Shown here: positions 1-64,000 of the stretch, one piece after another
Position numbering within the stretch: position 1 is the first letter of the stretch
How the letters are laid out: the number at the start of each line of letters is the position of its first letter
Origin: Microbacterium sp. MYb54
GTDB lineage: Bacteria; Actinomycetota; Actinomycetes; Actinomycetales; Microbacteriaceae
Direction of reading: 5' to 3'
Assembly (NCBI RefSeq): GCF_002979515.1
Contig: NZ_PCPA01000008.1
Coordinates: forward strand, 1-64,000
DNA: 64,000 bases
Notes under the pieces: generated by a model
The model's input: the letters and a program-made list of their open reading frames with translations, nothing else
Told to the model about the DNA's origin: nothing
Database searches by the model: none
Program-made: the position numbers and the translations under genes

Positions 1-144
1 CGCCGCGAACTCCCCCGCCGCCCCCGCATCCGCATCGTGCACCCCGACGACCTCGGCACCGAGCGCTCGAACGTTGGTGGCGTCGGTGTACGGGTGCGAG
101 TGCGCGAGTCCGGCGAAGGCCACACGCAGCGGCGTACCGGTCAT
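1..144 (-). CDS. Gfo/Idh/MocA family oxidoreductase, N-terminal fragment
   Basis: Only the first 48 codons lie in the window; the gene continues past base 1. The translated start (MTGTPLRVAFAGLAHSHPYT) has the short beta strand and AHSH motif seen in a subset of Gfo/Idh/MocA NAD(P)-dependent sugar oxidoreductases. The gene at 8825 has a comparable AHTH motif near its start. Its ATG overlaps the stop of the upstream dehydrogenase gene as ATGA, so it is the last visible gene of the leftward sugar operon. Family assignment rests on 48 residues and context; substrate unknown. Confidence 0.7.
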   Translation of the reverse strand, partial: MTGTPLRVAFAGLAHSHPYTDATNVRALGAEVVGVHDADAGAAGEFAA

Positions 145-1178
145 GCCATCGAAGACAGCTGGTCGCGGGAGACGGTGTGTGCGAGGGAACGCCCCGCGGC
201 GAAGGCCTCGACCTCGTCGGCGACGATCCGCCCCTGACGCAGTCGTCCCTGACTCGTGCCCGCCGCCCGGTGCGGGGTGACCAGCACGCCGGGCAGCGTC
301 CGGAACGGGCTGTCCACGCCGAACGGCTCCTCGTCGAAAACGTCGATCGCCGCGCTGAGCCGGCCGCGCTGGAGTTCCTCGATCAGCGCGGCCTCGTCGA
401 CGAGCCAGGATCGCGCGGTGTTCACGAGCCCCGCGCCGTCGCGCATGAGGGCGAGCTCGCGGCGACCGATCAGGTGGTGGGTCTCGGGCAGGGTGGGAGC
501 GTGCACGGCGACGATCTGCGCGCGCGTCAGGGCTTCGTCGAGCGGCAGAAGCTCGGCCCCCAATGCTGCAGCGGCGGCGGCATCGATCGTCGGGTCGACC
601 AGCAGCGGCACGGCGCCGAGGGCGCGGATCAGTTCGAGGTATGCCCGGCCGGTACGAGAGGCTCCGATCACGGCGATGGGTGTGTCGAGGATCTCGCGCT
701 GCACGCCCACGGCATCCGCGTCGTACCAGCCGTCGCCGGCGCGCAGCGCGTTGTGCATCTCGGGCACGCGGTGCAGCAGCGCGAGCGTGAAGGTCAGCGA
801 TACTTCCGCGACCGGCCGTGCCATGCCCGCACCCGCCTGGGTCACGACGACACCACGATCGAACAGCTCATCGGTCGCGAAGGGCTTGATGGTGGCGCCG
901 GTGTGCGCGATGAGTTCGAGCTTCGGCAGCGATGCGAGCACCGCGGTGTCGAAGGGGCCGACACCCCAGCTCGTGATGACGATGCGGGCTTCGCCGAGCT
1001 CCGCCTCCGCGAGCCGATCGACGCGCACGAATGAGCCTCCGAGACGAGCGGCGACCCCGCGCAGGCGCTCGGCATCCTCGCTCGAGAAGAACTCCGCGAA
1101 GAGCTCCTCCGAGACGACCGCGACCACGGTCGGCGCGCTCATGCCAACACTCACCTCGACACTCACCTCAACGCTCAT
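141..1178 (-). CDS. D-isomer-specific 2-hydroxyacid dehydrogenase
   Basis: Predicted NAD-dependent oxidoreductase that would interconvert a 2-oxo acid and a D-2-hydroxy acid in the cytoplasm. The 345-residue product is near the usual 310-340. Visible motifs are the Rossmann loop AVIGASRTGRAY, the catalytic Arg region in VNTARSWLVDE, an acidic segment FDEEPF and the catalytic His in VTPHRAAGTS. The start at 1178 is chosen because it forms an ATGA overlap with the aldolase stop, as at other junctions of this operon. A second in-frame ATG at 1142 (MSAPTVVAVV) is equally normal-looking. The two ATGs sit in a duplicated stretch, see findings. Its place between an aldolase and a Gfo/Idh oxidoreductase suggests a step in sugar-acid breakdown; substrate unknown. 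Confidence 0.88.
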   Translation of the reverse strand: MSVEVSVEVSVGMSAPTVVAVVSEELFAEFFSSEDAERLRGVAARLGGSFVRVDRLAEAELGEARIVITSWGVGPFDTAVLASLPKLELIAHTGATIKPFATDELFDRGVVVTQAGAGMARPVAEVSLTFTLALLHRVPEMHNALRAGDGWYDADAVGVQREILDTPIAVIGASRTGRAYLELIRALGAVPLLVDPTIDAAAAAALGAELLPLDEALTRAQIVAVHAPTLPETHHLIGRRELALMRDGAGLVNTARSWLVDEAALIEELQRGRLSAAIDVFDEEPFGVDSPFRTLPGVLVTPHRAAGTSQGRLRQGRIVADEVEAFAAGRSLAHTVSRDQLSSMA

Positions 1179-2236
1179 GCCAACCATGCCTCGAGGTTCT
1201 CGGCGATGAAGGCGTCGTCGTTCAGGTCGGGATACGCGTGGCGCACCCGCTCGATCTCCTCGGCCTGCCCGGGCGAGAGGCCCTCAGCGGGGTCGAGGCA
1301 CCAGACGCCGTCGAGCAGACCCTGTTGGCGCAGCATCTCGTGCACGCCGGCGATCACTCCGGCGAAGTCGTTGCCCGGGTCGAACACCGCCTGGTTCACG
1401 TCGACCATGTCAGAGGCGACGAGTCCCAGCTCGCGGTAGGCGTCTTCGTCTCCGTCCATCGCCCGCTGCGCGCGTTCGAGGAGTGAGACCGCCGCCCGGG
1501 TGCCGACGGCCCACTGGCCGAGCAGCCCTCCGACGAAGCGCAGCGTGCGCGCACCGGAGGGCGACTCCACGTGGAACTCGGAGAGCAGGTCGGCCACGAT
1601 CGCGTCGTCGTTGCCGGTGTAGAGCGCGATCTCGTCGGCCCGGCCGGAGGCGGCGACCCCGCGCACCAGCTCGAGCGTGCGGTAGCGGTCGAAGGGTGCG
1701 GCCTTGACCGCCACGACGGCCGGGATCGAGGCGAACTCGCGCCAGAAGTCCCGGTCGAGCACGGGTCCGCCGATCGCGGTCTGCAGGTAGAAGCCGACCA
1801 CCGGCAGCACCTCACCCACGGCACGGGCGCGTTCGAGCAGGGCGCGCTCGTCGGCTCCGGCGACACGAGGACTCACCAGCACGGCGTCGTAGCCGAGGTC
1901 GCGGGCGAGCTCGGCCTCGGCGACCGCCTGGGCCGTGCCACCGGCCACGCCGGCGATGCGCACCACGTCGGCATCCGCGCGGGCATCCAGCTCCTCCGCG
2001 GCGAGCGCGAGCACAGGCTCGAACAGAGCGTGCTCGGGGTCGCGTATCTCGAACTGGGTGGTGTGCACCCCGACGGCGATGCCCCCGGCGCCCGCGTCGA
2101 GGTAATACCGGGTGAGGGCGCGCTGGCGGCGTTCGTCGATCCGCCGCTCTGCGGTCAGCGCGAGCGGGTGCGCCGGGATCACGGCCCCGCGGGCGAGGGT
2201 GGCTGCGGCCTCCGGTCGCAGGGTGGGAACCGCCAT
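1175..2236 (-). CDS. Dihydrodipicolinate synthase (DapA) family protein
   Basis: 353-residue class I aldolase-type TIM barrel. The Schiff-base lysine is probably K178 in VVAVKAAPFDR, with Y150 in VGFYLQT matching the catalytic tyrosine of the NAL/DapA family. Members catalyse aldol cleavage or condensation of 2-keto-3-deoxy sugar acids, N-acetylneuraminate or dihydrodipicolinate precursors. In a sugar-transporter operon with dehydrogenases a keto-deoxy-sugar-acid lyase role is more likely than lysine biosynthesis; that is inference. The start ATG overlaps the SDR stop (ATGA at 2236), and the end overlaps the dehydrogenase start, so translation is probably coupled. Confidence 0.85.
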   Translation of the reverse strand: MAVPTLRPEAAATLARGAVIPAHPLALTAERRIDERRQRALTRYYLDAGAGGIAVGVHTTQFEIRDPEHALFEPVLALAAEELDARADADVVRIAGVAGGTAQAVAEAELARDLGYDAVLVSPRVAGADERALLERARAVGEVLPVVGFYLQTAIGGPVLDRDFWREFASIPAVVAVKAAPFDRYRTLELVRGVAASGRADEIALYTGNDDAIVADLLSEFHVESPSGARTLRFVGGLLGQWAVGTRAAVSLLERAQRAMDGDEDAYRELGLVASDMVDVNQAVFDPGNDFAGVIAGVHEMLRQQGLLDGVWCLDPAEGLSPGQAEEIERVRHAYPDLNDDAFIAENLEAWLA

Positions 2237-3270
2237 CAGAACTTCCCGTCCCGCACGGCCCACTTGGTCGGCTTGGCGATCATCGGGAGGCCCTTCTCGA
2301 TCCAGCCGGCCTGCATGCCGATCAGGGTCTCGGCCGAGACGGACGGGTAGCCGAACAGCGCCATGCAGCGACGTGCATCGCTGAGCAGCGCGGTGGGCTG
2401 CGGCTCGTCGACGATCTCGACCTCGCGGTCGAACAGGGTGCCGAAGCGGCGGGCGATCGATTCGACGCTCAGCAGCTCGGGGCCGGTGAGGTTGATCGTG
2501 AACGGGGCGGTCGAGGCATGCACGAGGCTGCGGAGCACCACCTCGTTCGCGTAGCCCTGCCAGATCACGTTGACGTTGGCGGTGGCGACCGAGACGGGCT
2601 GCCCCGCGTGCACGGCGCTGCCGATGTCGGCGAGCACGCCGTAACGCAGGTCGACCGCGTAGTTCAGGCGGATGATGGCGACCTTGGTGCCGCGCTCCTG
2701 GGCGCCGAACTCGAACACCCGCTCGCGTCCGAGGCACGACTGCGCGTATTCGCCGATCGGCGCGGGCTGCACCTCTTCGGATGCTCCGCCGGACGACGCC
2801 GGCAGGAAGGGGTAGACGTTGCCGGTCGACAGCACCGAGATCGCGCTGTCGCGGTAGCGGCGGGCGACGCGATCGGGCAGGGCGGCATTGACCTCCCACG
2901 CCCAGGAGGCGTTGGTCGCAGCGCCGAACTTCGCGCCGGCCATGAACACCACGTTCGGAGCATCAGGCAGCGATGCGAAGTCGTCGTTCTCGATCAGGTC
3001 GAACGAGACGACCTTCACGCCCGCGGCCTCCAGACGCTCGCGGATCGCGGCGTCGCCGAACCGGGAGACGGCGTAGACCGCATCGTCCTTGCGCCCGGCG
3101 GCGTCCATTCCGCGGCGGGCGAGCATCGCGAGCGTCGGGCCCATCTTGCCGCCCGCACCGAGGATCACGAGGTCGCCCGCCCCGCGCGCGAGGTCGTCGA
3201 TCAGGCCGGCGCTCGGTGTCGCGAGCGCCTCCTCGAGATCGGCTTCCGAAGCGAAACTGTGCTGAGTCAT
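2236..3270 (-). CDS. NAD-dependent epimerase/dehydratase (extended SDR)
   Basis: 344-residue Rossmann-fold protein with the dinucleotide loop LGAGGKMG at about residues 37-44, a VVFMAG strand near 108 and STGNVYPF near 148, which corresponds to the SDR active-site serine region. The usual YxxxK catalytic pair reads Y175-A-Q-S-C179, so the lysine position holds cysteine (see findings). Family members act on nucleotide or free sugars and sugar acids. The gene lies 19 bp downstream of a permease gene and overlaps the aldolase gene, so it belongs to the uptake operon. Its role is probably early in catabolism of the imported sugar; substrate unknown. Confidence 0.82.
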   Translation of the reverse strand: MTQHSFASEADLEEALATPSAGLIDDLARGAGDLVILGAGGKMGPTLAMLARRGMDAAGRKDDAVYAVSRFGDAAIRERLEAAGVKVVSFDLIENDDFASLPDAPNVVFMAGAKFGAATNASWAWEVNAALPDRVARRYRDSAISVLSTGNVYPFLPASSGGASEEVQPAPIGEYAQSCLGRERVFEFGAQERGTKVAIIRLNYAVDLRYGVLADIGSAVHAGQPVSVATANVNVIWQGYANEVVLRSLVHASTAPFTINLTGPELLSVESIARRFGTLFDREVEIVDEPQPTALLSDARRCMALFGYPSVSAETLIGMQAGWIEKGLPMIAKPTKWAVRDGKF

Positions 3271-3289
3271 GTCGTGCTTTCCCTTCTTC

Positions 3290-4195
3290 TCAGCCCTTGA
3301 TACCCGTACCGGCCACGCCCTCCTGCACGTACCGCTGAGCGATGAGGTACGCGAGGAAGATGGGCAGCAGCGCCACGACGGATCCGGCGAGCATGGTGCT
3401 CAGCGGGACGTTCTGCTGCTGCAGCGACGAGATGCCGACGGTGAGTGTGAACATCGCATTGGACTTCGCGATGATGAGCGGCCACAGGAAGTCGTTCCAG
3501 TGCCACAGGAAGACGAAGATGCCCAGCGTCGCCAGGATCGGCTTGCACAGCGGCAGCACGATCCGCAGGAAGATGCGGAACTCCCCTGCTCCGTCGATGC
3601 GGGCGGCCTCGAACAGTTCGTCCGGGAGGCCCGAGATGAACTGGCGCATGAGGAACACGGCCTGCGCGTTCGCCAGCGACGGCAGGATCAGGCCCCAATA
3701 GGTGTCGACGCCGCCGAGGTTCGCCATCAGGATGAACGTCGGGATGAGGGTGACGTGGAACGGCACCATCACCATCGCGAGGAACGACCAGAACATCACC
3801 TCTTTGCCACGGAAGCGCTTCTTGGCGATGGCGTAGCCGGCGAGCGCGGAGAGGAACAGCACCGCGACGACCGAGACGAGCGAGTAGATGAGGGTGTTGC
3901 CGAGCCAGCCGAGGATGTTCTGTCCGGCGAGCACCTGCTCGTAGGCGTCGAACGAGATGTCCTGGAAGGGGAGCAGGGAACCCGGGAGCTCGACGACCAT
4001 GCCGGGCTTGAGGCTCAGCACGACCATCGCGTAGAAGGGGAAGAAGCTGAGGATGCCGGCCAGGCTCAGCCAGATCCACCGGCCGACGACCCCCCAGCCG
4101 GTGGGCTGAAGCGCGCGGTAGGCACGACGCTGCTTGGTCGACATCTTCGGCGGCGTCGCCGGCGTCTGGGTCGGAGGCTGCAACAGAGCGGTCAT
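3290..4195 (-). CDS. Carbohydrate ABC transporter permease (MalG type)
   Basis: 301-residue inner-membrane permease of a CUT1-type sugar importer. About six hydrophobic segments are visible, the first around residues 40-60 (IWLSLAGILSFFPFYAMVVL). The cytoplasmic EAA loop, which docks the ATPase, reads ELFEAARIDGAGEFRIFLRI near residue 195. The start overlaps the partner permease stop by 4 bp. No ATPase gene is present in the locus; CUT1 systems in actinobacteria often share a distant multitasking ATPase such as MsiK, so this is expected rather than a defect. Confidence 0.92.
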   Translation of the reverse strand: MTALLQPPTQTPATPPKMSTKQRRAYRALQPTGWGVVGRWIWLSLAGILSFFPFYAMVVLSLKPGMVVELPGSLLPFQDISFDAYEQVLAGQNILGWLGNTLIYSLVSVVAVLFLSALAGYAIAKKRFRGKEVMFWSFLAMVMVPFHVTLIPTFILMANLGGVDTYWGLILPSLANAQAVFLMRQFISGLPDELFEAARIDGAGEFRIFLRIVLPLCKPILATLGIFVFLWHWNDFLWPLIIAKSNAMFTLTVGISSLQQQNVPLSTMLAGSVVALLPIFLAYLIAQRYVQEGVAGTGIKG

Positions 4196-5097
4196 TTCTG
4201 CTTTCCGATCACCAGGCGCTGGATGAGCGCGACGACGAGGGTCATGATGAACAGGGCCACACCGATGGCGGCCGCGTAGCCGTAGTCGAAGTAGCGGAAG
4301 CCCTGGTCGTAGAGCATGTAGACGAGCGAGTAGCTGGCGTTCGCAGGCCCGCCCTGGGTCATCACGTAGATGACGTCGAAGACCTGGAACGCGGCGGTCG
4401 TCTCGATCACCGCGAGGAAGAAGAAGGTCGGCCGCAGCACCGGGAGGATGATGTACCGGAAGCGCTGCCAGGCGTTGGCGCCGTCCATCAGCGCCGCCTC
4501 CTCGAGCTCGCGCGGTACGTCTTGCAGGGCGGCGATGAGGATCATCATCCCGTAGCCGAATCGCGACCAGACGCCGACGACGATGATCGCGGGGATCACG
4601 AGGACGGTGCTGCCGAGCCAGGATCCACCGAGACCGAGTGGCGTCATCAGCGCCGACCAGGGTCCGTTCGCGGAGAAGATCCAGACGAAGATCGAGCCGG
4701 CCAGCACGAGCGAGGTGATGACGGGGAGGAAGAAGATCGAGCGGAAGAAGCGTGCGCCCCGGAAGGCCCGGCGCACACCGAGGGCCATCACGGTGGAGAG
4801 CACGAGCGCGATCGGCACGGCGAACACCGTGTAGATGAGGGTGGTGCCCATCGCCCGCCAGAACAGCGGGTCGGCGACCATGCGCTGGAAGTGGTCGAGA
4901 CCCCGCCAGGAGATCTCACCGGTGATGTCGTAGTCGAAGAAGCTCAGCGCGACGCCCACGATGCTCGGGCCGAAGCGGAAGGCGATGAACAGGAGGAAGG
5001 CGGGAAGCACGAACAGGAAGGCGATCCGCGCCTCACGTCGTGCGAGCACCCGCGTGACCCGCCCTGCGGGCCTCTTCGCCGTGGTTGCCGTGGTCAT
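4192..5097 (-). CDS. Sugar ABC transporter permease (MalF type)
   Basis: 301-residue permease that pairs with the product of the next gene to form the transmembrane channel of the sugar importer. A basic cytoplasmic N terminus precedes a first membrane segment (IAFLFVLPAFLLFIAFRFG, residues about 29-48). The EAA loop reads ELEEAALMDGANAWQRFRYI near residue 200. It follows the binding-protein gene after a 92-bp spacer that holds a 13-bp hairpin, which would be consistent with lower expression of the permeases than of the binding protein. Confidence 0.92.
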   Translation of the reverse strand: MTTATTAKRPAGRVTRVLARREARIAFLFVLPAFLLFIAFRFGPSIVGVALSFFDYDITGEISWRGLDHFQRMVADPLFWRAMGTTLIYTVFAVPIALVLSTVMALGVRRAFRGARFFRSIFFLPVITSLVLAGSIFVWIFSANGPWSALMTPLGLGGSWLGSTVLVIPAIIVVGVWSRFGYGMMILIAALQDVPRELEEAALMDGANAWQRFRYIILPVLRPTFFFLAVIETTAAFQVFDVIYVMTQGGPANASYSLVYMLYDQGFRYFDYGYAAAIGVALFIMTLVVALIQRLVIGKQK

Positions 5098-5134
5098 CAG
5101 TGGTACCTCACGTGGGTGGAGTGAAGGGGTGGAA

Positions 5135-5166
5135 GGGGCGTGCGGAGTTCGGGCTCCGCACGCCCC
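5135..5166 (-). terminator. Intercistronic hairpin after the solute-binding protein gene
   Basis: A perfect 13-bp inverted repeat (5135-5147 with 5154-5166, six-base loop) lies between the binding-protein stop and the first permease start. It has no strong following U-run on the leftward strand, so it is more likely a partial attenuator or mRNA-stabilising stem than a full terminator. Confidence 0.6.
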
Positions 5167-5189
5167 CGATCCTGCTACTTCTCGATCAG

Positions 5190-6431
5190 CTACTTCTTGA
5201 TGAGCGGTGCCGCAGCTGTCGCGGCATCCTTCAGCGCGTCCTCCGGAGACTTGTCTCCGAGGAGTGCGGCCTGGATCTCCGGCGCGAGCACGCCCATCAG
5301 CGCACGCGACGAGGCGTTGAGTTCGCCCACCGTGGTGTCGGGAACGTACTTCTCGACCTCGCCGAGCAGCGGGTCATCCGCGTACAGCGGCTCGGTGGTG
5401 CTGAGCGCCGAGAAGAAGCCGGCGGCCTTCAGGTACGGCTCGACCACGTCGGCGCCGGTCGCGAACTCGGCGAACTTCGCCGCGGCATCCTGCGCCTTGG
5501 AGCCCTTGAGCACCGAGAGCGAGCCGACCGTGCCGTAGGCCACCGTCTCCTTGTCGGTCAGCGGTGCGAGGACCTTGACGTTCTCCTCGCCCCAGAAGGG
5601 CAAGACCTCGGGGACCGCGTTGTTCCAGGTGCAGCCGACCTTGCCCTGCGCGATGGCGGTCTGCTCGAGCGGCACGTTCGTGGTGAGCGCCTCGGGGTCG
5701 AGGGCGCCGGCGTCGGCCAGGTCGGTGAGGAAGGTGAGCGCCTGCTCGCCGGCCTTGCTGTCGAAGCCGACGTCGCCGTCCTTCGTGTAGACCTCGCCAC
5801 CGGCCTGCCACAGCAGCGGGTAGTAGGTGAGGTTGAGGGTGTTCTCGGCCGATGCCGGGTAGTTCAGGGCGTACATGCCCTTCTCCGTGAACTTGGGGGC
5901 CATCTCCTTGATGTCATCCCAGGTCTCGGGGTACTCGGTGACGCCTGCGGCTTCGAAGGCTGCGGCGTTGCAGATGAGGGGCTGGGCACTGGTGAGGATC
6001 GGTGCGCCGAGGATGTCGCCGTCGAGCGTGACCGACTTCTTCACGTTCGGCAGCAGGTCGCCCTGGCGCTCCTCGCTCAGCAGATCGTTGAGCGGCGCGA
6101 TCGACTTCTGGTACGCCGCGAGCTGGTCGGGGATCAGGTAGACGACGTCGGGGCCCTTGCCGGCCGCGATCGCGGTCTGGAGTGCCTCGTCGCGGTTCGC
6201 CCACGGGAAGATCTCGTACTTGACGTTGATGTTCTCGTTCTGCTTCTCGAAGTCGGCGATCGTCGAGTCCCAGAAGTCCTTGTGCACCGCCTCATCGGCG
6301 ATGACCGGGTAGAGCCAGACGGTGATGTCCTGCTCGCCCTCTGCGGTGTTGCCTCCGCCGGCCGAACATCCGGCCAACAGGGTGGCGGCCGCGATTCCCG
6401 CGACGACGCCGGTGATCTTGCTGACGCGCAT
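5190..6431 (-). CDS. Extracellular sugar-binding lipoprotein of ABC importer
   Basis: 413-residue solute-binding protein (SBP_bac_1 fold) that captures a sugar at the cell surface and delivers it to the two downstream permeases. The start at 6431 gives a textbook lipoprotein signal: basic MRVSK, a hydrophobic stretch, and lipobox LLAGC with the acylated Cys at residue 22. An upstream in-frame ATG at 6482 would add 17 residues and spoil the signal, and it lies inside the promoter. The motif ITVWLYPVIADE starts the mature domain. It is the first gene of the leftward operon and diverges from the ROK regulator gene. Ligand not predictable. Confidence 0.93.
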   Translation of the reverse strand: MRVSKITGVVAGIAAATLLAGCSAGGGNTAEGEQDITVWLYPVIADEAVHKDFWDSTIADFEKQNENINVKYEIFPWANRDEALQTAIAAGKGPDVVYLIPDQLAAYQKSIAPLNDLLSEERQGDLLPNVKKSVTLDGDILGAPILTSAQPLICNAAAFEAAGVTEYPETWDDIKEMAPKFTEKGMYALNYPASAENTLNLTYYPLLWQAGGEVYTKDGDVGFDSKAGEQALTFLTDLADAGALDPEALTTNVPLEQTAIAQGKVGCTWNNAVPEVLPFWGEENVKVLAPLTDKETVAYGTVGSLSVLKGSKAQDAAAKFAEFATGADVVEPYLKAAGFFSALSTTEPLYADDPLLGEVEKYVPDTTVGELNASSRALMGVLAPEIQAALLGDKSPEDALKDAATAAAPLIKK

Positions 6432-6467
6432 GGTGCTCCTTTGCTTATACCGTGCTGAGTACGGTTC

Positions 6468-6498
6468 ATTATGACACTGCAATGGGATAATTCGTCAA
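6468..6498 (-). promoter_or_regulatory. Predicted sigma-70 promoter of the sugar-uptake operon
   Basis: On the leftward strand a TTGACG -35 box (6493-6498) and a CATAAT -10 box (6468-6473) are separated by 19 bp, about 37 bp upstream of the binding-protein start. An ACCGT-N7-ACGGT inverted repeat lies just downstream at 6449-6465 and could be an operator. Assigned by eye; the spacing is slightly long. Confidence 0.55.
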
Positions 6499-6505
6499 GT
6501 ACAAG

Positions 6506-6566
6506 TTCTCAGACCCGTGTTTCAGCCGTGTTTCTCGTTCGAGAACAACAAAGCTTGATCTGAGAA
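6506..6566. promoter_or_regulatory. Candidate ROK-regulator operator array
   Basis: The divergent region contains TTCTCAGA (6506-6513), the near-palindrome TTCTCG-TT-CGAGAA (6532-6545) and TCTGAGAA (6559-6566). The TTCTC/GAGAA half-sites are therefore repeated symmetrically around a centre at about 6537. Position between the divergent sugar operon and the ROK gene suggests binding by the ROK protein; this is inference. Confidence 0.5.
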
Positions 6567-6621
6567 TTGGGTGTGCTAATTTGATCGCACCCGGCGACGG
6601 AGAAGAAGAAGGGACCCGCAC

Positions 6622-7806
6622 ATGGTCGTGACCAGTCCGCTCTCGATCGTTGCGCGATCTGCTCTGCAGCTGCGCGACGCCGGGCCTGCGACCGTGAACG
6701 ACCTCTCACGGTCGCTCGAGATCTCGCGCACCTCGGTCGAGAACGCCGTGACGGTGCTGGCCGACTCCGGCCTGATCGTCGATGCCCCTGTGCACAACGG
6801 CGGCGGTGCCGGACGCCCCGCCCGCCGTTACTCGTTCCACGCCGCTGCCGGGACCGTGGTCGGTGTCGACATCGGCGTCGCGAGCGTCCGTGTCGTGCTG
6901 GCCGACCTCGCAGGTCTCGTGATCGCGCAGCGCAGCTACTCCGGAGTCGCCGAGCAGCCGGACGGAGCCTCGAAGCTCGCCGCCGTGATCGACGATGTGC
7001 GCCGCACGCTCTCCGCCGTCTCGATCCCCGCCTCGAAGGTGCGGGCGGTCGGCGTCTCTCTCCCCGGCATCGTCGACGACGCCGGGCGCGTGACCACCTC
7101 GGTCGTGATCCCCGAGTGGTCGGGCATCGACATCGGCTCGCAGCTGCGGCACGCGTTCGGCTGCCCCGTCGCGGTCGACAACGGAGTGCGTCTGGCCGCC
7201 GTCGCGGAACACCATCTCGGAGTCGCGCAGCTCGTCGACGACGTGATCTACCTCTCGGTCGGCAACCGCATCGCGATGGGTCTCATCCTCGGCGGACGCC
7301 CTCGCCGCGGCATCCACAACGCCGCCGGCGACATCGGCCGCCTCGCCTTCCGCGGGCTGAACACCGAGACCGGGCAGATCTCGTGGCGCACGGCCCCGAC
7401 CGCCGCCGAGGTGTTCACCCTCGCCCGCGGCGGAGACACGGCCGCGCAGCAGGAACTCGACGGCTTCATCGACGAGCTCGCCCACGGCATCGCCACCCTG
7501 ACCATGACCGTCGACCCGGCCATGATCGTGATCGGCGGCGGACTCTCCGCAGCCCACGAGCAGCTGCTCGATCCGCTGCGGGCCGCCCTGCCCGGCCACC
7601 TCGGGCTGCCGTTCCAGGTGCCGATCGCCGAAGCACGACTGGGCGCCGAAGCTGCCGCCCACGGCGCGGTCGTGCACGCATTCCACCGGCACGCCGCCGA
7701 GATCTACGGCATCGAAGACATGCCGGCACCGCCCATCACCCCCCTGCCGCACGAACCGGCCGGGACCGACGACACGACCGTCGAGAACATCGAGGAGAAG
7801 CAGTGA
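6622..7806 (+). CDS. ROK family transcriptional regulator (NagC/XylR type)
   Basis: 394-residue repressor-type protein. Residues about 10-75 form a winged helix (DLSRSLEISRTSVENAVTVL as recognition region) and the rest is a sugar-kinase-like ROK domain starting at VVGVDIGVASVRVVLADLAG. The ROK zinc motif (CxCGxxGC) is absent, and the phosphate-binding glycine stretch reads VGNRIAMGLILGG, so it is likely a ligand-sensing regulator and not an active kinase. It is divergent from the uptake operon and overlaps the downstream oxidoreductase by 4 bp, so it probably controls both in response to the transported sugar or a derivative. Confidence 0.9.
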   Translation: MVVTSPLSIVARSALQLRDAGPATVNDLSRSLEISRTSVENAVTVLADSGLIVDAPVHNGGGAGRPARRYSFHAAAGTVVGVDIGVASVRVVLADLAGLVIAQRSYSGVAEQPDGASKLAAVIDDVRRTLSAVSIPASKVRAVGVSLPGIVDDAGRVTTSVVIPEWSGIDIGSQLRHAFGCPVAVDNGVRLAAVAEHHLGVAQLVDDVIYLSVGNRIAMGLILGGRPRRGIHNAAGDIGRLAFRGLNTETGQISWRTAPTAAEVFTLARGGDTAAQQELDGFIDELAHGIATLTMTVDPAMIVIGGGLSAAHEQLLDPLRAALPGHLGLPFQVPIAEARLGAEAAAHGAVVHAFHRHAAEIYGIEDMPAPPITPLPHEPAGTDDTTVENIEEKQ

Positions 7807-8828
7807 GCACGTTGAAGGTCGGACTCATCGGCGCCGGCGGCATCTCGCGCGTGCACGCCGATGCCTGGCGGGCGCTGGGCGCCGAGGGCTATGTCACCTC
7901 GCTCGTGGGGGCGGAGGAGATCGCCGACGAGTACGGGTTCGAGCTCGTCGACGACGTCGACACGCTCATCGGACTGGTCGATATCGTCGACATCGTCACC
8001 CCGAGCAGTACCCATGCCGACTTCGCACTGCGGGCCATCGCCGGAGGCTGCGACGTGATCTGCGAGAAGCCGCTCGCGGCCACGGCCGAAGCCGCCACCA
8101 CCGTCGCGCGGGCCGCAGAAGCCGCCGGCGTTCGGCTCTTCCCGGCCCATGTCGTGCGCTACATGGGCGAGTACGCGCAGATCAAGGCGGGCATCGATGC
8201 CGGCCGCATCGGCACCCTCGCGGTGCAGAGGTTCAGCCGGGCAGGGTCCGCACCCCAGGCGCCCTGGTTCTTCACGGAGAGCACGGGCGGCGGAGTGATT
8301 CGCGACCTGATGATCCACGACATCGACCAGGCGGTGTGGTTCGCCGGCCCCGTCGCGACCGTCTTCGCGGTGCAGAACCCGCCGACCGTCGATGACAGGG
8401 TGCCCGCGCCCGTCACCTCACACGTCGTGCTCACCCACCGCAACGGCGTCATCAGCCACATCCACGGCAGCTGGGTCGCACCGGGCATGCCCTTCCGCAC
8501 GAGCGTCGAGGTCGCCGGCTCCGAGGGGCGACTGCGCTACGACAGCGCCGACGACAACGCGCTGCGCACCGACGCGGTGGCCCCCGAGGGCGCCACCGAC
8601 TACCTGCCGCCGATGTCGCCGCAGGAGAGCCCGTACTACGCCGAGATCGCCGACTTCGTCGCCGCGCTGCGCGAAGGCCGTGAGGCCAGGGTCAGCCCTG
8701 CGGACGGCATCGAGGCCGTCGCCGTGGCCGAGGCCGCGTACGCCTCGATCGCCGCCGGCGCTCCGGTCACGCTGTCCGACCGCTCCCCTGAACGCTCCGC
8801 CTCCGAGGCCGAGGAGGCTGCCCGATGA
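7803..8828 (+). CDS. Gfo/Idh/MocA family oxidoreductase
   Basis: 341-residue NAD(P)-dependent oxidoreductase. The GTG start overlaps the ROK stop (GTGA). The Rossmann motif VGLIGAGGISRVHADAW opens the protein, the EKP motif (ICEKPLAATAEAA) typical of the family lies near residue 90, and a GGGVIRDLMIHDIDQAVWF segment near residue 160 carries the D-x-x-x-H catalytic pair. Family members oxidise or reduce sugars, inositols or sugar acids. Co-transcription with a ROK regulator and another Gfo/Idh gene supports a role in carbohydrate catabolism. Confidence 0.9.
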   Translation: MSTLKVGLIGAGGISRVHADAWRALGAEGYVTSLVGAEEIADEYGFELVDDVDTLIGLVDIVDIVTPSSTHADFALRAIAGGCDVICEKPLAATAEAATTVARAAEAAGVRLFPAHVVRYMGEYAQIKAGIDAGRIGTLAVQRFSRAGSAPQAPWFFTESTGGGVIRDLMIHDIDQAVWFAGPVATVFAVQNPPTVDDRVPAPVTSHVVLTHRNGVISHIHGSWVAPGMPFRTSVEVAGSEGRLRYDSADDNALRTDAVAPEGATDYLPPMSPQESPYYAEIADFVAALREGREARVSPADGIEAVAVAEAAYASIAAGAPVTLSDRSPERSASEAEEAAR

Positions 8829-9850
8829 CCACTCCCACCCCGCTGCGGATCGCCGTGCTGTCGTTCGCGCACACGCATGCCCTCAGCTACGTGCACGCGC
8901 TGAAGGAGATGCCCGGGGTCGAGCTGATCGCCGCCGACCCCGACGGTGCCACGGCTCCCGACGATGCCCCTCGTGGCGCCGCGCTGGCCACCGAGCTCGG
9001 TGTCGCCTACGTCGACAGCTACGACGAGGCCTTCGCCTGGAGCCCGGATGCCGTCGTCATCGCCGCCGAGAACTCCCGGCACCGCGCCCTCGTCGAACGT
9101 GCAGCCGCGGCCGGGGTGCACGTGCTCTGCGAGAAGCCGCTTGCCACCTCGGTGGAGGACGCGATCGCGATGCGCGAGGCCTGTGAGCGGGCCGGCGTGA
9201 TCCTGATGGTCGCCTACCCGGTGCGCTTCGCCCCGAGTGTTCGCGACGCCATCGCCGAGCTGCGCAGCGGCCGCCTCGGGAAGATCCTCGGCGTCACCGG
9301 CATCAACAACGGAAAGCTCCCTCAGGACCGGGCGTGGTTCACCGATCCGGAGCTGGCCGGGGGCGGCGCACTCGTCGACCATGTCGTGCACTGCGCCGAC
9401 CTGCTCGACGAGTTGCTGGGCGAGCGGGCCCGGTCCGTGCGCGCGGTGTCGAACAGCATCCTGCACGCGCAGCGAGAGCTCGAGGTCGAGACCGGCGGAC
9501 TCGTCACGATCCAGTACCCGAGCGGTGTCATCGCCACGATCGACTGCTCCTGGAGCTGGCCGATGAGCTCGGCCACCTGGGGTGGGCTCACGCTGCAGGT
9601 CGTCGCCGAGCGCGGGACGGTCACGGTCAGCCCCTTCGCCAAGGGCGTCGCCGGGCACGATGCGCAGGGGGAGACGTGGAGTCCGGTCGGCGCCGACCTC
9701 GACGCCCTGCTGCTCGACGAGTTCATCCGCGCCCTGCGCGAGGGCCGGCAACCCCAGCCCGACGCCGGCGTGGGCATCCGCACGGTCGAGATCGCCAAGG
9801 CCGCGCAGGCCTCCGCATCCCGCGGCGGCGAGGCCGTCGCGCTCGACTGA
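8825..9850 (+). CDS. Gfo/Idh/MocA family oxidoreductase
   Basis: 341-residue paralogue of the preceding product, overlapping it by ATGA. The N terminus reads RIAVLSFAHTHALSYVHAL, a variant in which the usual GxGxxG loop is replaced by an AHTH motif. The truncated gene at the left edge shows a comparable AHSH motif. The EKP motif (VLCEKPLATSVEDAI) and the GGGALVDHVVHCADLLDEL catalytic segment are present. It is the last gene of the rightward operon. The pairing of standard and AHxH forms suggests two different redox steps; substrate unknown. Confidence 0.88.
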   Translation: MTTPTPLRIAVLSFAHTHALSYVHALKEMPGVELIAADPDGATAPDDAPRGAALATELGVAYVDSYDEAFAWSPDAVVIAAENSRHRALVERAAAAGVHVLCEKPLATSVEDAIAMREACERAGVILMVAYPVRFAPSVRDAIAELRSGRLGKILGVTGINNGKLPQDRAWFTDPELAGGGALVDHVVHCADLLDELLGERARSVRAVSNSILHAQRELEVETGGLVTIQYPSGVIATIDCSWSWPMSSATWGGLTLQVVAERGTVTVSPFAKGVAGHDAQGETWSPVGADLDALLLDEFIRALREGRQPQPDAGVGIRTVEIAKAAQASASRGGEAVALD

Positions 9851-9875
9851 CTCCTGGCTGGGCCGCTCGGCCCCG

Positions 9876-10697
9876 TCAGCTGTACAAGGAAGATGCGAGA
9901 TCTTGGGCAAGGATGCTCGCCGCCAGAGAAGTCTGAGCAGGATCACCGATCCCCACCTCAGCGCGCCCCGCCATCTCGGCTCCCGGCGAATCCGGCCCAC
10001 CGACGAAGAGATCGTTCAGTAGCACAAGCGCACGCTCTGTGGTCGGACGACTTAGATTCTGAGCGAGCAGATTTTGCAGGTCGGCCTTCAGCTCTTCAGC
10101 CGACGTCGACACCAGGATTCTATAGATATCGTGAGCGTCCTTGTCTTGCCGCCTCCTGGGGTCAAGACGACGCTCCTCGATCTTGTGTAGCTTGGCGACG
10201 ATCAAAGCAGCATTTCCCGCAACACGGACTTCGACAGCCCGATCGTCCCCATCCTCGAACGCCTCGACAGCCATCACGGAGTTGTCCACCAGAGCCGCTT
10301 CAAGGCCCACCGTCCTGCGCATGGCGCGGCGGTCGTGCGGTGGGACCGTGACTCCGCGGCGCCCAGCACCCGCCACAGCATCAGGAACCATCAAGTCGAC
10401 AGGGGTGCCATCCGCCGACACCCAAGCTCCGGGATTCGGATTGCGAGGGTCGCGTACGAATCCTGCAGCGGTGAGCGCTTCTTCGAGACGTGGATCCGGC
10501 CGCAGTCTCCTGGGATCGATCGCCAGGTCGGCATCCGTGGTGAACTCCGCAAGCGCCACCGCCGCGCGCCCCGTCCGCAGGTAGATGGCCTGCGCACCAA
10601 CGAGAACCGTTGCACCTCGGTGTCGGCCCAGTGCACTGAGCGCGTCCAGCAGTGCCCTTCGCGCACGCACGACCTCTGGGTTCACACCAACCGCCAT
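9876..10697 (-). CDS. AbiEii-like nucleotidyltransferase, putative type IV toxin
   Basis: 273-residue protein with a nucleotidyltransferase core: VLVGAQAIYLRTGRAA is followed by TTDADLAID (the DxD metal site). A later segment (IVAKLHKIEERRLDPRRRQ, then KDAHDIYRI) fits the K/R...KD..D motif of AbiEii/DUF1814 proteins. AbiEii toxins transfer nucleotides, in studied cases to tRNA acceptor ends, and cause growth arrest or phage abortive infection. The start at 10697 overlaps the upstream regulator gene by 16 bp, so translation is likely coupled. No longer upstream start is needed. Function is inferred from motifs and pairing, not demonstrated. Confidence 0.72.
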   Translation of the reverse strand: MAVGVNPEVVRARRALLDALSALGRHRGATVLVGAQAIYLRTGRAAVALAEFTTDADLAIDPRRLRPDPRLEEALTAAGFVRDPRNPNPGAWVSADGTPVDLMVPDAVAGAGRRGVTVPPHDRRAMRRTVGLEAALVDNSVMAVEAFEDGDDRAVEVRVAGNAALIVAKLHKIEERRLDPRRRQDKDAHDIYRILVSTSAEELKADLQNLLAQNLSRPTTERALVLLNDLFVGGPDSPGAEMAGRAEVGIGDPAQTSLAASILAQDLASSLYS

Positions 10698-11761
10698 GCA
10701 TTCTCGTTGACCCGCATCCAGCGGATCAGCTCTTCTGCCTCCTGAGCGTCCCGCCCGGGGCCATTCAGAAGGTCCGTTGCGACTTGCGCCGGCGCAACAC
10801 GCCAGATGCCCTCCGCGAGGGTCCCCGCGCGTTCGAATGCGACCGCCTTCGTCGAACGTGGTTCCAACAACACGACGTTCGCCCCGGTATCGGTCGGACG
10901 TATGCCCCACCGCTTCGACTCATGCCCGGCATCCAGGACGTACACGAAGATCGACCGAACAGGTGCGACACTCGTCCACGCACGCGATGCTGCGGCACCA
11001 GTCACGGCGTATGGCTCACTTCCGACTTGAAGGGACGCTTGGAAGTGCTCGACTCCCCGGGGATCTATATAGCGCGTCACGCTGTTCTCGGTCAGGAAGT
11101 TGTAGTCGTCAGCCCACGCACGGAGCAACCGCTCCCATGACGGAATCGTCCAGAGACCTTCTTCGCGATCGGCGAGCCCTTCACGATCGAGATACTCAAG
11201 TACCCGATAAGTGGCACCGGTTGAGGCACCGGATTCTGCGATGAGATCCCGGACCTTCCAAGAACGCGAGTAGTCGAGCAGAGCCCGCACCACCCGCGCT
11301 GCAGGATCACCCTTGAGTGTCCCCCGAGGTCGCCCAGGGCTTCGTGACGGATCGCGGTCGCCTCCTCGGTCGGAGAGGAAGAACCCCGGCTCGATGGCCG
11401 AGACCATGATGTTGCCCGTCGCATCGGCGTAAGAGACCCCGATCCTTTCGATTTCCTCCCTCACCTGCGGCGCGAGGTAACGCGCGAGCAGCAACGGGAC
11501 CGCCTCCTCCGCAGCGGCACGCTCCCGAAGCTTCTGCGCAATGCCTGCCGCTTGACGTCCCGTAGGAGCGCCGGACTTCACCTCGATCACGATTTTTACC
11601 CGCCGCCCATCCGGAGCAGACAAGGCGAACTCTGCATCCGCGGGTGAACGTGGATTGCTGCCAAGAGAAGAGGACGCCAGCGCCCACCCAGGCGGAATCC
11701 TCTCGCGAATCAACTCGACCACCGTGCGGAGCACCTGAATATCCGAAGCAGGAACTGTCAT
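10682..11761 (-). CDS. AbiEi-like antitoxin/transcriptional regulator
   Basis: 359-residue partner of the putative AbiEii toxin. An N-terminal segment at about residues 35-60 (DAEFAL, then IVIEVKSG) resembles a PD-(D/E)xK nuclease-like fold. A winged helix follows (WKVRDLIAESGASTGATYRV, near residue 180), and the C-terminal third fits AbiEi regulators. AbiEi antitoxins bind inverted repeats in their own promoter and repress the operon. Here a 7-3-7 inverted repeat lies about 100 bp upstream. Base composition across both genes looks less GC-rich than in the neighbours, suggesting acquisition by transfer. It could instead be a restriction-like regulator of unknown type. Confidence 0.65.
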   Translation of the reverse strand: MTVPASDIQVLRTVVELIRERIPPGWALASSSLGSNPRSPADAEFALSAPDGRRVKIVIEVKSGAPTGRQAAGIAQKLRERAAAEEAVPLLLARYLAPQVREEIERIGVSYADATGNIMVSAIEPGFFLSDRGGDRDPSRSPGRPRGTLKGDPAARVVRALLDYSRSWKVRDLIAESGASTGATYRVLEYLDREGLADREEGLWTIPSWERLLRAWADDYNFLTENSVTRYIDPRGVEHFQASLQVGSEPYAVTGAAASRAWTSVAPVRSIFVYVLDAGHESKRWGIRPTDTGANVVLLEPRSTKAVAFERAGTLAEGIWRVAPAQVATDLLNGPGRDAQEAEELIRWMRVNENAWRLV

Positions 11762-11848
11762 GGCGCCCTTCCCTTGAACTTCAGCAGCTATTGCCCGCTG
11801 CGAAAGTCGAACTGGCAGCGCCCCTCGAAGATATCGTGCGTTCGGGAA

Positions 11849-11874
11849 ATTGTACAGTTCCGCACGTTGCGGAA
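11849..11874 (-). promoter_or_regulatory. Operator and -10 element of the AbiE-like operon
   Basis: A perfect inverted repeat TTCCGCA-CGT-TGCGGAA occupies 11858-11874. On the leftward strand a TACAAT hexamer (11849-11854) lies 3 bp downstream of it, in the right place for a -10 box. A repressor bound to the repeat would block RNA polymerase, consistent with AbiEi autoregulation. Confidence 0.6.
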
Positions 11875-11943
11875 TACTTCCATAAGACGAACATCAATGC
11901 CTGGCCTCGGAGTCGCGGCGCTCGTCATACGGTTGGCGCGACT

Positions 11944-11971
11944 CCGTGGCGGCTGACGTCAGCGGCCACGG
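11944..11971. repeat. 28-bp near-perfect palindrome
   Basis: The sequence from CCGTGGC to GCCACGG around the core GCTGACGTCAGC is self-complementary except at one symmetric pair. It lies between the AbiE-like promoter and the terminator of the surface-protein gene. It may be a second terminator stem or a protein-binding site. Confidence 0.5.
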
Positions 11972-11977
11972 ATCGAC

Positions 11978-12014
11978 GGAACGGCCGGTCGGCACTCAGC
12001 CGACCGACCGTTCC
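11978..12014. terminator. Predicted terminator of the LAITG surface-protein gene
   Basis: A 15-bp stem with one mismatch (11978-11992 with 12000-12014, seven-base loop CACTCAG) lies 13 bp beyond the stop of the leftward gene ending at 12028. No long U-run follows, as is common in high-GC actinobacteria. Confidence 0.65.
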
Positions 12015-12027
12015 CTTTCCGGTCGCG

Positions 12028-14136
12028 TCAGTTCGCGTCGAAGCCCTCACGGCGTCGTCCGCGGACGAACAGACCCACCCCGACTGCGATGACCAGAACC
12101 GCACCCACGAGACCCCCGACCGCGATGTCGCCTCCCGTGATCGCGAGACCTGCGGGCGGCGGCGGACGCCGGTCGTGCGTGGTGCTGCACTCCGTGGTGC
12201 AGCCAGGGCTCGTCACGGTATTGACGAGCACGCCGTCGCCACCGGTGCCGACGGTGACCGAGTAGGTGATGGTCACCACGTCACCCACGGCCAGGTCGCC
12301 CCGCCACGCCAGCATTCCGGTGGCATCGTCGATCGAAGCGGTGCCGGACGACGCCACGAGGTCGTCGTTGTACGCGGCGTCATCCAGCACCTCGGTGAGG
12401 TCGTCGTCGAGGAGCGCGCCCGGCACGGCTGCCAGCCCCTGCTGGGTCACGGTCAGCGTGTAGGTGATGACAGACCCTGCCGCTACCGCACTGCCCGATG
12501 CGGGGTCTGACTTCTTGACCACCGTGTACCCGCCGACCGGGGTCTCCGTCTTGTCGGGGGGAGTGACCACCGGAGGCTTCCCCGGCGGGATACCGGTTCC
12601 GGTCGCGGTGTTGACCACCTGTCCGGCGGCGAGGTCTGCCGCGGTGATCGCGTAGGGCTTGTCGGCCTTGCACACGACCAACTCCGAGGGCGCCAGGGCG
12701 TCGGGAGCACAGGTGACGCCGATACCTGCCGCGGTGAGCTTGTCGTCATCGATCGCGAGACCGGTGAGGTTCGTGTTGCCGGTGTTCGTGAGCTGGAACT
12801 CCCAGTTGATCTGATCTCCGACGTCGCTGTACCCGTTGCCGTTGACGTCGACGACTCCCGTGACCCGCTTGTCGAGGGTCATCCCCGGAACGAGGGGATC
12901 GTTGAACACGGTGCAGATGACGGCGATGCCGGCGACCTGCGGAATCGTGATGCTCCCGGAAGGCCCGGTGCCGGAGCTGATCTTCGCACCCTGCGCCCCG
13001 GCCGCGTCGGAGCACTCCCACCGGGCGGCATAGCCTGCGAGATCGGTCGTCCCTGCAGCCGCCTCGGCGAAGTCGTAGGTGACGCCGGGCTGCACGATCA
13101 CGGAGCCTGCCCGCTCGGCCGGAGACTGCGTCTGGAGTCCGAGATCGGTGCCCTCGGTGATGCCGGTGGTCCCGGCGCCCGGAACGATGCCGCCACCGGT
13201 GATCGACAGGGCGAACTGGTCGGTGGGCTGCACCCGGCCGGCGACGTTCTTGAGCACCGTCAGGGTCGGCGGTGCTCCGCAGGTCGCGAAGTCCGACACC
13301 AGCGAGCCCGCGATGCCGGTGACCGGAACGTTCCCGACGAGCGCACCCGTGGTCGCGTTGATGCGAAGAATCGGCCCCGACCCGCCACCGACGTACAGCT
13401 CGCCTGTTCCGCTGAAGGCGACGGCCGCGTACGACACCCCGGCGACAGGATCGATCGCGGTGAGCAGAGACGAGGTGAACGAGGAGTTGGCGCCGGTTCC
13501 GGGGATCGTGCCATCGACGCGGAGCAGTCGGCCTCCGTCGGAGGCGCTTCCCACGATGTACATCTGCCCGAGGGTGTCGAAGGCGAAGTCGCTGTTCGCG
13601 AGCGCGACGCCGTCGGGAAGCTGGATGGTCGCGGCGACGCCCAGGTTCGTGTTCGTCGCGGGGTCGTAGACGGCGATCTGATAGCTCGTGCCGCCGAGCC
13701 CGAGCCCGCCGTAGTAGTAGAGGCCGTTGGTCGGGTTCACCGCTCCGCCGACGCTGCTGTAGCCGGTGAGCACCTGCGCGGGGGTCGAGACGAAGGAGTC
13801 ACTCGACATCGTGTAGTTGTACACCTCACCGGCTTTGGTGAAGAAGAGGTTCCCCCCACCCGGCGCGATGCCGACCTGGTTGACGACGTCGCCGCCAGGG
13901 AGATCGACGGCTTTGGTGGCGGTGCCGGTCTCCGAATCGATCTGCCAGAGGTCACCGTCACCGGTGCCCTGACTGGTCGCGTAGACCGTGGAACCCGTGC
14001 ACTGCAGATTCGATGCCGCCTGGGCCGATGGCGCATTCGCGGCAGAGACTCCGACGAGACCTGCCGAGACCATCAACACCGCGGCGATGCCGCCCCATAA
14101 TCCGCGAGAGCGCGGACGGCCGTGGGCAGTGAACAT
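12028..14136 (-). CDS. LAxTG-anchored surface protein with propeller and DUF11-like domains
   Basis: 702-residue secreted protein. The start at 14136 has a GGAGGAG ribosome site and gives a signal peptide ending in APSAQAA near residue 40. Residues about 45-330 resemble the propeller-like N-terminal domain of actinobacterial surface proteins (GTGDGDLWQIDSETG and repeated blade strands). A SpaA-like region, two DUF11-like isopeptide-type domains (LDKRVTG and VVKKSDPASGSAV) and a sorting tail follow. The tail is LAITG at residue 664, a membrane span and RGRRRE. LAxTG is the motif used by class E sortases, which would attach it to peptidoglycan. The architecture matches the 1737-residue protein at 51303. 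Ligand unknown; an adhesive or structural role is inferred. Confidence 0.83.
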   Translation of the reverse strand: MFTAHGRPRSRGLWGGIAAVLMVSAGLVGVSAANAPSAQAASNLQCTGSTVYATSQGTGDGDLWQIDSETGTATKAVDLPGGDVVNQVGIAPGGGNLFFTKAGEVYNYTMSSDSFVSTPAQVLTGYSSVGGAVNPTNGLYYYGGLGLGGTSYQIAVYDPATNTNLGVAATIQLPDGVALANSDFAFDTLGQMYIVGSASDGGRLLRVDGTIPGTGANSSFTSSLLTAIDPVAGVSYAAVAFSGTGELYVGGGSGPILRINATTGALVGNVPVTGIAGSLVSDFATCGAPPTLTVLKNVAGRVQPTDQFALSITGGGIVPGAGTTGITEGTDLGLQTQSPAERAGSVIVQPGVTYDFAEAAAGTTDLAGYAARWECSDAAGAQGAKISSGTGPSGSITIPQVAGIAVICTVFNDPLVPGMTLDKRVTGVVDVNGNGYSDVGDQINWEFQLTNTGNTNLTGLAIDDDKLTAAGIGVTCAPDALAPSELVVCKADKPYAITAADLAAGQVVNTATGTGIPPGKPPVVTPPDKTETPVGGYTVVKKSDPASGSAVAAGSVITYTLTVTQQGLAAVPGALLDDDLTEVLDDAAYNDDLVASSGTASIDDATGMLAWRGDLAVGDVVTITYSVTVGTGGDGVLVNTVTSPGCTTECSTTHDRRPPPPAGLAITGGDIAVGGLVGAVLVIAVGVGLFVRGRRREGFDAN

Positions 14137-14279
14137 GGATTCTCCTCCGTTGCGGGTGTGCATCGCTCGAAACCGGGAGGTCGGGGTGGCGCTCAGGTCG
14201 GGCCTGGCACGACGACGCGGATGAGAGGCATCGCTGATGCCTCGGACCTCCGGTGCGGTCACGATGATACGTGAAGGTA

Positions 14280-14299
14280 ACCTTCTACCCCTAGAAGGT
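14280..14299. promoter_or_regulatory. Inverted repeat upstream of the LAITG gene
   Basis: ACCTTCTA-CCCC-TAGAAGGT is a perfect 8-4-8 inverted repeat, and a further GAAGGT copy lies immediately upstream at 14273-14278. It sits about 140 bp upstream of the leftward surface-protein start, a plausible operator position. Confidence 0.4.
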
Positions 14300-14363
14300 G
14301 AAGTGAAGAATATCGCTCGCGCTGAGGCCTCAACCTCGGTCACTCGCCGTCAGGCGAAGGGCG

Positions 14364-14369
14364 TATACT
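14364..14369 (+). promoter_or_regulatory. Predicted -10 box for the corA leader transcript
   Basis: TATACT matches the sigma-70 -10 consensus well and lies 50 bp upstream of the candidate leader ORF. A clear -35 box is not visible at the expected distance. A small hairpin (GGGTC-ATCA-GACCC, 14378-14391) follows in the would-be leader RNA. Confidence 0.4.
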
Positions 14370-14413
14370 GACGCGTTGGGTCATCAGACCCCGAAGAGTC
14401 CCGAAAGGCGGTG

Positions 14414-14482
14414 ATGGCGATGTCCGATGATAGTTACGACGCCGCCCTCGCTGCGTCGCGACTCCCTGCGCTAGCTCGTTGA
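14414..14482 (+). CDS. Candidate 22-residue leader peptide upstream of corA
   Basis: A small ORF starts at ATG 14414, seven bases after a GAAAGG ribosome site (14402-14407), and ends in LPALAR with stop at 14480-14482. An internal ATG at 14420 is an alternative start. The N terminus is acidic (MAMSDDSYDAAL). The codons for DAA (14438-14446, GACGCCGCC) are exactly complementary to 14523-14531, so ribosome position could control RNA folding ahead of corA. Acidic or proline-rich leaders sense Mg2+ in enteric mgtL genes; a similar role here is inference from position. Confidence 0.4.
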   Translation: MAMSDDSYDAALAASRLPALAR

Positions 14483-14538
14483 CCTTCCGGTCCGCTTTCG
14501 CACGTCCTTCTCCGCAGCCGTCGGCGGCGTCATCCGCC
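14438..14538 (+). promoter_or_regulatory. Candidate attenuator-like leader RNA of corA
   Basis: GACGCCGCC (14438-14446) can pair perfectly with GGCGGCGTC (14523-14531). The second arm can instead form a local hairpin with CCGCC at 14534-14538. These mutually exclusive foldings lie between the leader ORF and the corA start, as in translation-dependent attenuators. Confidence 0.35.
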
Positions 14539-14599
14539 CCCTGACGAATCCGCGCACGGAGCTCTCTGCTGCCGTGCACTGCGAGAACGGAGCCGCATC

Positions 14600-15604
14600 A
14601 TGGCCCTCATCGACAACGGCGTGTACGTCCACGGACGTCGCGTGGAGACCCCGAAGAACCTGGACGAGACCTACCGGATGCTGGATGCTGCCGGCGGCAT
14701 CGCCTGGATCGGCCTGTACCGACCCAGCCCCGAGGAAGTGGCGTCGGTCGCTCGCGAGTTCGACCTGCATCCGCTCGCCGTCGAGGACGCTCTCTCCGGT
14801 CACCAGCGCTCGAAGGTGGAGCGCTACGGCGACACGCTGTTCGCGGTGCTGCGCCCTGCGCGCTACCGCGACGAGCAGGAGTCGATCGAGTTCGGCGAGC
14901 TGCACCTGTTCGTCGGCCCCGACTTCGTGGTGACGATCCGGCATGCCGAGTCGCCGAACCTCGCCGCCGTGCGCGCCCGCATGGAGGCGAACCCCGCCCT
15001 GCTCGCGATGGGCCCCGAGGCCGTGCTCTACGCGATCCTCGATGAGGTCGTCGACGGGTACGAGCCGATCGTCGCAGGGCTTTTGAACGACATCGACGAG
15101 ATCGAGGACCAGCTCTTCGGCGACGGCGATGACGATGACGCCCTCTCCCGTCGCATCTACGAGCTCTCCCGCGAGGTCATCAACTTCCAGCGCGCCGTGC
15201 ATCCGCTGAACGGGATGCTGGAGTGGCTGCGTCGCGGATCCGAGAAGTACCGCATCGACGAGGAGCTGCAGCGGTCGCTGCGCGACGTGCTCGACCACAC
15301 GATCCGCGTCAACGAGAAGATCGACTCGTTCCGGGCGATCCTCGAGAACGCGCTGACCGTGCACTCCGCCCTGGTCGCCCGTCGTCAGACCGAGGCCGGG
15401 CTCGCGCAGAACGACGAGATCAAGAAGATCTCCTCGTGGGCCGCGATCATCTTCGCCCCGACGCTGGTCGGCACGGTCTACGGGATGAACTTCGACGTGA
15501 TGCCGGAGCTGCATTGGGCGTTCGGATATCCGATGGCCATCGGCGCGATGGCCGCCTTCGCCGTCGCGCTGTTCGGGGTGTTCAAGTACAAGAAGTGGTT
15601 GTGA
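14600..15604 (+). CDS. corA: Magnesium/cobalt transport protein CorA
   Basis: 334-residue member of the CorA divalent-cation channel family, which takes up Mg2+ and, with lower preference, Co2+ or Ni2+ as a pentamer in the membrane. The signature YGMNFDVMPEL (GMN at residues 295-297) follows the first membrane helix (SWAAIIFAPTLVGTVYGMN) and precedes a second helix and the KYKKWL tail. The N-terminal two thirds form the cytoplasmic funnel. Length is typical. A GGAG ribosome site precedes the ATG. A 260-bp leader with a possible regulatory peptide lies upstream. Confidence 0.95.
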   Translation: MALIDNGVYVHGRRVETPKNLDETYRMLDAAGGIAWIGLYRPSPEEVASVAREFDLHPLAVEDALSGHQRSKVERYGDTLFAVLRPARYRDEQESIEFGELHLFVGPDFVVTIRHAESPNLAAVRARMEANPALLAMGPEAVLYAILDEVVDGYEPIVAGLLNDIDEIEDQLFGDGDDDDALSRRIYELSREVINFQRAVHPLNGMLEWLRRGSEKYRIDEELQRSLRDVLDHTIRVNEKIDSFRAILENALTVHSALVARRQTEAGLAQNDEIKKISSWAAIIFAPTLVGTVYGMNFDVMPELHWAFGYPMAIGAMAAFAVALFGVFKYKKWL

Positions 15605-15684
15605 GGCCGCAGGGTCAAGCCGTCGTTCCGGGCGAACAACGCAAGATACCGGTTTTCGCGTGAAGAACCTCTCTCAGCCCCGCC

Positions 15685-15716
15685 TCTGAAGGTATGGCAT
15701 ATGCCATACCTTCAGA
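15685..15716. promoter_or_regulatory. Perfect 32-bp palindrome upstream of a small secreted-protein gene
   Basis: Positions 15685-15700 and 15701-15716 are exact reverse complements with no spacer; the centre reads GGCATATGCC. It ends 20 bp before the start of the 147-residue protein and lies 81 bp after the corA stop. It could be a dimeric-repressor operator or a cruciform/terminator stem. No U-run follows, so an operator is favoured. Confidence 0.6.
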
Positions 15717-15736
15717 ACGAAACGGAGCAAGAACAC

Positions 15737-16180
15737 ATGCGAACCTCACGCAAAATCATCGCCTCGACAGCTATCGCCGCAGCGGCCGCCGGCATCTTCC
15801 TCGCCGCACCCGCTCAGGCGGAGGATTACAGCCAGGACGTCACGGCAAAGGTCTCGGACGGTCGCATCTACGTGCAGCGCGGCGAGATCTACACCTACGA
15901 CGTCATCCTCACCAACCACGCCTCGGAGGCCAAGACGGTCACCGTGAGCGATGCCCTTCCGTCGAAGCTCGCTTTCGTGTCGAGTGACGACTTCGTGGTC
16001 GGATCCGACGGCGCGCTCACCACCGAGGTCCAGATCGCAGCAGGCGCGACGGAGACCGTATCGCTCACCGTCCAGGCGAGCAGCACGCAGATCGGCAACG
16101 TGAACAACTTCGTCTCGGTCGATTCGAACAGTGGTCTCTCCCCCTGGCGCGCGTGGGACAGCAACGTGATCCGTCTCTGA
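15737..16180 (+). CDS. Small secreted DUF11-like protein
   Basis: 147-residue protein with a signal peptide (MRTSRKIIASTAIAAAAA, cleavage near APAQAED) and a single DUF11-like beta-sandwich: YVQRGEIYTYDVILTNHASE, then TVSDALPSKLAFVSS and VSLTVQASS. It has no C-terminal anchor, so it is probably released or bound through a partner. The start at 15737 follows a GGAG ribosome site. An in-frame ATG at 15701 lies inside the palindrome and would bury the signal peptide. Related domains occur in the large surface proteins of this window. Function unknown. Confidence 0.75.
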   Translation: MRTSRKIIASTAIAAAAAGIFLAAPAQAEDYSQDVTAKVSDGRIYVQRGEIYTYDVILTNHASEAKTVTVSDALPSKLAFVSSDDFVVGSDGALTTEVQIAAGATETVSLTVQASSTQIGNVNNFVSVDSNSGLSPWRAWDSNVIRL

Positions 16181-16219
16181 CCAGGATCGCCACGCACTTC
16201 ATGAGTGCCTCGTGAACAG

Positions 16220-16262
16220 TCGACGCCCGGGAAGAGTGCCCCGTACTTCTCCCGGGCGTCGA
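16220..16262. terminator. Bidirectional terminator between convergent genes
   Basis: A perfect 13-bp stem (16220-16232 with 16250-16262) built on TCGACGCCCGGGA lies between the rightward secreted-protein gene and the leftward membrane-protein gene, where both transcripts must end. Confidence 0.7.
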
Positions 16263-16293
16263 TGCGTGACCGCAGGGCCGCACCGGGAGCCCC

Positions 16294-16761
16294 TCATGCG
16301 TATGGTTCCCCGGTGCTGGCGAAGCGGGGATCGTTTCGCCGGGCGAAGCCTCGCGCGCTCTGCGCGGACAGGGCGAGCAGAACGAGGATGTCGAGGGCGA
16401 CGCTCGCCAGCGACGTCCGGAACGTCACCTGGATGCCCGCGTTCCACCAGTCGAGGAAGACGGCGATGATGCTGATCGAAGCGAAGCTCATCGCCGCGAT
16501 GCGGGCCCAGTTCGACCCGGCGAACACGAGGCCGGCGAGCACGCCGTAGAAGAGGTACCAGACGCCGAGCGCGCTGATACCGATGATGATGAAGATGTCG
16601 GCGACGTCCTGAGGCACGATCAGGACGCCGTCAGCCGAGGCGAAGATCTCCTGCCTGATCGCCGCCCAGTTCAGCACGTAGATGAGGATCGAGACGAATC
16701 CCCAGATCACGCGGAGCGACATCAGCACAGTGCCGAGCCCCGTGGCCAGCGGACGCTTCAC
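16294..16761 (-). CDS. Small integral membrane protein of unknown function
   Basis: 155-residue protein with four predicted membrane segments (around LRVIWGFVSILIYVLNWAAI, VADIFIIIGISALGVWYLFY, WARIAAMSFASISIIAVFL and LASVALDILVLLALSA) and a basic C terminus. The GTG start overlaps the stop of the LssY_C gene (GTGA at 16758-16761), so the two are translated together and may act together. I do not recognise a family. Confidence 0.7.
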   Translation of the reverse strand: MKRPLATGLGTVLMSLRVIWGFVSILIYVLNWAAIRQEIFASADGVLIVPQDVADIFIIIGISALGVWYLFYGVLAGLVFAGSNWARIAAMSFASISIIAVFLDWWNAGIQVTFRTSLASVALDILVLLALSAQSARGFARRNDPRFASTGEPYA

Positions 16762-17672
16762 GACAGGCCTCGCAGCTCCGTGACAGGCGCCTGTTCGACG
16801 GGCTCCTCCGCCGCACCGGCCGAGCGCACCGTGGTGACGTGACGGAGATCGATGACCGGCAGGTCGCCGTCGGTGTGGATGCTGTCGCCACCGCCGTTTC
16901 GTGAGTGATAGCCCGTCGAGAAGTCGCGGATGATGACGATGCGCACCCCGCTGTCGGCACCGCGAAGGGTGCGGACGATGTGATCGCGTTCGATGTCGAT
17001 GTCGGCATCGATCTTGTGGGTCACCTGCAACGTGAACAGCGAGAACCCGACCGCGCGGTCGAACGTGCCTGCGGCCACCCAGTCCACCCGGTGCCCACCC
17101 GGGAGCATCCATCCTTCGGGACAACGCCAGAACCTGACGTGGTGCCGCTTCGCCGGGTTGCCCGCGACCTCCTGCTGATAGGCGAGATCCTGACGGCGAC
17201 CGAACAAGAAGAGCGGACTGACGGGAGCCTCGTCGTAGCTGCGTCGCAGCAGGGTCGACAGCACGATCCGCCGAGTCGATGCCGCGGTGACCTCATCGGC
17301 CCGCGTCCACCCGGCGTCGGCCATGCATCGGGTGAGTTGCTCCTCGGTGCCGAGGACCGCGAGATTCACCGGGTCGCCGAGCAGCCCATCGCTCGTTCGC
17401 GCTCGACCGATGAAGTAGCTGGGCACGTAGATGCGGGTGAGGATGGAGTGCAGCCTCGGCAGCACGAGGTAGGCGAGGATCAGCCAGAACGCGATCGCGA
17501 ACGCGATGGCCCACCAGCCCCACGAGAACGCCTCGGTGATGATGAGGTAGGCGAGCCAGATCGCTGCGAGCCCTGCGAACACGAAGAAGGCGTCGTCCAG
17601 CGCCGCGTTGACCGAGAATCGACGGCGCTGCACGAGCGGATCCCGCCTCTTGACCGGTTCCTCCATGTCCAC
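16758..17672 (-). CDS. LssY C-terminal domain membrane protein
   Basis: 304-residue protein with two membrane segments near the N terminus (residues about 25-75: FFVFAGLAAIWLAYLIITEA, then WWAIAFAIAFWLILAYLVL) and a soluble domain matching LssY_C. The diagnostic stretch is DLAYQQEVAGNPAKRHHVRF followed by WRCPEGWM and a GTFDRAVGFSLFTLQVTHKI segment. LssY was named from a Legionella secretion-associated locus, but the biochemical role of this domain is unknown; it is often fused to or near lipid-phosphatase proteins. ATG codons at 17672 and 17666 are both possible starts. It is co-transcribed with the four-span membrane protein. Confidence 0.78.
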   Translation of the reverse strand: MDMEEPVKRRDPLVQRRRFSVNAALDDAFFVFAGLAAIWLAYLIITEAFSWGWWAIAFAIAFWLILAYLVLPRLHSILTRIYVPSYFIGRARTSDGLLGDPVNLAVLGTEEQLTRCMADAGWTRADEVTAASTRRIVLSTLLRRSYDEAPVSPLFLFGRRQDLAYQQEVAGNPAKRHHVRFWRCPEGWMLPGGHRVDWVAAGTFDRAVGFSLFTLQVTHKIDADIDIERDHIVRTLRGADSGVRIVIIRDFSTGYHSRNGGGDSIHTDGDLPVIDLRHVTTVRSAGAAEEPVEQAPVTELRGLS

Positions 17673-17779
17673 ATCCTAAAGACGCGACGCTCGAGCCGCA
17701 CCGACTTTCGGGTCTGCCGCAGCCGATCTCACCCCGACCTCACCCCCTCCCGCAGATGCCGGTCTGTCAGGATGGCCCG

Positions 17780-18256
17780 ATGGGTGAAACTTGGGATGCA
17801 CGTATCGACCGCTTCTGGGAAACGGCGGACGAGGATCAGCCGGACCTCACGATCGCGACGATGCGACAGCTCGTCGATGAACGCCCCGGCGATGACCCTG
17901 ACGCCACCTACGAGTGGGCGTCGGTGCACGACTTCCTCGGACGGGAGGCCGAAGCCGTTCCGCTGTATCGGAAGGCGCTCGCCGACGGCCTGTCCGGCGA
18001 CAGGCGTCCTCAGGCGATCATCCAGCTGGCCAGTTCGCTCCGCAACGTCGGCGAGGCCGGTGCCGCCGTCGAGTTGCTGCAGGACGCAGAGGCCGATTCC
18101 GTCACCGGCGATGCGGCCCGCGCGTTCCTGGCGCTCGCGCTCTACGACGCTGGACGCCCCGGCGAAGCGCTGCGCGTCGCGCTGAAAGCACTCGCGCCGA
18201 CCCTCCCCCTCTACAGCCGCTCCGTCTCCTCCTACGCAGACGAGCTCGCGGAGTAG
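17780..18256 (+). CDS. Tetratricopeptide-repeat protein
   Basis: 158-residue soluble protein of helix-turn-helix repeats. TPR-like units are visible around residues 40-75 (ATYEWASVHDFLGREAEAVP), 75-115 (PQAIIQLASSLRNVGEAGAA) and 115-145 (AARAFLALALYDAGRPGEAL). Such proteins are scaffolds for protein contacts. The start at 17780 (MGETWDARIDRFWE) matches the usual N terminus of this small actinobacterial family better than the upstream in-frame ATG at 17756. It stands alone, 58 bp before a PadR gene. Partner unknown. Confidence 0.8.
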   Translation: MGETWDARIDRFWETADEDQPDLTIATMRQLVDERPGDDPDATYEWASVHDFLGREAEAVPLYRKALADGLSGDRRPQAIIQLASSLRNVGEAGAAVELLQDAEADSVTGDAARAFLALALYDAGRPGEALRVALKALAPTLPLYSRSVSSYADELAE

Positions 18257-18295
18257 CCTCACCCGGCGGGTGGGTTCGACACAATCATCCGGACA

Positions 18296-18309
18296 ACCGA
18301 TATATCGGT
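18296..18309. promoter_or_regulatory. Palindromic operator of the PadR-like gene
   Basis: ACCGATATATCGGT is a perfect 14-bp palindrome ending 6 bp before the GTG start. PadR regulators bind short AT-cored palindromes in their own promoters, so autoregulation is likely. TATATC within it could serve as -10 box of a leaderless transcript. Confidence 0.6.
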
Positions 18310-18314
18310 CTATT

Positions 18315-18698
18315 GTGAGAGCCGTGAGTGATGACAGCGTCGTCTTGTGGTCGCGTAGCGTCCTGCTGCCCGTGGCCCTCGCGATCATCGCGGCCGAAGG
18401 CGGCAGTCACGGCTACCGGATCAAGCAGCTGATGGAACAGAGCGGCTTCCAGCGCCCCGTCGACGGCGCTCTCTACCCGATGCTGCGCACTGCCGAAGCC
18501 GAAGGGCTGCTCGAGTCGTCGTGGCAGAAGGGTGAGCGCAAGCCTGATCGCCTGGTCTGCCGGATCACCCCCGCCGGAATGCGTCGCCTCACCGCCGAAC
18601 GTGACAAATGGGCCACTTTCGCCAAAGACGTCGACCTGATCCTGCAGAGCGGAACCAGCGCAGGGCCACCCGCAGACGGACCTGGCCGTTCCGCGTAA
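18315..18698 (+). CDS. PadR family transcriptional regulator
   Basis: 127-residue winged-helix protein. The PadR core is VALAIIAAEGGSHGYRIKQL, then GALYPMLRTAEAEGLLES and the wing RLVCRITPAGMRRL. These regulators respond to phenolics, drugs or other stresses and typically repress an adjacent operon. No Shine-Dalgarno sequence precedes the GTG codons at 18315 or 18324. The palindrome placed immediately upstream suggests a leaderless mRNA beginning at or near 18315; an ATG at 18270 would run through the operator. No obvious transporter target lies beside it, so the target may be distant or only itself. Confidence 0.82.
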   Translation: MRAVSDDSVVLWSRSVLLPVALAIIAAEGGSHGYRIKQLMEQSGFQRPVDGALYPMLRTAEAEGLLESSWQKGERKPDRLVCRITPAGMRRLTAERDKWATFAKDVDLILQSGTSAGPPADGPGRSA

Positions 18699-18761
18699 GA
18701 CGACGGGCCCGCTTCACGCCCTCGCCGCGGCCAGACTCAGAACACTGCGGCGTCCGGCTCC

Positions 18762-20570
18762 TCAGCGCGGCTGAGGCTCTGCTCGGGCCAGGGCATCGGC
18801 GGCACGCACCAGCGCGAGGTGCGAGAAGGCCTGCGGGGTGTTGCCGAGCTGCCGCGCAGAAACCGGGTCGTACTCCTCAGAGAGCATCCCCACGTCGTTC
18901 GCCAGAGCGCACAGCCTGTCCATGAGGGCGTGGGCCTCGTCGAACCTGCCGGTCACGGCATACTGCTCGACCAGCCAGAACGAGCACGCGAGGAAGGCAC
19001 CCTCAGACCCCGCGAGCCCGTCCACACCCGTCCCGGTGCGATAGCGGCGCACGAGCCCGTCCGGCATCAGCGTCTGCTCGATGCGGTCGACCGTCGCCAG
19101 CATCCGCGGGTCGTCCGGCTGGCAATAGCCCACCTGAGGAAGAAGCAGCAGGGAGGCGTCGACCTCCGTCGTGCCGTAGTGCTGCACGAAGTGACCGTCG
19201 ACGACGCCGTCGCGGTCGATCTCCGCACGCATCCGATCCCGCAGGCCGCGCCACCGCTCCACCGGACCTTCCAGACCGTACTCCTCCACCGCGAGCACCG
19301 CCCGATCGAACGCCGCCCACATCATCACCCGCGAGTGGGTGAAGAGCTGCGGCTCGCCGCGGATCTCCCACAGCCCCTGGTCGGGGCGCTCGATCTGCTC
19401 CGAGGCGAATCGCACCAGGGTCCGCTCCAGCGGCCACGAGAAGTCAGACTCGTCGAGCCCTGCCGCCCGCGCAGCCGAGAGCGTCACGAGCACCTCGCCG
19501 ACGACATCCGCCTGATACTGCTCCGCCGCACCGTTGCCGATCCGCACCGGCGACGACCCCTCATAGCCGGGGAACTCCGACAGCACCCGCTCGGGGAGAT
19601 CCCGCTCTCCTGCGGGTCCGTACATGATCTGGAGGTCGGAAGGATCCCCTGCGACCGCTCGCAACAACCACTCCCGCCACTGCCCGGCCACGCCGAGGAA
19701 CCCGTGGGCGAGCAGCGCCTCGAGGGTGAGGGCGGCATCGCGCAACCAGACATAGCGGTAGTCCCAGTTGCGCACGCCCCCGATCTCCTCCGGAAGCGCC
19801 ATGGTGGCCGCCGCCGCGATGCCCCCGGTCTCGTGGTTGGTCAGTGCGCGCAGGATCAGGAGCGACCTGACCACCTCGTCCCGGTGCGGGCCGTCGTGCG
19901 AGATCCGGTCGGCCCAGTCCTGCCACCACGCCTTCGTGGTCTCGATCTCGTGCTGCACGTCCAGCGTCGGCGGGAGCTCGAGATGCGAGCGGAACCAGGT
20001 CAGCTGCAGATCCCGTACGTCACCGGCCTCCACCGCGACCTCACCGCGATGCTGATGATCGATCGCCGTCAGGGGCGCGCCACGAAGGGCGACGGCATCC
20101 GGTCCTCCCATCGCGACCAGGCACGGTTCCCCCTCCGACCCGACCTGACGCACCCACGGCATCACCCTCGCGTAGTCGAAGCGGATGCTCAGCCTCTGCT
20201 CGAACGTCATCGATCCGCTGATGCCGACCACCCGGCGGATCAGGTCGGTGCGGCGGATCGTCGCGTTCGGATCGAGGCCGATCGGCATGAGGTCGTGCAC
20301 CTCGGCCACGGCGTCCGCGCTCTCCCAGCGGGTGACGAGCACGAAGGTCTCATCGTCGTAGCGCCGGGTGCTCACCGCATCCGGATCGGTCGGACGGAGC
20401 AGCCACCGCCCGTGCGACTCATCGCCGAGCAGTGCTCCGAACGTCGAGGCCGAGTCGAGTCGCGGCAGACACAGCCAGTCGATGCTCCCCCCGGAGGAGA
20501 CCAACGCAGCCGTTCGACAGTTGCTCAGCAGCGCGTAGTCCTCGATGCGCGCACCTGGATCATCCCCCAC
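18762..20570 (-). CDS. Glycoside hydrolase family 15 protein (glucoamylase/trehalase type)
   Basis: 602-residue cytoplasmic enzyme. The N-terminal beta-sandwich begins with IEDYALLSNCRTAALVSSGG and SIDWLCLPRLDS, characteristic of bacterial GH15 glucoamylase- and trehalase-like proteins. An (alpha/alpha)6 barrel follows, with GGVRNWDYRYVWLRDAALTL as catalytic-site signature. Members hydrolyse terminal alpha-glucosidic bonds in maltodextrins or trehalose by inversion. No signal peptide is present, so intracellular glucan or trehalose turnover is implied. It is last in a leftward operon, 15 bp after the beta-helix gene. The substrate cannot be chosen from sequence alone. Confidence 0.9.
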   Translation of the reverse strand: MGDDPGARIEDYALLSNCRTAALVSSGGSIDWLCLPRLDSASTFGALLGDESHGRWLLRPTDPDAVSTRRYDDETFVLVTRWESADAVAEVHDLMPIGLDPNATIRRTDLIRRVVGISGSMTFEQRLSIRFDYARVMPWVRQVGSEGEPCLVAMGGPDAVALRGAPLTAIDHQHRGEVAVEAGDVRDLQLTWFRSHLELPPTLDVQHEIETTKAWWQDWADRISHDGPHRDEVVRSLLILRALTNHETGGIAAAATMALPEEIGGVRNWDYRYVWLRDAALTLEALLAHGFLGVAGQWREWLLRAVAGDPSDLQIMYGPAGERDLPERVLSEFPGYEGSSPVRIGNGAAEQYQADVVGEVLVTLSAARAAGLDESDFSWPLERTLVRFASEQIERPDQGLWEIRGEPQLFTHSRVMMWAAFDRAVLAVEEYGLEGPVERWRGLRDRMRAEIDRDGVVDGHFVQHYGTTEVDASLLLLPQVGYCQPDDPRMLATVDRIEQTLMPDGLVRRYRTGTGVDGLAGSEGAFLACSFWLVEQYAVTGRFDEAHALMDRLCALANDVGMLSEEYDPVSARQLGNTPQAFSHLALVRAADALARAEPQPR

Positions 20571-20585
20571 GACGATTCATCCCTT

Positions 20586-21884
20586 CTATTCGGGCGACCG
20601 GATGTCGATCCCCTCGAGGTCGATAGCCGCGTCATCGCCGATGGAGACGGCGACCGACCCCGTTCCCGTGGCCTCGACACCGCCGGTGATCGAGACCTCA
20701 CCCGAGCGCCCCTCCACCTCCAGTGTGACCACGTTAGTCCCCCCGCTGGCGAGCTTTCCGCCGATGGCGAGCGCGTCGACGGATCCGCCCGCCGTGATGC
20801 TCAGGGCGATCGCCTTGAGAGTCATCTGCACCCCCTTGACCAAGCTCAGCCCCTCGCCGCCGCTCGTGGCGACGTCGCCGTCGACCGCGAGCCTCCCCAT
20901 CGGCTTGCTGATCTGGATGCCGATCGACCCGTCGCCGGTGGTGCGGATGCTCTGGAACCTCGCATCGCGCAGCGTGCCGTCGTAGAGGTTGAACCCGCGG
21001 GCACCGTTTCCCGTGGTGACGATCGGCGCCCGCACGTCGAGGGTATCGAGTTCACCGAAGTTCACGAAGCCGATGCCGCTGGGACCGTGGGAGGTCACCG
21101 CTGCGGTCGCGGTCCACGTGCCGACCGATCCCCAGTTGTCGAGCACCATGTCGTTCGGCCCGTAGGTGGTGACGGGCCCGGTCGACTGCACGACGTCGAC
21201 CGTCGCACCGCTGATCACGAACACTCCACCCGAGATCAGGTCCGGCGTCCGCGCCGGGATGGCGCCATCGGTGTGCACCTCTCCGGTGCGCAACAGCGTG
21301 ACGTGCACGGTCCCCCCGTCGCCGTGCCCGTCCTGATCTCCGTGCCCACCGACGAAGATCCCGCTGCCGTACACCGGCTGGGCCTCGGTCCCGGCGGAGA
21401 TGTCGAGCAGTTCGGCCGTCAGCTTCACCTCCGGATCCGCCTGACGATTCCAGAGCGTGAATCCTCCCTGCAGAGCATCCACACCGAACCCGTGCGGGCG
21501 ATGGAACCGCCCACGGACGTCCGCGGTGATGACCCGCACGTTCTCCGCCTGCACGTGCCCTGCGCGCACACGATCCTCCGCCAGGATGACGATCTGCCCG
21601 CGCGTGGTGACATTGCGCAGCGTGAGGGTTCCGAGATCGGCGACCCCGGTGTCGTTGAGGATCGCCGCCTCCTCATCGGCCGTCAGGATCGTGATGTCTT
21701 CGAGCGTGTTGTCCGAGGTGAGGCGCACGCCCCTGGCCCCGAACTGCAGGGTCCCGCCGTGAAGACGCGTGCCGGGCGGAAGGGTGAATCCGGGAGCCCC
21801 GTTGATCGCCCCTCGCACCTCGATGTCCTGGGCCCCCGCCGCCAGAGCGTCTGCGAGTTCCTGCGCCGTCGATACCGTCACCAT
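20586..21884 (-). CDS. Right-handed beta-helix-like protein, no signal peptide
   Basis: 432-residue protein composed almost entirely of short beta strands with regular turns (for example GTLTLRNVTTRGQIVILAED, LDTLDVRAPIVTTGNGARGF), typical of pectate-lyase-like parallel beta helices. It begins MVTVSTAQELADALAAGAQD, a common first cap of such folds. A Gly/His/Asp-rich loop (GGHGDQDGHGDGG) near residue 190 could bind metal. There is no signal peptide or membrane span. It starts 1 bp after the NmrA stop and ends 15 bp before the GH15 gene, so it is cotranscribed with both. No catalytic motif recognised; function unknown. Confidence 0.75.
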   Translation of the reverse strand: MVTVSTAQELADALAAGAQDIEVRGAINGAPGFTLPPGTRLHGGTLQFGARGVRLTSDNTLEDITILTADEEAAILNDTGVADLGTLTLRNVTTRGQIVILAEDRVRAGHVQAENVRVITADVRGRFHRPHGFGVDALQGGFTLWNRQADPEVKLTAELLDISAGTEAQPVYGSGIFVGGHGDQDGHGDGGTVHVTLLRTGEVHTDGAIPARTPDLISGGVFVISGATVDVVQSTGPVTTYGPNDMVLDNWGSVGTWTATAAVTSHGPSGIGFVNFGELDTLDVRAPIVTTGNGARGFNLYDGTLRDARFQSIRTTGDGSIGIQISKPMGRLAVDGDVATSGGEGLSLVKGVQMTLKAIALSITAGGSVDALAIGGKLASGGTNVVTLEVEGRSGEVSITGGVEATGTGSVAVSIGDDAAIDLEGIDIRSPE

Positions 21885-21885
21885 G

Positions 21886-22854
21886 TCAGCGGCCGCCGTT
21901 CTCGTCTGCGGTCAGCAACCCGACGTTCTCACGAGCCCACGTGGGGAAGTCCTTGAGCCCGGGGACCAGCTGTCGCAGCGCCGCCAGGTCGCGCGCTCCG
22001 GTGAACTCCGCGTCGAAGTCGCCGTAGTACTGGAACATGTTTGCCGTCTCTTCGCTCCCCGGACCCCCGGCACTGCGGGCGTCGTCGTACGAGACCGACC
22101 GGAAGCGCACCGGCTCCCCGAGCACCTCGCCCATCACAGCGGCATACTCGGCTCCGGTGAGGTGGTCGCCGGCCAACCCGATCGTGCGGCCGATGTGCTC
22201 GTCGCCGGCAGCCAGGATCGCGAACACCGTGCGCCCGATGTCGGTGACGTCGACACCCGAGAGGCGCTTCCCGTCTTCGATCGGAAGCGAGAGCGTCAGC
22301 ACACCGTCTTCTTCCCTCTTCGGCCCCATCACGGAGGGCGCGAGGTTCTGGAAGAAGAAGGTCGTGTTCAGATAGGTGGTCGGCACGCCCGCTGCGGCGA
22401 AGAGTGCGTTCCCCTCGCCCTTGGCGTCGAAGTGCGGCACGTTGTAGTGCTCTTGGAGCACGGGCATGCGGGGGTCGGTGATCGGGAGCAGGTCTCGCGT
22501 GTCCTCCAGGGTCGACCACACGACGTGGCCGACCCCACCGGCAGCTGCCGCCCGAGCGAGAGTTGCGACCTCTTCGAGCTCGCGCGTCGCCGATCCGTGC
22601 GCCCAGAAGTTCGTCACCAGGAAGGCCCCGTCGACGCCGTCGAGCGCAGCGACCACGCTCGCCTCATCGGCGAAGTCCGCCTGCACGACTTCCGCACCCC
22701 TGGCCGCAAGCGCTCGGGCCGACGCGGATGACGGATCGCGCGTGAGTGCCCGGACGGTGAAGCGCCCCTCGGTGTCGGCGAGGATCGCATCGACAACCCC
22801 ACCACCCTGCGCACCGGTCGCACCGGCGACGGCGATCTTCTTCGGTTCGTTCAT
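21886..22854 (-). CDS. NmrA/HSCARG family NAD(P)-binding protein
   Basis: 322-residue atypical short-chain dehydrogenase-like protein. The loop AVAGATGAQGGGVVDAIL binds NAD(P). The family-typical VDGAFLVTNFWAH and VGHVVWSTLED segments follow, while the SDR YxxxK catalytic pair is not evident. HSCARG and NmrA proteins act as redox sensors or quinone-reductase-like enzymes. The gene follows the F420-type reductase gene by 52 bp in the operon headed by a SnoaL-like gene, downstream of a MarR-type operator, which points to a redox or electrophile stress response. Confidence 0.85.
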   Translation of the reverse strand: MNEPKKIAVAGATGAQGGGVVDAILADTEGRFTVRALTRDPSSASARALAARGAEVVQADFADEASVVAALDGVDGAFLVTNFWAHGSATRELEEVATLARAAAAGGVGHVVWSTLEDTRDLLPITDPRMPVLQEHYNVPHFDAKGEGNALFAAAGVPTTYLNTTFFFQNLAPSVMGPKREEDGVLTLSLPIEDGKRLSGVDVTDIGRTVFAILAAGDEHIGRTIGLAGDHLTGAEYAAVMGEVLGEPVRFRSVSYDDARSAGGPGSEETANMFQYYGDFDAEFTGARDLAALRQLVPGLKDFPTWARENVGLLTADENGGR

Positions 22855-22906
22855 GGTCGTTCCTTCTGTTGTTCTGCAGCGGGATACGGAATCGGGCGCG
22901 GGTCGC

Positions 22907-23542
22907 CTACAGGGCTGCGCGTGCCTCCTGTTCGGTGACCGTCTTGCCGAGACCGCCGAACTCGTGCAGTTCGCCGGACACCTCGATGCGGACGGACTGG
23001 TCGAGTCCGCCGACGTTCACGGGCGCGAACCCGGCGGTGCGGATCAGCGCTGCGACGGCGTCGCCCGCGGCCGTGTCATCGGTCGCATAGAAGAGTGCGA
23101 CCGCGGGATCCTGGCGTGCGCTCACCTTGAGGGATTCTGCGCCGAGGGTTCCGAACGCTTTGACCAGCGAGGCTCCCGCGGGAAGCTTCGCGGCGATGAT
23201 CTGCCCCGAGGACTCTTCCGGTGCGATGATCTTGACGAATCCGCCCTTCCCGTCGGGGCCGAGGGGGTTGGACGGATCGACGACGATCTTTCCGTCGAAC
23301 ACGTCGGAGTTCTCCTCGATCAGCTTCTTCGACACGTCGAACCAGACGGCGAGGATGACGACGTCGGCAGCGGCGACCGCGGTGCGCACGTCGGCGGATC
23401 GGGCGCTTCCACCGACGGCGGCGGCGAGAGCTGCCGCCTTGTCGAGGTCGTGCCCGGCGATGATGAGGTCTTCGCCTCCGGCCGCGAGGTCCTGGGCGAT
23501 GATGCTGCCGATGTTGCCGGTTCCGATGATGGCTGTAGTCAT
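22907..23542 (-). CDS. NADPH-dependent F420 reductase-like protein
   Basis: 211-residue Rossmann protein of the F420H2:NADP oxidoreductase family. It opens with the dinucleotide loop TAIIGTGNIGSIIAQDLAAG; ADVVILAVWFDV and KIVVDPSNPLGPDG are characteristic. Family members move hydride between NADPH and coenzyme F420; small actinobacterial versions may instead act on other flavins or quinones. Located 37 bp after the SnoaL-like gene and 52 bp before the NmrA gene. Its presence hints at, but does not prove, F420 use. Confidence 0.85.
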   Translation of the reverse strand: MTTAIIGTGNIGSIIAQDLAAGGEDLIIAGHDLDKAAALAAAVGGSARSADVRTAVAAADVVILAVWFDVSKKLIEENSDVFDGKIVVDPSNPLGPDGKGGFVKIIAPEESSGQIIAAKLPAGASLVKAFGTLGAESLKVSARQDPAVALFYATDDTAAGDAVAALIRTAGFAPVNVGGLDQSVRIEVSGELHEFGGLGKTVTEQEARAAL

Positions 23543-23579
23543 GAGTGTTCTCCTGTGGTTTCTCTGCGGATGTCGTTGT

Positions 23580-23960
23580 CTATGCGGACTTGTTGAACAT
23601 GTAGCGGCTGATCTTCCACTGGCCGTCTTCGACCGCGAACGTGAAGATCTCGCGGTTCGACTCGGCCGTGGAGGTCGAGGTCGCGCGCACCGTCTGGGTT
23701 CCGTTGCTGCGGGTCAGTGCCGCCGCAGCGGTATCGCTGAACACGGTCAGCTCGTCGATCGTGAAGACGACCGAGAGGTGGATCGCCGCGAAGACGTTGT
23801 CGTAGGCCTGCGTGAGCTCCGGCCCCGCGGCCGTGGGAAGGGTGGTCGGCATGAACACACCGTCCCGCGTGTAGCACGACACGGCGAGCGCGGTGTCGTC
23901 GGTGTTGAGTGCCCGTTCATAGGTGGCGAGCAGCTGACGGATATCCTCTTGCGCTGACAT
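23580..23960 (-). CDS. SnoaL-like/NTF2-fold protein
   Basis: 126-residue cone-shaped NTF2-like fold: EDIRQLLATYERALNTDDTA helices, then the strand pair VSCYTRDGVFMPTTLP and C-terminal REIFTFAVEDGQWKISRYMF. Such proteins are small-molecule isomerases, hydrolases or ligand binders with no single conserved activity. The start at 23960 has an AAGGA ribosome site; a longer reading frame upstream is a shadow of the divergent genes. It is the first gene of the leftward stress operon and its promoter region holds the palindrome shared with the marR gene. Confidence 0.85.
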   Translation of the reverse strand: MSAQEDIRQLLATYERALNTDDTALAVSCYTRDGVFMPTTLPTAAGPELTQAYDNVFAAIHLSVVFTIDELTVFSDTAAAALTRSNGTQTVRATSTSTAESNREIFTFAVEDGQWKISRYMFNKSA

Positions 23961-23991
23961 GGCCTGTCCTTCTCGTTCGTTTCGCTCTGGA

Positions 23992-24019
23992 ATACTTTCC
24001 GCGGAAAGTATATGGTCGA
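23992..24019. promoter_or_regulatory. MarR-type operator, copy 1
   Basis: ATACTTTCCGCGGAAAGTAT (23992-24011) is a perfect 20-bp palindrome followed by ATGGTCGA. It lies between the divergent SnoaL-like and PAS genes. Bases 23994-24019 match 24482-24507, in front of marR, at 23 of 26 positions, so one regulator probably binds both. Confidence 0.65.
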
Positions 24020-24053
24020 TGAAGCGTAACCCACTCGACGCAGGAGGTATTCC

Positions 24054-24440
24054 TTGAACCGCACGATCGCCGAAGCAGCCCTCGACTCGGCAGAGGATGC
24101 GATCATCACCGTGGACACGACGGGCCACATCACCTCCTGGAACCCGGCCGCGCAGACCGTGTTCGGGCATTCCGCCGACGAGGCCATCGGTCAGACGCTG
24201 GCGTTGATCATCCCGGCCGAGCATCGCGCCCGCCACATGGCCGGCTTCCATCACGCGATGGATTCCGGAAACCTGACCCATGAAGGACGCCCCGCTCGGG
24301 TCATCGGCACGAAGGCCGACGGAGCGCACATCGACCTCGAGATGACCTTGGGGGTCATCGACGGCGAGAACGACGCGCCATCGGGCGTGGTCGCAGTGCT
24401 CCGACGGGGTGCCACCGAGCCGATCTCGTTCGTGCCCTGA
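24054..24440 (+). CDS. PAS-domain protein
   Basis: 128-residue stand-alone PAS sensor domain: DSAEDAIITVDTTGHITSWN, PAAQTVFGHSADEAIGQTLA and a C-terminal DGAHIDLEMTLGVIDG strand pair. PAS domains sense redox state, oxygen, light or small ligands, usually through a cofactor. No output domain is attached, so it must act through a partner. The TTG start is supported by an AGGAGG ribosome site at 24042-24047. It is divergent from the stress operon and shares its operator. Confidence 0.83.
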   Translation: MNRTIAEAALDSAEDAIITVDTTGHITSWNPAAQTVFGHSADEAIGQTLALIIPAEHRARHMAGFHHAMDSGNLTHEGRPARVIGTKADGAHIDLEMTLGVIDGENDAPSGVVAVLRRGATEPISFVP

Positions 24441-24481
24441 TGAGCGCTGCGATGCACCCCACACCTCTTCGAGGTTGGGCC

Positions 24482-24507
24482 ACTTTCCAAGGAAAGCATA
24501 TGGTCGA
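24482..24507 (+). promoter_or_regulatory. MarR-type operator, copy 2
   Basis: CTTTCC-AA-GGAAAG followed by CATATGGTCGA lies 61 bp upstream of the marR start. It repeats copy 1 with three differences. The position is that expected of an autoregulatory site. Confidence 0.62.
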
Positions 24508-24567
24508 GATGGGCAACCCGATTCACGCCCATCGCCCCCATCGCCCCCAGCCCACCAGGAGTACCCC

Positions 24568-25020
24568 ATGGAGGACCTGCATCAAATCTTCAATGACCTC
24601 ATCCGCTTCGAGACCGAAGTGTGGGATGCGGTCGAGCGTCGCTTGCGCGCGGACTACCGGCTGCCCTTGAGCTGGTTCGAGCCCATGCAAGTGATCAGAC
24701 GTGTCGAACGCTGTCGAGCATCCGACATCGCGCGCGAGCTCTCGATCACCGAAGGCGGCACGAGCAAGCTCGTCGCCCGCATCGAGGCCGCGGGCTACTG
24801 CGAGCGCGAGACCGCTCCCGACGACCGGAGGGCTTCGTTCATCACGTTGACCGCCGCCGGAGAAAGCGTGCTCCAGGCCGCCTCGCTGAGCTATGCCGAC
24901 GAGTTGGAACTCTGGTTCCGCGGGGCCGTGCCCGACGCCGAGCTGCGTCAGTTCGCCTCGACACTGGCGATGCTCCGGATGCGCCGGCCGACGCGGACCC
25001 AAGAGATCCACGCCCCCTGA
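24568..25020 (+). CDS. MarR family transcriptional regulator
   Basis: 150-residue winged-helix dimer. The DNA-binding core reads RASDIARELSITEGGTSKLV then ARIEAAGYCERETAPDDRRA, the usual MarR recognition helix and wing. A cysteine in GYCER could serve as redox sensor, as in some MarR/DUF24 proteins, but this is speculative. The start at 24568 has an AGGAG ribosome site. The gene lies 80 bp upstream of an alpha/beta hydrolase gene, and a matching operator also controls the divergent reductase operon. It probably represses all three units until an inducer is bound. Confidence 0.87.
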   Translation: MEDLHQIFNDLIRFETEVWDAVERRLRADYRLPLSWFEPMQVIRRVERCRASDIARELSITEGGTSKLVARIEAAGYCERETAPDDRRASFITLTAAGESVLQAASLSYADELELWFRGAVPDAELRQFASTLAMLRMRRPTRTQEIHAP

Positions 25021-25100
25021 CGGCTGCGCCTCCCTCCGAAGACCCTCGAAAGAAAACGGCCGGCCCCACAACGGTCCGGCCCCAACCGCAAGGAGTCAGA

Positions 25101-25799
25101 ATGTCCAAGAAACCGACGATCATCCTGGTACACGGGTTCTGGGGAGGCGCCGCCCACTGGTCGAAGGTCATTGTCGAATTGAAGCGGCGAGGCTACGAGT
25201 CGCTCCAGGCCGTGGAGAACCCGCTGACCTCTCTCGCCGACGATGCGGAGCGGACCCGGAAGATGATCAAGCAGGTCGACGGCCCCGTCCTTCTGGTCGG
25301 TCACTCGTACGGTGGTGCGGTCATCACCGAAGCGGGCGACCTGCCCAACGTCGTCGGGCTGGTCTACGTCGCAGCCTTCGCCCCCGATGCGGGCGAGAAC
25401 CCCGGCCAGATCAGTGCGGAGCATCCGCCTGCAGCGATCGAGAACCTCGCTCCGGACAGCGACGGGTTCCTGTGGGTCGCGCAGGACAAGTTCCAGGAGA
25501 GCTTCTGCCAGGATCTGACGGAAGACGAAGCGCTGGTCATGGCTGTGACCCAGAAGGCTCCGCTCGCGTCGACGTTCGGAGACAACGTCACGGCACCCGC
25601 GTGGAAGACCAAGCCCACCTGGTACCAGGTGTCGACGCAGGATCGCATGATCGACCCTGACAACGAACGGCGCATGGCCGCCCGGATGTCGCCTCGCAAG
25701 ATCGTCGAACTGGATGCCAGCCATGCTTCTCTGGCCTCGCACCCGGGAGCGATCTGCGATCTGATCGACGACGCGACCACGGCACTCGCCGGCGCCTGA
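25101..25799 (+). CDS. Alpha/beta hydrolase
   Basis: 232-residue cytoplasmic esterase-like hydrolase of the family close to plant salicylate/MES-type esterases. It shows the oxyanion motif HGFWGG at residues 11-16, nucleophile S69 in VGHSYGG and catalytic His at about residue 208 in LDASHAS. The cap region is short. An AGGAG ribosome site precedes ATG 25101. It is co-transcribed with marR and ends at a strong terminator, so its substrate may be related to the MarR inducer (ester or lactone); substrate unknown. Confidence 0.88.
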   Translation: MSKKPTIILVHGFWGGAAHWSKVIVELKRRGYESLQAVENPLTSLADDAERTRKMIKQVDGPVLLVGHSYGGAVITEAGDLPNVVGLVYVAAFAPDAGENPGQISAEHPPAAIENLAPDSDGFLWVAQDKFQESFCQDLTEDEALVMAVTQKAPLASTFGDNVTAPAWKTKPTWYQVSTQDRMIDPDNERRMAARMSPRKIVELDASHASLASHPGAICDLIDDATTALAGA

Positions 25800-25808
25800 C
25801 CCGACCGG

Positions 25809-25847
25809 CCGTCGGATGCCGCGGGCCCACGCCGCGGCATCCGACGG
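25809..25847. terminator. Bidirectional terminator
   Basis: A perfect 16-bp stem (25809-25824 with 25832-25847) around a seven-base loop, built on CCGTCGGATGCCGCGG, fills the gap between the convergent hydrolase and acidic-protein genes. The right arm abuts the latter's stop codon. Confidence 0.8.
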
Positions 25848-26387
25848 TCACTTCTCGTCGGAGTCGCTGATCTCGTCGAGCAGGCCTTCGATTGCGTCGA
25901 AGTCGATGCTCTCGGACCCGTCGAGCTCGCGCACCTCGACGCCGTCGACCTCGAGCTCTTCGTTCAGCTGCACGAGGATGCGCGAATCGGGGAACTGCTT
26001 CGGCGCGATGAAGGCGAGCAGCGATGCGTCGGCGAACACGACCACGGACGTTGCCTCGAGGTCATCGCGCAAGTCGATCTGCTCGACGATCGGCTCGTCG
26101 TCCACGGCATCGTCGATGTCGGTGGCCACCTCGTCGAGCACGGTCCGCCACCTCGACTCGCCTACGGAGAGGATGCGCGAGACCGCAGCGATCAAGGCCT
26201 CGTGGTCGACCTCATCGCCATGTTCATCTTCGTCTTCGAGTTCCGGGTCGACATTCACGTTCACCACGGTGCCCGCCGCGTCGATGCTCGCGCGTCCGTA
26301 CACGAGACCGTTCTCGGCGATGGGGTCTTCGAGCAACCCGCTCTCGACGATGCGGGCCAGAAGGGTGTCGAGCGCAGGCGAAGTCAT
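25848..26387 (-). CDS. Acidic protein of unknown function
   Basis: 179-residue soluble protein with a strong excess of Asp and Glu. A central acidic stretch is VDPELEDEDEHGDEVDHEAL and a long helix WRTVLDEVATDIDDAVDDEP follows. The C-terminal half alternates strands (VVVFADASLLAFIAPKQFPD) and ends in an acidic helix. No catalytic motif or known domain recognised. The start at 26387 (MTSPALDTLL) has GGAGG too close to it; ATG 26405, six codons upstream, is the alternative. The gene is followed on the same strand by nothing and preceded by an efflux gene 37 bp away, possibly cotranscribed. Confidence 0.65.
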   Translation of the reverse strand: MTSPALDTLLARIVESGLLEDPIAENGLVYGRASIDAAGTVVNVNVDPELEDEDEHGDEVDHEALIAAVSRILSVGESRWRTVLDEVATDIDDAVDDEPIVEQIDLRDDLEATSVVVFADASLLAFIAPKQFPDSRILVQLNEELEVDGVEVRELDGSESIDFDAIEGLLDEISDSDEK

Positions 26388-26424
26388 ACCTCCAGTCTTT
26401 CGCATCCATCGCGATCGCGGGCGG

Positions 26425-27558
26425 TCATCGTCTGTGAAGAAGAGGGATGAGGAGCACACCGACGGCGGTGAGAGCCGCAGCGACGCACAGCACCCCGGAT
26501 GCGCCGGTGAGGCCGTACGCGAGACCGGCGACGACGGGCCCACCGAACGCCCCGAGATTCAGCGCCGCCGTGGCGTAGGCGCCTCCGAGCACCGGAGCGC
26601 CCGATGCCTGCGCGACGATGCGGGCGATCAGCGCCGAGCCGACGGCGAACGACAGCATCCCGCCGATCGCCGCACCGACGAAGGCCCCCTGCACTGACCC
26701 GAACCCGAGAGCGAAGACAGCCCACGCGGCAGTCGTGGCCACCGTGCCGACGGCGATCCAGGTGCGACCGAAGCGGGCCGCCCACCGACCGGTCACGGTG
26801 ACTCCGAAGAACGCGCCGACCCCGAAGGCCGCGAGCAGCAACGGGGTGAATGTGTCGGCGACCCCGGCATCCGCGCCGATGACGGCGAGGAACGTGAACA
26901 CTCCGAAGGTCGCGGCGTTCACGAGCACCGCGAGCATCACGGCGACGAGCACGGACCGACGACGCAGTTGCGCGAACTCCGCACGCACATCGATCCGCGG
27001 CGAGGGCGGGAGCGCACCGAGCGTCCGATCTCGCAGCAGCGCGACCACGGCGGGGAGGCACAGCAGCACGACAGCCCAGAAGGTGGACCGCCAGCCGAAG
27101 GAGTTCGCCAGCAGGGAGCCGGCCGGCACGCCGACGATCGTGGCCAGTGTCGTCCCCGCGAGCAGGACGGCGACGGCGCGGGTCGTGTATGCCGGAGCCA
27201 CGATGGCCCGCACGGTCGACAGAGCGATCGCGAGGAATCCGGCGTTCGCCAGTGCAGCGACGACCCGACTGAGCAGGAGCATCCAGAACGAAGACACGAC
27301 GGCACCCACGACATGGGCGGCGATGAAGACCAGGAGCAGCAGTACCAGCGTGCGACGCGGAGGCCACCGGCTGGCGAACACGGCCATCATCGGGGCACCG
27401 ACGACCATGCCGATCGCGAAGGCCGAAGTCAGCAGTGCCGCCGTCGCGGGGTCGACGCCCAGATCGGCGGAAAGCGGGAGGAGGAGACCGGCGAGCATGA
27501 ACTCGCTGGTGCCCTGGGCGAAGATCGCCAGAGCGAGGACAGGGATGAGGAAGGGCAT
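26425..27558 (-). CDS. MFS drug efflux transporter, Cmx/CmrA-like
   Basis: 377-residue 12-span major facilitator. The N terminus (MPFLIPVLALAIFAQGTSEF) and the following AFAIGMVVGAPMMAVFASRW closely match chloramphenicol efflux proteins of the Cmx/CmrA group in actinobacteria. The MFS A-motif is present in variant form (ASRWPPRRTLVL). Motif C in span 5 reads GTTLATIVGVPAGSLL, typical of drug:H+ antiporters. Chloramphenicol resistance is possible but not certain, because many chromosomal homologues have other or unknown substrates. Confidence 0.85.
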   Translation of the reverse strand: MPFLIPVLALAIFAQGTSEFMLAGLLLPLSADLGVDPATAALLTSAFAIGMVVGAPMMAVFASRWPPRRTLVLLLLVFIAAHVVGAVVSSFWMLLLSRVVAALANAGFLAIALSTVRAIVAPAYTTRAVAVLLAGTTLATIVGVPAGSLLANSFGWRSTFWAVVLLCLPAVVALLRDRTLGALPPSPRIDVRAEFAQLRRRSVLVAVMLAVLVNAATFGVFTFLAVIGADAGVADTFTPLLLAAFGVGAFFGVTVTGRWAARFGRTWIAVGTVATTAAWAVFALGFGSVQGAFVGAAIGGMLSFAVGSALIARIVAQASGAPVLGGAYATAALNLGAFGGPVVAGLAYGLTGASGVLCVAAALTAVGVLLIPLLHRR

Positions 27559-27744
27559 GAAGCATCCAGACGCGGAGACGCCGCTCGGATCGCAGAGAGC
27601 GATGAACAGCGTGCGAGAAGGGTCGACACAGATGCGGGGAGCGCACGACGTGCACTCGACCCGCGATCTACGGTCTGTCCGACTCAGGGCTCACGATTCC
27701 ACCGTAACCGACGCGACGCCGGCCCCATCACGTTGAAACAGGAT

Positions 27745-27775
27745 GAGGGGGCCGCCCACCCTGGACGGCCCCCTC
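27745..27775 (-). terminator. Terminator of the surface-protein island
   Basis: A perfect 10-bp GC stem (GAGGGGGCCG with its complement) around an 11-base loop lies 22 bp after the stop of the 582-residue secreted protein, with a short U-rich stretch beyond it on the leftward strand. Confidence 0.7.
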
Positions 27776-27797
27776 TGTGATGCCTCACTGCTCGGTG

Positions 27798-29546
27798 CTA
27801 CCGGGCGCTGCCGTAGTACGCGACCCCGGGGAACGCGACCCCGTCGCCGTTGCCGTTCCAGACACCGGTGAAGGTGATCACGACCGTCTGACCGGAGGCC
27901 AGCGGCCCCTTCCAGTCGATGCTGTTGCCGTCGACCGTCGCGTTGCCGCTGGTGGCGGTGACACTGGACGGGTTCCACGAGGAGTCGTCCAGGATGCCGG
28001 CGAGGTTGTACGCGATCTCGCTGTTCGCCGAGTCGACGTTGCCGTTGTTGGCGAACTCCATCCGGTACGTCACCGTCTCGCCCGGCTTCGGGTCGGTCGG
28101 GCTCGAGTTGAACGTGTACTGGAAGAACTCCCGCTTGACGGTGTCAGTGTCGGTGTCGCACGCCTTCGACGCGTTCGTCCCGACGACACAGGCCTCGTTG
28201 GTCAGGGGGCCGGGAGGAGCCGACTGGTTGACCTTGGCGTTGACCTTCAGCGTGACCGACTGCCCAGGAGCAAGGTTGCCCAGGGTGGCGGTCACGTTGC
28301 GACCGGCAGAGGTCACCGTGGTTCCCGCCGGACCGCTGCCGGAGACGAAGTCGAGACCGGCCGGAAGCGGATCGCTGACCACGACGCCCTGCGCCTGACC
28401 ATCGCCGGTGTTCTTCACGATGATGTTGTAGGTCAGAGCCTGACCGAGCGCAACCTCACCGAGGCTGTCGTCCTTGTCGATCGTCAGAATCGGCGTGGTG
28501 GGCTTGTTCACCGTGGTGTCGTCCCAGTCGCACGCCTTGCTCGACGAGGTCGCCACGCAGGCGTTGTTGCGCACGTTGCCGACCGGAGTCGACGTGCCGA
28601 CCGTGGCCTTTACCGTGAGCGTCGCCGAAGCGCCGGGGGCGAGGGAGGCGATGGTGCCCTCGACATGCTGTCCGTTGATCGCGACCTGGCCGGCGGTGCC
28701 GGCCGTGTACGCAGCCGAGATCCCGGTCAGACCGGCGGGCAGATCGTCGCTGATGACCACATTGCTGGCCGCACCGTTTCCGGTGTTCTTCACGACGATG
28801 TCGTAGGAGAGCTGGTCGCCGATGAGCGCCGCATCGCGGTGATCGTTCTTGTCGATCGTCAGGACCGGCTTGGTGGGCGGCTTGGGCTTGTCCACGTCGA
28901 TGTCGATGCTGTGCAGGTCGCTGGGCACCTTGGTCCAGAGGGGGATGATCCCGCCGAACGCGCCCTTGGAGAGCATGGTGACCTGGAACTCGACCTTCGA
29001 GACCGTGCCGTTGACCTGGACGGTGCCGTTCTTCGCACCGAGGTCGTTCGAGGTGATCGTGCTCCCGGTGACGTCGAGATTCCCGCCGACCGAGCTCAGG
29101 CTCACCCCGGGAGTCTTCAGCGTGTACTTCGCGGAGCTGCGGACGATTCCACCGATCGAGTAGACGTCGCCTCCCAGGTTGCCGAGCTTGATCTTCGGGT
29201 TCGTCACCTGCTGGCCGAAGTCGACGACCACGGTGCCGCGGACGCACTCCGTGCCGTTCTTGCAGGGGAAGCCCTCGTTGAGTCCGATGATGTTCAGGCC
29301 GAGCTCGCCGCCGTTGCGGACGGTGGCGAGGTTGACCGCGTCGCCGGAACTCTTGATCTGCATCTTGTCGGTGGCGGTGATGGTGGCTGTGGCACCGTCG
29401 GCAGACGCGGTACGGGTGTCTCCGGTACCGGTCCAGCCGTTGATGTCGACCGCGTTGGCAGCAGGGGCGGCTACAAGGGCACCGACCGCGAGGGCGGCGA
29501 GCGCCCCCGCGGTCAGCGCACCCCTGAGCAGGGATTTCTTCTTCAT
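27798..29546 (-). CDS. Secreted DUF11-repeat protein without anchor
   Basis: 582-residue exported protein. The signal peptide runs MKKKSLLRGALTAGALAALA to PAANAVDI. Residues about 35-270 form a beta-rich N-terminal domain. Two well-kept DUF11-type repeats follow (LTIDKNDHRDAALIGDQLSY and LTIDKDDSLGEVALGQALTY), then a related C-terminal module ending GVAYYGSAR. There is no LAxTG tail or membrane span, so retention at the surface would need a partner. It follows the 217-residue gene by 34 bp, apparently from the same ECF-type promoter. The paired cysteines (NACVATSSSKACDWDD; EACVVGTNASKACDTD) suggest disulfides in each repeat. Confidence 0.82.
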   Translation of the reverse strand: MKKKSLLRGALTAGALAALAVGALVAAPAANAVDINGWTGTGDTRTASADGATATITATDKMQIKSSGDAVNLATVRNGGELGLNIIGLNEGFPCKNGTECVRGTVVVDFGQQVTNPKIKLGNLGGDVYSIGGIVRSSAKYTLKTPGVSLSSVGGNLDVTGSTITSNDLGAKNGTVQVNGTVSKVEFQVTMLSKGAFGGIIPLWTKVPSDLHSIDIDVDKPKPPTKPVLTIDKNDHRDAALIGDQLSYDIVVKNTGNGAASNVVISDDLPAGLTGISAAYTAGTAGQVAINGQHVEGTIASLAPGASATLTVKATVGTSTPVGNVRNNACVATSSSKACDWDDTTVNKPTTPILTIDKDDSLGEVALGQALTYNIIVKNTGDGQAQGVVVSDPLPAGLDFVSGSGPAGTTVTSAGRNVTATLGNLAPGQSVTLKVNAKVNQSAPPGPLTNEACVVGTNASKACDTDTDTVKREFFQYTFNSSPTDPKPGETVTYRMEFANNGNVDSANSEIAYNLAGILDDSSWNPSSVTATSGNATVDGNSIDWKGPLASGQTVVITFTGVWNGNGDGVAFPGVAYYGSAR

Positions 29547-29580
29547 GTGAGCTGTCTTCCTCTCTCGGAGACGATGCCGG

Positions 29581-30234
29581 TCAGCTGACGGTCGACTGGC
29601 GACGACGCAGCACGATCGCACCGGCAGCGCCGGCCGCGAGCACACCGGCGCCGACGAGCCCGATGGCAGGATCGATCAGCGGCACGGCGGGACGCTCGGC
29701 GAACTGGTGGTTGTAGGTGTAGGTGAAGCGGGGATCGTCGGTGAACACGCCGCCGGTGTAGAGCACCTGAGCGCTGTTCTCGATGTGCGGGCCCCAGTAG
29801 TCCTTGGCGACCTGGAAGGTCGCCAGCGGCTTCTCGATCCGGGTACCGCCGTCATGAGTGACGTTGAAGGTCCACACCACGTTGCTGCCGACGAGCACGC
29901 CTCCCGAGTTCGCCGAGACGAAGCTCGTGTGCGCGGGTACGGGAAGGATCACCTTGTACACGCCATCGATCTGCTCGTCGTTGACGAGCTGCACGACAGC
30001 GCCTTCGCTGATCTGCGATTCCGGCGTCACGCCCTGGGCGGCCGTCTGGGTGGCCCGACCGAGGTACCCGCGAACCTGCGGCGGAGTCCCCTCTGTCCCG
30101 GTCGTGGTGGTCGTGGTGGTGTCCGGCGTGACCGGCTGCTCGGCAGCGAAAGCCGCCTGGCCGCCGAGTACCGTTCCTCCCGCGATCAGCAGGCCGATCC
30201 CGGTTGCGCATGCGGACTTGAGGATCTTGTTCAT
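29581..30234 (-). CDS. Secreted protein with C-terminal membrane tail, candidate exosortase substrate
   Basis: 217-residue protein with signal peptide (MNKILKSACATGIGLLIAGG, cleavage near FAAEQ), a Thr-rich linker (TPDTTTTTTTGTEGTPP), a beta-rich domain of about 130 residues and a C-terminal tail VPLIDPAIGLVGAGVLAAG followed by AIVLRRRQ. This tripartite tail (short motif, hydrophobic span, Arg cluster) resembles exosortase/sortase sorting signals but lacks LPxTG. It is the first gene after the exosortase-like gene and has its own ECF-type promoter. A substrate role is inference from this adjacency. Confidence 0.75.
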   Translation of the reverse strand: MNKILKSACATGIGLLIAGGTVLGGQAAFAAEQPVTPDTTTTTTTGTEGTPPQVRGYLGRATQTAAQGVTPESQISEGAVVQLVNDEQIDGVYKVILPVPAHTSFVSANSGGVLVGSNVVWTFNVTHDGGTRIEKPLATFQVAKDYWGPHIENSAQVLYTGGVFTDDPRFTYTYNHQFAERPAVPLIDPAIGLVGAGVLAAGAAGAIVLRRRQSTVS

Positions 30235-30283
30235 CCTGTGCCCCTTTCATCATTGGTGACGGCGAGCAGACTGCTGCGCCGCC

Positions 30284-30313
30284 AACTAGACGGAGGAACC
30301 TGCGTTTGGTTAC
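30284..30313 (-). promoter_or_regulatory. ECF-type promoter P1
   Basis: On the leftward strand GTAACC (30308-30313), 15 bases and CGTCTAGTT (30284-30292) form a -35/-10 pair typical of ECF sigma factors (AAC...CGTC). It lies 50 bp upstream of the 217-residue gene and overlaps the exosortase-like stop codon. Two other copies precede surface-protein genes at 35818 and 39282. Confidence 0.6.
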
Positions 30314-30933
30314 GCCCGCCCGCGACGGGAATAGCGCCGGTTCGGATCCCGCCGGAAAAGGCGCAGGTCGGCGATCACGACGACGAAGACCAGGTAGGCA
30401 GCACTGAATCCGACGATGCTCAGCACCGAGCCGAGCAGCCGATGGGTGAGCTCATACCCCACTTCGAAGCCCAGCGCCTGGGATCCGAGCGCGATCACGC
30501 CCAGTCGCAGCTGGTTGGTGACGAAGATCAACGCCGTGGAGAAGAACAGCGCCTTGCCGACCTGGGCCCAGCCGACGCGGGTCGTGGCGAGGATCACGCC
30601 GCTCAGCGCCAGCACGGGGGCGGTGAGGAACGCGATGGTGCACTCGATCGTCACCATGAACGCGATGGTCCTCCCCGGTTCCACCTCGAGGATGAAGTAG
30701 TTCAGATAGTGACGCACTCCCCCCGGCACGAACGGGGCGAGCCAGTAGCTGGCGACTCCTGCTTCGAGGATGCGGAACCGTTCTTCGAACAGCACGAGCA
30801 ACACGGCCGCGACCACCAGGGCGATCCCGACGGTGATGCGGGCGCCCGCATGGACCGGACCGAAACGAGGGCGGTCGCGCTGTGCCGGCTCGTCGACTGT
30901 CGTCGTCCGGGAGAGGGTGAGTGTCGACATCAT
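30310..30933 (-). CDS. Exosortase/archaeosortase family protein
   Basis: 207-residue integral membrane protein with about six spans. It carries the family's presumed catalytic triad: C98 in VTIECTIAFLTAPVL, R143 in VTNQLRLGVIAL and H164 in ELTHRLLGSVLSI. Exosortases are membrane transpeptidase-like enzymes that process C-terminal sorting tails (PEP-CTERM and relatives) and usually lie next to glycosyltransferases. Here the start overlaps the GT2 gene (ATGA at 30930-30933). A second ATG three bases later is equally possible. It may belong to the actinobacterial exosortase lineage, but the exact subtype cannot be fixed by eye. Confidence 0.8.
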   Translation of the reverse strand: MMSTLTLSRTTTVDEPAQRDRPRFGPVHAGARITVGIALVVAAVLLVLFEERFRILEAGVASYWLAPFVPGGVRHYLNYFILEVEPGRTIAFMVTIECTIAFLTAPVLALSGVILATTRVGWAQVGKALFFSTALIFVTNQLRLGVIALGSQALGFEVGYELTHRLLGSVLSIVGFSAAYLVFVVVIADLRLFRRDPNRRYSRRGRA

Positions 30934-32276
30934 GCATCCTTCGCGATCGGGCCCGCCACGTTGATCTCGCCGTTGCGGCGGGTCTTCGCCCACCCGTTGC
31001 GGCCGCGCAGGATCCGGTAGATGGCGCGGGCGCCCGTCAGGTACACGTAGTAGTCGTAGAGCCACATGCCGAAACCCCAGAGCACCCCTGTCCAGAAACC
31101 GGCCTGCGGCTCGCTGTAACGACGGTAAAGGGGTCCCCAGATGAAGAACGGGCCGATTCCGAACAGCAGGTAGAAGACGGCGAGGAGCAGCACCGAGCTC
31201 AGGGGCAGGGTGACCGCCCCGGAGAGGAGGCCGACGGCGGCTCCGATCACCAGGAGCACGGCCGCGAGGCTCGCGACGACCTGGAACAAGGGCAGCATGA
31301 GGTAGTAGCAGACCTCGAGCACGCCGGCGTTGGTGAGCATCGTCGATCGGGCGATCTCCGGGATGTACCGGATGCACTGCATGTTCCCCTGCGCCCAACG
31401 GGTGCGTTGGACCGTGAACCGACGAAAGTCGTGCAGAGCCTCCTGAGCGACATACGTGTCATGCAGGTGGCGATTCTTGTGCCCGGCGAGAAGCACATGG
31501 ATGCCCAGCTCGTAGTCCTCCAGAAGCGATCCGTGCCAGGGGCGATCCGAACGCGCGGCGATGTCGTCCAAGACGGAGAGTCGCGTGAACTGACCGTTGC
31601 CGCCGAGCCCGACGGTCTGCGTCCAGCCACGAAGCGACTGGACTGCCGCGATCGGTCCACGGAACTCGAGGTCCTGCATCCTGATGAGGAATCGCCCGAA
31701 CGTGTTCCGGGCCCACCCCGCTCCCTCGACAGGGTGCCGGTCATCCCGGTTCTTCATGAACACCGTGACCTGGGCAGCACCCACCTCCGGGTCTCCGAAT
31801 GCGTTCGGCGATGCGGCCTGGCGGAGGATGTTCTCGGCCACCTCACCGTCGGCGTCGACGACGCAGACGACGACGCTCGAGCGATCGGTGTCGTCGGGGA
31901 GGAACGCGTTCAACTCGAAGTACGCGGCGTTGAGCGCATCTCCCTTGCCCGTTCTGGCATCGGGGCGTCTGCGCTGCACGAGGTGCACGTACGGGTCCGC
32001 ATCGGCGGCGGACTGCACGATCGCGGCGGTCCCGTCGTCGCTGTCGTCGTCGATCACCCAGACGTGTGCTTCCGGGACGGTGGTGCGGAGCATCCGGATG
32101 GTTCGTCCGATCACGACCTCCTCATCTCGGCACGGCACGAACATGTGCCATTCGAACGCGTCGACCGGGCCCTCGGGGTCCGGTGTGCGGCGCAGGAACG
32201 GGACCACGATCAGGAACACGTAGACGAGGAACGTCAGCGTGACGAGGAACGATATCGCGTTAGCGGCTGCGATCAC
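30930..32276 (-). CDS. Processive-type family 2 glycosyltransferase
   Basis: 448-residue membrane glycosyltransferase. After one N-terminal span (AISFLVTLTFLVYVFLIVVP) the GT-A domain shows VWVIDDDSDDGT, VCVVDADGEV, LLEDYELG and QRTRWAQGN. These are the D, DxD, (E)D and QxxRW motifs of processive enzymes such as cellulose, chitin or hyaluronan synthases. Three to four spans follow, ending with FWTGVLWGFGMWLYDYYVYL. The GTG start has a GAGG ribosome site and overlaps the small gene before it. With the epimerase gene it could build or transfer a ManNAc/GlcNAc-type glycan onto exported proteins; sugar and acceptor are inferred. Confidence 0.88.
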   Translation of the reverse strand: MIAAANAISFLVTLTFLVYVFLIVVPFLRRTPDPEGPVDAFEWHMFVPCRDEEVVIGRTIRMLRTTVPEAHVWVIDDDSDDGTAAIVQSAADADPYVHLVQRRRPDARTGKGDALNAAYFELNAFLPDDTDRSSVVVCVVDADGEVAENILRQAASPNAFGDPEVGAAQVTVFMKNRDDRHPVEGAGWARNTFGRFLIRMQDLEFRGPIAAVQSLRGWTQTVGLGGNGQFTRLSVLDDIAARSDRPWHGSLLEDYELGIHVLLAGHKNRHLHDTYVAQEALHDFRRFTVQRTRWAQGNMQCIRYIPEIARSTMLTNAGVLEVCYYLMLPLFQVVASLAAVLLVIGAAVGLLSGAVTLPLSSVLLLAVFYLLFGIGPFFIWGPLYRRYSEPQAGFWTGVLWGFGMWLYDYYVYLTGARAIYRILRGRNGWAKTRRNGEINVAGPIAKDA

Positions 32277-32457
32277 GGCGACCTCGGGGGACGGGAGCAG
32301 GGGCTGCCTGACGAAGCAGCCGCCGACGCCAGGTGAGGAAAGCCCCGGCCCCCATCGCGGCTGCGGCGATGATGACCCAGGTGATCATCGAGTCGGGCCC
32401 GGTCATCGCGAGCATGCCGACGACGGCGAGCGGGGTGGAGACCTCGGTGCTGTACAT
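32260..32457 (-). CDS. 65-residue protein with LAMTG sorting-signal-like core
   Basis: Tiny membrane protein: N-terminal MYSTEVSTPLAVVGM, LAMTG at residues 16-20, a span (MITWVIIAAAAMGAGAFLTW) and a basic WRRRLLRQ stop-transfer cluster, then a Pro/Arg-rich tail. That order is exactly a sortase-type tail with almost no cargo, and there is no separate signal peptide. The start overlaps the epimerase stop (ATGA at 32457) and the stop lies 17 bases inside the glycosyltransferase gene, so translation is tightly coupled on both sides, which argues that it is a real gene. Function unknown; an accessory or decoy for the sorting enzyme is possible. Confidence 0.65.
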   Translation of the reverse strand: MYSTEVSTPLAVVGMLAMTGPDSMITWVIIAAAAMGAGAFLTWRRRLLRQAAPAPVPRGRRDRSR

Positions 32458-33605
32458 CAGCGCCCCTCGACCACGAGAGCGCCGACGACGGACTCGATGT
32501 GCGCGGCGATGCGTTCGGTGGCGTGGCCGTCGCCGAACGGGGATGGCAGTGTCGAAAGGCGCGCGAGAGTCTGCTCGACAGAAGAGAGCAGGGCTGCTGC
32601 CTCCGTCGAGAGCGTCTGCGGGGTGACGAGCTTGGTGAAGGAACCCAACGCTTCCGGGCGCTCCGTCGAGTCCCGCACGACGAGGACCGGGCGGCCGAGG
32701 ACCGTGGCCTCCTCCTGGATGCCCCCGGAGTCGGAGACCAGCACGGCGGCGTGCGCGGCGAGGGCGAGGAACCTCTCGTACGGCAACGGCTCTTCGGCGA
32801 TCAGGGCATCGAGGAGGTGTTCCGCATCGAGCGTGGCCAGCATCGCCCTGGTCCGCGGGTGCACCGGGAAGACGACCGGCCACCCGGATGCTGCGATCTC
32901 GTTGAACGCGTGCAGTGTGGCCAGCAGGTTCTCGGGGGAGTCCACGTTCTCCTGCCGATGCAGGGTCGCGAGAACGTACCGAGCGGGATAGAGGCGGAGA
33001 CGGACGAGTTCGTCGCCATCGGCGTGAGCGGCGGCCCGCTGCGCGCGAACGGCTTCGACCACGGGGTTGCCCGTGACGAGGATGCGCTCCTCGTCGATGC
33101 CTTCCGCGAGGAGATTGGCTCGATTCGTCTCGGTTGCGGCGAACAGGTCGTCCGAGATGTGATCGACCATCACCCGGTTGTGCTCCTCCGGCATGCGCCG
33201 ATCACGCGCCCGCAGGCCCGCTTCGACATGGCCGAGACGGACACCGGCGGCGTTCGCGGCGAGAGCGGCGGCGAACGTGGCATTCGTGTCGCCCTGGACG
33301 ACGACGTACTTCGGCTCGACCTGCGTGATCGCCTCGGCGATCTGCTCGGCCCCACGCCCGATCTGCGCTGCCCGCGGAAGACCGCCGACGTGGAGCTGGC
33401 GGTGGACGCGTTCGATCCCGCACGACTTGAGGAACACCCCTGACATGGCGCGGTCGTAGTGCTGACCGGTGTGGACGACGTAGGCGGCATCGCCGAGGCG
33501 ACGCACCAGAGGTGCGAGTTTGACGATCTCGGGGCGAGTACCGAACACGATCATCACCGAGGATTTCGGCAATTCGACGGCTCCGGACGGTGTGGAGAAC
33601 TTCAT
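32457..33605 (-). CDS. wecB: UDP-N-acetylglucosamine 2-epimerase (non-hydrolysing)
   Basis: 382-residue cytoplasmic enzyme that interconverts UDP-GlcNAc and UDP-ManNAc, the donor for teichoic linkage units, capsules and glycoprotein sugars. Family motifs are VMIVFGTRPEIVKLAPLVRR, VHTGQHYD, VVVQGDTNATFAAALAA, LGHVEAGLRARDRRMPEEHN and SDSGGIQEEATVLGRPVLV. Length is typical. It lies 58 bp after a surface-protein gene, separated by a GC-rich hairpin. It is followed at once by the mini-protein and GT2 genes, implying a dedicated UDP-ManNAc supply for the glycosyltransferase. Confidence 0.93.
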   Translation of the reverse strand: MKFSTPSGAVELPKSSVMIVFGTRPEIVKLAPLVRRLGDAAYVVHTGQHYDRAMSGVFLKSCGIERVHRQLHVGGLPRAAQIGRGAEQIAEAITQVEPKYVVVQGDTNATFAAALAANAAGVRLGHVEAGLRARDRRMPEEHNRVMVDHISDDLFAATETNRANLLAEGIDEERILVTGNPVVEAVRAQRAAAHADGDELVRLRLYPARYVLATLHRQENVDSPENLLATLHAFNEIAASGWPVVFPVHPRTRAMLATLDAEHLLDALIAEEPLPYERFLALAAHAAVLVSDSGGIQEEATVLGRPVLVVRDSTERPEALGSFTKLVTPQTLSTEAAALLSSVEQTLARLSTLPSPFGDGHATERIAAHIESVVGALVVEGR

Positions 33606-33624
33606 TTTGGGTACCTCGATCAGC

Positions 33625-33647
33625 CCCCGGGGGAGAATCCCCCGGGG
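33625..33647 (-). terminator. Intercistronic GC hairpin before wecB
   Basis: CCCCGGGGG, loop AGAAT, CCCCCGGGG makes a perfect 9-bp stem between the LAQTG surface-protein gene and wecB. It probably lowers readthrough so the structural protein is made in excess over the enzymes. Confidence 0.6.
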
Positions 33648-33663
33648 CCGATGTGCTCAGTGA

Positions 33664-35754
33664 TTAGCGGTTGGACTTGCGACGGGCGCCGACGACGATG
33701 AGGAATGCCCCACCGGCGAGAAGGATGACCGCGGGGATGGCGAGAGCGAACGTCGCCCCGGTCTGAGCCAGCCCCGCAGGCGCGGGAGCGGTGAGAGTGG
33801 TCACGGCGCACGACCAGGTCTCATCCCCCTCGCAGGCGTTCGCCGCGGTGAGCGGCGGCAGCGCCGGCAGGTCGGACAGGTTCTCCGGGAACGTGATTCC
33901 GGCCTGCGCCGCAGCGCCGCGCAGAGCGTCGATCATGGTCTGGTCGTAGGCGACCGTCGCACGGTTGACGACCTTCGCCTTCGCGTCGGCGGGCACCTGG
34001 GCCCGCATCGTCATGGTGACCGTCTGCCCTGGCAGGATCTCCTGGACCACCCAGCCGACACGGTCCTTCACGGCGACACCACCGGTCGATGCGGCGATGA
34101 ACCTCGCCCCATCCGGCAGATCGTCCACCACCGGAATCTGCACCGCGGTGCCGGGGCCGGTGTTGGCCACAGTGATGGTGTAGTCGAGAATCGCTCCGAC
34201 CTGGGCTGTCGACTGCTTCACCGTCTTGCTGATCTCCAGTGACGCGAGCGCCGGGATGACCGTCATCGCGCAGGCCTGCTGAGCACTGTCGGGGCACGGC
34301 GTGAGCACGGTCGGGTCCGGTGTTCCGGCCGGCACGCCGGTCGGGTTCTGCACGCTCGCGCGGTTCAACAGCTGCGCTTCTTCGAGACCGCCGGGCGTGG
34401 TGCTGGTCACGTGCAGCTCGACCTCGCCCCCGGCAGGAACCTCGGGGACTGTCCACTTCACGGATCCGTCGGCGACCACACCGCCCTGATCTGCGGATAC
34501 CGCTTTCAGCCCCGCGGGCAGCTGGTCGACGACCGGCACCCCGGCGGCTGCGGCCGTGCCGGAGTTGGCGACGACCACTGTGTATGTGAGCACCTCACCG
34601 TGTCCGGCGATCTGCTTGTCGACGAGCTTCGACACCGACAATGCGGGGAATGCGGCGACGACCGTGGTGGCGCAGGCAGCGGCCGGATCGTCTGAGCACG
34701 GGGTCGCATAGACCGGGGCAGGGGTGTCGGTCGGGGCATCAGCGGGGTTCTTCGCGACCACACGGTTCACGAGAGTCGTGCCGGCGCCGGCGCGATCGAC
34801 GACGCCGGTCACGTGCAGCTGGCTCTGACCGCCGGCGGGGATGCTGTCGATGACCCACGACACCGTCGAGTTCTCGATCTTTCCCCCGCGGTCGGCGGCG
34901 GGGGCGTCCAGACCGACCGGGAGCACGTCGGTGACCGGCACCTGACGCGCATCGGCCCGCCCGGTGTTCTTCACGGTGATGGTGTAGTCGAGCTTGTCGC
35001 CAGGCACAGCGGCAGCCTTGTCCACGACCTTCGACACCGACAGTCCAGGGAAGGTGGGGTCGGGCGTCGCCGTCGCGGTCACCCCGAAGGCGTAGCCGTC
35101 CAGGTTGCCCGTCTGGCCAGGGCTCAGCGAGAAGCGGGCGACGTCGAACACGACCTTGGTGATCTTCGTTCCGGGCACCGTGAAGCTCCCGCACCCACCC
35201 GGCCGGTCGGCCGCAGCGCAGTTGATCGCGGCGTCGCCTCGGAAGTATCCGTCTCCGCCGTCGGTGAAGGTCGCTCCTGCAGAGACGGTGGCTTCGGTGG
35301 CTCCCCCATCGGCCGAGGCGAAGCGGATCCCATCGGCCACAGACCACCCGCTGATGCCGCTGCCTGCTCCGAACTCGGCGATGTGGATCGCAGGGTTGTC
35401 CACCGGGCGGTCGAAGACGATCGTGATCTGACCCTCACCGCATCGGTTCGCCGTGCCGCAGTTCTGCGAGGACAGCATGGTCAAGACCGGGAGATCCTTG
35501 GCGGAGACTCCGTCGGCGTACATGGCGTCCCGCCCGCTCCAGTCGCTGAGCGACTTCCCGTCTCCGCTGAACGTGCGGGCTCCACCGCCGGAGATCGTCA
35601 CCGTCGCGATGGTGCCGTCGGCGAGAGCGAACGTGCCGGTCTTGGCGTCCGTGACGGTCGCGGAACCTGCGGCGAGGGCGGGGGCGGCAGTCGCGGCCAC
35701 TGCGCCCATCGCGAGCAGGATTCCGAGCATGAACGTGCCCGTTCGTTTCAACAT
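33664..35754 (-). CDS. LAxTG-anchored surface protein with three DUF11-type repeats
   Basis: 696-residue protein. The signal peptide runs MLKRTGTFMLGILLAMGAVA to PALAAGSA. A beta-rich N-terminal domain (residues about 30-235) carries cysteine pairs (QNCGTANRCGEG; INCAAADRPGGCG). Three DUF11-type domains each start LSVSKVVDK, LSVSKLVDK or LEISKTVKQ. The C terminus is LAQTG at residue 662, a membrane span and RRKSNR. It would be exported and covalently anchored by a class E-type sortase, or by the exosortase-like enzyme encoded three genes downstream. The gene is preceded by an ECF-type promoter and lies next to the sigma/anti-sigma fusion gene. Confidence 0.85.
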   Translation of the reverse strand: MLKRTGTFMLGILLAMGAVAATAAPALAAGSATVTDAKTGTFALADGTIATVTISGGGARTFSGDGKSLSDWSGRDAMYADGVSAKDLPVLTMLSSQNCGTANRCGEGQITIVFDRPVDNPAIHIAEFGAGSGISGWSVADGIRFASADGGATEATVSAGATFTDGGDGYFRGDAAINCAAADRPGGCGSFTVPGTKITKVVFDVARFSLSPGQTGNLDGYAFGVTATATPDPTFPGLSVSKVVDKAAAVPGDKLDYTITVKNTGRADARQVPVTDVLPVGLDAPAADRGGKIENSTVSWVIDSIPAGGQSQLHVTGVVDRAGAGTTLVNRVVAKNPADAPTDTPAPVYATPCSDDPAAACATTVVAAFPALSVSKLVDKQIAGHGEVLTYTVVVANSGTAAAAGVPVVDQLPAGLKAVSADQGGVVADGSVKWTVPEVPAGGEVELHVTSTTPGGLEEAQLLNRASVQNPTGVPAGTPDPTVLTPCPDSAQQACAMTVIPALASLEISKTVKQSTAQVGAILDYTITVANTGPGTAVQIPVVDDLPDGARFIAASTGGVAVKDRVGWVVQEILPGQTVTMTMRAQVPADAKAKVVNRATVAYDQTMIDALRGAAAQAGITFPENLSDLPALPPLTAANACEGDETWSCAVTTLTAPAPAGLAQTGATFALAIPAVILLAGGAFLIVVGARRKSNR

Positions 35755-35817
35755 GGCGATTTGGTTCCTATCTCAAGTGCCTGGTCGTCCGTGAGCACCT
35801 CGAGGGTGCCGGACGCG

Positions 35818-35847
35818 TACTGGACGGCGAATGCCGCCGCGCATTAC
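35818..35847 (-). promoter_or_regulatory. ECF-type promoter P3
   Basis: GTAATG (35842-35847), 15 bases and CGTCCAGTA (35818-35826) on the leftward strand repeat the arrangement of P1 and P2. It lies 64 bp upstream of the LAQTG surface-protein start and immediately after the sigma-fusion stop codon. Confidence 0.5.
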
Positions 35848-35861
35848 GCGAGGGGAGGAAA

Positions 35862-37298
35862 TCAATCCACGATGACCACCTCCGCCGAGGCGGTGCCCGA
35901 GATTCCGGCGATATTGGATTGCACGAAGCTCACGCTGATCGCCGTTCCCGACGGCACCGGATAGGAGCTGACATCAACGCTCGCCTGCCACACGGAATCG
36001 CTCGCACACGTACCGGCGGCGATGGTGACGCCGTAGACCGTGACGGTCAGATCGGCGCCGACCTCGCATCTCACGGAGGCCGAGATCCACTCGGTCCGCG
36101 AGACCTGGGCGGGAATGCTGATGATCACGGGCGCGGCGGGAACTCTACTCGGGGGCGGCGGCGGCGGAGCCACGGGGCTCTGAGGCTGTTCGGGGGCGGC
36201 CGAGGTGACGGGCGCCTGTTCGGGGGGACTCGCCGCGGGCGGCGGCGCAAGGGTGGGGTCGGTTTCAGGGATCAAGGTCGGAAGAGGACTCGATGCCGGC
36301 GTCCTCTGGCGCAGATCCACCTCGGCTGCCGAGGTGGCCTCGACCATGGGCGCATTGTTCACGACCGTGGTCGAGACCCCGACGGCGAGTGTGGTCGCGG
36401 CGGCGACGGAGAGCATGATCACGCCCGCCTTGGCACTGGCGAGGCCGGCGACAGGTACCGTGACCGCGGTCGGCATCACGGCCGCGTTCGCCGATGATCC
36501 TGCGGAGGCGAGAAGCTCCCACCCCTGCGCGCCGGCACCGAACGCGATGCCGGCGGGGATCAGGACCGAGAGCATCCGTGAACTGGCCTGTCGCGCCTCA
36601 TCTGCTTTGGCGAGGCAGTCCGTGCACTGTTCGAGATGCGCCTGAACCCGTTCGGAGTCGCGGGACGTGAGGCGACGACGAGCGTGTGCACCGAGCTTGC
36701 CGAGTGTCCACCGGCATTCCTTGGATGCGGGAGGCCTCGATGCGAGGTGGGCGACGATCCACGCCTGCCGGAGTCCCTCCCTGGCACGAAATGCGAGCAC
36801 CGCCGCCGCACGTTCGGTGATCTCGAGACGATTCCCGATCTCCTGCATGGAGAGGTTCTCGATCTCGGCGAACCAGAGCACCTCCTGCCAACGGTCCGGG
36901 AGAGCGAGGATCGCGGTCGACACGAGGGACGCGTCGAAGTCGGCATCGGCGGCGGCTTCGGTCGAGGCGGGGTCCTCGACCGCTTCGATGTGCTCGATGG
37001 GGATCTCGCGGCGGGAGCGCCCCCAGCTGATCGCCAGATTCCGCATCGTGGCGAAGAGATAGGGCTTGAATGCACTCGTCGGGCCCTTCCCCGCCTTGAT
37101 CGCCTGGTAGATCCGAGTGAAGGATTCGGCGACGAGATCGTCGGGATCGGCCGACCACCAATAAGTGCGAGCGACAGCTCCGGCGATCTGGGAGTAGCGC
37201 TGCCAGAGTTCGGCGTAGGCCCGCTGGTCGCCGGTTCGTGTGCGGGCCAGGAGATCGGCGTCCTGGTCCTGCTCGACGTCTGCTCGTTCGTGATTCAT
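35862..37298 (-). CDS. ECF sigma factor fused to anti-sigma zinc finger and extracellular domain
   Basis: 478-residue single-chain protein. Residues about 15-90 are sigma-70 region 2 (DPDDLVAESFTRIYQAIKAG; KPYLFATMRNLAISWGRSRR) and about 125-180 region 4 (LPDRWQEVLWFAEIENLSMQ). A zinc-binding anti-sigma segment follows with C195, H221, C225 and C228 (HLEQCTDC). A membrane span lies near 291-313, then a Pro-rich stretch and an Ig-like C-terminal domain about 395-478, predicted outside the cell. Such a fusion would hold the sigma factor at the membrane until a signal, perhaps proteolysis, frees it. The start at 37298 is preceded by GAAGGGG. Neighbouring surface genes carry ECF-type promoters. 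Confidence 0.88.
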   Translation of the reverse strand: MNHERADVEQDQDADLLARTRTGDQRAYAELWQRYSQIAGAVARTYWWSADPDDLVAESFTRIYQAIKAGKGPTSAFKPYLFATMRNLAISWGRSRREIPIEHIEAVEDPASTEAAADADFDASLVSTAILALPDRWQEVLWFAEIENLSMQEIGNRLEITERAAAVLAFRAREGLRQAWIVAHLASRPPASKECRWTLGKLGAHARRRLTSRDSERVQAHLEQCTDCLAKADEARQASSRMLSVLIPAGIAFGAGAQGWELLASAGSSANAAVMPTAVTVPVAGLASAKAGVIMLSVAAATTLAVGVSTTVVNNAPMVEATSAAEVDLRQRTPASSPLPTLIPETDPTLAPPPAASPPEQAPVTSAAPEQPQSPVAPPPPPPSRVPAAPVIISIPAQVSRTEWISASVRCEVGADLTVTVYGVTIAAGTCASDSVWQASVDVSSYPVPSGTAISVSFVQSNIAGISGTASAEVVIVD

Positions 37299-37325
37299 GT
37301 TTCCCCTTCCCCCCAAAGGAGTTGG

Positions 37326-37352
37326 CAGGACGAAGCGGCAAGCCTCGTCCTG
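37326..37352. promoter_or_regulatory. Inverted repeat upstream of the sigma-fusion gene
   Basis: CAGGACGA (37326-37333) and TCGTCCTG (37345-37352) form a perfect 8-bp inverted repeat with an 11-base spacer, 28 bp upstream of the start. It could be an operator or a leader hairpin. Confidence 0.4.
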
Positions 37353-37365
37353 CGCGATTCACACG

Positions 37366-37407
37366 CGGCCGGGGCGCTGTCGAACATCGTCGGAAGCGCC
37401 CCGGCCG
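37366..37407 (-). terminator. Terminator of the LATTG surface-protein gene
   Basis: A perfect 13-bp stem (CGGCCGGGGCGCT at 37366-37378 with 37395-37407) around a 16-base loop lies 11 bp after the stop at 37418 and separates this gene from the sigma-fusion gene. Confidence 0.65.
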
Positions 37408-37417
37408 GGTGGTGAAG

Positions 37418-39229
37418 CTAGCGGCGGAACCGGTGGAACCGTCGCAGGATGATGAGACTCGCTCCCCCGCCGAGCAGCAGCACCGCGACGAGCACGCTCG
37501 CTGTCGCCGACGCCATGCCCGTGGTCGCGAGAACCGCACCGGCGGCGCTCGGGGTGGGCGGCGGTGTGACCTTCATCGTCACCGGATTCTCGACCGACAC
37601 CGTGATCGTCTCGTCGCCGACCGTGAAGCGCTCCGGGCTGATGGACGGTGTGCCCCAGGTGATGCCCTCGAGCGCCTTCGGCGCACGCTCCCGGATGGTG
37701 ACATCGGCTCCGACGGGAAGGGCGGGGCCGAGGACGGGCGCACCGGCTTCGAGCGTGAGTTCACCCGACCCGGCGGGGAAGCCCGGCCCGGCCGGGTACG
37801 AGTACTCGATCACGTAGTCGGTACCGGTGGGCACCAGCGCGGTCGCCGCGGCCGGACCGACGATGGTCTTCACCGCCATGAAGGGCTGCGTCCGCAGAGT
37901 CGCGGTGTTCGTCAGCGAGATGTCGACCGCCGCCCCTTCCTTGATCACGAACTCCTGCTGCGAGAAGTCGGGGGTGGCCCAGTCGAGATTCGTCGGCAGC
38001 CCGCTCAGCGACTCGGAGAGCGCGACGTTGCTCCCCACCGGGAACTCGGGGCTGGTCCACACCTTCCCCGCCTTGACCGAGAACTCGCCCGACGTGACCG
38101 TGCCGTCAGGGGCTGTGACGGTGTAGCCGCCGCGGTAGGCGAGAGCGTCGAGGTTCGCAGAGGCACCGAGAAGTCGCTTGCCGATCGTGAACGTGCCGAC
38201 CACGGTCCCCTCCCCGGTGCCGGAACCGCCGTGCCGAGTGACCTCTGCGGTGGTGGTGCCGGTCGACTGGGTGCCGACGGTGATCTCAGCCGCGTTCTGA
38301 TACGTACCTGCCACGCCGCCGTCGGTGACCTTCGACAGGTAGTGGACGTTGTAGAAGTACCCCTCGCTCGCGGTGAAGGAGACGATGGCTCCATCAGCCG
38401 AGACGGTGTAGTCGGCCGCCGGTCGCTCGGTGAACGGTCCGGGAACGACCAACCCGCTGGGGAGCGTCTCGAAGGTGTTGGTCGCCCAGAGACTCGGGTA
38501 GCGCTCGCCGCTGGCCGATGCGGCCAGAAGTGTCTGGTTCGCTCCGATGACGTCCTTGACGACGACGTTCTGCCCCGCGCTCATGCCCGTGGCGCCGGCG
38601 CCGATCGCGACATCCCAGAAGATCGTGTCGGTGCCGTTCTGGTACTCACCGCTCTTGAAGTTCGACCGGCCGGTGAAGCTGCAGGAATCCGTGCACGAGA
38701 ACGGATTGGGCTTCACATCGACCGTGGCGCTGGCGTCGCCGAAGTCGTACTCCACCGTCGTCTGCTCCGTCACCTCGGTGGTCACGGTCGCCCAGAAGGA
38801 GAAGCCTCCGGACAGTCCGACCGGATGGCTGTTCACATAGGCGCTGTCGAGATCGCAGATCAGCTGCGCAGCAGTGGTCTCGCAGCTTCCCATCACTGTG
38901 CCGCCGGCGTCGAGCAGGGGGAACGTGTCGGGCAGGCCGCGAAGCCCCTCCGGCAGGTCGACGACGAATCCCGCGGGCGTGGCCGGGTGATCGGGCAGGG
39001 ACCAGGTGCCGGTCAGTTCCGTCTTCGTCCCGCTCTGGATGACGCTGTCCGTGAACTGCACGGAGTCGAGCGTCGCCTCGGTCGCGTACGGAGGCGCAGC
39101 GACCGCAGACAGCGGCGCGAACACGACACCGACGAGTCCGGCAAGCAGGACGGTGAGAGCGGCGGCGCGTCGACCGAGACGGCGTCTCCTCGGCGTATGG
39201 GCTCGGACAGGTGGCAGGTCGGTCAACAT
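37418..39229 (-). CDS. LAxTG-anchored adhesin-like surface protein
   Basis: 603-residue exported protein. A basic N region (HTPRRRRLGRRAAALTVLLA) leads a signal peptide cleaved near SAVAAPP. Residues about 40-330 resemble the bacterial Ig-like adhesive domain of fibrillar adhesins (TGTWSLPDHP, FVVDLPEGL, SFTGRSNFKSGEYQNGTDTI). Three SpaA/DUF5979-like prealbumin modules follow (TFTIGKRLLGASANL; MAVKTIVGPAAATA). The sorting tail is LATTG at residue 567, a span and RRFHRFRR. The domain order fits an attachment protein on a stalk. It has its own ECF-type promoter P2. Confidence 0.84.
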   Translation of the reverse strand: MLTDLPPVRAHTPRRRRLGRRAAALTVLLAGLVGVVFAPLSAVAAPPYATEATLDSVQFTDSVIQSGTKTELTGTWSLPDHPATPAGFVVDLPEGLRGLPDTFPLLDAGGTVMGSCETTAAQLICDLDSAYVNSHPVGLSGGFSFWATVTTEVTEQTTVEYDFGDASATVDVKPNPFSCTDSCSFTGRSNFKSGEYQNGTDTIFWDVAIGAGATGMSAGQNVVVKDVIGANQTLLAASASGERYPSLWATNTFETLPSGLVVPGPFTERPAADYTVSADGAIVSFTASEGYFYNVHYLSKVTDGGVAGTYQNAAEITVGTQSTGTTTAEVTRHGGSGTGEGTVVGTFTIGKRLLGASANLDALAYRGGYTVTAPDGTVTSGEFSVKAGKVWTSPEFPVGSNVALSESLSGLPTNLDWATPDFSQQEFVIKEGAAVDISLTNTATLRTQPFMAVKTIVGPAAATALVPTGTDYVIEYSYPAGPGFPAGSGELTLEAGAPVLGPALPVGADVTIRERAPKALEGITWGTPSISPERFTVGDETITVSVENPVTMKVTPPPTPSAAGAVLATTGMASATASVLVAVLLLGGGASLIILRRFHRFRR

Positions 39230-39281
39230 GATTTCCTCCGGTTTTCGGGCAGCGACCTCTGAGCTTTGGTGCGCTATCGGG

Positions 39282-39311
39282 AACTAGACGCGGCAACCGG
39301 GAAGGCACTAC
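39282..39311 (-). promoter_or_regulatory. ECF-type promoter P2
   Basis: GTAGTG (39306-39311), 15 bases and CGTCTAGTT (39282-39290) on the leftward strand, 53 bp upstream of the LATTG adhesin-like gene. The -10 element is identical to that of P1, and both carry GGTT nine bases before it. Confidence 0.58.
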
Positions 39312-39793
39312 GACGCGCTCGTCAGATTTGAGGTATCCGACAAAGAGGGAGGCTCACATCTCCAATGCGAAACGTCCCGCGCCAGGGACGCCGCCCCCGG
39401 GATCCGGTCGCGTGAACGTGAGCTGCGCGCTCCGAACGGCCACGGCGGCGTCTCGGATCCGCACCGACAGTACCCGCCCGGCACCTCTCCTATCGCGCGC
39501 ATTCGATGGTGCATATCGGCGTTCCGGCATTGCTTCTCCAGTGGGGAATGTGCGGCGGGTCAGGGGAGGGGAGACCCGCCGCACTAAGAGCCGGTTCCGG
39601 GGGGAACGACGGCGAGCGGGGAACCCGCCGCCCGGGGTCGCGGATCCCGTCCGCACCAATTACCCCGACCAAGCCCTCGGGAGCAGGACGGCGATAACCC
39701 TGATCCATTACGCGCGGCACGCAAGAATTTTTCTCACCTGCAGCGCAGCGGCGTCAGGCTGTACGGGCGCACCCGGCCGATAGGCTCGGAGCC
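39312..39793. other. Non-coding stretch between divergent genes
   Basis: About 480 bp without a convincing gene; the open frames here lack a ribosome site and coding character. The only clear structure is a 12-bp perfect hairpin at 39550-39584 (GTGCGGCGGGTC with GACCCGCCGCAC). It would hold the promoter of the SGNH hydrolase gene on its right side, but I could not assign boxes. Confidence 0.5.
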
Positions 39794-40528
39794 GTGCCGA
39801 ACGCCGAAACATCCGCCTCCGCAGCCGACTCCGACCTCCGCCGCATCGCCGCGGCCCTCGCCGGCGCCGAGCCGCTGAACTGGGTCATCACCGGCGACTC
39901 CATCACCCACGGGCTGGTGCACACGCAGGGCGGACGCAGCTATCCCGAGCACCTGCACGAACTCATCCGCGGCGAGCTCGAGCGCGTGCGCGACATCGTG
40001 CTCAACACCGCGATCAGCGGCAACCGCATCGTCGACCTCCTCGAAGACTGGGATCGCCGGGTCGCGTCGTGGAACCCCGACGTCGTGACCCTCATGATCG
40101 GCACCAACGACGCCTCGGACGGCGGACCACGCGAAACCATCTCGGCAGCGGAGTACGCCGCTTCATTGCGGGACTTCGTGGCCAGGGTGCGCGAGCTCGG
40201 CGCCGTCCCGGTGCTGCAGACCCCGCCGGCGATCGACATCCCCAACGCTCCGGAGCGCGCCAGGATCGGCGAGTTCGCCGAGGCTGTGCGCGACGTCGCC
40301 GCGAGCGAGGACGTCATTCTCATCGACCAGTACGCCCACTTCGCCGAACTCGGCGCCGGCGGCGTGCCGTGGGGACTGATGAACGATCCGTTCCACCCGA
40401 ACGCGACCGGCCACGCCGCCCTCGCACTCGAACTCGCTACCGGCCTCGGCATCCGCCCCGAGGGTCCTCGCGCACGCACCTTCGCCCTGCTCGACGGCGT
40501 GGTCGAGGCTGCCCGACTGCACGGCTGA
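39794..40528 (+). CDS. SGNH/GDSL hydrolase
   Basis: 244-residue esterase-type hydrolase without signal peptide. Block I is VITGDSITHGL with nucleophile S36. Block III is LMIGTNDASDGG (Asn of the oxyanion hole) and block V is DPFHPNATGHAAL with the Asp-His pair. Members cleave ester bonds of lipids, acetylated glycans or other small substrates. The GTG start is used because no closer ATG keeps block I in a full-length fold. It stands alone, about 100 bp before the peptidase E operon. Substrate unknown. Confidence 0.88.
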   Translation: MPNAETSASAADSDLRRIAAALAGAEPLNWVITGDSITHGLVHTQGGRSYPEHLHELIRGELERVRDIVLNTAISGNRIVDLLEDWDRRVASWNPDVVTLMIGTNDASDGGPRETISAAEYAASLRDFVARVRELGAVPVLQTPPAIDIPNAPERARIGEFAEAVRDVAASEDVILIDQYAHFAELGAGGVPWGLMNDPFHPNATGHAALALELATGLGIRPEGPRARTFALLDGVVEAARLHG

Positions 40529-40632
40529 ACCGGCCGCGAGACCCCTCACCCGCACTGGACGAAGGTCCCCTGGACGGGAGCTGCGGCCCACCAGTAGGTT
40601 GAGCGCATTCGCACTCGACAGTGAGGTGGGAC

Positions 40633-41373
40633 ATGGCGCACGTGGTGGCGACCGGGGCCGGCAAGGCCATGATGGAGCGTCGGAACGACCCGACGCACGA
40701 CTACATCCTCGAGCTCACCGGCAAGGAGCGACCACGGGTCCTCTTCGTCGGCACGGCGACCGGCGACGATGCCGCGTACATCGTGAGCTTCTATTCCACC
40801 TACGACTCCGACAAGTGCGCGCCGCATCACCTGCCGCTCTTCCATCGCGCCGTCGACGACCTCGCGGGTTTCGTGAAGGGCTTCGACGTGATCCACGTCG
40901 GCGGCGGTAACACGGCCAACATGCTCGATGTCTGGAAGCGCCAGGGCCTCGGCGAGATCATGCACGAGATCTGGGAAGACCCGGCGTCGAACGTCGTCTT
41001 CACCGGCGGCAGCGCCGGGGGGATCTGCTGGTTCGAGGGCGGCACGACCGACAGCTACGGACCAACGCTCCAGGTGCTGCCGGAAGGCCTCGGCTTCCTG
41101 CACGGCAGCTTCTGCCCGCACTACGACGCCGAAGACCAGCGCCGGCCGCTCTTTCACGCCTCCCTTCTGAGCGGCGAGCTCTCCACCGGGTACGCGGTCG
41201 GCAACCTGCAGTCGCTGCACTTCGAGAACTCCGAGTTCGTCACCGCGATCAGTCCGGTCGAGAACGCACTCGCACTGCGGGTCGAGGCCATCGACGGCAA
41301 GATCGTCGAGACCGAGCTGCCCACCAAGGTGCTGACCGGGAACGCCCCGATCGTGAAGGGACCGTCGTCGTGA
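40633..41373 (+). CDS. Peptidase E (S51 family, Asp-X dipeptidase type)
   Basis: 246-residue serine peptidase. The nucleophile S127 lies in VVFTGGSAGGICW, the S51 signature, preceded by IHVGGGNTANML. Characterised peptidase E cleaves dipeptides and tripeptides with N-terminal aspartate; cyanophycinase is a relative. The start at 40633 has a GAGGTGGG ribosome site; GTG 40621, four codons upstream, is less likely. The stop overlaps the next gene (GTGA), a Dcu-type carrier, suggesting that released aspartate or derived C4-dicarboxylates are exchanged across the membrane. Confidence 0.87.
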   Translation: MAHVVATGAGKAMMERRNDPTHDYILELTGKERPRVLFVGTATGDDAAYIVSFYSTYDSDKCAPHHLPLFHRAVDDLAGFVKGFDVIHVGGGNTANMLDVWKRQGLGEIMHEIWEDPASNVVFTGGSAGGICWFEGGTTDSYGPTLQVLPEGLGFLHGSFCPHYDAEDQRRPLFHASLLSGELSTGYAVGNLQSLHFENSEFVTAISPVENALALRVEAIDGKIVETELPTKVLTGNAPIVKGPSS

Positions 41374-42725
41374 ACGACAACGTCTGGATCCTCGTCGCGC
41401 AGCTGATCGTCGTCATCGGCGCCATCTACATGGGCACCCGCACGAGCGGGATCGGCCTGGGAGTGTGGGGGCTGGTCGGCGTGGCCGTCCTCATCTTCGT
41501 CTTCGGGGAGGCCCCCGGCAATGCACCGGTCGATGCGGTCTTCATCGTCATCACGGTGATCACCGCAGCCTCGACCATGCAGGCGGCCGGTGGTATCGAC
41601 TGGATGGTGTCGGTCGCGGCGAAGGTCATCAGACGCAAGCCGAAGTCCGTGGTGTTCCTCGCCCCGGCGATGTCGTTCCTCTTCACGGTCGGCGCCGGCA
41701 CCGGCAACATCTTCTACCCCCTGCTGCCCGTGATCTACGACGTCTCGTACCAGCAGAAGATCCGTCCGGAGCGGGCGCTCTCGGTCTCGGCCGTCGCCTC
41801 GCAGGTCGGCATCCTCTGCTCCCCCGTCTCCGCCGCGACCGCCTCGATGGTGGTGCTGCTCGCTCCGCAGGGAGTCGACCTCGGTGGCCTGCTGCTCATC
41901 ATGTGGCCGGCCTCCATCGCCGGACTCTTCGTCGCCGCGCTCGTCATGATGCGCCACGGCAAGGACCTCGAGGACGACCCCGAGTTCCAGAAGCGCCTCG
42001 CCGACCACCAGATCAAGCCGCCGGAGACCGACGCGCACGAGAAGAAGCTGGCACCCACCGCCGTGCTCTCCGCTTCGCTGTTCCTCGCCGGTGTCGGCGT
42101 GATCGTGTTCTTCGGCCTCTTCGAGGGACTGCGTCCGGTGATCGGCACCGACGACGCCGGCGACCCGGTGCGCCTCAGCGTCACGGTCATCATCGAGGTC
42201 GTGATGGGCATCATCGCCGCGCTGATCTTCGTCTTCTGCAAGGTGAAAGCGGCTGATGTCCCCAAGCAGCCCACCTTCCCCGCGGGCATCGTCGGGGCCA
42301 TCGCCCTCTTCGGTATCGCCTGGCTCGCCAACACGTTCGTCGCGGCGAACCAGAAGCTCATCGTCGACGGGCTCGGTTCAGTGGTCTCCGGATCGTCGGC
42401 CTTCCTCGGCGCACTTCTGTTCGCCCTGGCGCTGTTCGCGGTCGCGATGCTCACCACCAGCCAGTCGAGCGCGACGAACGCCATCGTGCCGATCGGCATC
42501 ACGATCGGCCTCCCGGCGACGCTCCTCGTCGGCTTGTGGCCCGCGACCATGGGCATCTACACACTGCCCGCCAACGGCAGCCAGGTCGCCACAGTGGCGT
42601 TCGACCAGACCGGGACGACGAAGATGGGCAAGTTCGTCTTCGACCACTCGTTCCAGCTGCCGAACCTCATCTACATCGGCGTCGCGATCATCGTCGGCGT
42701 GACGCTGTCTCTCCTGTTCGCCTGA
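41370..42725 (+). CDS. Dcu-type C4-dicarboxylate/aspartate transporter
   Basis: 451-residue membrane carrier with about 12 hydrophobic segments. The stretch ASTMQAAGGIDWMVSVAAKV, then RRKPKSVVFLAPAMSFLFTV and GTGNIFYPLLPVIYDVSYQQ closely follows the DcuA/DcuB pattern. Dcu proteins exchange fumarate, malate, succinate or aspartate, chiefly in anaerobic metabolism of enterics, where they are antiporters. In this aerobic-type actinobacterium the role may be aspartate or succinate transport. It is translationally coupled to the peptidase gene and paralogous to the carrier at 44263. Confidence 0.86.
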   Translation: MNDNVWILVAQLIVVIGAIYMGTRTSGIGLGVWGLVGVAVLIFVFGEAPGNAPVDAVFIVITVITAASTMQAAGGIDWMVSVAAKVIRRKPKSVVFLAPAMSFLFTVGAGTGNIFYPLLPVIYDVSYQQKIRPERALSVSAVASQVGILCSPVSAATASMVVLLAPQGVDLGGLLLIMWPASIAGLFVAALVMMRHGKDLEDDPEFQKRLADHQIKPPETDAHEKKLAPTAVLSASLFLAGVGVIVFFGLFEGLRPVIGTDDAGDPVRLSVTVIIEVVMGIIAALIFVFCKVKAADVPKQPTFPAGIVGAIALFGIAWLANTFVAANQKLIVDGLGSVVSGSSAFLGALLFALALFAVAMLTTSQSSATNAIVPIGITIGLPATLLVGLWPATMGIYTLPANGSQVATVAFDQTGTTKMGKFVFDHSFQLPNLIYIGVAIIVGVTLSLLFA

Positions 42726-42745
42726 TCTGAGCGGCCGTCCAGGAC

Positions 42746-44071
42746 ATGACCGACAGCGTCGACCGGGCGACACTCCGGCAGTTCCTGCTGGGGCTGGCGC
42801 AGGGCATGAACGCCTCGGCAGAGTCGGTCGACCGCATCCGCGACATCATGACCGAGGTGGCGGCGGCCTACGGAGGCGACGACGCCGACTTCGTGGTCCT
42901 GCCCACGATCATCCTCATCGAGAGCGGCGAGTCGGAGGAGTCGCGCGTCGCGATCCGCTCGGCGACGAACGCCTCGTTCCGCTTCGATCAGATCGCCGCG
43001 CTGTACGAGTTGATCGCCCAGGCCAAGAGCGGTTCGATCCCTCCGCTCGACGGCATCAGGCGCCTCAACGAGATCGGGGCGATGCGTCCGAGACTCGGTT
43101 GGGTCACCCGGACTCTCGGCCACGCGGTGCTGACGACCGGGCTCGCGCTCCTCCTCGCCCCGACCTGGCAGGGTGTCGTCGTGGCCTTCGTGCTCGGGGC
43201 GGGGATCGGACTGCTGAAGCTGGTCCGCTCGCCGACGCTGCAGCTGATCATGCCGGTGGCCGCGGCGTTCGTGTGCGCGACCGCGGTCTTCCTCCTGGCC
43301 GAGGTGATCGAGATCGGCGATCCGATCCGCCTGCTCATCGCACCGCTGGTCACCTTCCTCCCCGGCGGTGTGCTGACGAGCGCGACCGTCGAACTCGCCG
43401 CCGGGCAGATGATCTCCGGCGCCTCCCGCCTGGTCTACGGCTTCGTGCAGCTCGCCCTGCTGGCGTTCGGCATCCTTGCCGCGGGAACCGTGGTCGGAGT
43501 GGACTCCTCCTCCTACGAGGCTCTGGACGCAGGCACCCCGCTGCCGTGGTGGGTGGCGTTCATCGGGATCCTCGTGTTCGCGCTCGGCAACTACCTGCAC
43601 TTCTCCGCACCACCCTCGACGTTCGGGTGGGTGCTTCTCGCCCTCGTCGTCGCCTACGCCGGGCAGTGGGCGGGCACCGAGTTCGTCGGAGCGACCGTCG
43701 GGGGCTTCGTCGGCGCCGTCGCGATGACCCCCGTCGTACTCTGGATCGCGACCCTCCGGCATGGTGCGCCGTCGCAGCTCACATTCCTCCCGGCGTTCTG
43801 GCTGCTGGTCCCTGGCGCCGCCGGCCTGGTCGGACTCACCGAGGCCGTCGCCACGGACGGCGGGCTCTCCGACTTCACGACCGCCCTGATCTCGGTCATG
43901 TCGATCGCGCTCGGCGTGCTGATCGGCACCGCCCTCTACCGCGTCGTGCACCACGGAGCCGAGGAGATCGTGCAGTTCGCCGTGGCTCTCCCCGCTCCCG
44001 ACGAGACCTCAGCGGCCCCGAGGTTCTGGTCACGGCTCACCGCACCGTGGCGTCGATCGTCCGGCGGTTGA
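42746..44071 (+). CDS. Threonine/serine exporter family protein (ThrE type)
   Basis: 441-residue membrane protein. The N-terminal soluble domain (about residues 1-120) carries the conserved FLLGLAQGMNASAESVDRIR motif, and ten spans follow, including LLIAPLVTFLPGGVLTSATV, as in Corynebacterium ThrE, which exports threonine and serine by proton antiport. Both the N-terminal ThrE domain and the C-terminal ThrE_2-like half are present in one chain. It lies 20 bp after the Dcu gene, so it is part of the same operon and may relieve amino acid overload after peptide breakdown. Confidence 0.88.
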   Translation: MTDSVDRATLRQFLLGLAQGMNASAESVDRIRDIMTEVAAAYGGDDADFVVLPTIILIESGESEESRVAIRSATNASFRFDQIAALYELIAQAKSGSIPPLDGIRRLNEIGAMRPRLGWVTRTLGHAVLTTGLALLLAPTWQGVVVAFVLGAGIGLLKLVRSPTLQLIMPVAAAFVCATAVFLLAEVIEIGDPIRLLIAPLVTFLPGGVLTSATVELAAGQMISGASRLVYGFVQLALLAFGILAAGTVVGVDSSSYEALDAGTPLPWWVAFIGILVFALGNYLHFSAPPSTFGWVLLALVVAYAGQWAGTEFVGATVGGFVGAVAMTPVVLWIATLRHGAPSQLTFLPAFWLLVPGAAGLVGLTEAVATDGGLSDFTTALISVMSIALGVLIGTALYRVVHHGAEEIVQFAVALPAPDETSAAPRFWSRLTAPWRRSSGG

Positions 44072-44262
44072 CGCTGCACCGACACTGACACACGCGCTCT
44101 GCCGAGCGACCTCATCGGTGAGCATGATCAGCGGCGCCTGCTCTCGCTCGAGGCCCGGAGCATGCCGTATGCGGAATTGGACATTTGGGACTGCCGCGCG
44201 ACGCCGCCGCTCACTATGCTCGGCATCACCAATACCGGCGGGCGACACCAATGGAGGTCGCG

Positions 44263-45717
44263 GTGGAAGCGCTTTTCGTCATTGCTCAAGCATGTGTGGT
44301 CATCGGGGCGATCGTCCTGGGCGTGCGAACGGGAGGCGTCGGCCTCGGTCTCTGGGGCGTTGCAGGCACTCTCGTGCTGGTGTTCGCGTTCCGGCTGCCG
44401 CCCGGCTCCCCACCGGTGGATGCGTTCTTCATCATCATCGCGGTGATCACGGCCTCAGCGGCGATGCAGGCCGCTGGGGGGATCGACTACCTCGTCGCGA
44501 TCGCGTCGAAGATCATCCAGCGTAATCCCCGTCGACTCACCTATGTCGCCCCTCTCGTCTCCTTCCTCTTCACGGTCCTCGCCGGTACCGGCAACATCTA
44601 CTTCGCCCTGATCCCGGTGATCTACGAGACCGCGTATCGCAACGGCCAGCGCCCGGAGCGCGCACTTGCGGCGTCGACCGTCACCTCGGCCCTCGGCATC
44701 ACCGCGAGCCCGGTCTCGGCGGCGATGGCCGCGTACCTCGTGCTGCTCGAACCGAGCGGCTTCTCGCTCGTGAAGATCCTCGCGATCACCGTCCCCTCCG
44801 CGATCGTCGCGTGCCTGCTGACCTCGTTCGTGCAGCAGCGCATCGGCAAGGAGCTGCTGGATGACCCGGTGTTCCTGAAGCGTGTCGAGGAGGGTCGCGT
44901 CGAGATCCCGGCCGCCCTCGCCGGCGAAGCGGCTTCACGCGGGATCGCCGTCCGCGCCGCGGGCTCCGAAGGCTCGGGCACCTCGACGGCCGTCGCCTCC
45001 GACACCTCAGGCTCCGCTCCACCGTCCGGCGGCGGCGCGGGCATCGAGCACGTCGTCCCGAAGGGCGGAGCGACCGCCGCGTGGATCTTCCTGAGCGCGA
45101 CGTTCATGGTGGTGCTGATGGGACTCTTCCCGGTACTGCGCCCCTCGTTCCCCACCGGCGAAGACGGAGCGATGCAGCCCATCGGCATGTCGCCCGTGAT
45201 CGAGATGCTGATGTTCACCGCCGCACTGGTGATCATCCTCGTCCGCCGTGTGAAGCCGGCCGCGATCGTGGAGCAGTCGCTGCTGAAGTCGGGCTTCGTC
45301 GCCGCCATCGCCCTGTTCGGCATCGCCTGGATGGCCGACACCTTCATCTCGGCCAACCAGAAGACGATCATCGAGCCCCTCGGCGGTTTCATCGACGTGG
45401 CTCCGCTGTTCCTCGCGGTGGTGCTGTTCCTGGTGGCCGGCCTCACCACCAGCCAGTCGGCCACGACGAACACGATCATCCCGATCGCCCTGGCCGCCGG
45501 CCTCGGACCGGGCGTCATCACCGCGATGTGGCCCTCGCTCGTGGGTGTGTGGCTGTTCCCCGCGAACGGCTCGCAGATCGCTGTCGTCGAGACCGACCTG
45601 ACCGGATCGACCAAGCTGTCGCAGCTCCCGATCTGGCATTCGTTCACGATCCCGATGCTCGTCGCCTGGGTGTCGACGGTCGCCGCGGGCCTCGTGATCC
45701 AGCTGCTCGTGCACTGA
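44263..45717 (+). CDS. Dcu-type C4-dicarboxylate/aspartate transporter, second copy
   Basis: 484-residue paralogue of the carrier at 41370 with the same signature (SAAMQAAGGIDYLVAIASKI, RNPRRLTYVAPLVSFLFTVL, AGTGNIYFALIPVIYETAYR). It has a longer central loop rich in Gly, Ser and Ala (residues about 225-270). GTG 44263 is chosen because GGAGG (44253-44257) sits 5 bp before it; ATG 44251 contains that sequence and would be untranslatable from it. A 191-bp gap after thrE suggests its own promoter. It is followed 48 bp later by an M20 dipeptidase gene. Confidence 0.85.
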   Translation: MEALFVIAQACVVIGAIVLGVRTGGVGLGLWGVAGTLVLVFAFRLPPGSPPVDAFFIIIAVITASAAMQAAGGIDYLVAIASKIIQRNPRRLTYVAPLVSFLFTVLAGTGNIYFALIPVIYETAYRNGQRPERALAASTVTSALGITASPVSAAMAAYLVLLEPSGFSLVKILAITVPSAIVACLLTSFVQQRIGKELLDDPVFLKRVEEGRVEIPAALAGEAASRGIAVRAAGSEGSGTSTAVASDTSGSAPPSGGGAGIEHVVPKGGATAAWIFLSATFMVVLMGLFPVLRPSFPTGEDGAMQPIGMSPVIEMLMFTAALVIILVRRVKPAAIVEQSLLKSGFVAAIALFGIAWMADTFISANQKTIIEPLGGFIDVAPLFLAVVLFLVAGLTTSQSATTNTIIPIALAAGLGPGVITAMWPSLVGVWLFPANGSQIAVVETDLTGSTKLSQLPIWHSFTIPMLVAWVSTVAAGLVIQLLVH

Positions 45718-45765
45718 ACACATCAACGAACCTGAGCGCATCAAGAACCTGCAGAGAGGAATCCG

Positions 45766-47112
45766 ATGAGAGATTCAGCGGAGGTCGTCGCCGCGACGAC
45801 CGAGATCATGCCGACCGTGCTCGAGCGTCATGCCGCCCTGGTGCGCATCCCGTCGATCGCGTTCCCCGGTTTCGATCCGGAGCCGGTCCACGCGATGGGG
45901 CAGGCCGTCGTCGACCTGTTCACCGAAGCAGGAGCCACCGACGTGCGCCTGCTCGATGTGCCGGGAGGGTATCCCTGCGTGTACGCAGATCTGCCCGGGC
46001 CTGAGGGCACCCCGACGGTCCTGCTCTACGCGCACTACGACGTGCAGCCGGCGCCACCGGAACAGGGGTGGAAGACCGATCCGTTCGTGCCGACCACGGG
46101 TGACGACGGACGGATCTACGGTCGCGGCTCGGCCGACGACAAGTCCGGGCTCGCGATCCACTTCGGCACGCTGAAGCTGCTCGCCGGCGATCTGCCGTGC
46201 CGCGTGAAGATCCTCATCGAGGGCGAGGAGGAGACGATCTCGCACCTGGAGGAATTCGTCGAGGCCAACCCCGAGCTGTTCGCGTGCGATGTCGCGGTCA
46301 TCGCCGACATGGGCCCGCAGGCGGTCGGGCGCCCCACGCTGACGACCGCCCTCCGCGGTGACGTGGCCTGCACGGTCACCGTACGCACGCTCGGCAGCGC
46401 CGTGCACTCCGGCCTGTTCGGCGGTGCGGCCCCCGACGCCATGACGGCGATGATCCGGCTCCTCGACCGGCTGCACGACGAGAACGGCGACACGACCATC
46501 CCCGGCGTCGACAGCGGCACGTGGCCTGGGGCGGCGATGGATGCCGACATCTACCACGCGGCATCGTCGATCCTCGAGGGCGTCGACTACCTCGGCACCG
46601 GCTCGCTCTCCGACCGCGTCTGGGCAAAGCCCTCCGTCACGGTGCTGGGCCTCGACATCCCGAACACCGCTGAGGCGTCGAACGTGCTGCTCCCCGAGGT
46701 CACCGCGAAACTCTCGATGCGCGTGGTCCCCGGCTCCGACGCGGATGCACAGCTCGACGCGCTGATGGACTTCCTGCGCGCCGACCCGCCGTGGAACAGC
46801 GTCGTCGAGGTCGCGAAGGTCAAGACGGGGCATGCGTTCGCCGTCGACATGAACGCGCCCGCGATCACCGCCGCCGAGCAGGCACTCGCCGATGTGTACG
46901 GCGCCGACGTCGAGGCGATCGGTTCCGGAGGGTCGATCCCGCTGATCGCCTCGATCCAGAAGATCGCCCCCTCGGCCGCGATCATCCTCTGGGGTGCAGA
47001 GGACACCGCGAAGGCCAACATCCATGCGGCCGACGAGTCGGTGGATCCGGGCGAGATCGAGCGGATGATCGCCGTGCAGACCCTCCTGCTGGACCGCCTG
47101 GGCTCGGCATGA
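45766..47112 (+). CDS. M20 family metallo-dipeptidase
   Basis: 448-residue two-zinc peptidase (M20/ArgE/DapE/CNDP group). Metal ligands are H90 with D92 in LLYAHYDVQP, the bridging Asp in GRGSADDKSG, the catalytic Glu pair in IEGEEET and Asp in VAVIADMG. A lid dimerisation domain occupies about residues 200-320. It would split dipeptides or N-acyl amino acids in the cytoplasm. The overlap with the MFS gene (ATGA) and position after a Dcu carrier support a dipeptide/aspartate use cluster. Confidence 0.9.
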   Translation: MRDSAEVVAATTEIMPTVLERHAALVRIPSIAFPGFDPEPVHAMGQAVVDLFTEAGATDVRLLDVPGGYPCVYADLPGPEGTPTVLLYAHYDVQPAPPEQGWKTDPFVPTTGDDGRIYGRGSADDKSGLAIHFGTLKLLAGDLPCRVKILIEGEEETISHLEEFVEANPELFACDVAVIADMGPQAVGRPTLTTALRGDVACTVTVRTLGSAVHSGLFGGAAPDAMTAMIRLLDRLHDENGDTTIPGVDSGTWPGAAMDADIYHAASSILEGVDYLGTGSLSDRVWAKPSVTVLGLDIPNTAEASNVLLPEVTAKLSMRVVPGSDADAQLDALMDFLRADPPWNSVVEVAKVKTGHAFAVDMNAPAITAAEQALADVYGADVEAIGSGGSIPLIASIQKIAPSAAIILWGAEDTAKANIHAADESVDPGEIERMIAVQTLLLDRLGSA

Positions 47113-48635
47113 GCACCCCGACGGCGAAGGAGGCGAGCGCCCGCCTCGCTGTCGGGGTGCTGCTCGTCACCTGCATCTCGACGCTCGTCGTCAACGCGAA
47201 CACCTCGGCCGTCACGATCCTGCTCCCGGCGATCTCCGCCGACACCGGGATGTCGGTCGACACCCTGCAGTGGGCCGTCACGGGGTACTCGTTGATCGGT
47301 GCGGCGACGATCGTGACCTCGGGCGCACTGGGAGACGTGTTCGGTCGACGCCGGCTGTTCCTCATCGGTCTCGCACTGTTCATCGCCTCGTGCGTCATGA
47401 TCGCGCTCGCGCAGGACGGCCTCATGGTCATCGCCGGGCGCTGCATCCAGGGAGCCTCGGGGGCCACGATCCTCGCCTGCGGGATGAGCCTGATCGCCGC
47501 CGCTCATACGAAGACAGCCCAGTTGAGGGCGGTCACGCTGTGGGGTGCGGCCTCGGCGATCGGCGCGGCAGTCGGCCCGCTCGTCGGCGGCATTCTGGCC
47601 TCGACGACCGGATGGCAGGGTCTGTTCTGGATCGATGCCGCGATCGCCGCGGTCTGCATCCCCATCACACTCGCCTCGGTCAAGGAGTCGAGAGACCCGG
47701 CGCGCACCCGCTCCATCGACCTCGCGGGAACCGTGCTCATCGCCGTGATCCTGGCCCCCGTGATCTTCGCGCTGACGAACGGCTCGGCCTGGGGCTGGGC
47801 ATCCCTCGCGACGATCGGATGCTTCGTGCTGTCGGCCGCCGCTGTCGTGGCCTTCATTCTCGTGGAGCAGCGCGTGAAGGCACCGCTCCTCGATCTGAAG
47901 CTGCTCCGCAACCCGGTGCTCGTCGGCGCGACGATCGCCATCCTCCTCGGATCCGGCACGATCAACGCGATCATGTACGTGGTCAGCCTCTACTTCCAGG
48001 ATCCGGTGGCTCTCGGCCTCTCGCCCCTGCAGGCGGGCCTCGCCACGCTCCCGGTCGCGGCGGCCGCGGTCGTGCTCGCCCCTCTCATCTCCCCGGTCGT
48101 GGCCCGCATCGGCGCCCGCGTCACCATCGCCCTCGGGTTCATCATCATGACCGCGTCTTTCGCCCTGCTGGCGGCAGTGAACGCTTCGTGGGTCTACGGG
48201 CTCTTCGTGCTCCCGCTCGTCGGCGTCGCTGCGGGCATGAGCCTCCAGAACGGACCGGCATCCTCGATCTCGACGTCGAGCGTCCCGGCGAACCAGATCG
48301 GCGCCGCCTCGGGGATCTCGAACATGGCGCGCTACGTGGGCGCGGCAGTGATGACGGCGATCATCGCCTCGGTCTATTCCTCGGTCGACGCGAAGCGCGT
48401 GGCAGACGGCGTGCCGAACGCGGATGCACTTGCTGCCGCCCTCTCGTGGTCGGCGATCTCGATGGGCATCTGGTGTGCTCTCGGCATCGCACTGTCGCTT
48501 CTGATGGGACGCCACCGCATCGCCAAGCCGACCGCGGTGGACATCGCCGCGGCTGCCGCCAGCACCGCCCATACGATCGCCGTCCCGGTGACGCAGGACG
48601 ACGACGAGCACGCGCCGAGGGCGGGTTCGCGCTGA
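47109..48635 (+). CDS. MFS transporter, DHA2 (EmrB/QacA) type
   Basis: 508-residue transporter with 14 predicted spans. Motif A reads SGALGDVFGRRRLFLIGLAL, motif C GAAVGPLVGGILASTTGWQG, and the start cap is STLVVNANTSAVTILLPAIS. DHA2 members export drugs, dyes or amino acids by proton antiport. The start overlaps the M20 stop. The C-terminal 50 residues form a hydrophilic tail (ending TQDDDEHAPRAGSR). The role in this operon may be peptide or amino acid efflux; substrate unknown. Confidence 0.87.
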   Translation: MSTPTAKEASARLAVGVLLVTCISTLVVNANTSAVTILLPAISADTGMSVDTLQWAVTGYSLIGAATIVTSGALGDVFGRRRLFLIGLALFIASCVMIALAQDGLMVIAGRCIQGASGATILACGMSLIAAAHTKTAQLRAVTLWGAASAIGAAVGPLVGGILASTTGWQGLFWIDAAIAAVCIPITLASVKESRDPARTRSIDLAGTVLIAVILAPVIFALTNGSAWGWASLATIGCFVLSAAAVVAFILVEQRVKAPLLDLKLLRNPVLVGATIAILLGSGTINAIMYVVSLYFQDPVALGLSPLQAGLATLPVAAAAVVLAPLISPVVARIGARVTIALGFIIMTASFALLAAVNASWVYGLFVLPLVGVAAGMSLQNGPASSISTSSVPANQIGAASGISNMARYVGAAVMTAIIASVYSSVDAKRVADGVPNADALAAALSWSAISMGIWCALGIALSLLMGRHRIAKPTAVDIAAAAASTAHTIAVPVTQDDDEHAPRAGSR

Positions 48636-48731
48636 CCCCACCCTGCTTCTGAGGCTGCCGGGAAGACGCGCGCAGCTTGCCACTACGGCATTTCGGAATA
48701 TCGTAGAGGTGGGGACCTGGGGAGGTACGGT

Positions 48732-51248
48732 GTGGCATTTGTCGCGGAGGGGAACGGACAAGTACCACGCGTGTCGGCGCACGTCATCGGCCGTCCACGA
48801 CTGAATACCGCGCTCGAGACCGGGGCACCCCTGACGCTGATCCGCTCCGCATCCGGTTCTGGCAAGACGACCGCTCTCGTCGAATGGGCGTCCGCGACCG
48901 CTTCCCGCATCGTGTGGTTGACCGTGACGCCCGCGATATCGACGAGCGACGCCCTCGCCCTCGCCCTCTTGAGGGCACTGCCTCGCGCGTGTCCCACACA
49001 CACCGCCGCCGGCGACGAAGGCTGGGCCGCCGTGACCTCACGCCTGCGCGGCACGGAAGGTCCGCTCGTCGTGGTTCTCGATGACGCGGCCGCCATCGAT
49101 CGTGAGGGCGTCTTCGCGTTGTGCCGCGCCGTCGCCACCACCCCGCTCACCCGCCTGATCGTCGCCACGAACCGCCCCAGTCCCTTCGACAGCGAAGGAC
49201 TGGATCTCGTGATCGACACCACGCTCATCGCTCCCGAAGACCTCATGTTCGACACCGTGGAGATCCGGCGCGCGCTCGACGTAGACGACGACACGGCCAC
49301 CGTCACCCGGGAGGCGACCGGAGGGTTCCCCGCCCTGATCCGCGCCCTGGCGCTGCGCGGTGCCGGAGTGGATGCCGCGTCGCTGCGCGCCGCCACCACC
49401 GTCATCGAGGACTACCTGCAGGACCGGCTCGCCGAATGCGCGTTCGATCCGCAGACCCTGCAGGGGCTGCTGCGGATCAGCGTCACCGACTCCGTCGACC
49501 TTCCGCTCGCGATGGCCCTCACGGGCGACGTCGAGGTCGCCAAGGCTCTGGACCAGGCCGAGACTTTCGGCTTCGGCCGGTGGGCGGTCGACGGGCGCAG
49601 CGACTTCGCCCTCACACCGCTCACGCGAGGCATGCTGCGCCGCGAACTCCGACGGACCTTTCCGGAAGATATGGCTCAGCTGCGGCGCATCGCGGCGGAA
49701 GGCGCCGTGCGCCGCGACATGCCGCTCGAGGGACTGCGCCTCGCCCTGGAAGACGACGACCTGCGCCTCGCGACGCACGTCACGATGTCGGGGTGGAACC
49801 GTCTGCTTCACCGCGACCGGCAGGCCGTCATCGAGATGCTCGGCGACGTGCCCGTTGCGCGCCTCAAGCAGGAGCCTCTCGTGGCCATGCTGCTCGGGAT
49901 GTGCCTCAAACCCAGTCGGCTCCGGCGCCAGCGGGGACTCCAGCTGCTGCGAATCGCGGTGGCGGCGGCGAACGCCCGTCGGACCACACTCTCGGCGACG
50001 GAGCGGATCTTCATCTGGGCCGCCGAGAGCGCGTCGCTGCGCGCGATCGGGCGGCCGGAACGCGCAGCCCAGGTGGCCGCGCGGGCGCTGGCCCTGTTCA
50101 CCGAGACCCCCGAGTCGCAGTGGGAGCAGTACGCCAGAGACATGCCGCTCTTGTGCACGCACCTGGGCATCTCGCTCTACTACGGCGGACAGCAGGATGA
50201 CGCCGTGCAGCTCTGGGAGCAGGCCGCGGCCCTCGCCGCGGCACACGGAAGCAGCACCGCCTTCCAAGGGATCTGCCTCCTCGCCGGGGTCCACGCCCTG
50301 AACGGGGATCTCCCGGATGCCAGGCACTACGTCGCGCTCATCCGCGACGGCGACTGGGACCCGGCGCTCGTCGACAGCTATCGGGGCACGTTCTACCGTG
50401 TGGCCGAGGCGATGCTCGCGGTGGAGGACGGCGACCTCACCGCGGCCAAGCAGCACATCCGCTTCTTCGAGCCCTACCGGGCCACGAGCGAGCATTGGAC
50501 GACGATGGCCTCCGTGGAGGCGTGGATCGCCCTGCACGAGGGTGAAGCCGCCGCGGGTCTGGAGCGCCTGGAATCGTTCGCCCGTCTCCGAGGAAAGGAG
50601 GCGGGTGCAGCGCACGTGCGCCACGCGCTGTCGCGCCCGCGAATGCTCCTGCACCTCGCGCTCGGCGATGTGAGTGCGGCCAGAAGCATCATGCAGCGGG
50701 ATGCTGTCCCCGATCGTTTCGGCACCGTCCTCAAGCGCGCCCGCCTGGCCCTCATCGACGGCAAGGCTGCCGATGTGCTCCGACTTCTGGGACAGACCCG
50801 TCTGCGACCCTCGACCGCCCGAGAACGCGCAGAGGCATCGGCCGTGCACAGCGCCGCCCTGCACCGGGTGTCTCCTGCGGCCGCTCAGCCGTCGAGCGAG
50901 GCGTTGAGCGTGCAGCTCACCGACCGGGGTCTCACCACGCCGCTCGTGCTCCTGAGTGCAGAGGACTTCGGTGCCGTGCGGGCCGACCTCGACCCGACCG
51001 GTCGTGCGCCCTTCCCCCTGCGATCAGCACTGCCGTCGTTCGCGACCAGGCCCCGGCTGTCATCCCGTGAGCAGGTCGTGCTGCGCGCCCTGACGTCCGG
51101 CGCACCGCTGGCTGCGATCGCCGGCGAGCTGAGCGTCTCGCCGAACACCCTCAAGACGCAGCTCCGCAGCATCTATCGCAAGCTCGGCGCCCACAACCGC
51201 ACCGAGGCGATGGAGCAGGCCGTCCGCCACGGGCTGCTGCCCGAGTGA
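48732..51248 (+). CDS. Large ATP-binding LuxR family regulator (LAL/MalT-like)
   Basis: 838-residue transcription activator of STAND-ATPase type. Walker A is SGSGKTT at residues 41-47, Walker B VVVLDDAA near 113-120. The middle half is TPR-like helices (AARALALFTETPESQWEQYA; LGISLYYGGQQDDAVQLWEQ). A GerE/LuxR winged domain (LSSREQVVLRALTSGAPLAA; LSVSPNTLKTQLRSIYRKLG) ends the chain. It would oligomerise on ATP and inducer binding to activate promoters. The GTG start has GGAGG at 48721-48725. Regulon unknown; the upstream peptide-use genes and the facing surface-protein gene are candidates. Confidence 0.9.
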   Translation: MAFVAEGNGQVPRVSAHVIGRPRLNTALETGAPLTLIRSASGSGKTTALVEWASATASRIVWLTVTPAISTSDALALALLRALPRACPTHTAAGDEGWAAVTSRLRGTEGPLVVVLDDAAAIDREGVFALCRAVATTPLTRLIVATNRPSPFDSEGLDLVIDTTLIAPEDLMFDTVEIRRALDVDDDTATVTREATGGFPALIRALALRGAGVDAASLRAATTVIEDYLQDRLAECAFDPQTLQGLLRISVTDSVDLPLAMALTGDVEVAKALDQAETFGFGRWAVDGRSDFALTPLTRGMLRRELRRTFPEDMAQLRRIAAEGAVRRDMPLEGLRLALEDDDLRLATHVTMSGWNRLLHRDRQAVIEMLGDVPVARLKQEPLVAMLLGMCLKPSRLRRQRGLQLLRIAVAAANARRTTLSATERIFIWAAESASLRAIGRPERAAQVAARALALFTETPESQWEQYARDMPLLCTHLGISLYYGGQQDDAVQLWEQAAALAAAHGSSTAFQGICLLAGVHALNGDLPDARHYVALIRDGDWDPALVDSYRGTFYRVAEAMLAVEDGDLTAAKQHIRFFEPYRATSEHWTTMASVEAWIALHEGEAAAGLERLESFARLRGKEAGAAHVRHALSRPRMLLHLALGDVSAARSIMQRDAVPDRFGTVLKRARLALIDGKAADVLRLLGQTRLRPSTARERAEASAVHSAALHRVSPAAAQPSSEALSVQLTDRGLTTPLVLLSAEDFGAVRADLDPTGRAPFPLRSALPSFATRPRLSSREQVVLRALTSGAPLAAIAGELSVSPNTLKTQLRSIYRKLGAHNRTEAMEQAVRHGLLPE

Positions 51249-51255
51249 GACACGG

Positions 51256-51291
51256 AAGGCCTCGTCCGTCGCATGTGACGGACGAGGCCTT
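51256..51291. terminator. Bidirectional terminator
   Basis: A perfect 15-bp stem (AAGGCCTCGTCCGTC at 51256-51270 with 51277-51291, loop GCATGT) lies between the convergent LuxR and giant surface-protein genes, with TTCC beyond it on the right side. Confidence 0.85.
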
Positions 51292-51302
51292 TCCTGTGAC
51301 CG

Positions 51303-54300
51303 CTAGGCCTGCGAGCGGCGTCGACGCACGATCAGCAGCACGGCACCGCCGAGCAGCAGAGCGATCGCGAGCGCCAGCACCCACGGTGCGAGCATTCCAC
51401 CGGTGAGGGCGAGCGGCGTCAGCACCGGGTTCTCGGTCGAGCTCGTCGGCGGCGTGATGGTCTCACCGCCCGGAGGCGTAGCGGTGCCGACGGCCGCGTT
51501 GCGCAGCGTCGCCCCTGCCGCGCCGGCGTGCACGGTCACGGAGTACGTGATCGTGACGCTCTCGCCCTCGGCGAGGCTGCCCGACCAGCGCAGCTGCGTG
51601 CCGTCCACCACGGGTGCGGCCACCGTGTGTGCGGATGCCGTGCCGTCGCCGACGACCGCGGTCGCACCGGGTCGGAGATCGGCATGCGACAGCACTCCGG
51701 AGAGGTCATCGGTGATGACGACCTCGTCCAGTCCCGTCTCACCCGTGTTGGTGCCGACGAGCGTGTAGGTGACGACGCTTCCCGTGGCGACGGCCTTGCC
51801 CGAACCGGGATCGGCGGTCTTGACGAAGGTGAATCCCGGGGTGCCGACCGGGTTCTCGGTCGTCACGGGCGGAGGTGTGATCTCCCCGCCACCGGGCGGG
51901 GTTGCGGTGCCGGCGACCTTGTTCGCGATCGTCGCACCACCCGCGTCGCCGTTCACGGTCACCGAGTAGGTGATCGTGACGCGCTGCCCCACGGCGAGCG
52001 CGCCTGTCCAGGCGAGCTCGTCACCGTCGACGACAGGAGCCGGAGCGGATCCGTCGACCACGGTCGCCGTGGCGTCGCCGTTGTAGGCGGCGTGGGCGAG
52101 AACGCCCGACAGGTCGTCGCTGATGCTCACCGGCGAAAGCGTCGTCTCACCGGTGTTCACACCGGTCACCGTGTAGGTGATGACGCTGCCGGGGTCGACC
52201 CGCGTGCCGGCGGCCGGGTCTGCCGACTTGCGCACCTCGAAGCCGGGCTCGTTGACAGGATGCACGGTCGTCGCGGGAGGCGTCTCGATCGGAGGCACGC
52301 CGCCCGGAGGTGTCGCCGAGCCCGAAGCCGAGTTCTCGAGGGTCGTGCCACCCGCATCCGCGTGCACGGTGACCGAGTACGTGATCGTCACGGTCTCGCC
52401 GATCTGGAGAACTCCTCCCCAGGCCAGTCGGTCGCCGGCGACCACAGGAGCGGTCGTCGCGGCCGCGTCGACCGTGGCGGTCGCGTCGCCGTTGTAGTCG
52501 GCGTGCGCGAGGACCCCGGAGAGGTCGTCCGTGATCGCGACCGGATCGAGGACCGTCTCGCCGGTGTTCACGCCGATCACGGTGTAGGTGATGACGCTGC
52601 CGGGGTCGACTGCCGTGCCCGCCACCGGATCGGCGCTCTTCGACACCGAGAATCCGGGCACGTTGACGGCGTTCGTCGTGATGCCGGGCGGCGGGGTGAT
52701 GACCGAGCCACCTGGCGGGGTAGCGGTCGCGCTCGCGTTGTTCTCGAGCACGGATCCCACGCCGTCGGCGGTCACTGTCACGGAGTACGTGACGGTGACG
52801 GTCTGACCGACCGCGAGGGCGCCCGACCAGCTGAGCTTCGCGCCGTCGAGCGCCACCGCGCCGGCAGGCAGCCCGGCGATGACCGCGGCCGCGTCGTCGT
52901 TGTACGACGCGTACGGCAGCACCTTCGACAGGTCATCCGTGATGTCGACCGGGTCGAGGGCGGTCTGACCGGTGTTGACGGCCGTCAGCGTGTACGTGAG
53001 AACGTCACCGGGATCCACAGCCGTGCCCGGTGCGGGGTCGACCGTCTTGGCGAACGCGAAACCGGGCTCGTTGACGGGGTGCTCCGTGGTCGACGGCGGC
53101 GGGGTGATCGGCGTACCCGGCGTGGTGGGGCTGCCGGGGTCGCTCGGGTCGGTCGGGATCAGCGGAGTCGCCGTGCCGGTCGCGGTGTTGGCGATCGTCT
53201 CGCCGCCGGCGGTCGGGTCGACCGTCACCGAGTAGGTGATGACGACGTCCTGCCCGGGGCGCAGCACTCCGCTCCATTCCAGGTCACCGCGTGCCACGGT
53301 GACGTCGCCGCGGGTGGCCTTCACGTCGCCGTTGTACGACGCGTGAGCCAGCGCACCGCGCAGGTCGTCGGCGATCGAGGCCGGGTCGAGCACGGTGTCA
53401 CCCGTGTTGGTACCGGTGACCGTGTAGGTGATCACGCTGCCGGGGTCGACGCGTGATCCCGTCGCAGGGTCGGCCGACTTCATGACGGTGAAGCCGGGGG
53501 TGGCGACCGGGTGCTCGGTCGTCGAGGGCGGCGGCGTCACCGGGGTGCCGGGAGTGGTGGGGCTGCCCGGATCCGTCGGGTCGGTCGGGATGAGCGGGGT
53601 TCCCTCGCCCGTGGCGGTGTTACGCAGCAGCACGCCGGTCGCATCCGCATCGACCGTCACCGTGTAGGTGATGGCGACACGCGCGCCGGGAGCGAGCGTT
53701 CCGGTCCAGGTCAGCGTGGTGCCGTTCACAACGACCGCGCCGGTCGAGGCCGTCGCGTCGCCGCCGTACTGCGCATGCGCGAGCACGGCAGACAGGTCGT
53801 CGACGATGGTCGCCGGATCGAGCACCGTGTTGCCGGTGTTGACGCCGGAGATCGTGTAGGTGATCGTGTCACCCGCACGCACGGCGGTGCCGGAGGCGGG
53901 GTCGGCGGACTTCGAGACCTCGAAGCCGTTGTCGACGACCGGATGGTTCGTCTCCACGGCCGGCGGGACGATCGGGGTTCCGGGGGTCGTGGGGCTGTCG
54001 GGGTCGGCCGGGTCGACCGGGATCCGCGGCGTGGCCGTGCCGGTGGCGACGTTGTGCAGCAGCGCCTTCTGGACGCCGGCGTCGACCGTCACCGAGTAGC
54101 GGATGGTGACGGACTCACCGCGGGGGACGCCGCCCGTCCAGGTCAGCGTGCTGTCGGTGACGGTGACGGCACCACGGTCGGCGGTGACGTCGTCGTTGTA
54201 GCCGGCGCTGTCGAGCACACCGGACAGGTCGTCGACGATCCGGGCCGGGTCGAGGTCGGTGTCACCGGTGTTGGTGCCGGTGATCGTGTAGGTGACGGTG

Positions 54301-56516
54301 TCGCCGGCCGAGACGGCCGTGCCCGATGCCGGGTCGGCGGACTTGCTGATCGTGAAGCCCGAACCGATGACCGGGTGCTCGGTGGTGACCGTCGGCGGGA
54401 CGATCGGCTCGCCCGGCACCTCCGGCCCCTCGGGGTCGCCGGGCTTCGGGGTGGTCGGGGTCGCGGTGCCGGTGACGGAGTTCTTCAGGATCTCCCCCGA
54501 GGCCTCCGCATCCACGGTCACGGAGTACGTGATCGTCACGGCCTGCCCTGGTGCGAGTGCGCCGGTCCAGGCGAGGTCGTCGCCGGTGATGGTCGCAGCG
54601 CCCGTGGTGAGGGGCGTGCCGGCGACCGAGGTCGAGATGTCGGAGTTGTAGGCGGCGTGCGCGAGCACACCGGACAGGTCGTCGGCGACCGACGCGGGGT
54701 TCAGCGTGGTGGCGCCCGTGTTTGTCCCGGTCACCGTGTACTCGATGGTCTGGCCCGGCTCCACGACCGATCCAGCGGCGGGGGCGGAGGTCTTGGCGAC
54801 GGTGAAGCCCGCGACGGGGTGCTCTGTGGTCACGGTCGGGGGAACGGGCGGAGCGAGAGTGCCGGGCGGGGTGCCCGAGGCGGTGACGCTGTTGGCGATC
54901 CGCTCACCCTCGACACCGGCGTCGACGATCACCGAGTACGTCACGGTGAGCACCTGACCGGGCTCGAGCGCACCGGTCCAGGCGAGGTCGTCGCCCGTGA
55001 CGGTCGCGGCGCCGGAGGCGACGGGGGAACCGTCGATCTTCGTCGCGATGTCTCCCTGATACTCGGCGAAAGCGAGCACACCGGACAGGTCGTCGGTCAC
55101 GCGGACGGGGTCGAGGACCGTGTTTCCGGTGTTCTCGGCCTCGACCGTGTACGTGAGGCGCTGGCCGGCATGCACGGCGAGGCCATCGGCGGGATCAGAC
55201 GTCTTGCGCAGAGCGAGGCCCGGCACGAGGCGCACGTTCGTGAACGTGCAGGTGACGTCGGTGCCGTGCGCGCCCGCGGGCTGCTTCACCTCACCTGAAG
55301 CGGTCACCGCCACCGGAGTGGTGGAGCCGTCGGGGTTCACCTGCACGCAGTCCAGTGACTCGGCGTAGCGGGTGCGATCGGTCGTGCCGGATGCCGACTC
55401 GGACAGCCGGAAGGTGTCGCCCTGGTTGGTGAACACCGGTCCCGCATAGTCGGGCTGCAGCCCGGTGCGCTCTCCGCGCGTGGTGGCATCGGTCTGCGCG
55501 ACCTGGTAGCCGGCCGGCGACTGGATGCGCAGCGCGAACTGGTCCGTGGCGGCCTGACGGCCCCCGGGGAGGTCCTTCTTCAGGGTGAGCGTGTTCGGGA
55601 ACGTGCAGCTCGACATGTCGGTGGGCGCGAAGCTCCCGAGCGACGTGGTGTTGACGGTCTGTCCCCGAGGGAGGTCGACCTCGATGATGCGGTTTCCGCC
55701 CCCGGACACGGAGACGAAGATGTGACCGAGGTTTCCGAACGCGATGCCGTTGCCCTGCACGCCCGCGCCCATGTCGTGGACCTGCTTGGCTTCGATGGTG
55801 GCGGTGCTCGGCTCGAGGGTCTTGGGGAGGTCGGCGGAGTAGATGAAGTTGTCCGCGACCAGGACGAGCTGACCCGAGGCGCTGAAGGCCATGTCTCCGT
55901 TGGCACCGAAGGCGCTGCTGCCGGCCGTGGGGCGGAGTGTTCCGACCTGCACGTACGTCTGCGGCGTGACGCTCTCGTTCCACGCGTACAGGTTGATGGC
56001 GCCGCTGACCGTGCCGCTGGCGAAGTAGTAGACGCCCGAGTCGGGGTGCACGGCGCCGCGCAGCACAGACGAGTTCAGCGTGAACGAGGTGCGGGTCGTG
56101 ACGTCGGCGACCCGGTCGTGCTTGGCGAGCACCTTCGGGCCGGCGGCGTTGGTGACGGTGTAGGCGTACTGGCCGCTGGAGGAGATTCCGAGGGCGTTGT
56201 TGGAGTGGTCGACACCGAGGGTGGTGCCGCCGAGTGTGCCACCGTCGCCCGGCGCGCCACCCTGCTCGTTCACGACGAACTCGCGCACCTCGGTGGCGCT
56301 CTGCACGTACACCGCTCCCGGTGTGCAGAGGAACGGATCAGCCGCTGCCGCCGGAGCGGCCGTCAGCGTCCCGCCGATGAAGACCATCGACGAGGCGACG
56401 AGCGCCGTGCTCACGGCGCCTCCGATCAGCTTTCTCGCACGGCTCCGCCAGCGGCTGTGCCGCTCGGACGGAAGGCCATCGGATGTGTGGTCCTTGCGGG
56501 CAACACGAAACGCCAT
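51303..56516 (-). CDS. Giant LAxTG surface protein with nine DUF11-type repeats
   Basis: 1737-residue exported protein. A long basic N region (RHSRWRSRARKLIGGAVSTA) leads a signal peptide cleaved near APAAAADP. Residues about 60-330 form a propeller-like domain as in the protein at 12028, followed by a SpaA-like region (LKKDLPGGRQAATDQFALRI). Nine tandem repeats of about 130-150 residues follow, each starting GFxVxKSADPAxGT and containing DDLSGVLAHAxYNGD, joined by Pro-rich linkers. The tail is LALTG at residue 1702, a span and RRRRSQA. It probably projects the N-terminal domain far from the wall. The start at 56516 follows GGGGAG; ATG 56534 is an alternative. Confidence 0.87.
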   Translation of the reverse strand: MAFRVARKDHTSDGLPSERHSRWRSRARKLIGGAVSTALVASSMVFIGGTLTAAPAAAADPFLCTPGAVYVQSATEVREFVVNEQGGAPGDGGTLGGTTLGVDHSNNALGISSSGQYAYTVTNAAGPKVLAKHDRVADVTTRTSFTLNSSVLRGAVHPDSGVYYFASGTVSGAINLYAWNESVTPQTYVQVGTLRPTAGSSAFGANGDMAFSASGQLVLVADNFIYSADLPKTLEPSTATIEAKQVHDMGAGVQGNGIAFGNLGHIFVSVSGGGNRIIEVDLPRGQTVNTTSLGSFAPTDMSSCTFPNTLTLKKDLPGGRQAATDQFALRIQSPAGYQVAQTDATTRGERTGLQPDYAGPVFTNQGDTFRLSESASGTTDRTRYAESLDCVQVNPDGSTTPVAVTASGEVKQPAGAHGTDVTCTFTNVRLVPGLALRKTSDPADGLAVHAGQRLTYTVEAENTGNTVLDPVRVTDDLSGVLAFAEYQGDIATKIDGSPVASGAATVTGDDLAWTGALEPGQVLTVTYSVIVDAGVEGERIANSVTASGTPPGTLAPPVPPTVTTEHPVAGFTVAKTSAPAAGSVVEPGQTIEYTVTGTNTGATTLNPASVADDLSGVLAHAAYNSDISTSVAGTPLTTGAATITGDDLAWTGALAPGQAVTITYSVTVDAEASGEILKNSVTGTATPTTPKPGDPEGPEVPGEPIVPPTVTTEHPVIGSGFTISKSADPASGTAVSAGDTVTYTITGTNTGDTDLDPARIVDDLSGVLDSAGYNDDVTADRGAVTVTDSTLTWTGGVPRGESVTIRYSVTVDAGVQKALLHNVATGTATPRIPVDPADPDSPTTPGTPIVPPAVETNHPVVDNGFEVSKSADPASGTAVRAGDTITYTISGVNTGNTVLDPATIVDDLSAVLAHAQYGGDATASTGAVVVNGTTLTWTGTLAPGARVAITYTVTVDADATGVLLRNTATGEGTPLIPTDPTDPGSPTTPGTPVTPPPSTTEHPVATPGFTVMKSADPATGSRVDPGSVITYTVTGTNTGDTVLDPASIADDLRGALAHASYNGDVKATRGDVTVARGDLEWSGVLRPGQDVVITYSVTVDPTAGGETIANTATGTATPLIPTDPSDPGSPTTPGTPITPPPSTTEHPVNEPGFAFAKTVDPAPGTAVDPGDVLTYTLTAVNTGQTALDPVDITDDLSKVLPYASYNDDAAAVIAGLPAGAVALDGAKLSWSGALAVGQTVTVTYSVTVTADGVGSVLENNASATATPPGGSVITPPPGITTNAVNVPGFSVSKSADPVAGTAVDPGSVITYTVIGVNTGETVLDPVAITDDLSGVLAHADYNGDATATVDAAATTAPVVAGDRLAWGGVLQIGETVTITYSVTVHADAGGTTLENSASGSATPPGGVPPIETPPATTVHPVNEPGFEVRKSADPAAGTRVDPGSVITYTVTGVNTGETTLSPVSISDDLSGVLAHAAYNGDATATVVDGSAPAPVVDGDELAWTGALAVGQRVTITYSVTVNGDAGGATIANKVAGTATPPGGGEITPPPVTTENPVGTPGFTFVKTADPGSGKAVATGSVVTYTLVGTNTGETGLDEVVITDDLSGVLSHADLRPGATAVVGDGTASAHTVAAPVVDGTQLRWSGSLAEGESVTITYSVTVHAGAAGATLRNAAVGTATPPGGETITPPTSSTENPVLTPLALTGGMLAPWVLALAIALLLGGAVLLIVRRRRSQA
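51430..55230 (-). repeat. Tandem coding repeats of the DUF11 array
   Basis: Nine units of about 400 bp. Units in the middle are very close at DNA level, including the Gly/Pro linker coding stretches around 53090-53180, 53510-53600 and 53940-54020. Such direct repeats favour recombination, so repeat number may vary among strains and assemblies can collapse here. Confidence 0.8.
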
Positions 56517-56692
56517 GACTGTCTCCCCATTCATCGCTTCACCGGCGCGCATTCGCGCACGGAAGCCCCCGCCCCCTCAGGCGACCGCCGAGCACCATTC
56601 GGGCATGGTGATCTCGGTCCGGGCCATCGCCAGCCTGCCCGGACCCCGAGACGCGATCCTGCCGATCCCGAAGAAATCACCCCGACTTTTCA

Positions 56693-56767
56693 CCCCATGG
56701 CCCCTGACCTATGACCCCATGGGCCCCTGACTCACGACCCCACTGACCCCTGTCTCCTGACCCCATG
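56693..56767. repeat. Short tandem repeat of 22-23 bp
   Basis: About 3.3 imperfect units starting CCCCATGG/CCCCATGGG/CCCCACTG/CCCCATG and ending CTGACCTATGA, CTGACTCACGA, GTCTCCTGA lie at 56693-56714, 56715-56737, 56738-56760 and 56761 onward, between the giant surface-protein gene and the ABC permease gene. No coding role seen. Confidence 0.6.
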
Positions 56768-56771
56768 CGGA

Positions 56772-56804
56772 AAGGGGCGCACCGATGACTCCGGTGCGCC
56801 CCTT
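56772..56804 (-). terminator. Terminator of the FtsX-type permease gene
   Basis: A perfect 13-bp stem (AAGGGGCGCACCG at 56772-56784 with 56792-56804) lies 10 bp after the leftward stop at 56815, and the AAA at its left edge gives a short U-run in the transcript. Confidence 0.8.
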
Positions 56805-56814
56805 CCCGATCGCT

Positions 56815-59334
56815 TTACTGGCGCGAGCCGATCTCGTCGATCGGACGTGTGCGCATCGTCGCGGTCGTCCCGACCCACATCGCCACCAGGGCCAGCGCAC
56901 CCATCGCACCGACGATCGCCAACGAGCCGACCACCGGCAGCACGGGCAGCGGCTGCCCGGAGATGCCCATGCTCACGCCGATGAGCGGCGGGATCGCGAC
57001 CACGACGCCGAACACCATGGCGATCACCGCGACGAGCACCGCCTCGATCCGCATCATCGCGCGCACCTGCCCTCGGGATGCGCCGATCAGCTGCAGCAGC
57101 GCCAGTTCACGCGAGCGCTCGCCCGTCGCCATCACGAGGGTGTTCACCACGGCGATCGCGATGTAGCCGAGGATCACGAGCAGCGCGATGAGATTCACCC
57201 ACCCCTGCTGCGACTGCGCTCCGGCACCCGCTGCCTCCTGCCCCGATCCGTCGCTCACGAGCAGACCACGCGCACTCAGCGCTGCCCGGACCTCGTCCGT
57301 CGCGCCCTCGTCGACCGCCACGAGCGCGAAGGCATCGAGGCCGGCCGTCGTGTGGGCCCTGACCGCATCGGCGGCCATGGTGAGGTCGCCGAAGCCGAGA
57401 CCCCGCTCGTACACCGCGACGACCGTGGCCTCGAGCGGGGTGCCGTCGCCGAGGTGCCCGACGACCGAATCGCCGATGCCCACGCCGAGGCTCTGCGCGG
57501 CATCCGTGCTCACCGCCACCGTCGAGGTGCCATCGAGCTGTGCGAGTGACCCCTCGCGCACGCGCAGGTCGAGGCTGTTCGTGATGTGCCCCGGATCGAT
57601 GCCCTGCAGCACATGCTCCGCGCGCTCCAGCTTGCCCTCGAGGTCGTGTGAATCGAGCACCGCCGTGCTGAGAGTGACTCCCGAGGCCTCGGTCACGTCT
57701 GCGGTGGAGCGGATCTCGTCGACGACCTCAGGCGAGAGCCCCGTCGGCGCCGTCACGCGCAGATCGGCGATGACGCCTGCTGTGGCCTGTGCGGCTGCCT
57801 CCGCGGCGATGATCGACGGCGCCCCGATCTGCACGAGTCCCAACCCGATGCCGAGAGCGATCGGCAGGATCGCCGACGCGAGACGCCTGCTGTTCGCCGC
57901 AGCGTTCGCCGAGGCGAGGAAGCCCGCAGAAGACAGCCGGCGCAGCACCGTCCCGATCAGTCGGACGCTCAGCGACACCAGCCATGGTCCGAGCACAGCG
58001 AGCGCGATGATCAGCAACATGGCCGCGCCCGCTGCGGCTCCGGCGGCGATCTGCCCGCGCACCACGAGCGGCACCGTCGAGACCGAGATCCCCGCGGCGG
58101 CGAGCACGATTCCGGTGATGATGCGCGGCAGGCCGATGGCCGGAGCGCCCGTCGCCGACTCGCGCAGCGCCTCGACCGGGTCGAGCTTCGCGACCCGAGC
58201 CGCCGCGATACGCGCCGCACCCCAGGCGGAGGCGAGCACGAGCAGCACCGCGCCGACCGCGGGAAGCGGACTGAATGCCAGGGCGAAGTCGCCCGGGATC
58301 ACACCCCCGGCCACGAAGGCCGACTGCAGCACGGTCGACAGCAGATACCCGGGGACGATGCCGAGCACCGCCGCGACGGCCGCGACCCACAGCACCTCAC
58401 GGGCCACGAGCGCATGCACCTGGGAGGGACTCGCCCCGACGGCCCGCAGCAGCGCGTAGTCACGGCGACGCGACTGCACCGAGAGCGAGAGCGTGCCGGC
58501 CACGATGAACATCGCGACGAGGATGCAGGTGCCGACGAAGGCGCTGCCGATGGCCACGAGCGTCGAGCGTGCAGCACCCGAGTCGAGGAACTCGACGTCG
58601 CCGCGGGCGTCTCCCGTGCGGGCGATCAGGTCGGGGAAGGCCTCGCGGATCGCGGTCGCCGTCTGCTCGGGATCCGCCCCGGAGACGAACACGCCGAGTG
58701 CCTGCGCGGCCCCTCCATGCGGGTCGAGCTGGTCGATGCGCCGCTCGCTGAGGAACACATGCGTCGCCCGCTCCGGTGCCACTGGCGCTGTGACCTCGCC
58801 GACGACGCGGTATTCCGAGGGGATGCCGCCATGGGTCAGCACGACCGTGTCGCCCACTGCACGACCGCTACCGGCCGTGACGACCACCTCGTCGGCTGCG
58901 GCAGGCTCCTGACCCTCGTTCAACTCGAAGCCGGTCAAGGCGGTGGCCGACCAGGAGTGCGCCTCGACCACGGCAGAGCCGCCGGCATCCGCATCCTGCA
59001 GTGCGAGCGGAATCGTCAAGTCGACGACGACGCGGTCGACTCCCGGAAGGGCGGCGATGTCGCGCACCGCATCGGCGGGCAGCGGCACGCGTTCCCGCAG
59101 GGGAACAGGAAGATCCTCCGGTACATCCACCTGCTGCGACGCGCCCACCACGACGTCTGCCGCGGCATAGCGCTCGGGCGCCAGACCCCCGCGCATGCCG
59201 GACTCGACGAGCACTCCGAGGCCGGTCACCAGCGCGCTCGCGACGAACACCGCGACCGCCACCCCGACGAAGCTCCCGCGGTGGTGACGAAGATCCGCGC
59301 GGACCAGCCGACCGAGACCCAGCTGCTCCGCCAT
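56815..59334 (-). CDS. FtsX-like ABC transporter permease
   Basis: 839-residue permease of the MacB/LolC/FtsX superfamily with duplicated membrane modules: one span near residue 25 (GVAVAVFVASALVTGLGVLV), a large extracellular domain (50-260), three spans including GSAFVGTCILVAMFIVAGTL, a second external domain, and three C-terminal spans. The cytoplasmic SRRRDYALLRAVGASPSQVH and SRELALLQLIGASRGQVRAM motifs are the FtsX signatures. These systems use ATP to extract or export lipids, peptides or antibiotics, and many confer resistance to cell-envelope drugs. The start overlaps the ATPase stop by ATGA. Confidence 0.9.
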   Translation of the reverse strand: MAEQLGLGRLVRADLRHHRGSFVGVAVAVFVASALVTGLGVLVESGMRGGLAPERYAAADVVVGASQQVDVPEDLPVPLRERVPLPADAVRDIAALPGVDRVVVDLTIPLALQDADAGGSAVVEAHSWSATALTGFELNEGQEPAAADEVVVTAGSGRAVGDTVVLTHGGIPSEYRVVGEVTAPVAPERATHVFLSERRIDQLDPHGGAAQALGVFVSGADPEQTATAIREAFPDLIARTGDARGDVEFLDSGAARSTLVAIGSAFVGTCILVAMFIVAGTLSLSVQSRRRDYALLRAVGASPSQVHALVAREVLWVAAVAAVLGIVPGYLLSTVLQSAFVAGGVIPGDFALAFSPLPAVGAVLLVLASAWGAARIAAARVAKLDPVEALRESATGAPAIGLPRIITGIVLAAAGISVSTVPLVVRGQIAAGAAAGAAMLLIIALAVLGPWLVSLSVRLIGTVLRRLSSAGFLASANAAANSRRLASAILPIALGIGLGLVQIGAPSIIAAEAAAQATAGVIADLRVTAPTGLSPEVVDEIRSTADVTEASGVTLSTAVLDSHDLEGKLERAEHVLQGIDPGHITNSLDLRVREGSLAQLDGTSTVAVSTDAAQSLGVGIGDSVVGHLGDGTPLEATVVAVYERGLGFGDLTMAADAVRAHTTAGLDAFALVAVDEGATDEVRAALSARGLLVSDGSGQEAAGAGAQSQQGWVNLIALLVILGYIAIAVVNTLVMATGERSRELALLQLIGASRGQVRAMMRIEAVLVAVIAMVFGVVVAIPPLIGVSMGISGQPLPVLPVVGSLAIVGAMGALALVAMWVGTTATMRTRPIDEIGSRQ

Positions 59335-60101
59335 CACCACTCCCCCAGAGCGCTCATGCGATCGGTGATCTGCTGCGCGGTGCCGCCGTCGAGATGCCCG
59401 GCGAAGGCCCCGTCCGCGAGGAAGATCACCCGGTCGGCGTGCGACGCCACCACCGGGTCGTGCGTGACGACCACGACCGTCTGGTTCAGCTCCCTCGCCG
59501 TGTGCGCGAGCAGGTCGAGCACCTGCTTTCCGGAGCGCGAGTCGAGCGCACCGGTCGGTTCGTCGCCGAACACGACATGCGGCCGCGTGATGAGGGCGCG
59601 GGCGATCGCCACCCGCTGCTGCTGCCCGCCGGAGAGCTCGGACGGGCGTCGATGGCGGAACTCCGTCAGACCGACGGCATCGAGCAGGAAGTCGAGCCAC
59701 TGCGCCTCGAGCCGCCGACCGCCCAGGCGCAGCGGCAGGGTGATGTTGTCCTCGACGTTCAGGGCCGGCAGCAGGTTGTAGGCCTGGAACACGAAGCCGA
59801 CATGGTCGCGCCGGAAGGCCGTGAGCTGGCGCGCCTTCAACCCCGAGATCTCGGTTCCGCCCAGGTGCACGGTGCCGCTGCTCGGGCGGTCGAGGCCCGC
59901 GGCACTGTGCAGGAGCGTGCTCTTGCCCGAGCCCGATGGCCCCATGATCGCGGTGAACGAGCCCTTCGCGATGGCGAGATCCACGCCCCGCAGCGCCGTC
60001 ACGCGAGTGGCGCCTGCGCCGTAGGTCTTGACGACGGATTGCAGGCGCAGTGCTTCTGTCGGCCGCGCATCGACGGCGGGAGCATGTGGTGTGAAGGTCA
60101 T
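59334..60101 (-). CDS. ABC transporter ATP-binding protein (MacB/LolD type)
   Basis: 255-residue ATPase. Walker A is MGPSGSGKST at about residues 53-62, Q-loop VGFVFQAYNLLPAL, signature ELSGGQQQRVAIARAL, Walker B HVVFGDEPTGALDSR and H-loop VVVTHDPVVAS. The GALD motif after Walker B is typical of the MacB/LolD subgroup that pairs with FtsX-like permeases, here the next gene. It is divergent from a histidine kinase/response regulator pair, an arrangement common for envelope-stress efflux systems induced by the two-component system. Confidence 0.94.
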   Translation of the reverse strand: MTFTPHAPAVDARPTEALRLQSVVKTYGAGATRVTALRGVDLAIAKGSFTAIMGPSGSGKSTLLHSAAGLDRPSSGTVHLGGTEISGLKARQLTAFRRDHVGFVFQAYNLLPALNVEDNITLPLRLGGRRLEAQWLDFLLDAVGLTEFRHRRPSELSGGQQQRVAIARALITRPHVVFGDEPTGALDSRSGKQVLDLLAHTARELNQTVVVVTHDPVVASHADRVIFLADGAFAGHLDGGTAQQITDRMSALGEW

Positions 60102-60126
60102 GATTCGACGCTAGGGACGCCCGTCT

Positions 60127-60141
60127 CGGGATCCCATCCCG
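60127..60141. promoter_or_regulatory. Inverted repeat between ABC operon and two-component genes
   Basis: CGGGAT-CCC-ATCCCG is a perfect 6-3-6 inverted repeat within the 123-bp divergent region, a likely binding site for the response regulator. It lies 26 bp upstream of the ATPase start. Confidence 0.45.
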
Positions 60142-60224
60142 CCTCCTGCCGCATCGATGGTGGTGCTGGCTATACCGTGCGGCCCTGACCGCTCGGGCAG
60201 ACTGTGAGAGTGAAGGACGGACGG

Positions 60225-61442
60225 ATGCGACGCTGGCTGCGCGCGTGGGGATATCTGGCCGTCGAGGCTGGGGTGTCGATCGTCTCGGTGGTGTTCCTTG
60301 GCCTCGGGATCGCCCTGCTTCCGCTCATGATCATCACCGGCGGCGTGCTGCTCATGCCCGAAGCCGTGCGGGGCCTGCACTGGTGGACCGATGTGAACCG
60401 TCGCCGGGTCGGCGCCTACCGGGGTGCGGAGCTGACACCGATCGGCCGGGTGCTCGCGCCGGACTCGACCATCGACTCCCGGCTGCGCTTCGCACTCTCG
60501 CGCGCCACCGGTCGCGACGTGCTGTGGCTGGCTGTTCAGGGACTCCCGGTGCTGTTCGTCTCGCTGCTGACGATCTCGCTGCCCGTCGCGGCGGTCAACA
60601 CCCTCGCCGTCACCTACTACTGGCAGTTCGCTCCGGCTGACGACCCCGTCGGGTCGGTGTATCCCGTCACGTCCTGGGAACTCGCGGCCACGATGCCGCT
60701 GCTCGCTGTGGCCTATGCGATCCTCGCGCTCTTCCTCATCCCCGCCGTCGCGCGCCTGGTGTCGTTCGTGTCGGCGAAGCTGCTCGCGACGCCGGAGAAG
60801 TCACGTCTCGCCGCCCGCGTCGATGCCCTGACCCTCAGCCGCGCCGCCGCGCTCGACGCGCACGCGGCCGAGCTGCGCCGCATCGAACGCGACCTGCACG
60901 ATGGCGCACAGAACCGCCTGGTCAACGTGGTGATGATGCTCGGGATCGCCGAGCGTGCGCAGGAGACCGGGGGCGACGTGCTCGAACCGCTGCGGCGAGC
61001 ACAGGATGCCGCGACCGATGCGCTCGCCGGACTCCGCCGCACCGTGCACGACATCTATCCGCCGATCCTGGACGAGCTCGGGCTGGAGGGCGCTCTGGCA
61101 TCGCTCGCCGGGCGCAGCGTCGTGCCCTGCACGATCGAGACGGACGAGGTCGGACGGGTGCCGGCTGCCGTCGAGTCGGCCAGCTACTTCGTCGTGGCCG
61201 AAGCGCTCACGAACGTCAGCAAGTACAGCCAGGCGACGCACGCCGCGGTACGGGTCGCGCGCGAAGGTGAACTTCTGATCATCGAGGTCGAAGACGACGG
61301 GGTGGGTGGCGCCGTCGAGCGCCCCGGCGGCGGTATCGCCGGCATCCGTCGCCGCATCGAAGCCTTCGAGGGCGCCCTCGATCTGACGAGTCCGGCCGGC
61401 GGACCCACCACCCTGAGAGCGGAGCTGCCATGCGGATCGTGA
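60225..61442 (+). CDS. Sensor histidine kinase (DesK/HisKA_3 type)
   Basis: 405-residue membrane kinase. Four hydrophobic segments lie in residues 1-185 (LAVEAGVSIVSVVFLGLGIA; LWLAVQGLPVLFVSLLTISL), with no large external sensor domain, as in intramembrane-sensing kinases. The phosphorylated histidine is H225 in RIERDLHDGAQNRLVNV. The ATPase part shows YFVVAEALTNVSKYS and EDDGVGG. ATG 60225 is preferred because GAAGGA lies 7 bp upstream; GTG 60204 is the alternative. The 3' end overlaps the response-regulator gene by 13 bp. Confidence 0.9.
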   Translation: MRRWLRAWGYLAVEAGVSIVSVVFLGLGIALLPLMIITGGVLLMPEAVRGLHWWTDVNRRRVGAYRGAELTPIGRVLAPDSTIDSRLRFALSRATGRDVLWLAVQGLPVLFVSLLTISLPVAAVNTLAVTYYWQFAPADDPVGSVYPVTSWELAATMPLLAVAYAILALFLIPAVARLVSFVSAKLLATPEKSRLAARVDALTLSRAAALDAHAAELRRIERDLHDGAQNRLVNVVMMLGIAERAQETGGDVLEPLRRAQDAATDALAGLRRTVHDIYPPILDELGLEGALASLAGRSVVPCTIETDEVGRVPAAVESASYFVVAEALTNVSKYSQATHAAVRVAREGELLIIEVEDDGVGGAVERPGGGIAGIRRRIEAFEGALDLTSPAGGPTTLRAELPCGS

Positions 61443-62068
61443 TCGCCGAAGACGACACACTGCTCCGCGAAGGTCTGGCCCTGCTGCTGCGCAGCGAGGG
61501 CTTCGAGGTGGTGGCGGCCGTCGACAACGCCGTCGACTTCCTCGCCCGACTCGATGAGGCGGATGCCGCGGTGGTCGATGTGCGGATGCCGCCGACCTTC
61601 ACCAGCGAGGGGCTGAAGGCCGCGGCCGAAGCCAGAGCCCGCCGCCCCGGATTCCCCGTGCTGGTGCTGTCGGCGTATGTGGAGGACCGCTACGCCGGTG
61701 AGCTGCTGGCGGCCGGGGCCGACGGACTCGGCTACCTGCTCAAGGAGCGCGTCGGCAAAGTAGCGGCCTTCATCGATGCCCTGCACCGAGTGGCAGCCGG
61801 CGGCACGGTGATGGACCCCGAGGTCATCTCGCAGCTGATGAGCCGGCGTCGCGCCGACGACCCGGTGCAGACGCTCACACCGCGCGAACGCGAAGTGCTC
61901 GGCCTCATGGCAGAGGGCCTCGACAACGGCACCATCGCCGGGCGGCTCTTCGTGACCGAGACCGCGGTGAGCAAGCACATCGGCAACATCTTCGGCAAGC
62001 TCGGCCTCGCCTCCAGCGACAGCGGCCACCGGCGCGTACTCGCCGTCCTCGCGTACCTGCGCAGCTGA
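61430..62068 (+). CDS. Response regulator, NarL/LuxR type
   Basis: 212-residue partner of the preceding kinase. The receiver domain has the acidic pair E7/D8/D9, the phosphorylated D50 in AAVVDVRMPP and K in YLLKERVG. The C-terminal HTH reads LTPREREVLGLMAEGLDNGT then ETAVSKHIGNIFGKLGL. It should activate the divergent ABC exporter on membrane stress, as in comparable three-part loci; direct evidence here is only the arrangement and an inverted repeat in the shared region. Confidence 0.93.
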   Translation: MRIVIAEDDTLLREGLALLLRSEGFEVVAAVDNAVDFLARLDEADAAVVDVRMPPTFTSEGLKAAAEARARRPGFPVLVLSAYVEDRYAGELLAAGADGLGYLLKERVGKVAAFIDALHRVAAGGTVMDPEVISQLMSRRRADDPVQTLTPREREVLGLMAEGLDNGTIAGRLFVTETAVSKHIGNIFGKLGLASSDSGHRRVLAVLAYLRS

Positions 62069-62126
62069 CGGCGTCTCGGCCTCTCTCCTGAGGCCCATCG
62101 GCCCCACCGGATCCCTTCGAAAAAGT

Positions 62127-62199
62127 TTGGTATTCGGTGTTGCTAAGTACCGGTACTCAGTGTTACTTTGTACCGGTACCCAGCAACACTGAGTACCAA
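62127..62199. promoter_or_regulatory. Compound PadR operator
   Basis: Three copies of a GGTAYTCRGTGTTRCT-like element lie at 62127-62144 and 62152-62167 (rightward) and 62182-62199 (inverted). Between them GTACCGGTAC occurs twice (62147-62156 and 62170-62179), 23 bp apart. The outer copies form an 18-bp inverted repeat with two mismatches. The array sits 21 bp before the padR start, fitting autoregulation. Confidence 0.62.
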
Positions 62200-62220
62200 C
62201 CGAAACGAAAGGAGGACCTG

Positions 62221-62580
62221 ATGGGCAAGCAGATGACCGAGATGCTCAAGGGCACTCTGGAGGGCATCGTTCTGGCTCTCCTCGCCGAGCAGCCGGCATA
62301 CGGGTACGAGATCACCACACGCATCCGAGACCACGGGTTCATCGACATCGCCGAGGGCACGATCTACGCACTCCTCGTGCGCATCGAGCAGAAGAACCTC
62401 GTCGACGTCGAGAAGGTCCCGAGCGAGAAGGGCCCGCCCCGCAAGGTGTACACCCTGAACGCGCAGGGCCAGCAGGAGCTCGAGGAGTTCTGGAAGACCT
62501 GGGACTTCCTCGCGCAGCACATCGCACAGCTGAAGCAGACCAACACCGACAACAGCACCACCCCGAACAAGGAGAACTGA
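62221..62580 (+). CDS. PadR family transcriptional regulator
   Basis: 119-residue regulator. The winged helix is LEGIVLALLAEQPAYGYEIT, then EGTIYALLVRIEQKNLVDVE and the wing GPPRKVYTLNAQGQQELEEF. The start has a strong AAAGGAGG ribosome site. It heads an operon with a DUF1048 protein and an ABC-2 exporter, the arrangement seen in many Gram-positive drug-inducible exporters (LmrCD/LadR-like), so it probably represses the operon until a toxic ligand binds. Confidence 0.92.
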   Translation: MGKQMTEMLKGTLEGIVLALLAEQPAYGYEITTRIRDHGFIDIAEGTIYALLVRIEQKNLVDVEKVPSEKGPPRKVYTLNAQGQQELEEFWKTWDFLAQHIAQLKQTNTDNSTTPNKEN

Positions 62581-62582
62581 TC

Positions 62583-62954
62583 ATGGCCGCAAAGTGGATC
62601 GAAGCAATCACCGGATCGCTCGAGGAGAAGAAGCAGTACAAGCAGGCTCAGGCCCGCATCAACGCCCTGCCCGAGCCGTACCGCGAGGTGGCGAAGGCCC
62701 AGCAGCGCTACAACATGTACTACGGCGGCGTCACCGACGGCGACACCATCGTTCAGATGTTCCTCGACATCGCCGATCTGTGGGAGCGCGCCGCCATCGA
62801 CGGCACGCCCGTCAGCGCGATCGTCGGCGACGACCCCGTCGAGTTCGCCGAGAACTACGCAGCGGCGTACGGCGGACGGCAGTGGATCGACAAGGAGCGC
62901 ACGCGCCTCATCAAGGCGTTCGACGACGCGAAGAAGAAGGAGAACGAGTCATGA
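62583..62954 (+). CDS. DUF1048 domain protein
   Basis: 123-residue all-helical soluble protein, SLEEKKQYKQAQARINALPE to WIDKERTRLIKAFDDAKKKE, matching DUF1048. Such proteins regularly sit between a PadR regulator and ABC exporter genes; the molecular role is unknown. It starts 2 bp after the padR stop and overlaps the ATPase start by ATGA, so all are cotranslated. Confidence 0.88.
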   Translation: MAAKWIEAITGSLEEKKQYKQAQARINALPEPYREVAKAQQRYNMYYGGVTDGDTIVQMFLDIADLWERAAIDGTPVSAIVGDDPVEFAENYAAAYGGRQWIDKERTRLIKAFDDAKKKENES

Positions 62955-63730
62955 CGAACCCCGCCATCTCGGTGCGCGGCATCGAGAAGTCCTACAAAGA
63001 TCTGCACGTGCTGCGCGGCGTCGATTTCGAGGTCGAGAAGGGCAGCATCTTCGCCCTCCTCGGCTCGAACGGCGCCGGCAAGACCACCATGGTGCGCATC
63101 CTCTCCACCCTGCTGAAGTCGGACGCCGGCACGGCGACCGTGCAGGGTGTGGATGTCGCCGCGAACCCGGTCGGCGTGCGCGAGCTGATCAGCCTCACCG
63201 GGCAGTTCGCCGCGGTCGACGAGATCCTCACCGGACGCGAGAACCTCGTGCTGGTCGCGAAGCTGCGGCACCTGCCAGATGCCGGGAAGGTCGCCGACGA
63301 CCTGCTGGCGAAGTTCCGCCTGACCGATGCCGGCGCTCGCAAGGTCGGCACCTACTCCGGCGGCATGCGTCGCCGGCTCGACATCGCGATGAGCCTGGTC
63401 GGACACCCCGAGGTCATCTACCTCGACGAGCCGACCACGGGCCTTGACCCCGAAGCCCGCATCGAGGTGTGGGACGTGGTCAAGGAACTTGCGAACACCG
63501 GTACCACGGTGCTCCTGACCACGCAGTACCTCGACGAGGCGGAGCAGCTGGCCGACCGCATCGCGATCCTGCACGAGGGCCGCATCATCGCCAACGGCAC
63601 CCTCGCGGACCTGAAGAAGCTGCTTCCGGCCGCGAAGGTCGAGTACGTCGAGAAGCAGCCCACCCTCGAGGAGATCTTCCTCACCCTCATCGGCCCCAAG
63701 GCCTCGGAAAAGACGGAGGACGCAGCATGA
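62951..63730 (+). CDS. ABC-2 type exporter ATP-binding protein (DrrA-like)
   Basis: 259-residue ATPase. Walker A GSNGAGKTT at about residues 38-46, signature TYSGGMRRRLDIAMSLVG, Walker B VIYLDEPTTGLDPEA and H-loop variant LLTTQYLDEAE are as in daunorubicin-resistance DrrA and related exporters. The C-terminal extension (residues 220-259) is typical of this group. It pairs with the permease whose gene overlaps it by 4 bp and runs off the window. Substrate unknown, probably a drug or lipid-like compound. Confidence 0.93.
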   Translation: MTNPAISVRGIEKSYKDLHVLRGVDFEVEKGSIFALLGSNGAGKTTMVRILSTLLKSDAGTATVQGVDVAANPVGVRELISLTGQFAAVDEILTGRENLVLVAKLRHLPDAGKVADDLLAKFRLTDAGARKVGTYSGGMRRRLDIAMSLVGHPEVIYLDEPTTGLDPEARIEVWDVVKELANTGTTVLLTTQYLDEAEQLADRIAILHEGRIIANGTLADLKKLLPAAKVEYVEKQPTLEEIFLTLIGPKASEKTEDAA

Positions 63731-64000
63731 CCACGCACTTCGCCGCCGACACGGCGACACTCACCGGCCGCTCCATGCGGCACATCTTCCGCAGCCCCGA
63801 CACGATTATCACCACGGCGGTCACCCCGATCGCGCTGATGCTCCTGTTCGTGTACGTCTTCGGCGGTGCACTTCAGCAGAGCACCGGCACCGACAACTAC
63901 GTGAACTACCTGCTCCCCGGCATCCTGCTCATCGCGATCGCATCCGGCATCGCCTACACGGCCTTCCGGCTGTTCACCGACATGCAGAGCGGCATCTTCG
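63727..64000 (+). CDS. ABC-2 type transporter permease, N-terminal part
   Basis: Only about 91 codons are in the window; the gene is cut by the right edge. It begins MTTHFAADTATLTGRSMRHI, followed by a first span (ITTAVTPIALMLLFVYVFGG) and the short external loop with NYVNYLLPGILL that marks DrrB-like permeases. It is translationally coupled to the ATPase gene (ATGA) and completes the exporter of the PadR operon. Confidence 0.85.
   Translation, partial: MTTHFAADTATLTGRSMRHIFRSPDTIITTAVTPIALMLLFVYVFGGALQQSTGTDNYVNYLLPGILLIAIASGIAYTAFRLFTDMQSGIF

Follow-up and report, generated by a model that had tools for sequence, protein, structure and literature searches.

Exosortase systems of the type considered here are already modelled in NCBIfam 20.0, which holds the XrtP, XrtR and XrtS enzymes, an XrtP-associated glycosyltransferase, PVV-CTERM, CoaP-CTERM and LAXTG_small_WW. 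Among the papers covered by our literature search, none was dedicated to XrtP/R/S enzymes of actinobacteria. To our knowledge, the acceptor of Gram-positive exosortase substrates and the reason for the GT2 partner are open questions. According to the available text of PMC6381275, the GspA-LcpA-SrtA system of Actinomyces oris places a glycopolymer on a sortase-anchored protein. The island in the window (the whole 64-kb stretch of DNA analysed) adds a family of small LAxTG proteins, MINI, that occurs in two contexts: in an exosortase cassette or beside another GT2 synthase. These two contexts hint at a mechanism by which glycans could be attached to the cell wall.

The locus, its exosortase and its proteins with sortase-type tails

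All genes named in the initial annotation were found in place on the minus strand. WecB (32457..33605), MINI (32260..32457), GT (30930..32276) and XRT (30310..30933) form a near-overlapping run with XRT as the last gene. MINI shares 1 bp with WecB and 17 bp with GT. XRT ends at 30310 and has alternative starts at 30933 or 30930, giving 207 or 206 residues. The flanking genes were likewise as annotated, except that the 615-residue reading frame has a better start at 29546, yielding D582 (27798..29546), a secreted 582-residue DUF11 protein without a membrane tail. SIG (35862..37298), an ECF sigma factor with a zinc-finger anti-sigma domain, is 68-69% identical in loci L082 and L083 and is likely a local regulator. 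Genes outside the window were called with a purpose-made gene caller.

XRT scored 25.0 bits against the exosortase/archaeosortase model TIGR04178 (cut-off 23) in an NCBIfam HMM search, and its ortholog in L082 reached 35.7 bits. Its scores lay below every subtype cut-off (XrtS, 84 against 145; XrtR, 58 against 150; XrtP, 55 against 200), and Pfam Exosortase_EpsH (PF09721) matched neither XRT nor any other protein of the genome. The annotated triad C98/R143/H164 is correct in the 207-residue numbering (C97/R142/H163 in the 206-residue form). These residues, which we take to be the catalytic ones of exosortases, were invariant in 12/12 and then in 42/42 aligned sequences, the window's XRT included. 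The AlphaFold2 model of XRT had a pLDDT of 89 and a pTM of 0.81; a fold search of the PDB with it returned nothing at E<=0.001, and a sequence search for a related solved chain gave a single chance-level match (E 0.24). Judged from its sequence, XRT is a divergent exosortase.

A protein with a C-terminal tail, as expected near an exosortase, follows XRT. This is T217 (29581..30234), a secreted protein with the tail AVPLIDPAIG, a TM segment and RRR. T217 also follows XRT in L082, L083 and L100. It reached the cut-off of no NCBIfam or Pfam family, was not matched by PVV-CTERM (NF051874) at E<=1, and its structure model, with a pLDDT of 41.9, was too poor to use. VP[LVI]-type tails occur at many other XRT loci: the automatic count was 43/63 XRT loci of the gene-call set, and about 38 by eye, since the sole tail matches of L084, L128, L142, L154 and L161 look wrong. 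T217 is the likely substrate of XRT, as its tail and position suggest.

Two further surface proteins carry sortase-type tails. D696 (33664..35754), a DUF11 protein ending in LAQTG, scored 14.8 bits against TIGR01167, under the cut-off of 15.9. P603 (37418..39229), with Collagen_bind and DUF5979 domains and an LATTG tail, scored 17.8 bits in one search, above that cut-off, and 14.1 in another, below it. The Pfam Sortase search found no canonical sortase within the window, as annotated, and one match genome-wide, on contig C2. The proposal that the island is "self-contained" is therefore not supported. Sortase presence was uninformative as a discriminating test, because 29/30 related genomes were positive; the exception is a 66% complete MAG.

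The probable glycan genes and the mini-protein

GT is a membrane GT2 glycosyltransferase with a QRTRW motif, and it matched NF053846 (XrtP-associated glycosyltransferase) with 681.6 bits (cut-off 520). WecB, a UDP-GlcNAc 2-epimerase, scored 296.8 bits against TIGR00236 (cut-off 210.15). The annotated coupling of an exosortase to a GT2 enzyme and WecB thus held, and it recurs in Microbacteriaceae and beyond. In a sample collected by XRT first (24 matches, 20 regions taken, with our own locus and three 21-24-bit matches left out), GT lay in the same region at 17/17 loci whose XRT scored 40 bits or more, which is more than chance. L203-L205 (XRT 22-29 bits, no GT) fall outside these 17; L194 and L197 come from one genome, L189 repeats L138 and L190 repeats L101. 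The GT-XRT pairing is further supported by the distance correlation across 27 loci (0.88 for GT-XRT versus 0.61 for GT-WecB) and by L092, L094 and L100, where GT and XRT were replaced together while WecB, MINI, T217 and D582 stayed orthologous.

Three Microbacterium loci (L084-L086) carry a decayed XRT, with a 19-residue deletion, Cys changed to Ser and His to Leu. These loci probably represent one loss lineage. They have lost MINI and T217 and kept GT and WecB; D696, D582 and P603 are missing as well. The refuting outcomes named in the initial annotation did not arise: XRT exceeds the cut-off of an exosortase HMM, and where XRT has decayed or is absent in close relatives, the tailed gene is gone as well. 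Among 80 loci, 12/13 of those without XRT had GT and WecB without XRT and MINI, so the glycan does not need XRT or MINI. No GT was called in L050, and 2/22 family GT loci left out of the gene-call set (L208, L209) were read later; they have GT, with XRT and MINI absent.

The 65-residue MINI has the LAMTG motif, one TM segment and a basic tail, with no separate signal peptide seen by inspection, and scored 21.8 bits against TIGR01167 (LPXTG_anchor; cut-off 15.9). Purifying selection is indicated by non-synonymous/synonymous ratios per site of 0.07-0.25 across four homologue groups. From this sequence record, MINI is a real gene, as annotated, and belongs to a conserved family with the pattern MY...LAxTG, TM segment, basic tail (alignment A3). 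LAXTG_small_WW (NF058583) did not match it at E<=1, and the L083 ortholog scored 18.9 bits (cut-off 65). In the sets that we examined, position 2 is Tyr or, in rare cases, Ser, and both residues carry a hydroxyl group; because the assigned starts had been cut back to Met/Val/Leu-Tyr or MSG, the count is biased toward Tyr.

Among the candidates scored in 298 Microbacteriaceae genomes, full-length MINI matches occurred in 12/12 XRT genomes and 2/286 others; at most 22 first-look candidates were scored per genome here, and at most 19 in the class scan, so MINIs can be missed. The majority of MINIs from the 12 XRT genomes are in alignment A3, so their recovery is in-sample; the rarity of MINI elsewhere, G171, G040 and most class-scan matches are not. 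Fisher values take no account of relatedness. In the two XRT-less genomes, MINI adjoins a different GT2 synthase. Both contexts recurred in the class-wide scan (14 genomes, 11 regions taken, with our own, G768 and G474 left out; L213 is from the same genome as L118). The initial annotation had missed that relatives of MINI adjoin other GT2 synthases with no exosortase nearby. MINI is neither a universal partner of XRT, being absent at 10/17 XRT-first loci (L193-L202), nor strictly bound to it.

A model and its alternatives

The model that we prefer, with our confidence evenly balanced, is that XRT sorts T217, that an amino-sugar glycan is the product of GT and WecB, and that MINI, anchored by sortase, partners the synthase and perhaps ties the glycan to the wall. 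WecB would supply UDP-ManNAc, according to its family function, and GT would make the glycan from this or a derived sugar. XRT would cut the VPLIDP-type tail of T217 and transfer the protein to an acceptor that is most likely a product of GT, given the fixed GT-XRT pairing and the analogy with other exosortases. MINI may serve the GT2 synthase as a dedicated partner. With a short N-terminus that lies outside and ends in LAxTG, it would presumably be linked to peptidoglycan by the genome's sortase, and it could anchor or prime the glycan. D696 and P603 would be sortase substrates of the ordinary kind, passed on together with the island. In support of this model we counted the family matches and invariant residues of XRT, the GT-XRT pairing, the losses that accompany XRT decay in L084-L086, the VP[LVI]-type tails at other XRT loci, the distribution of MINI over its two contexts, and the sortase of this genome and of 29/30 related ones. 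Of the earlier proposal of an actinobacterial pathway sorting local substrates, T217 is supported and D696 is not. We counted against the whole model the XRT-first loci without MINI, the GT and WecB genes without XRT or MINI, the MINI types without LAxTG, the failure of XRT to reach the subtype cut-offs and PF09721, and the probable origin of the L084-L086 loss in a single lineage.

IcaD/PgaD-type proteins are small partners of GT2 synthases. MINI could similarly act as a small subunit, activating or steering the synthase, with LAxTG serving only for turnover or being incidental, a reading we consider doubtful. It would fit the position of MINI beside several types of GT2 gene, whether XRT is there or not, and often at 2-24 bp (L221, L223, L225 and L227 repeat L217, L215, L219 and L218). 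It would also fit the loss of LAxTG in three MINI types; two related types (L097/L032; L088) are without the motif although their genomes encode sortase, and so are L228-L230. However, LAxTG or LPxTG was kept in 51/54 non-redundant MINIs in the XRT context and in 12/13 in the other-GT2 context, counting one LAxSG (the near-repeats L189, L190 and L213, and L220 with an unclear start, were left out), beyond the need of a structural subunit. Other lineages, moreover, keep GT with WecB without MINI.

There is also a bolder claim, which we think unlikely. MINI would typify a class of wall-anchored glycan acceptors: a GT2 polymer would sit on its outside N-terminal peptide, which includes the hydroxyl-bearing position 2, and sortase would then link the LAxT end to peptidoglycan. 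Where an exosortase takes part, this glycan or peptide would in addition receive the surface protein that the exosortase has cut. If true, a polysaccharide would be fixed to the wall by a protein micro-anchor, and two sorting systems would converge on one peptide of about 20 residues.

That MINI is instead an adaptor or second substrate of XRT, cut at its LAxTG-like motif by XRT and not by sortase, seems quite improbable. MINI accompanies XRT in all 12 XRT genomes of the family, disappears where XRT decays, and shares one 233-residue frame with XRT in L216, but L216 belongs to a MAG of 68% completeness and could result from misassembly. MINI also stands beside other GT2 types without XRT (L206, L207, L215, L217-L219), and many XRT loci lack MINI. 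The original proposal that XRT sorts the DUF11 proteins is very improbable and was rejected: D696, D582 and P603 are absent together with XRT activity in L084-L086, but D696 and P603 end in LAxTG sortase signals, D582 is tail-less, and the genome encodes a sortase along with 22 LPXTG-type tails above the cut-off, most of them outside the island.

The locus is a compact system in which loss and swap variants exist naturally. MINI is small enough for mass spectrometry to reveal its cargo, and the exosortase-free GT2-MINI pair makes its role testable separately from XRT.

Comparison with described systems

The PEP-CTERM/EpsH system ties an exosortase to polysaccharide genes and C-terminal tails, as in the window. 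The setting of PMC1569441 is environmental bacteria with PEP-CTERM; the window has no PEP motif or PF09721 match. GspA-LcpA-SrtA offers a precedent for a wall-anchored glycan acceptor; it uses an LCP enzyme and a larger protein, and the available text of PMC6381275 mentions no exosortase or GT2 partner. The XrtR system (NF012138; L043, L045) shares MINI, XRT and GT, with WecB nearby; XRT reaches 58 of the required 150 bits, however, and both loci have an adjoining acyltransferase gene. The XrtP system of Lentzea, with CoaP-CTERM, the NF053846 glycosyltransferase and LAXTG_small_WW, has five parts in common with the window, whose GT exceeds the NF053846 cut-off. The gene order in Lentzea is divergent, XRT scores 55 bits against 200, and MINI has no LAXTG_small_WW match at E<=1. 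XrtS, found with PVV-CTERM choice-of-anchor G proteins (NF033767, NF051874, NF033766), is the best subtype match of XRT, albeit at 84 bits against 145, and the PVV-CTERM and choice-of-anchor models both fail to match T217. The order tailed protein, MINI, GT, XRT in L031 is nevertheless that of the window. Within the XrtP/R/S kind of exosortase cassette, this actinobacterial locus appears to be a new variant.

Cassette layout and the exosortase

The window comes from contig C44 of a 4.25 Mb genome; the closest named locus among the best 80 of the GT scan is that of Microbacterium maritypicum MF109 (GT identity 95%). The cassette is transcribed from the minus strand in the order P603 (surface protein), SIG (ECF sigma factor), D696 (DUF11 protein), WecB (UDP-GlcNAc 2-epimerase), MINI (65 residues, LAMTG motif), GT (membrane GT2 glycosyltransferase), XRT (divergent exosortase), T217 (secreted tailed protein), and D582 (DUF11 protein). 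WecB and MINI overlap by 1 bp, MINI and GT by 17 bp, and GT and XRT by 1 or 4 bp. SIG (window:35862-37298) is a fusion of the sigma factor with a zinc-finger anti-sigma domain, and a relative of 39% identity occurs close to the XRT locus in L037 (L037:3774-4817). D582 (window:27798-29546) has a YYGSAR end conserved among Microbacterium relatives and no anchoring tail.

XRT scored 25.0 bits against TIGR04178 (cut-off 23) and remained below the subtype cut-offs of XrtS (84 bits; 145), XrtR (58; 150), and XrtP (55; 200), while Pfam PF09721 gave no match. Cys, Arg, and His were invariant in alignments of 12 and of 42 XRT sequences. The AlphaFold2 model (pLDDT 89, pTM 0.81) yielded long helices and a strand region immediately preceding the Cys; a fold search of this model against the PDB returned nothing at E<=0.001. 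The window GT belongs to the NF053846 'XrtP-associated glycosyltransferase' family, and relatives fall into named kinds: XrtS with PVV-CTERM (L031, L106), XrtR (L043, L045), XrtP with CoaP-CTERM (L146), and LAXTG_small_WW (L157). A subtype cut-off was passed by two of ten further XRTs examined (L106, L146). This kind of system is therefore already known to annotators, and much of its diversity, including the window member, sits below the subtype cut-offs. A literature search, with most subscription papers outside its reach, found no paper devoted to these actinobacterial exosortases. In the XrtS locus L031 (L031:4987-7559), XRT is followed by a lipoprotein-like gene with a septum-formation domain and by one for a WsfD glycan transferase.

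Co-occurrence and exchange of the genes

The best 80 named loci of the GT scan were read by six-frame profiles. XRT was present in 67, and MINI exceeded 25 bits in 60 of these; weak MINIs in L097 and L131 (curated set) raised the count to 62/67. XRT-bearing loci without MINI were L084-L086, L095, and L116, the last at a contig end. MINI occurred in one of the 13 loci without XRT (L130), and the MINI–XRT association had a Fisher p of ~1e-9, relatedness ignored. Starting from XRT, 23 of 297 genomes of the order had a match, and 20 regions were read. XRT reached at least 40 bits in 17, accompanied by GT (17/17), WecB (15/17), and MINI (7/17). The ten without MINI were L193-L202; L193 encodes a choice-of-anchor P protein. 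L193-L201 are XRT-GT-tailed protein-WecB loci, often with an extra protein of ~300 residues adjoining XRT and ending in a WxxAExxL-type stretch. L203, L204, and L205 gave weak XRT-profile matches (22-29 bits) with no GT in the region; a conserved 179-residue protein with a C-terminal membrane tail adjoins each match.

Distance correlations over 27 loci were 0.88 for GT-XRT, 0.61 for GT-WecB, 0.66 for XRT-WecB, and 0.54 for XRT-MINI, with lower Spearman values (0.58, 0.35, 0.40, and 0.19, respectively). Compared with the window, the Microbacterium loci L092, L094, and L100 retained similar WecB (83-87%), MINI (56-68%), T217 (68-71%), and D582 (77-79%), but GT was only 55% and XRT 33-37% identical. 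In L100 the replacement pair occupies the position of the original one, and in L092 and L094 it follows D582. GT and XRT thus travel together, and sequence shows them to be a conserved pair.

The 17-kb Microbacterium loci L084-L086 keep GT (87-88%) and WecB (85-86%), but a deletion of 19 residues precedes the active site of their XRT, in which Ser replaces Cys and Leu replaces His. MINI, T217, D582, SIG, and P603 had no match there, and the sole match of D696 covered 63 residues (38%, L086). Decay of XRT thus went with loss of MINI and T217. L087, also from Microbacterium, lacks XRT, the next gene starting directly after GT, and has no MINI ahead of GT. In Microbacterium, sequence shows a tailed protein and MINI accompanying the GT-XRT pair.

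MINI beside other GT2 synthases

XRT was found in 12 of 298 Microbacteriaceae genomes. MINI matches (E<1e-9, from model position 1) comprised those 12, within ~2 kb of XRT, plus G171 and G040. No XRT was found in these two genomes; their MINI adjoins a QRLRW-bearing GT2 whose TIGR03937 scores, 60 and 84 bits, fall far short of the cut-off of 422. In a class scan, MINI matched 14/345 genomes, and 11 regions were read: six held MINI, XRT, and GT (L210-L214, L216), four lacked XRT and had MINI 2-24 bp from a QRLRW-type GT2 (L215, L217-L219), and in L220 a MINI-like ORF precedes another GT2. L206, L207, L215, L217, L218, and L219 share a second operon type: a gene for a MINI-like protein lies 2-24 bp after that of a QRLRW GT2, and the region lacks an exosortase. 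The QRLRW GT2 as query, itself picked for having MINI, matched 45/394 genomes; a MINI-like ORF adjoined it in 15 of the 30 loci returned, including the ten most similar, and was absent in the other 15. L038 has a weak MINI-like protein ~2.3 kb from GT and no XRT. Sequence shows relatives of MINI beside other GT2 enzymes. In L216 (L216:6614-7315), a 68% complete MAG, MINI and XRT form a single 233-residue frame; in the related L212 (L212:4898-5609) they are separate adjacent genes.

Among 69 non-redundant MINI sequences (54 from XRT context, 13 beside other GT2, two more), position 2 was Tyr in 51/54, 13/13, and 2/2, respectively, with Ser in the other 3/54; the choice of start inflates the Tyr count. 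LAxTG/LPxTG was present in 51/54 XRT-context sequences and in 12/13 beside other GT2, one LAxSG counted in. The final 20 residues are basic.

Tails and proposed roles

By inspection, the start of T217 resembles a signal peptide; the protein has no NCBIfam or Pfam match above cut-off and carries the tail AVPLIDPAIG-TM-RRR. Tails in other XRT loci include GVPVVNQ, VPLINP, SPIVAP, WPILDP, IPLVNT, VPLASG, and IPMASG. T217 may be processed by XRT, and GT and WecB would make a ManNAc-type glycan. Sortase-type tails end D696 (LAQTG) and P603 (LATTG), D582 having none; the genome encodes one sortase and 22 LPXTG-type tails over cut-off. LAXTG is reported to be the motif of class E sortases (PMC5148588) and is named among sortase motifs (PMC13251363). 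MINI could be anchored by sortase and might carry or anchor the glycan. A precedent for this proposed role is GspA of Actinomyces oris, which is anchored by sortase and carries a glycopolymer (PMC6381275).
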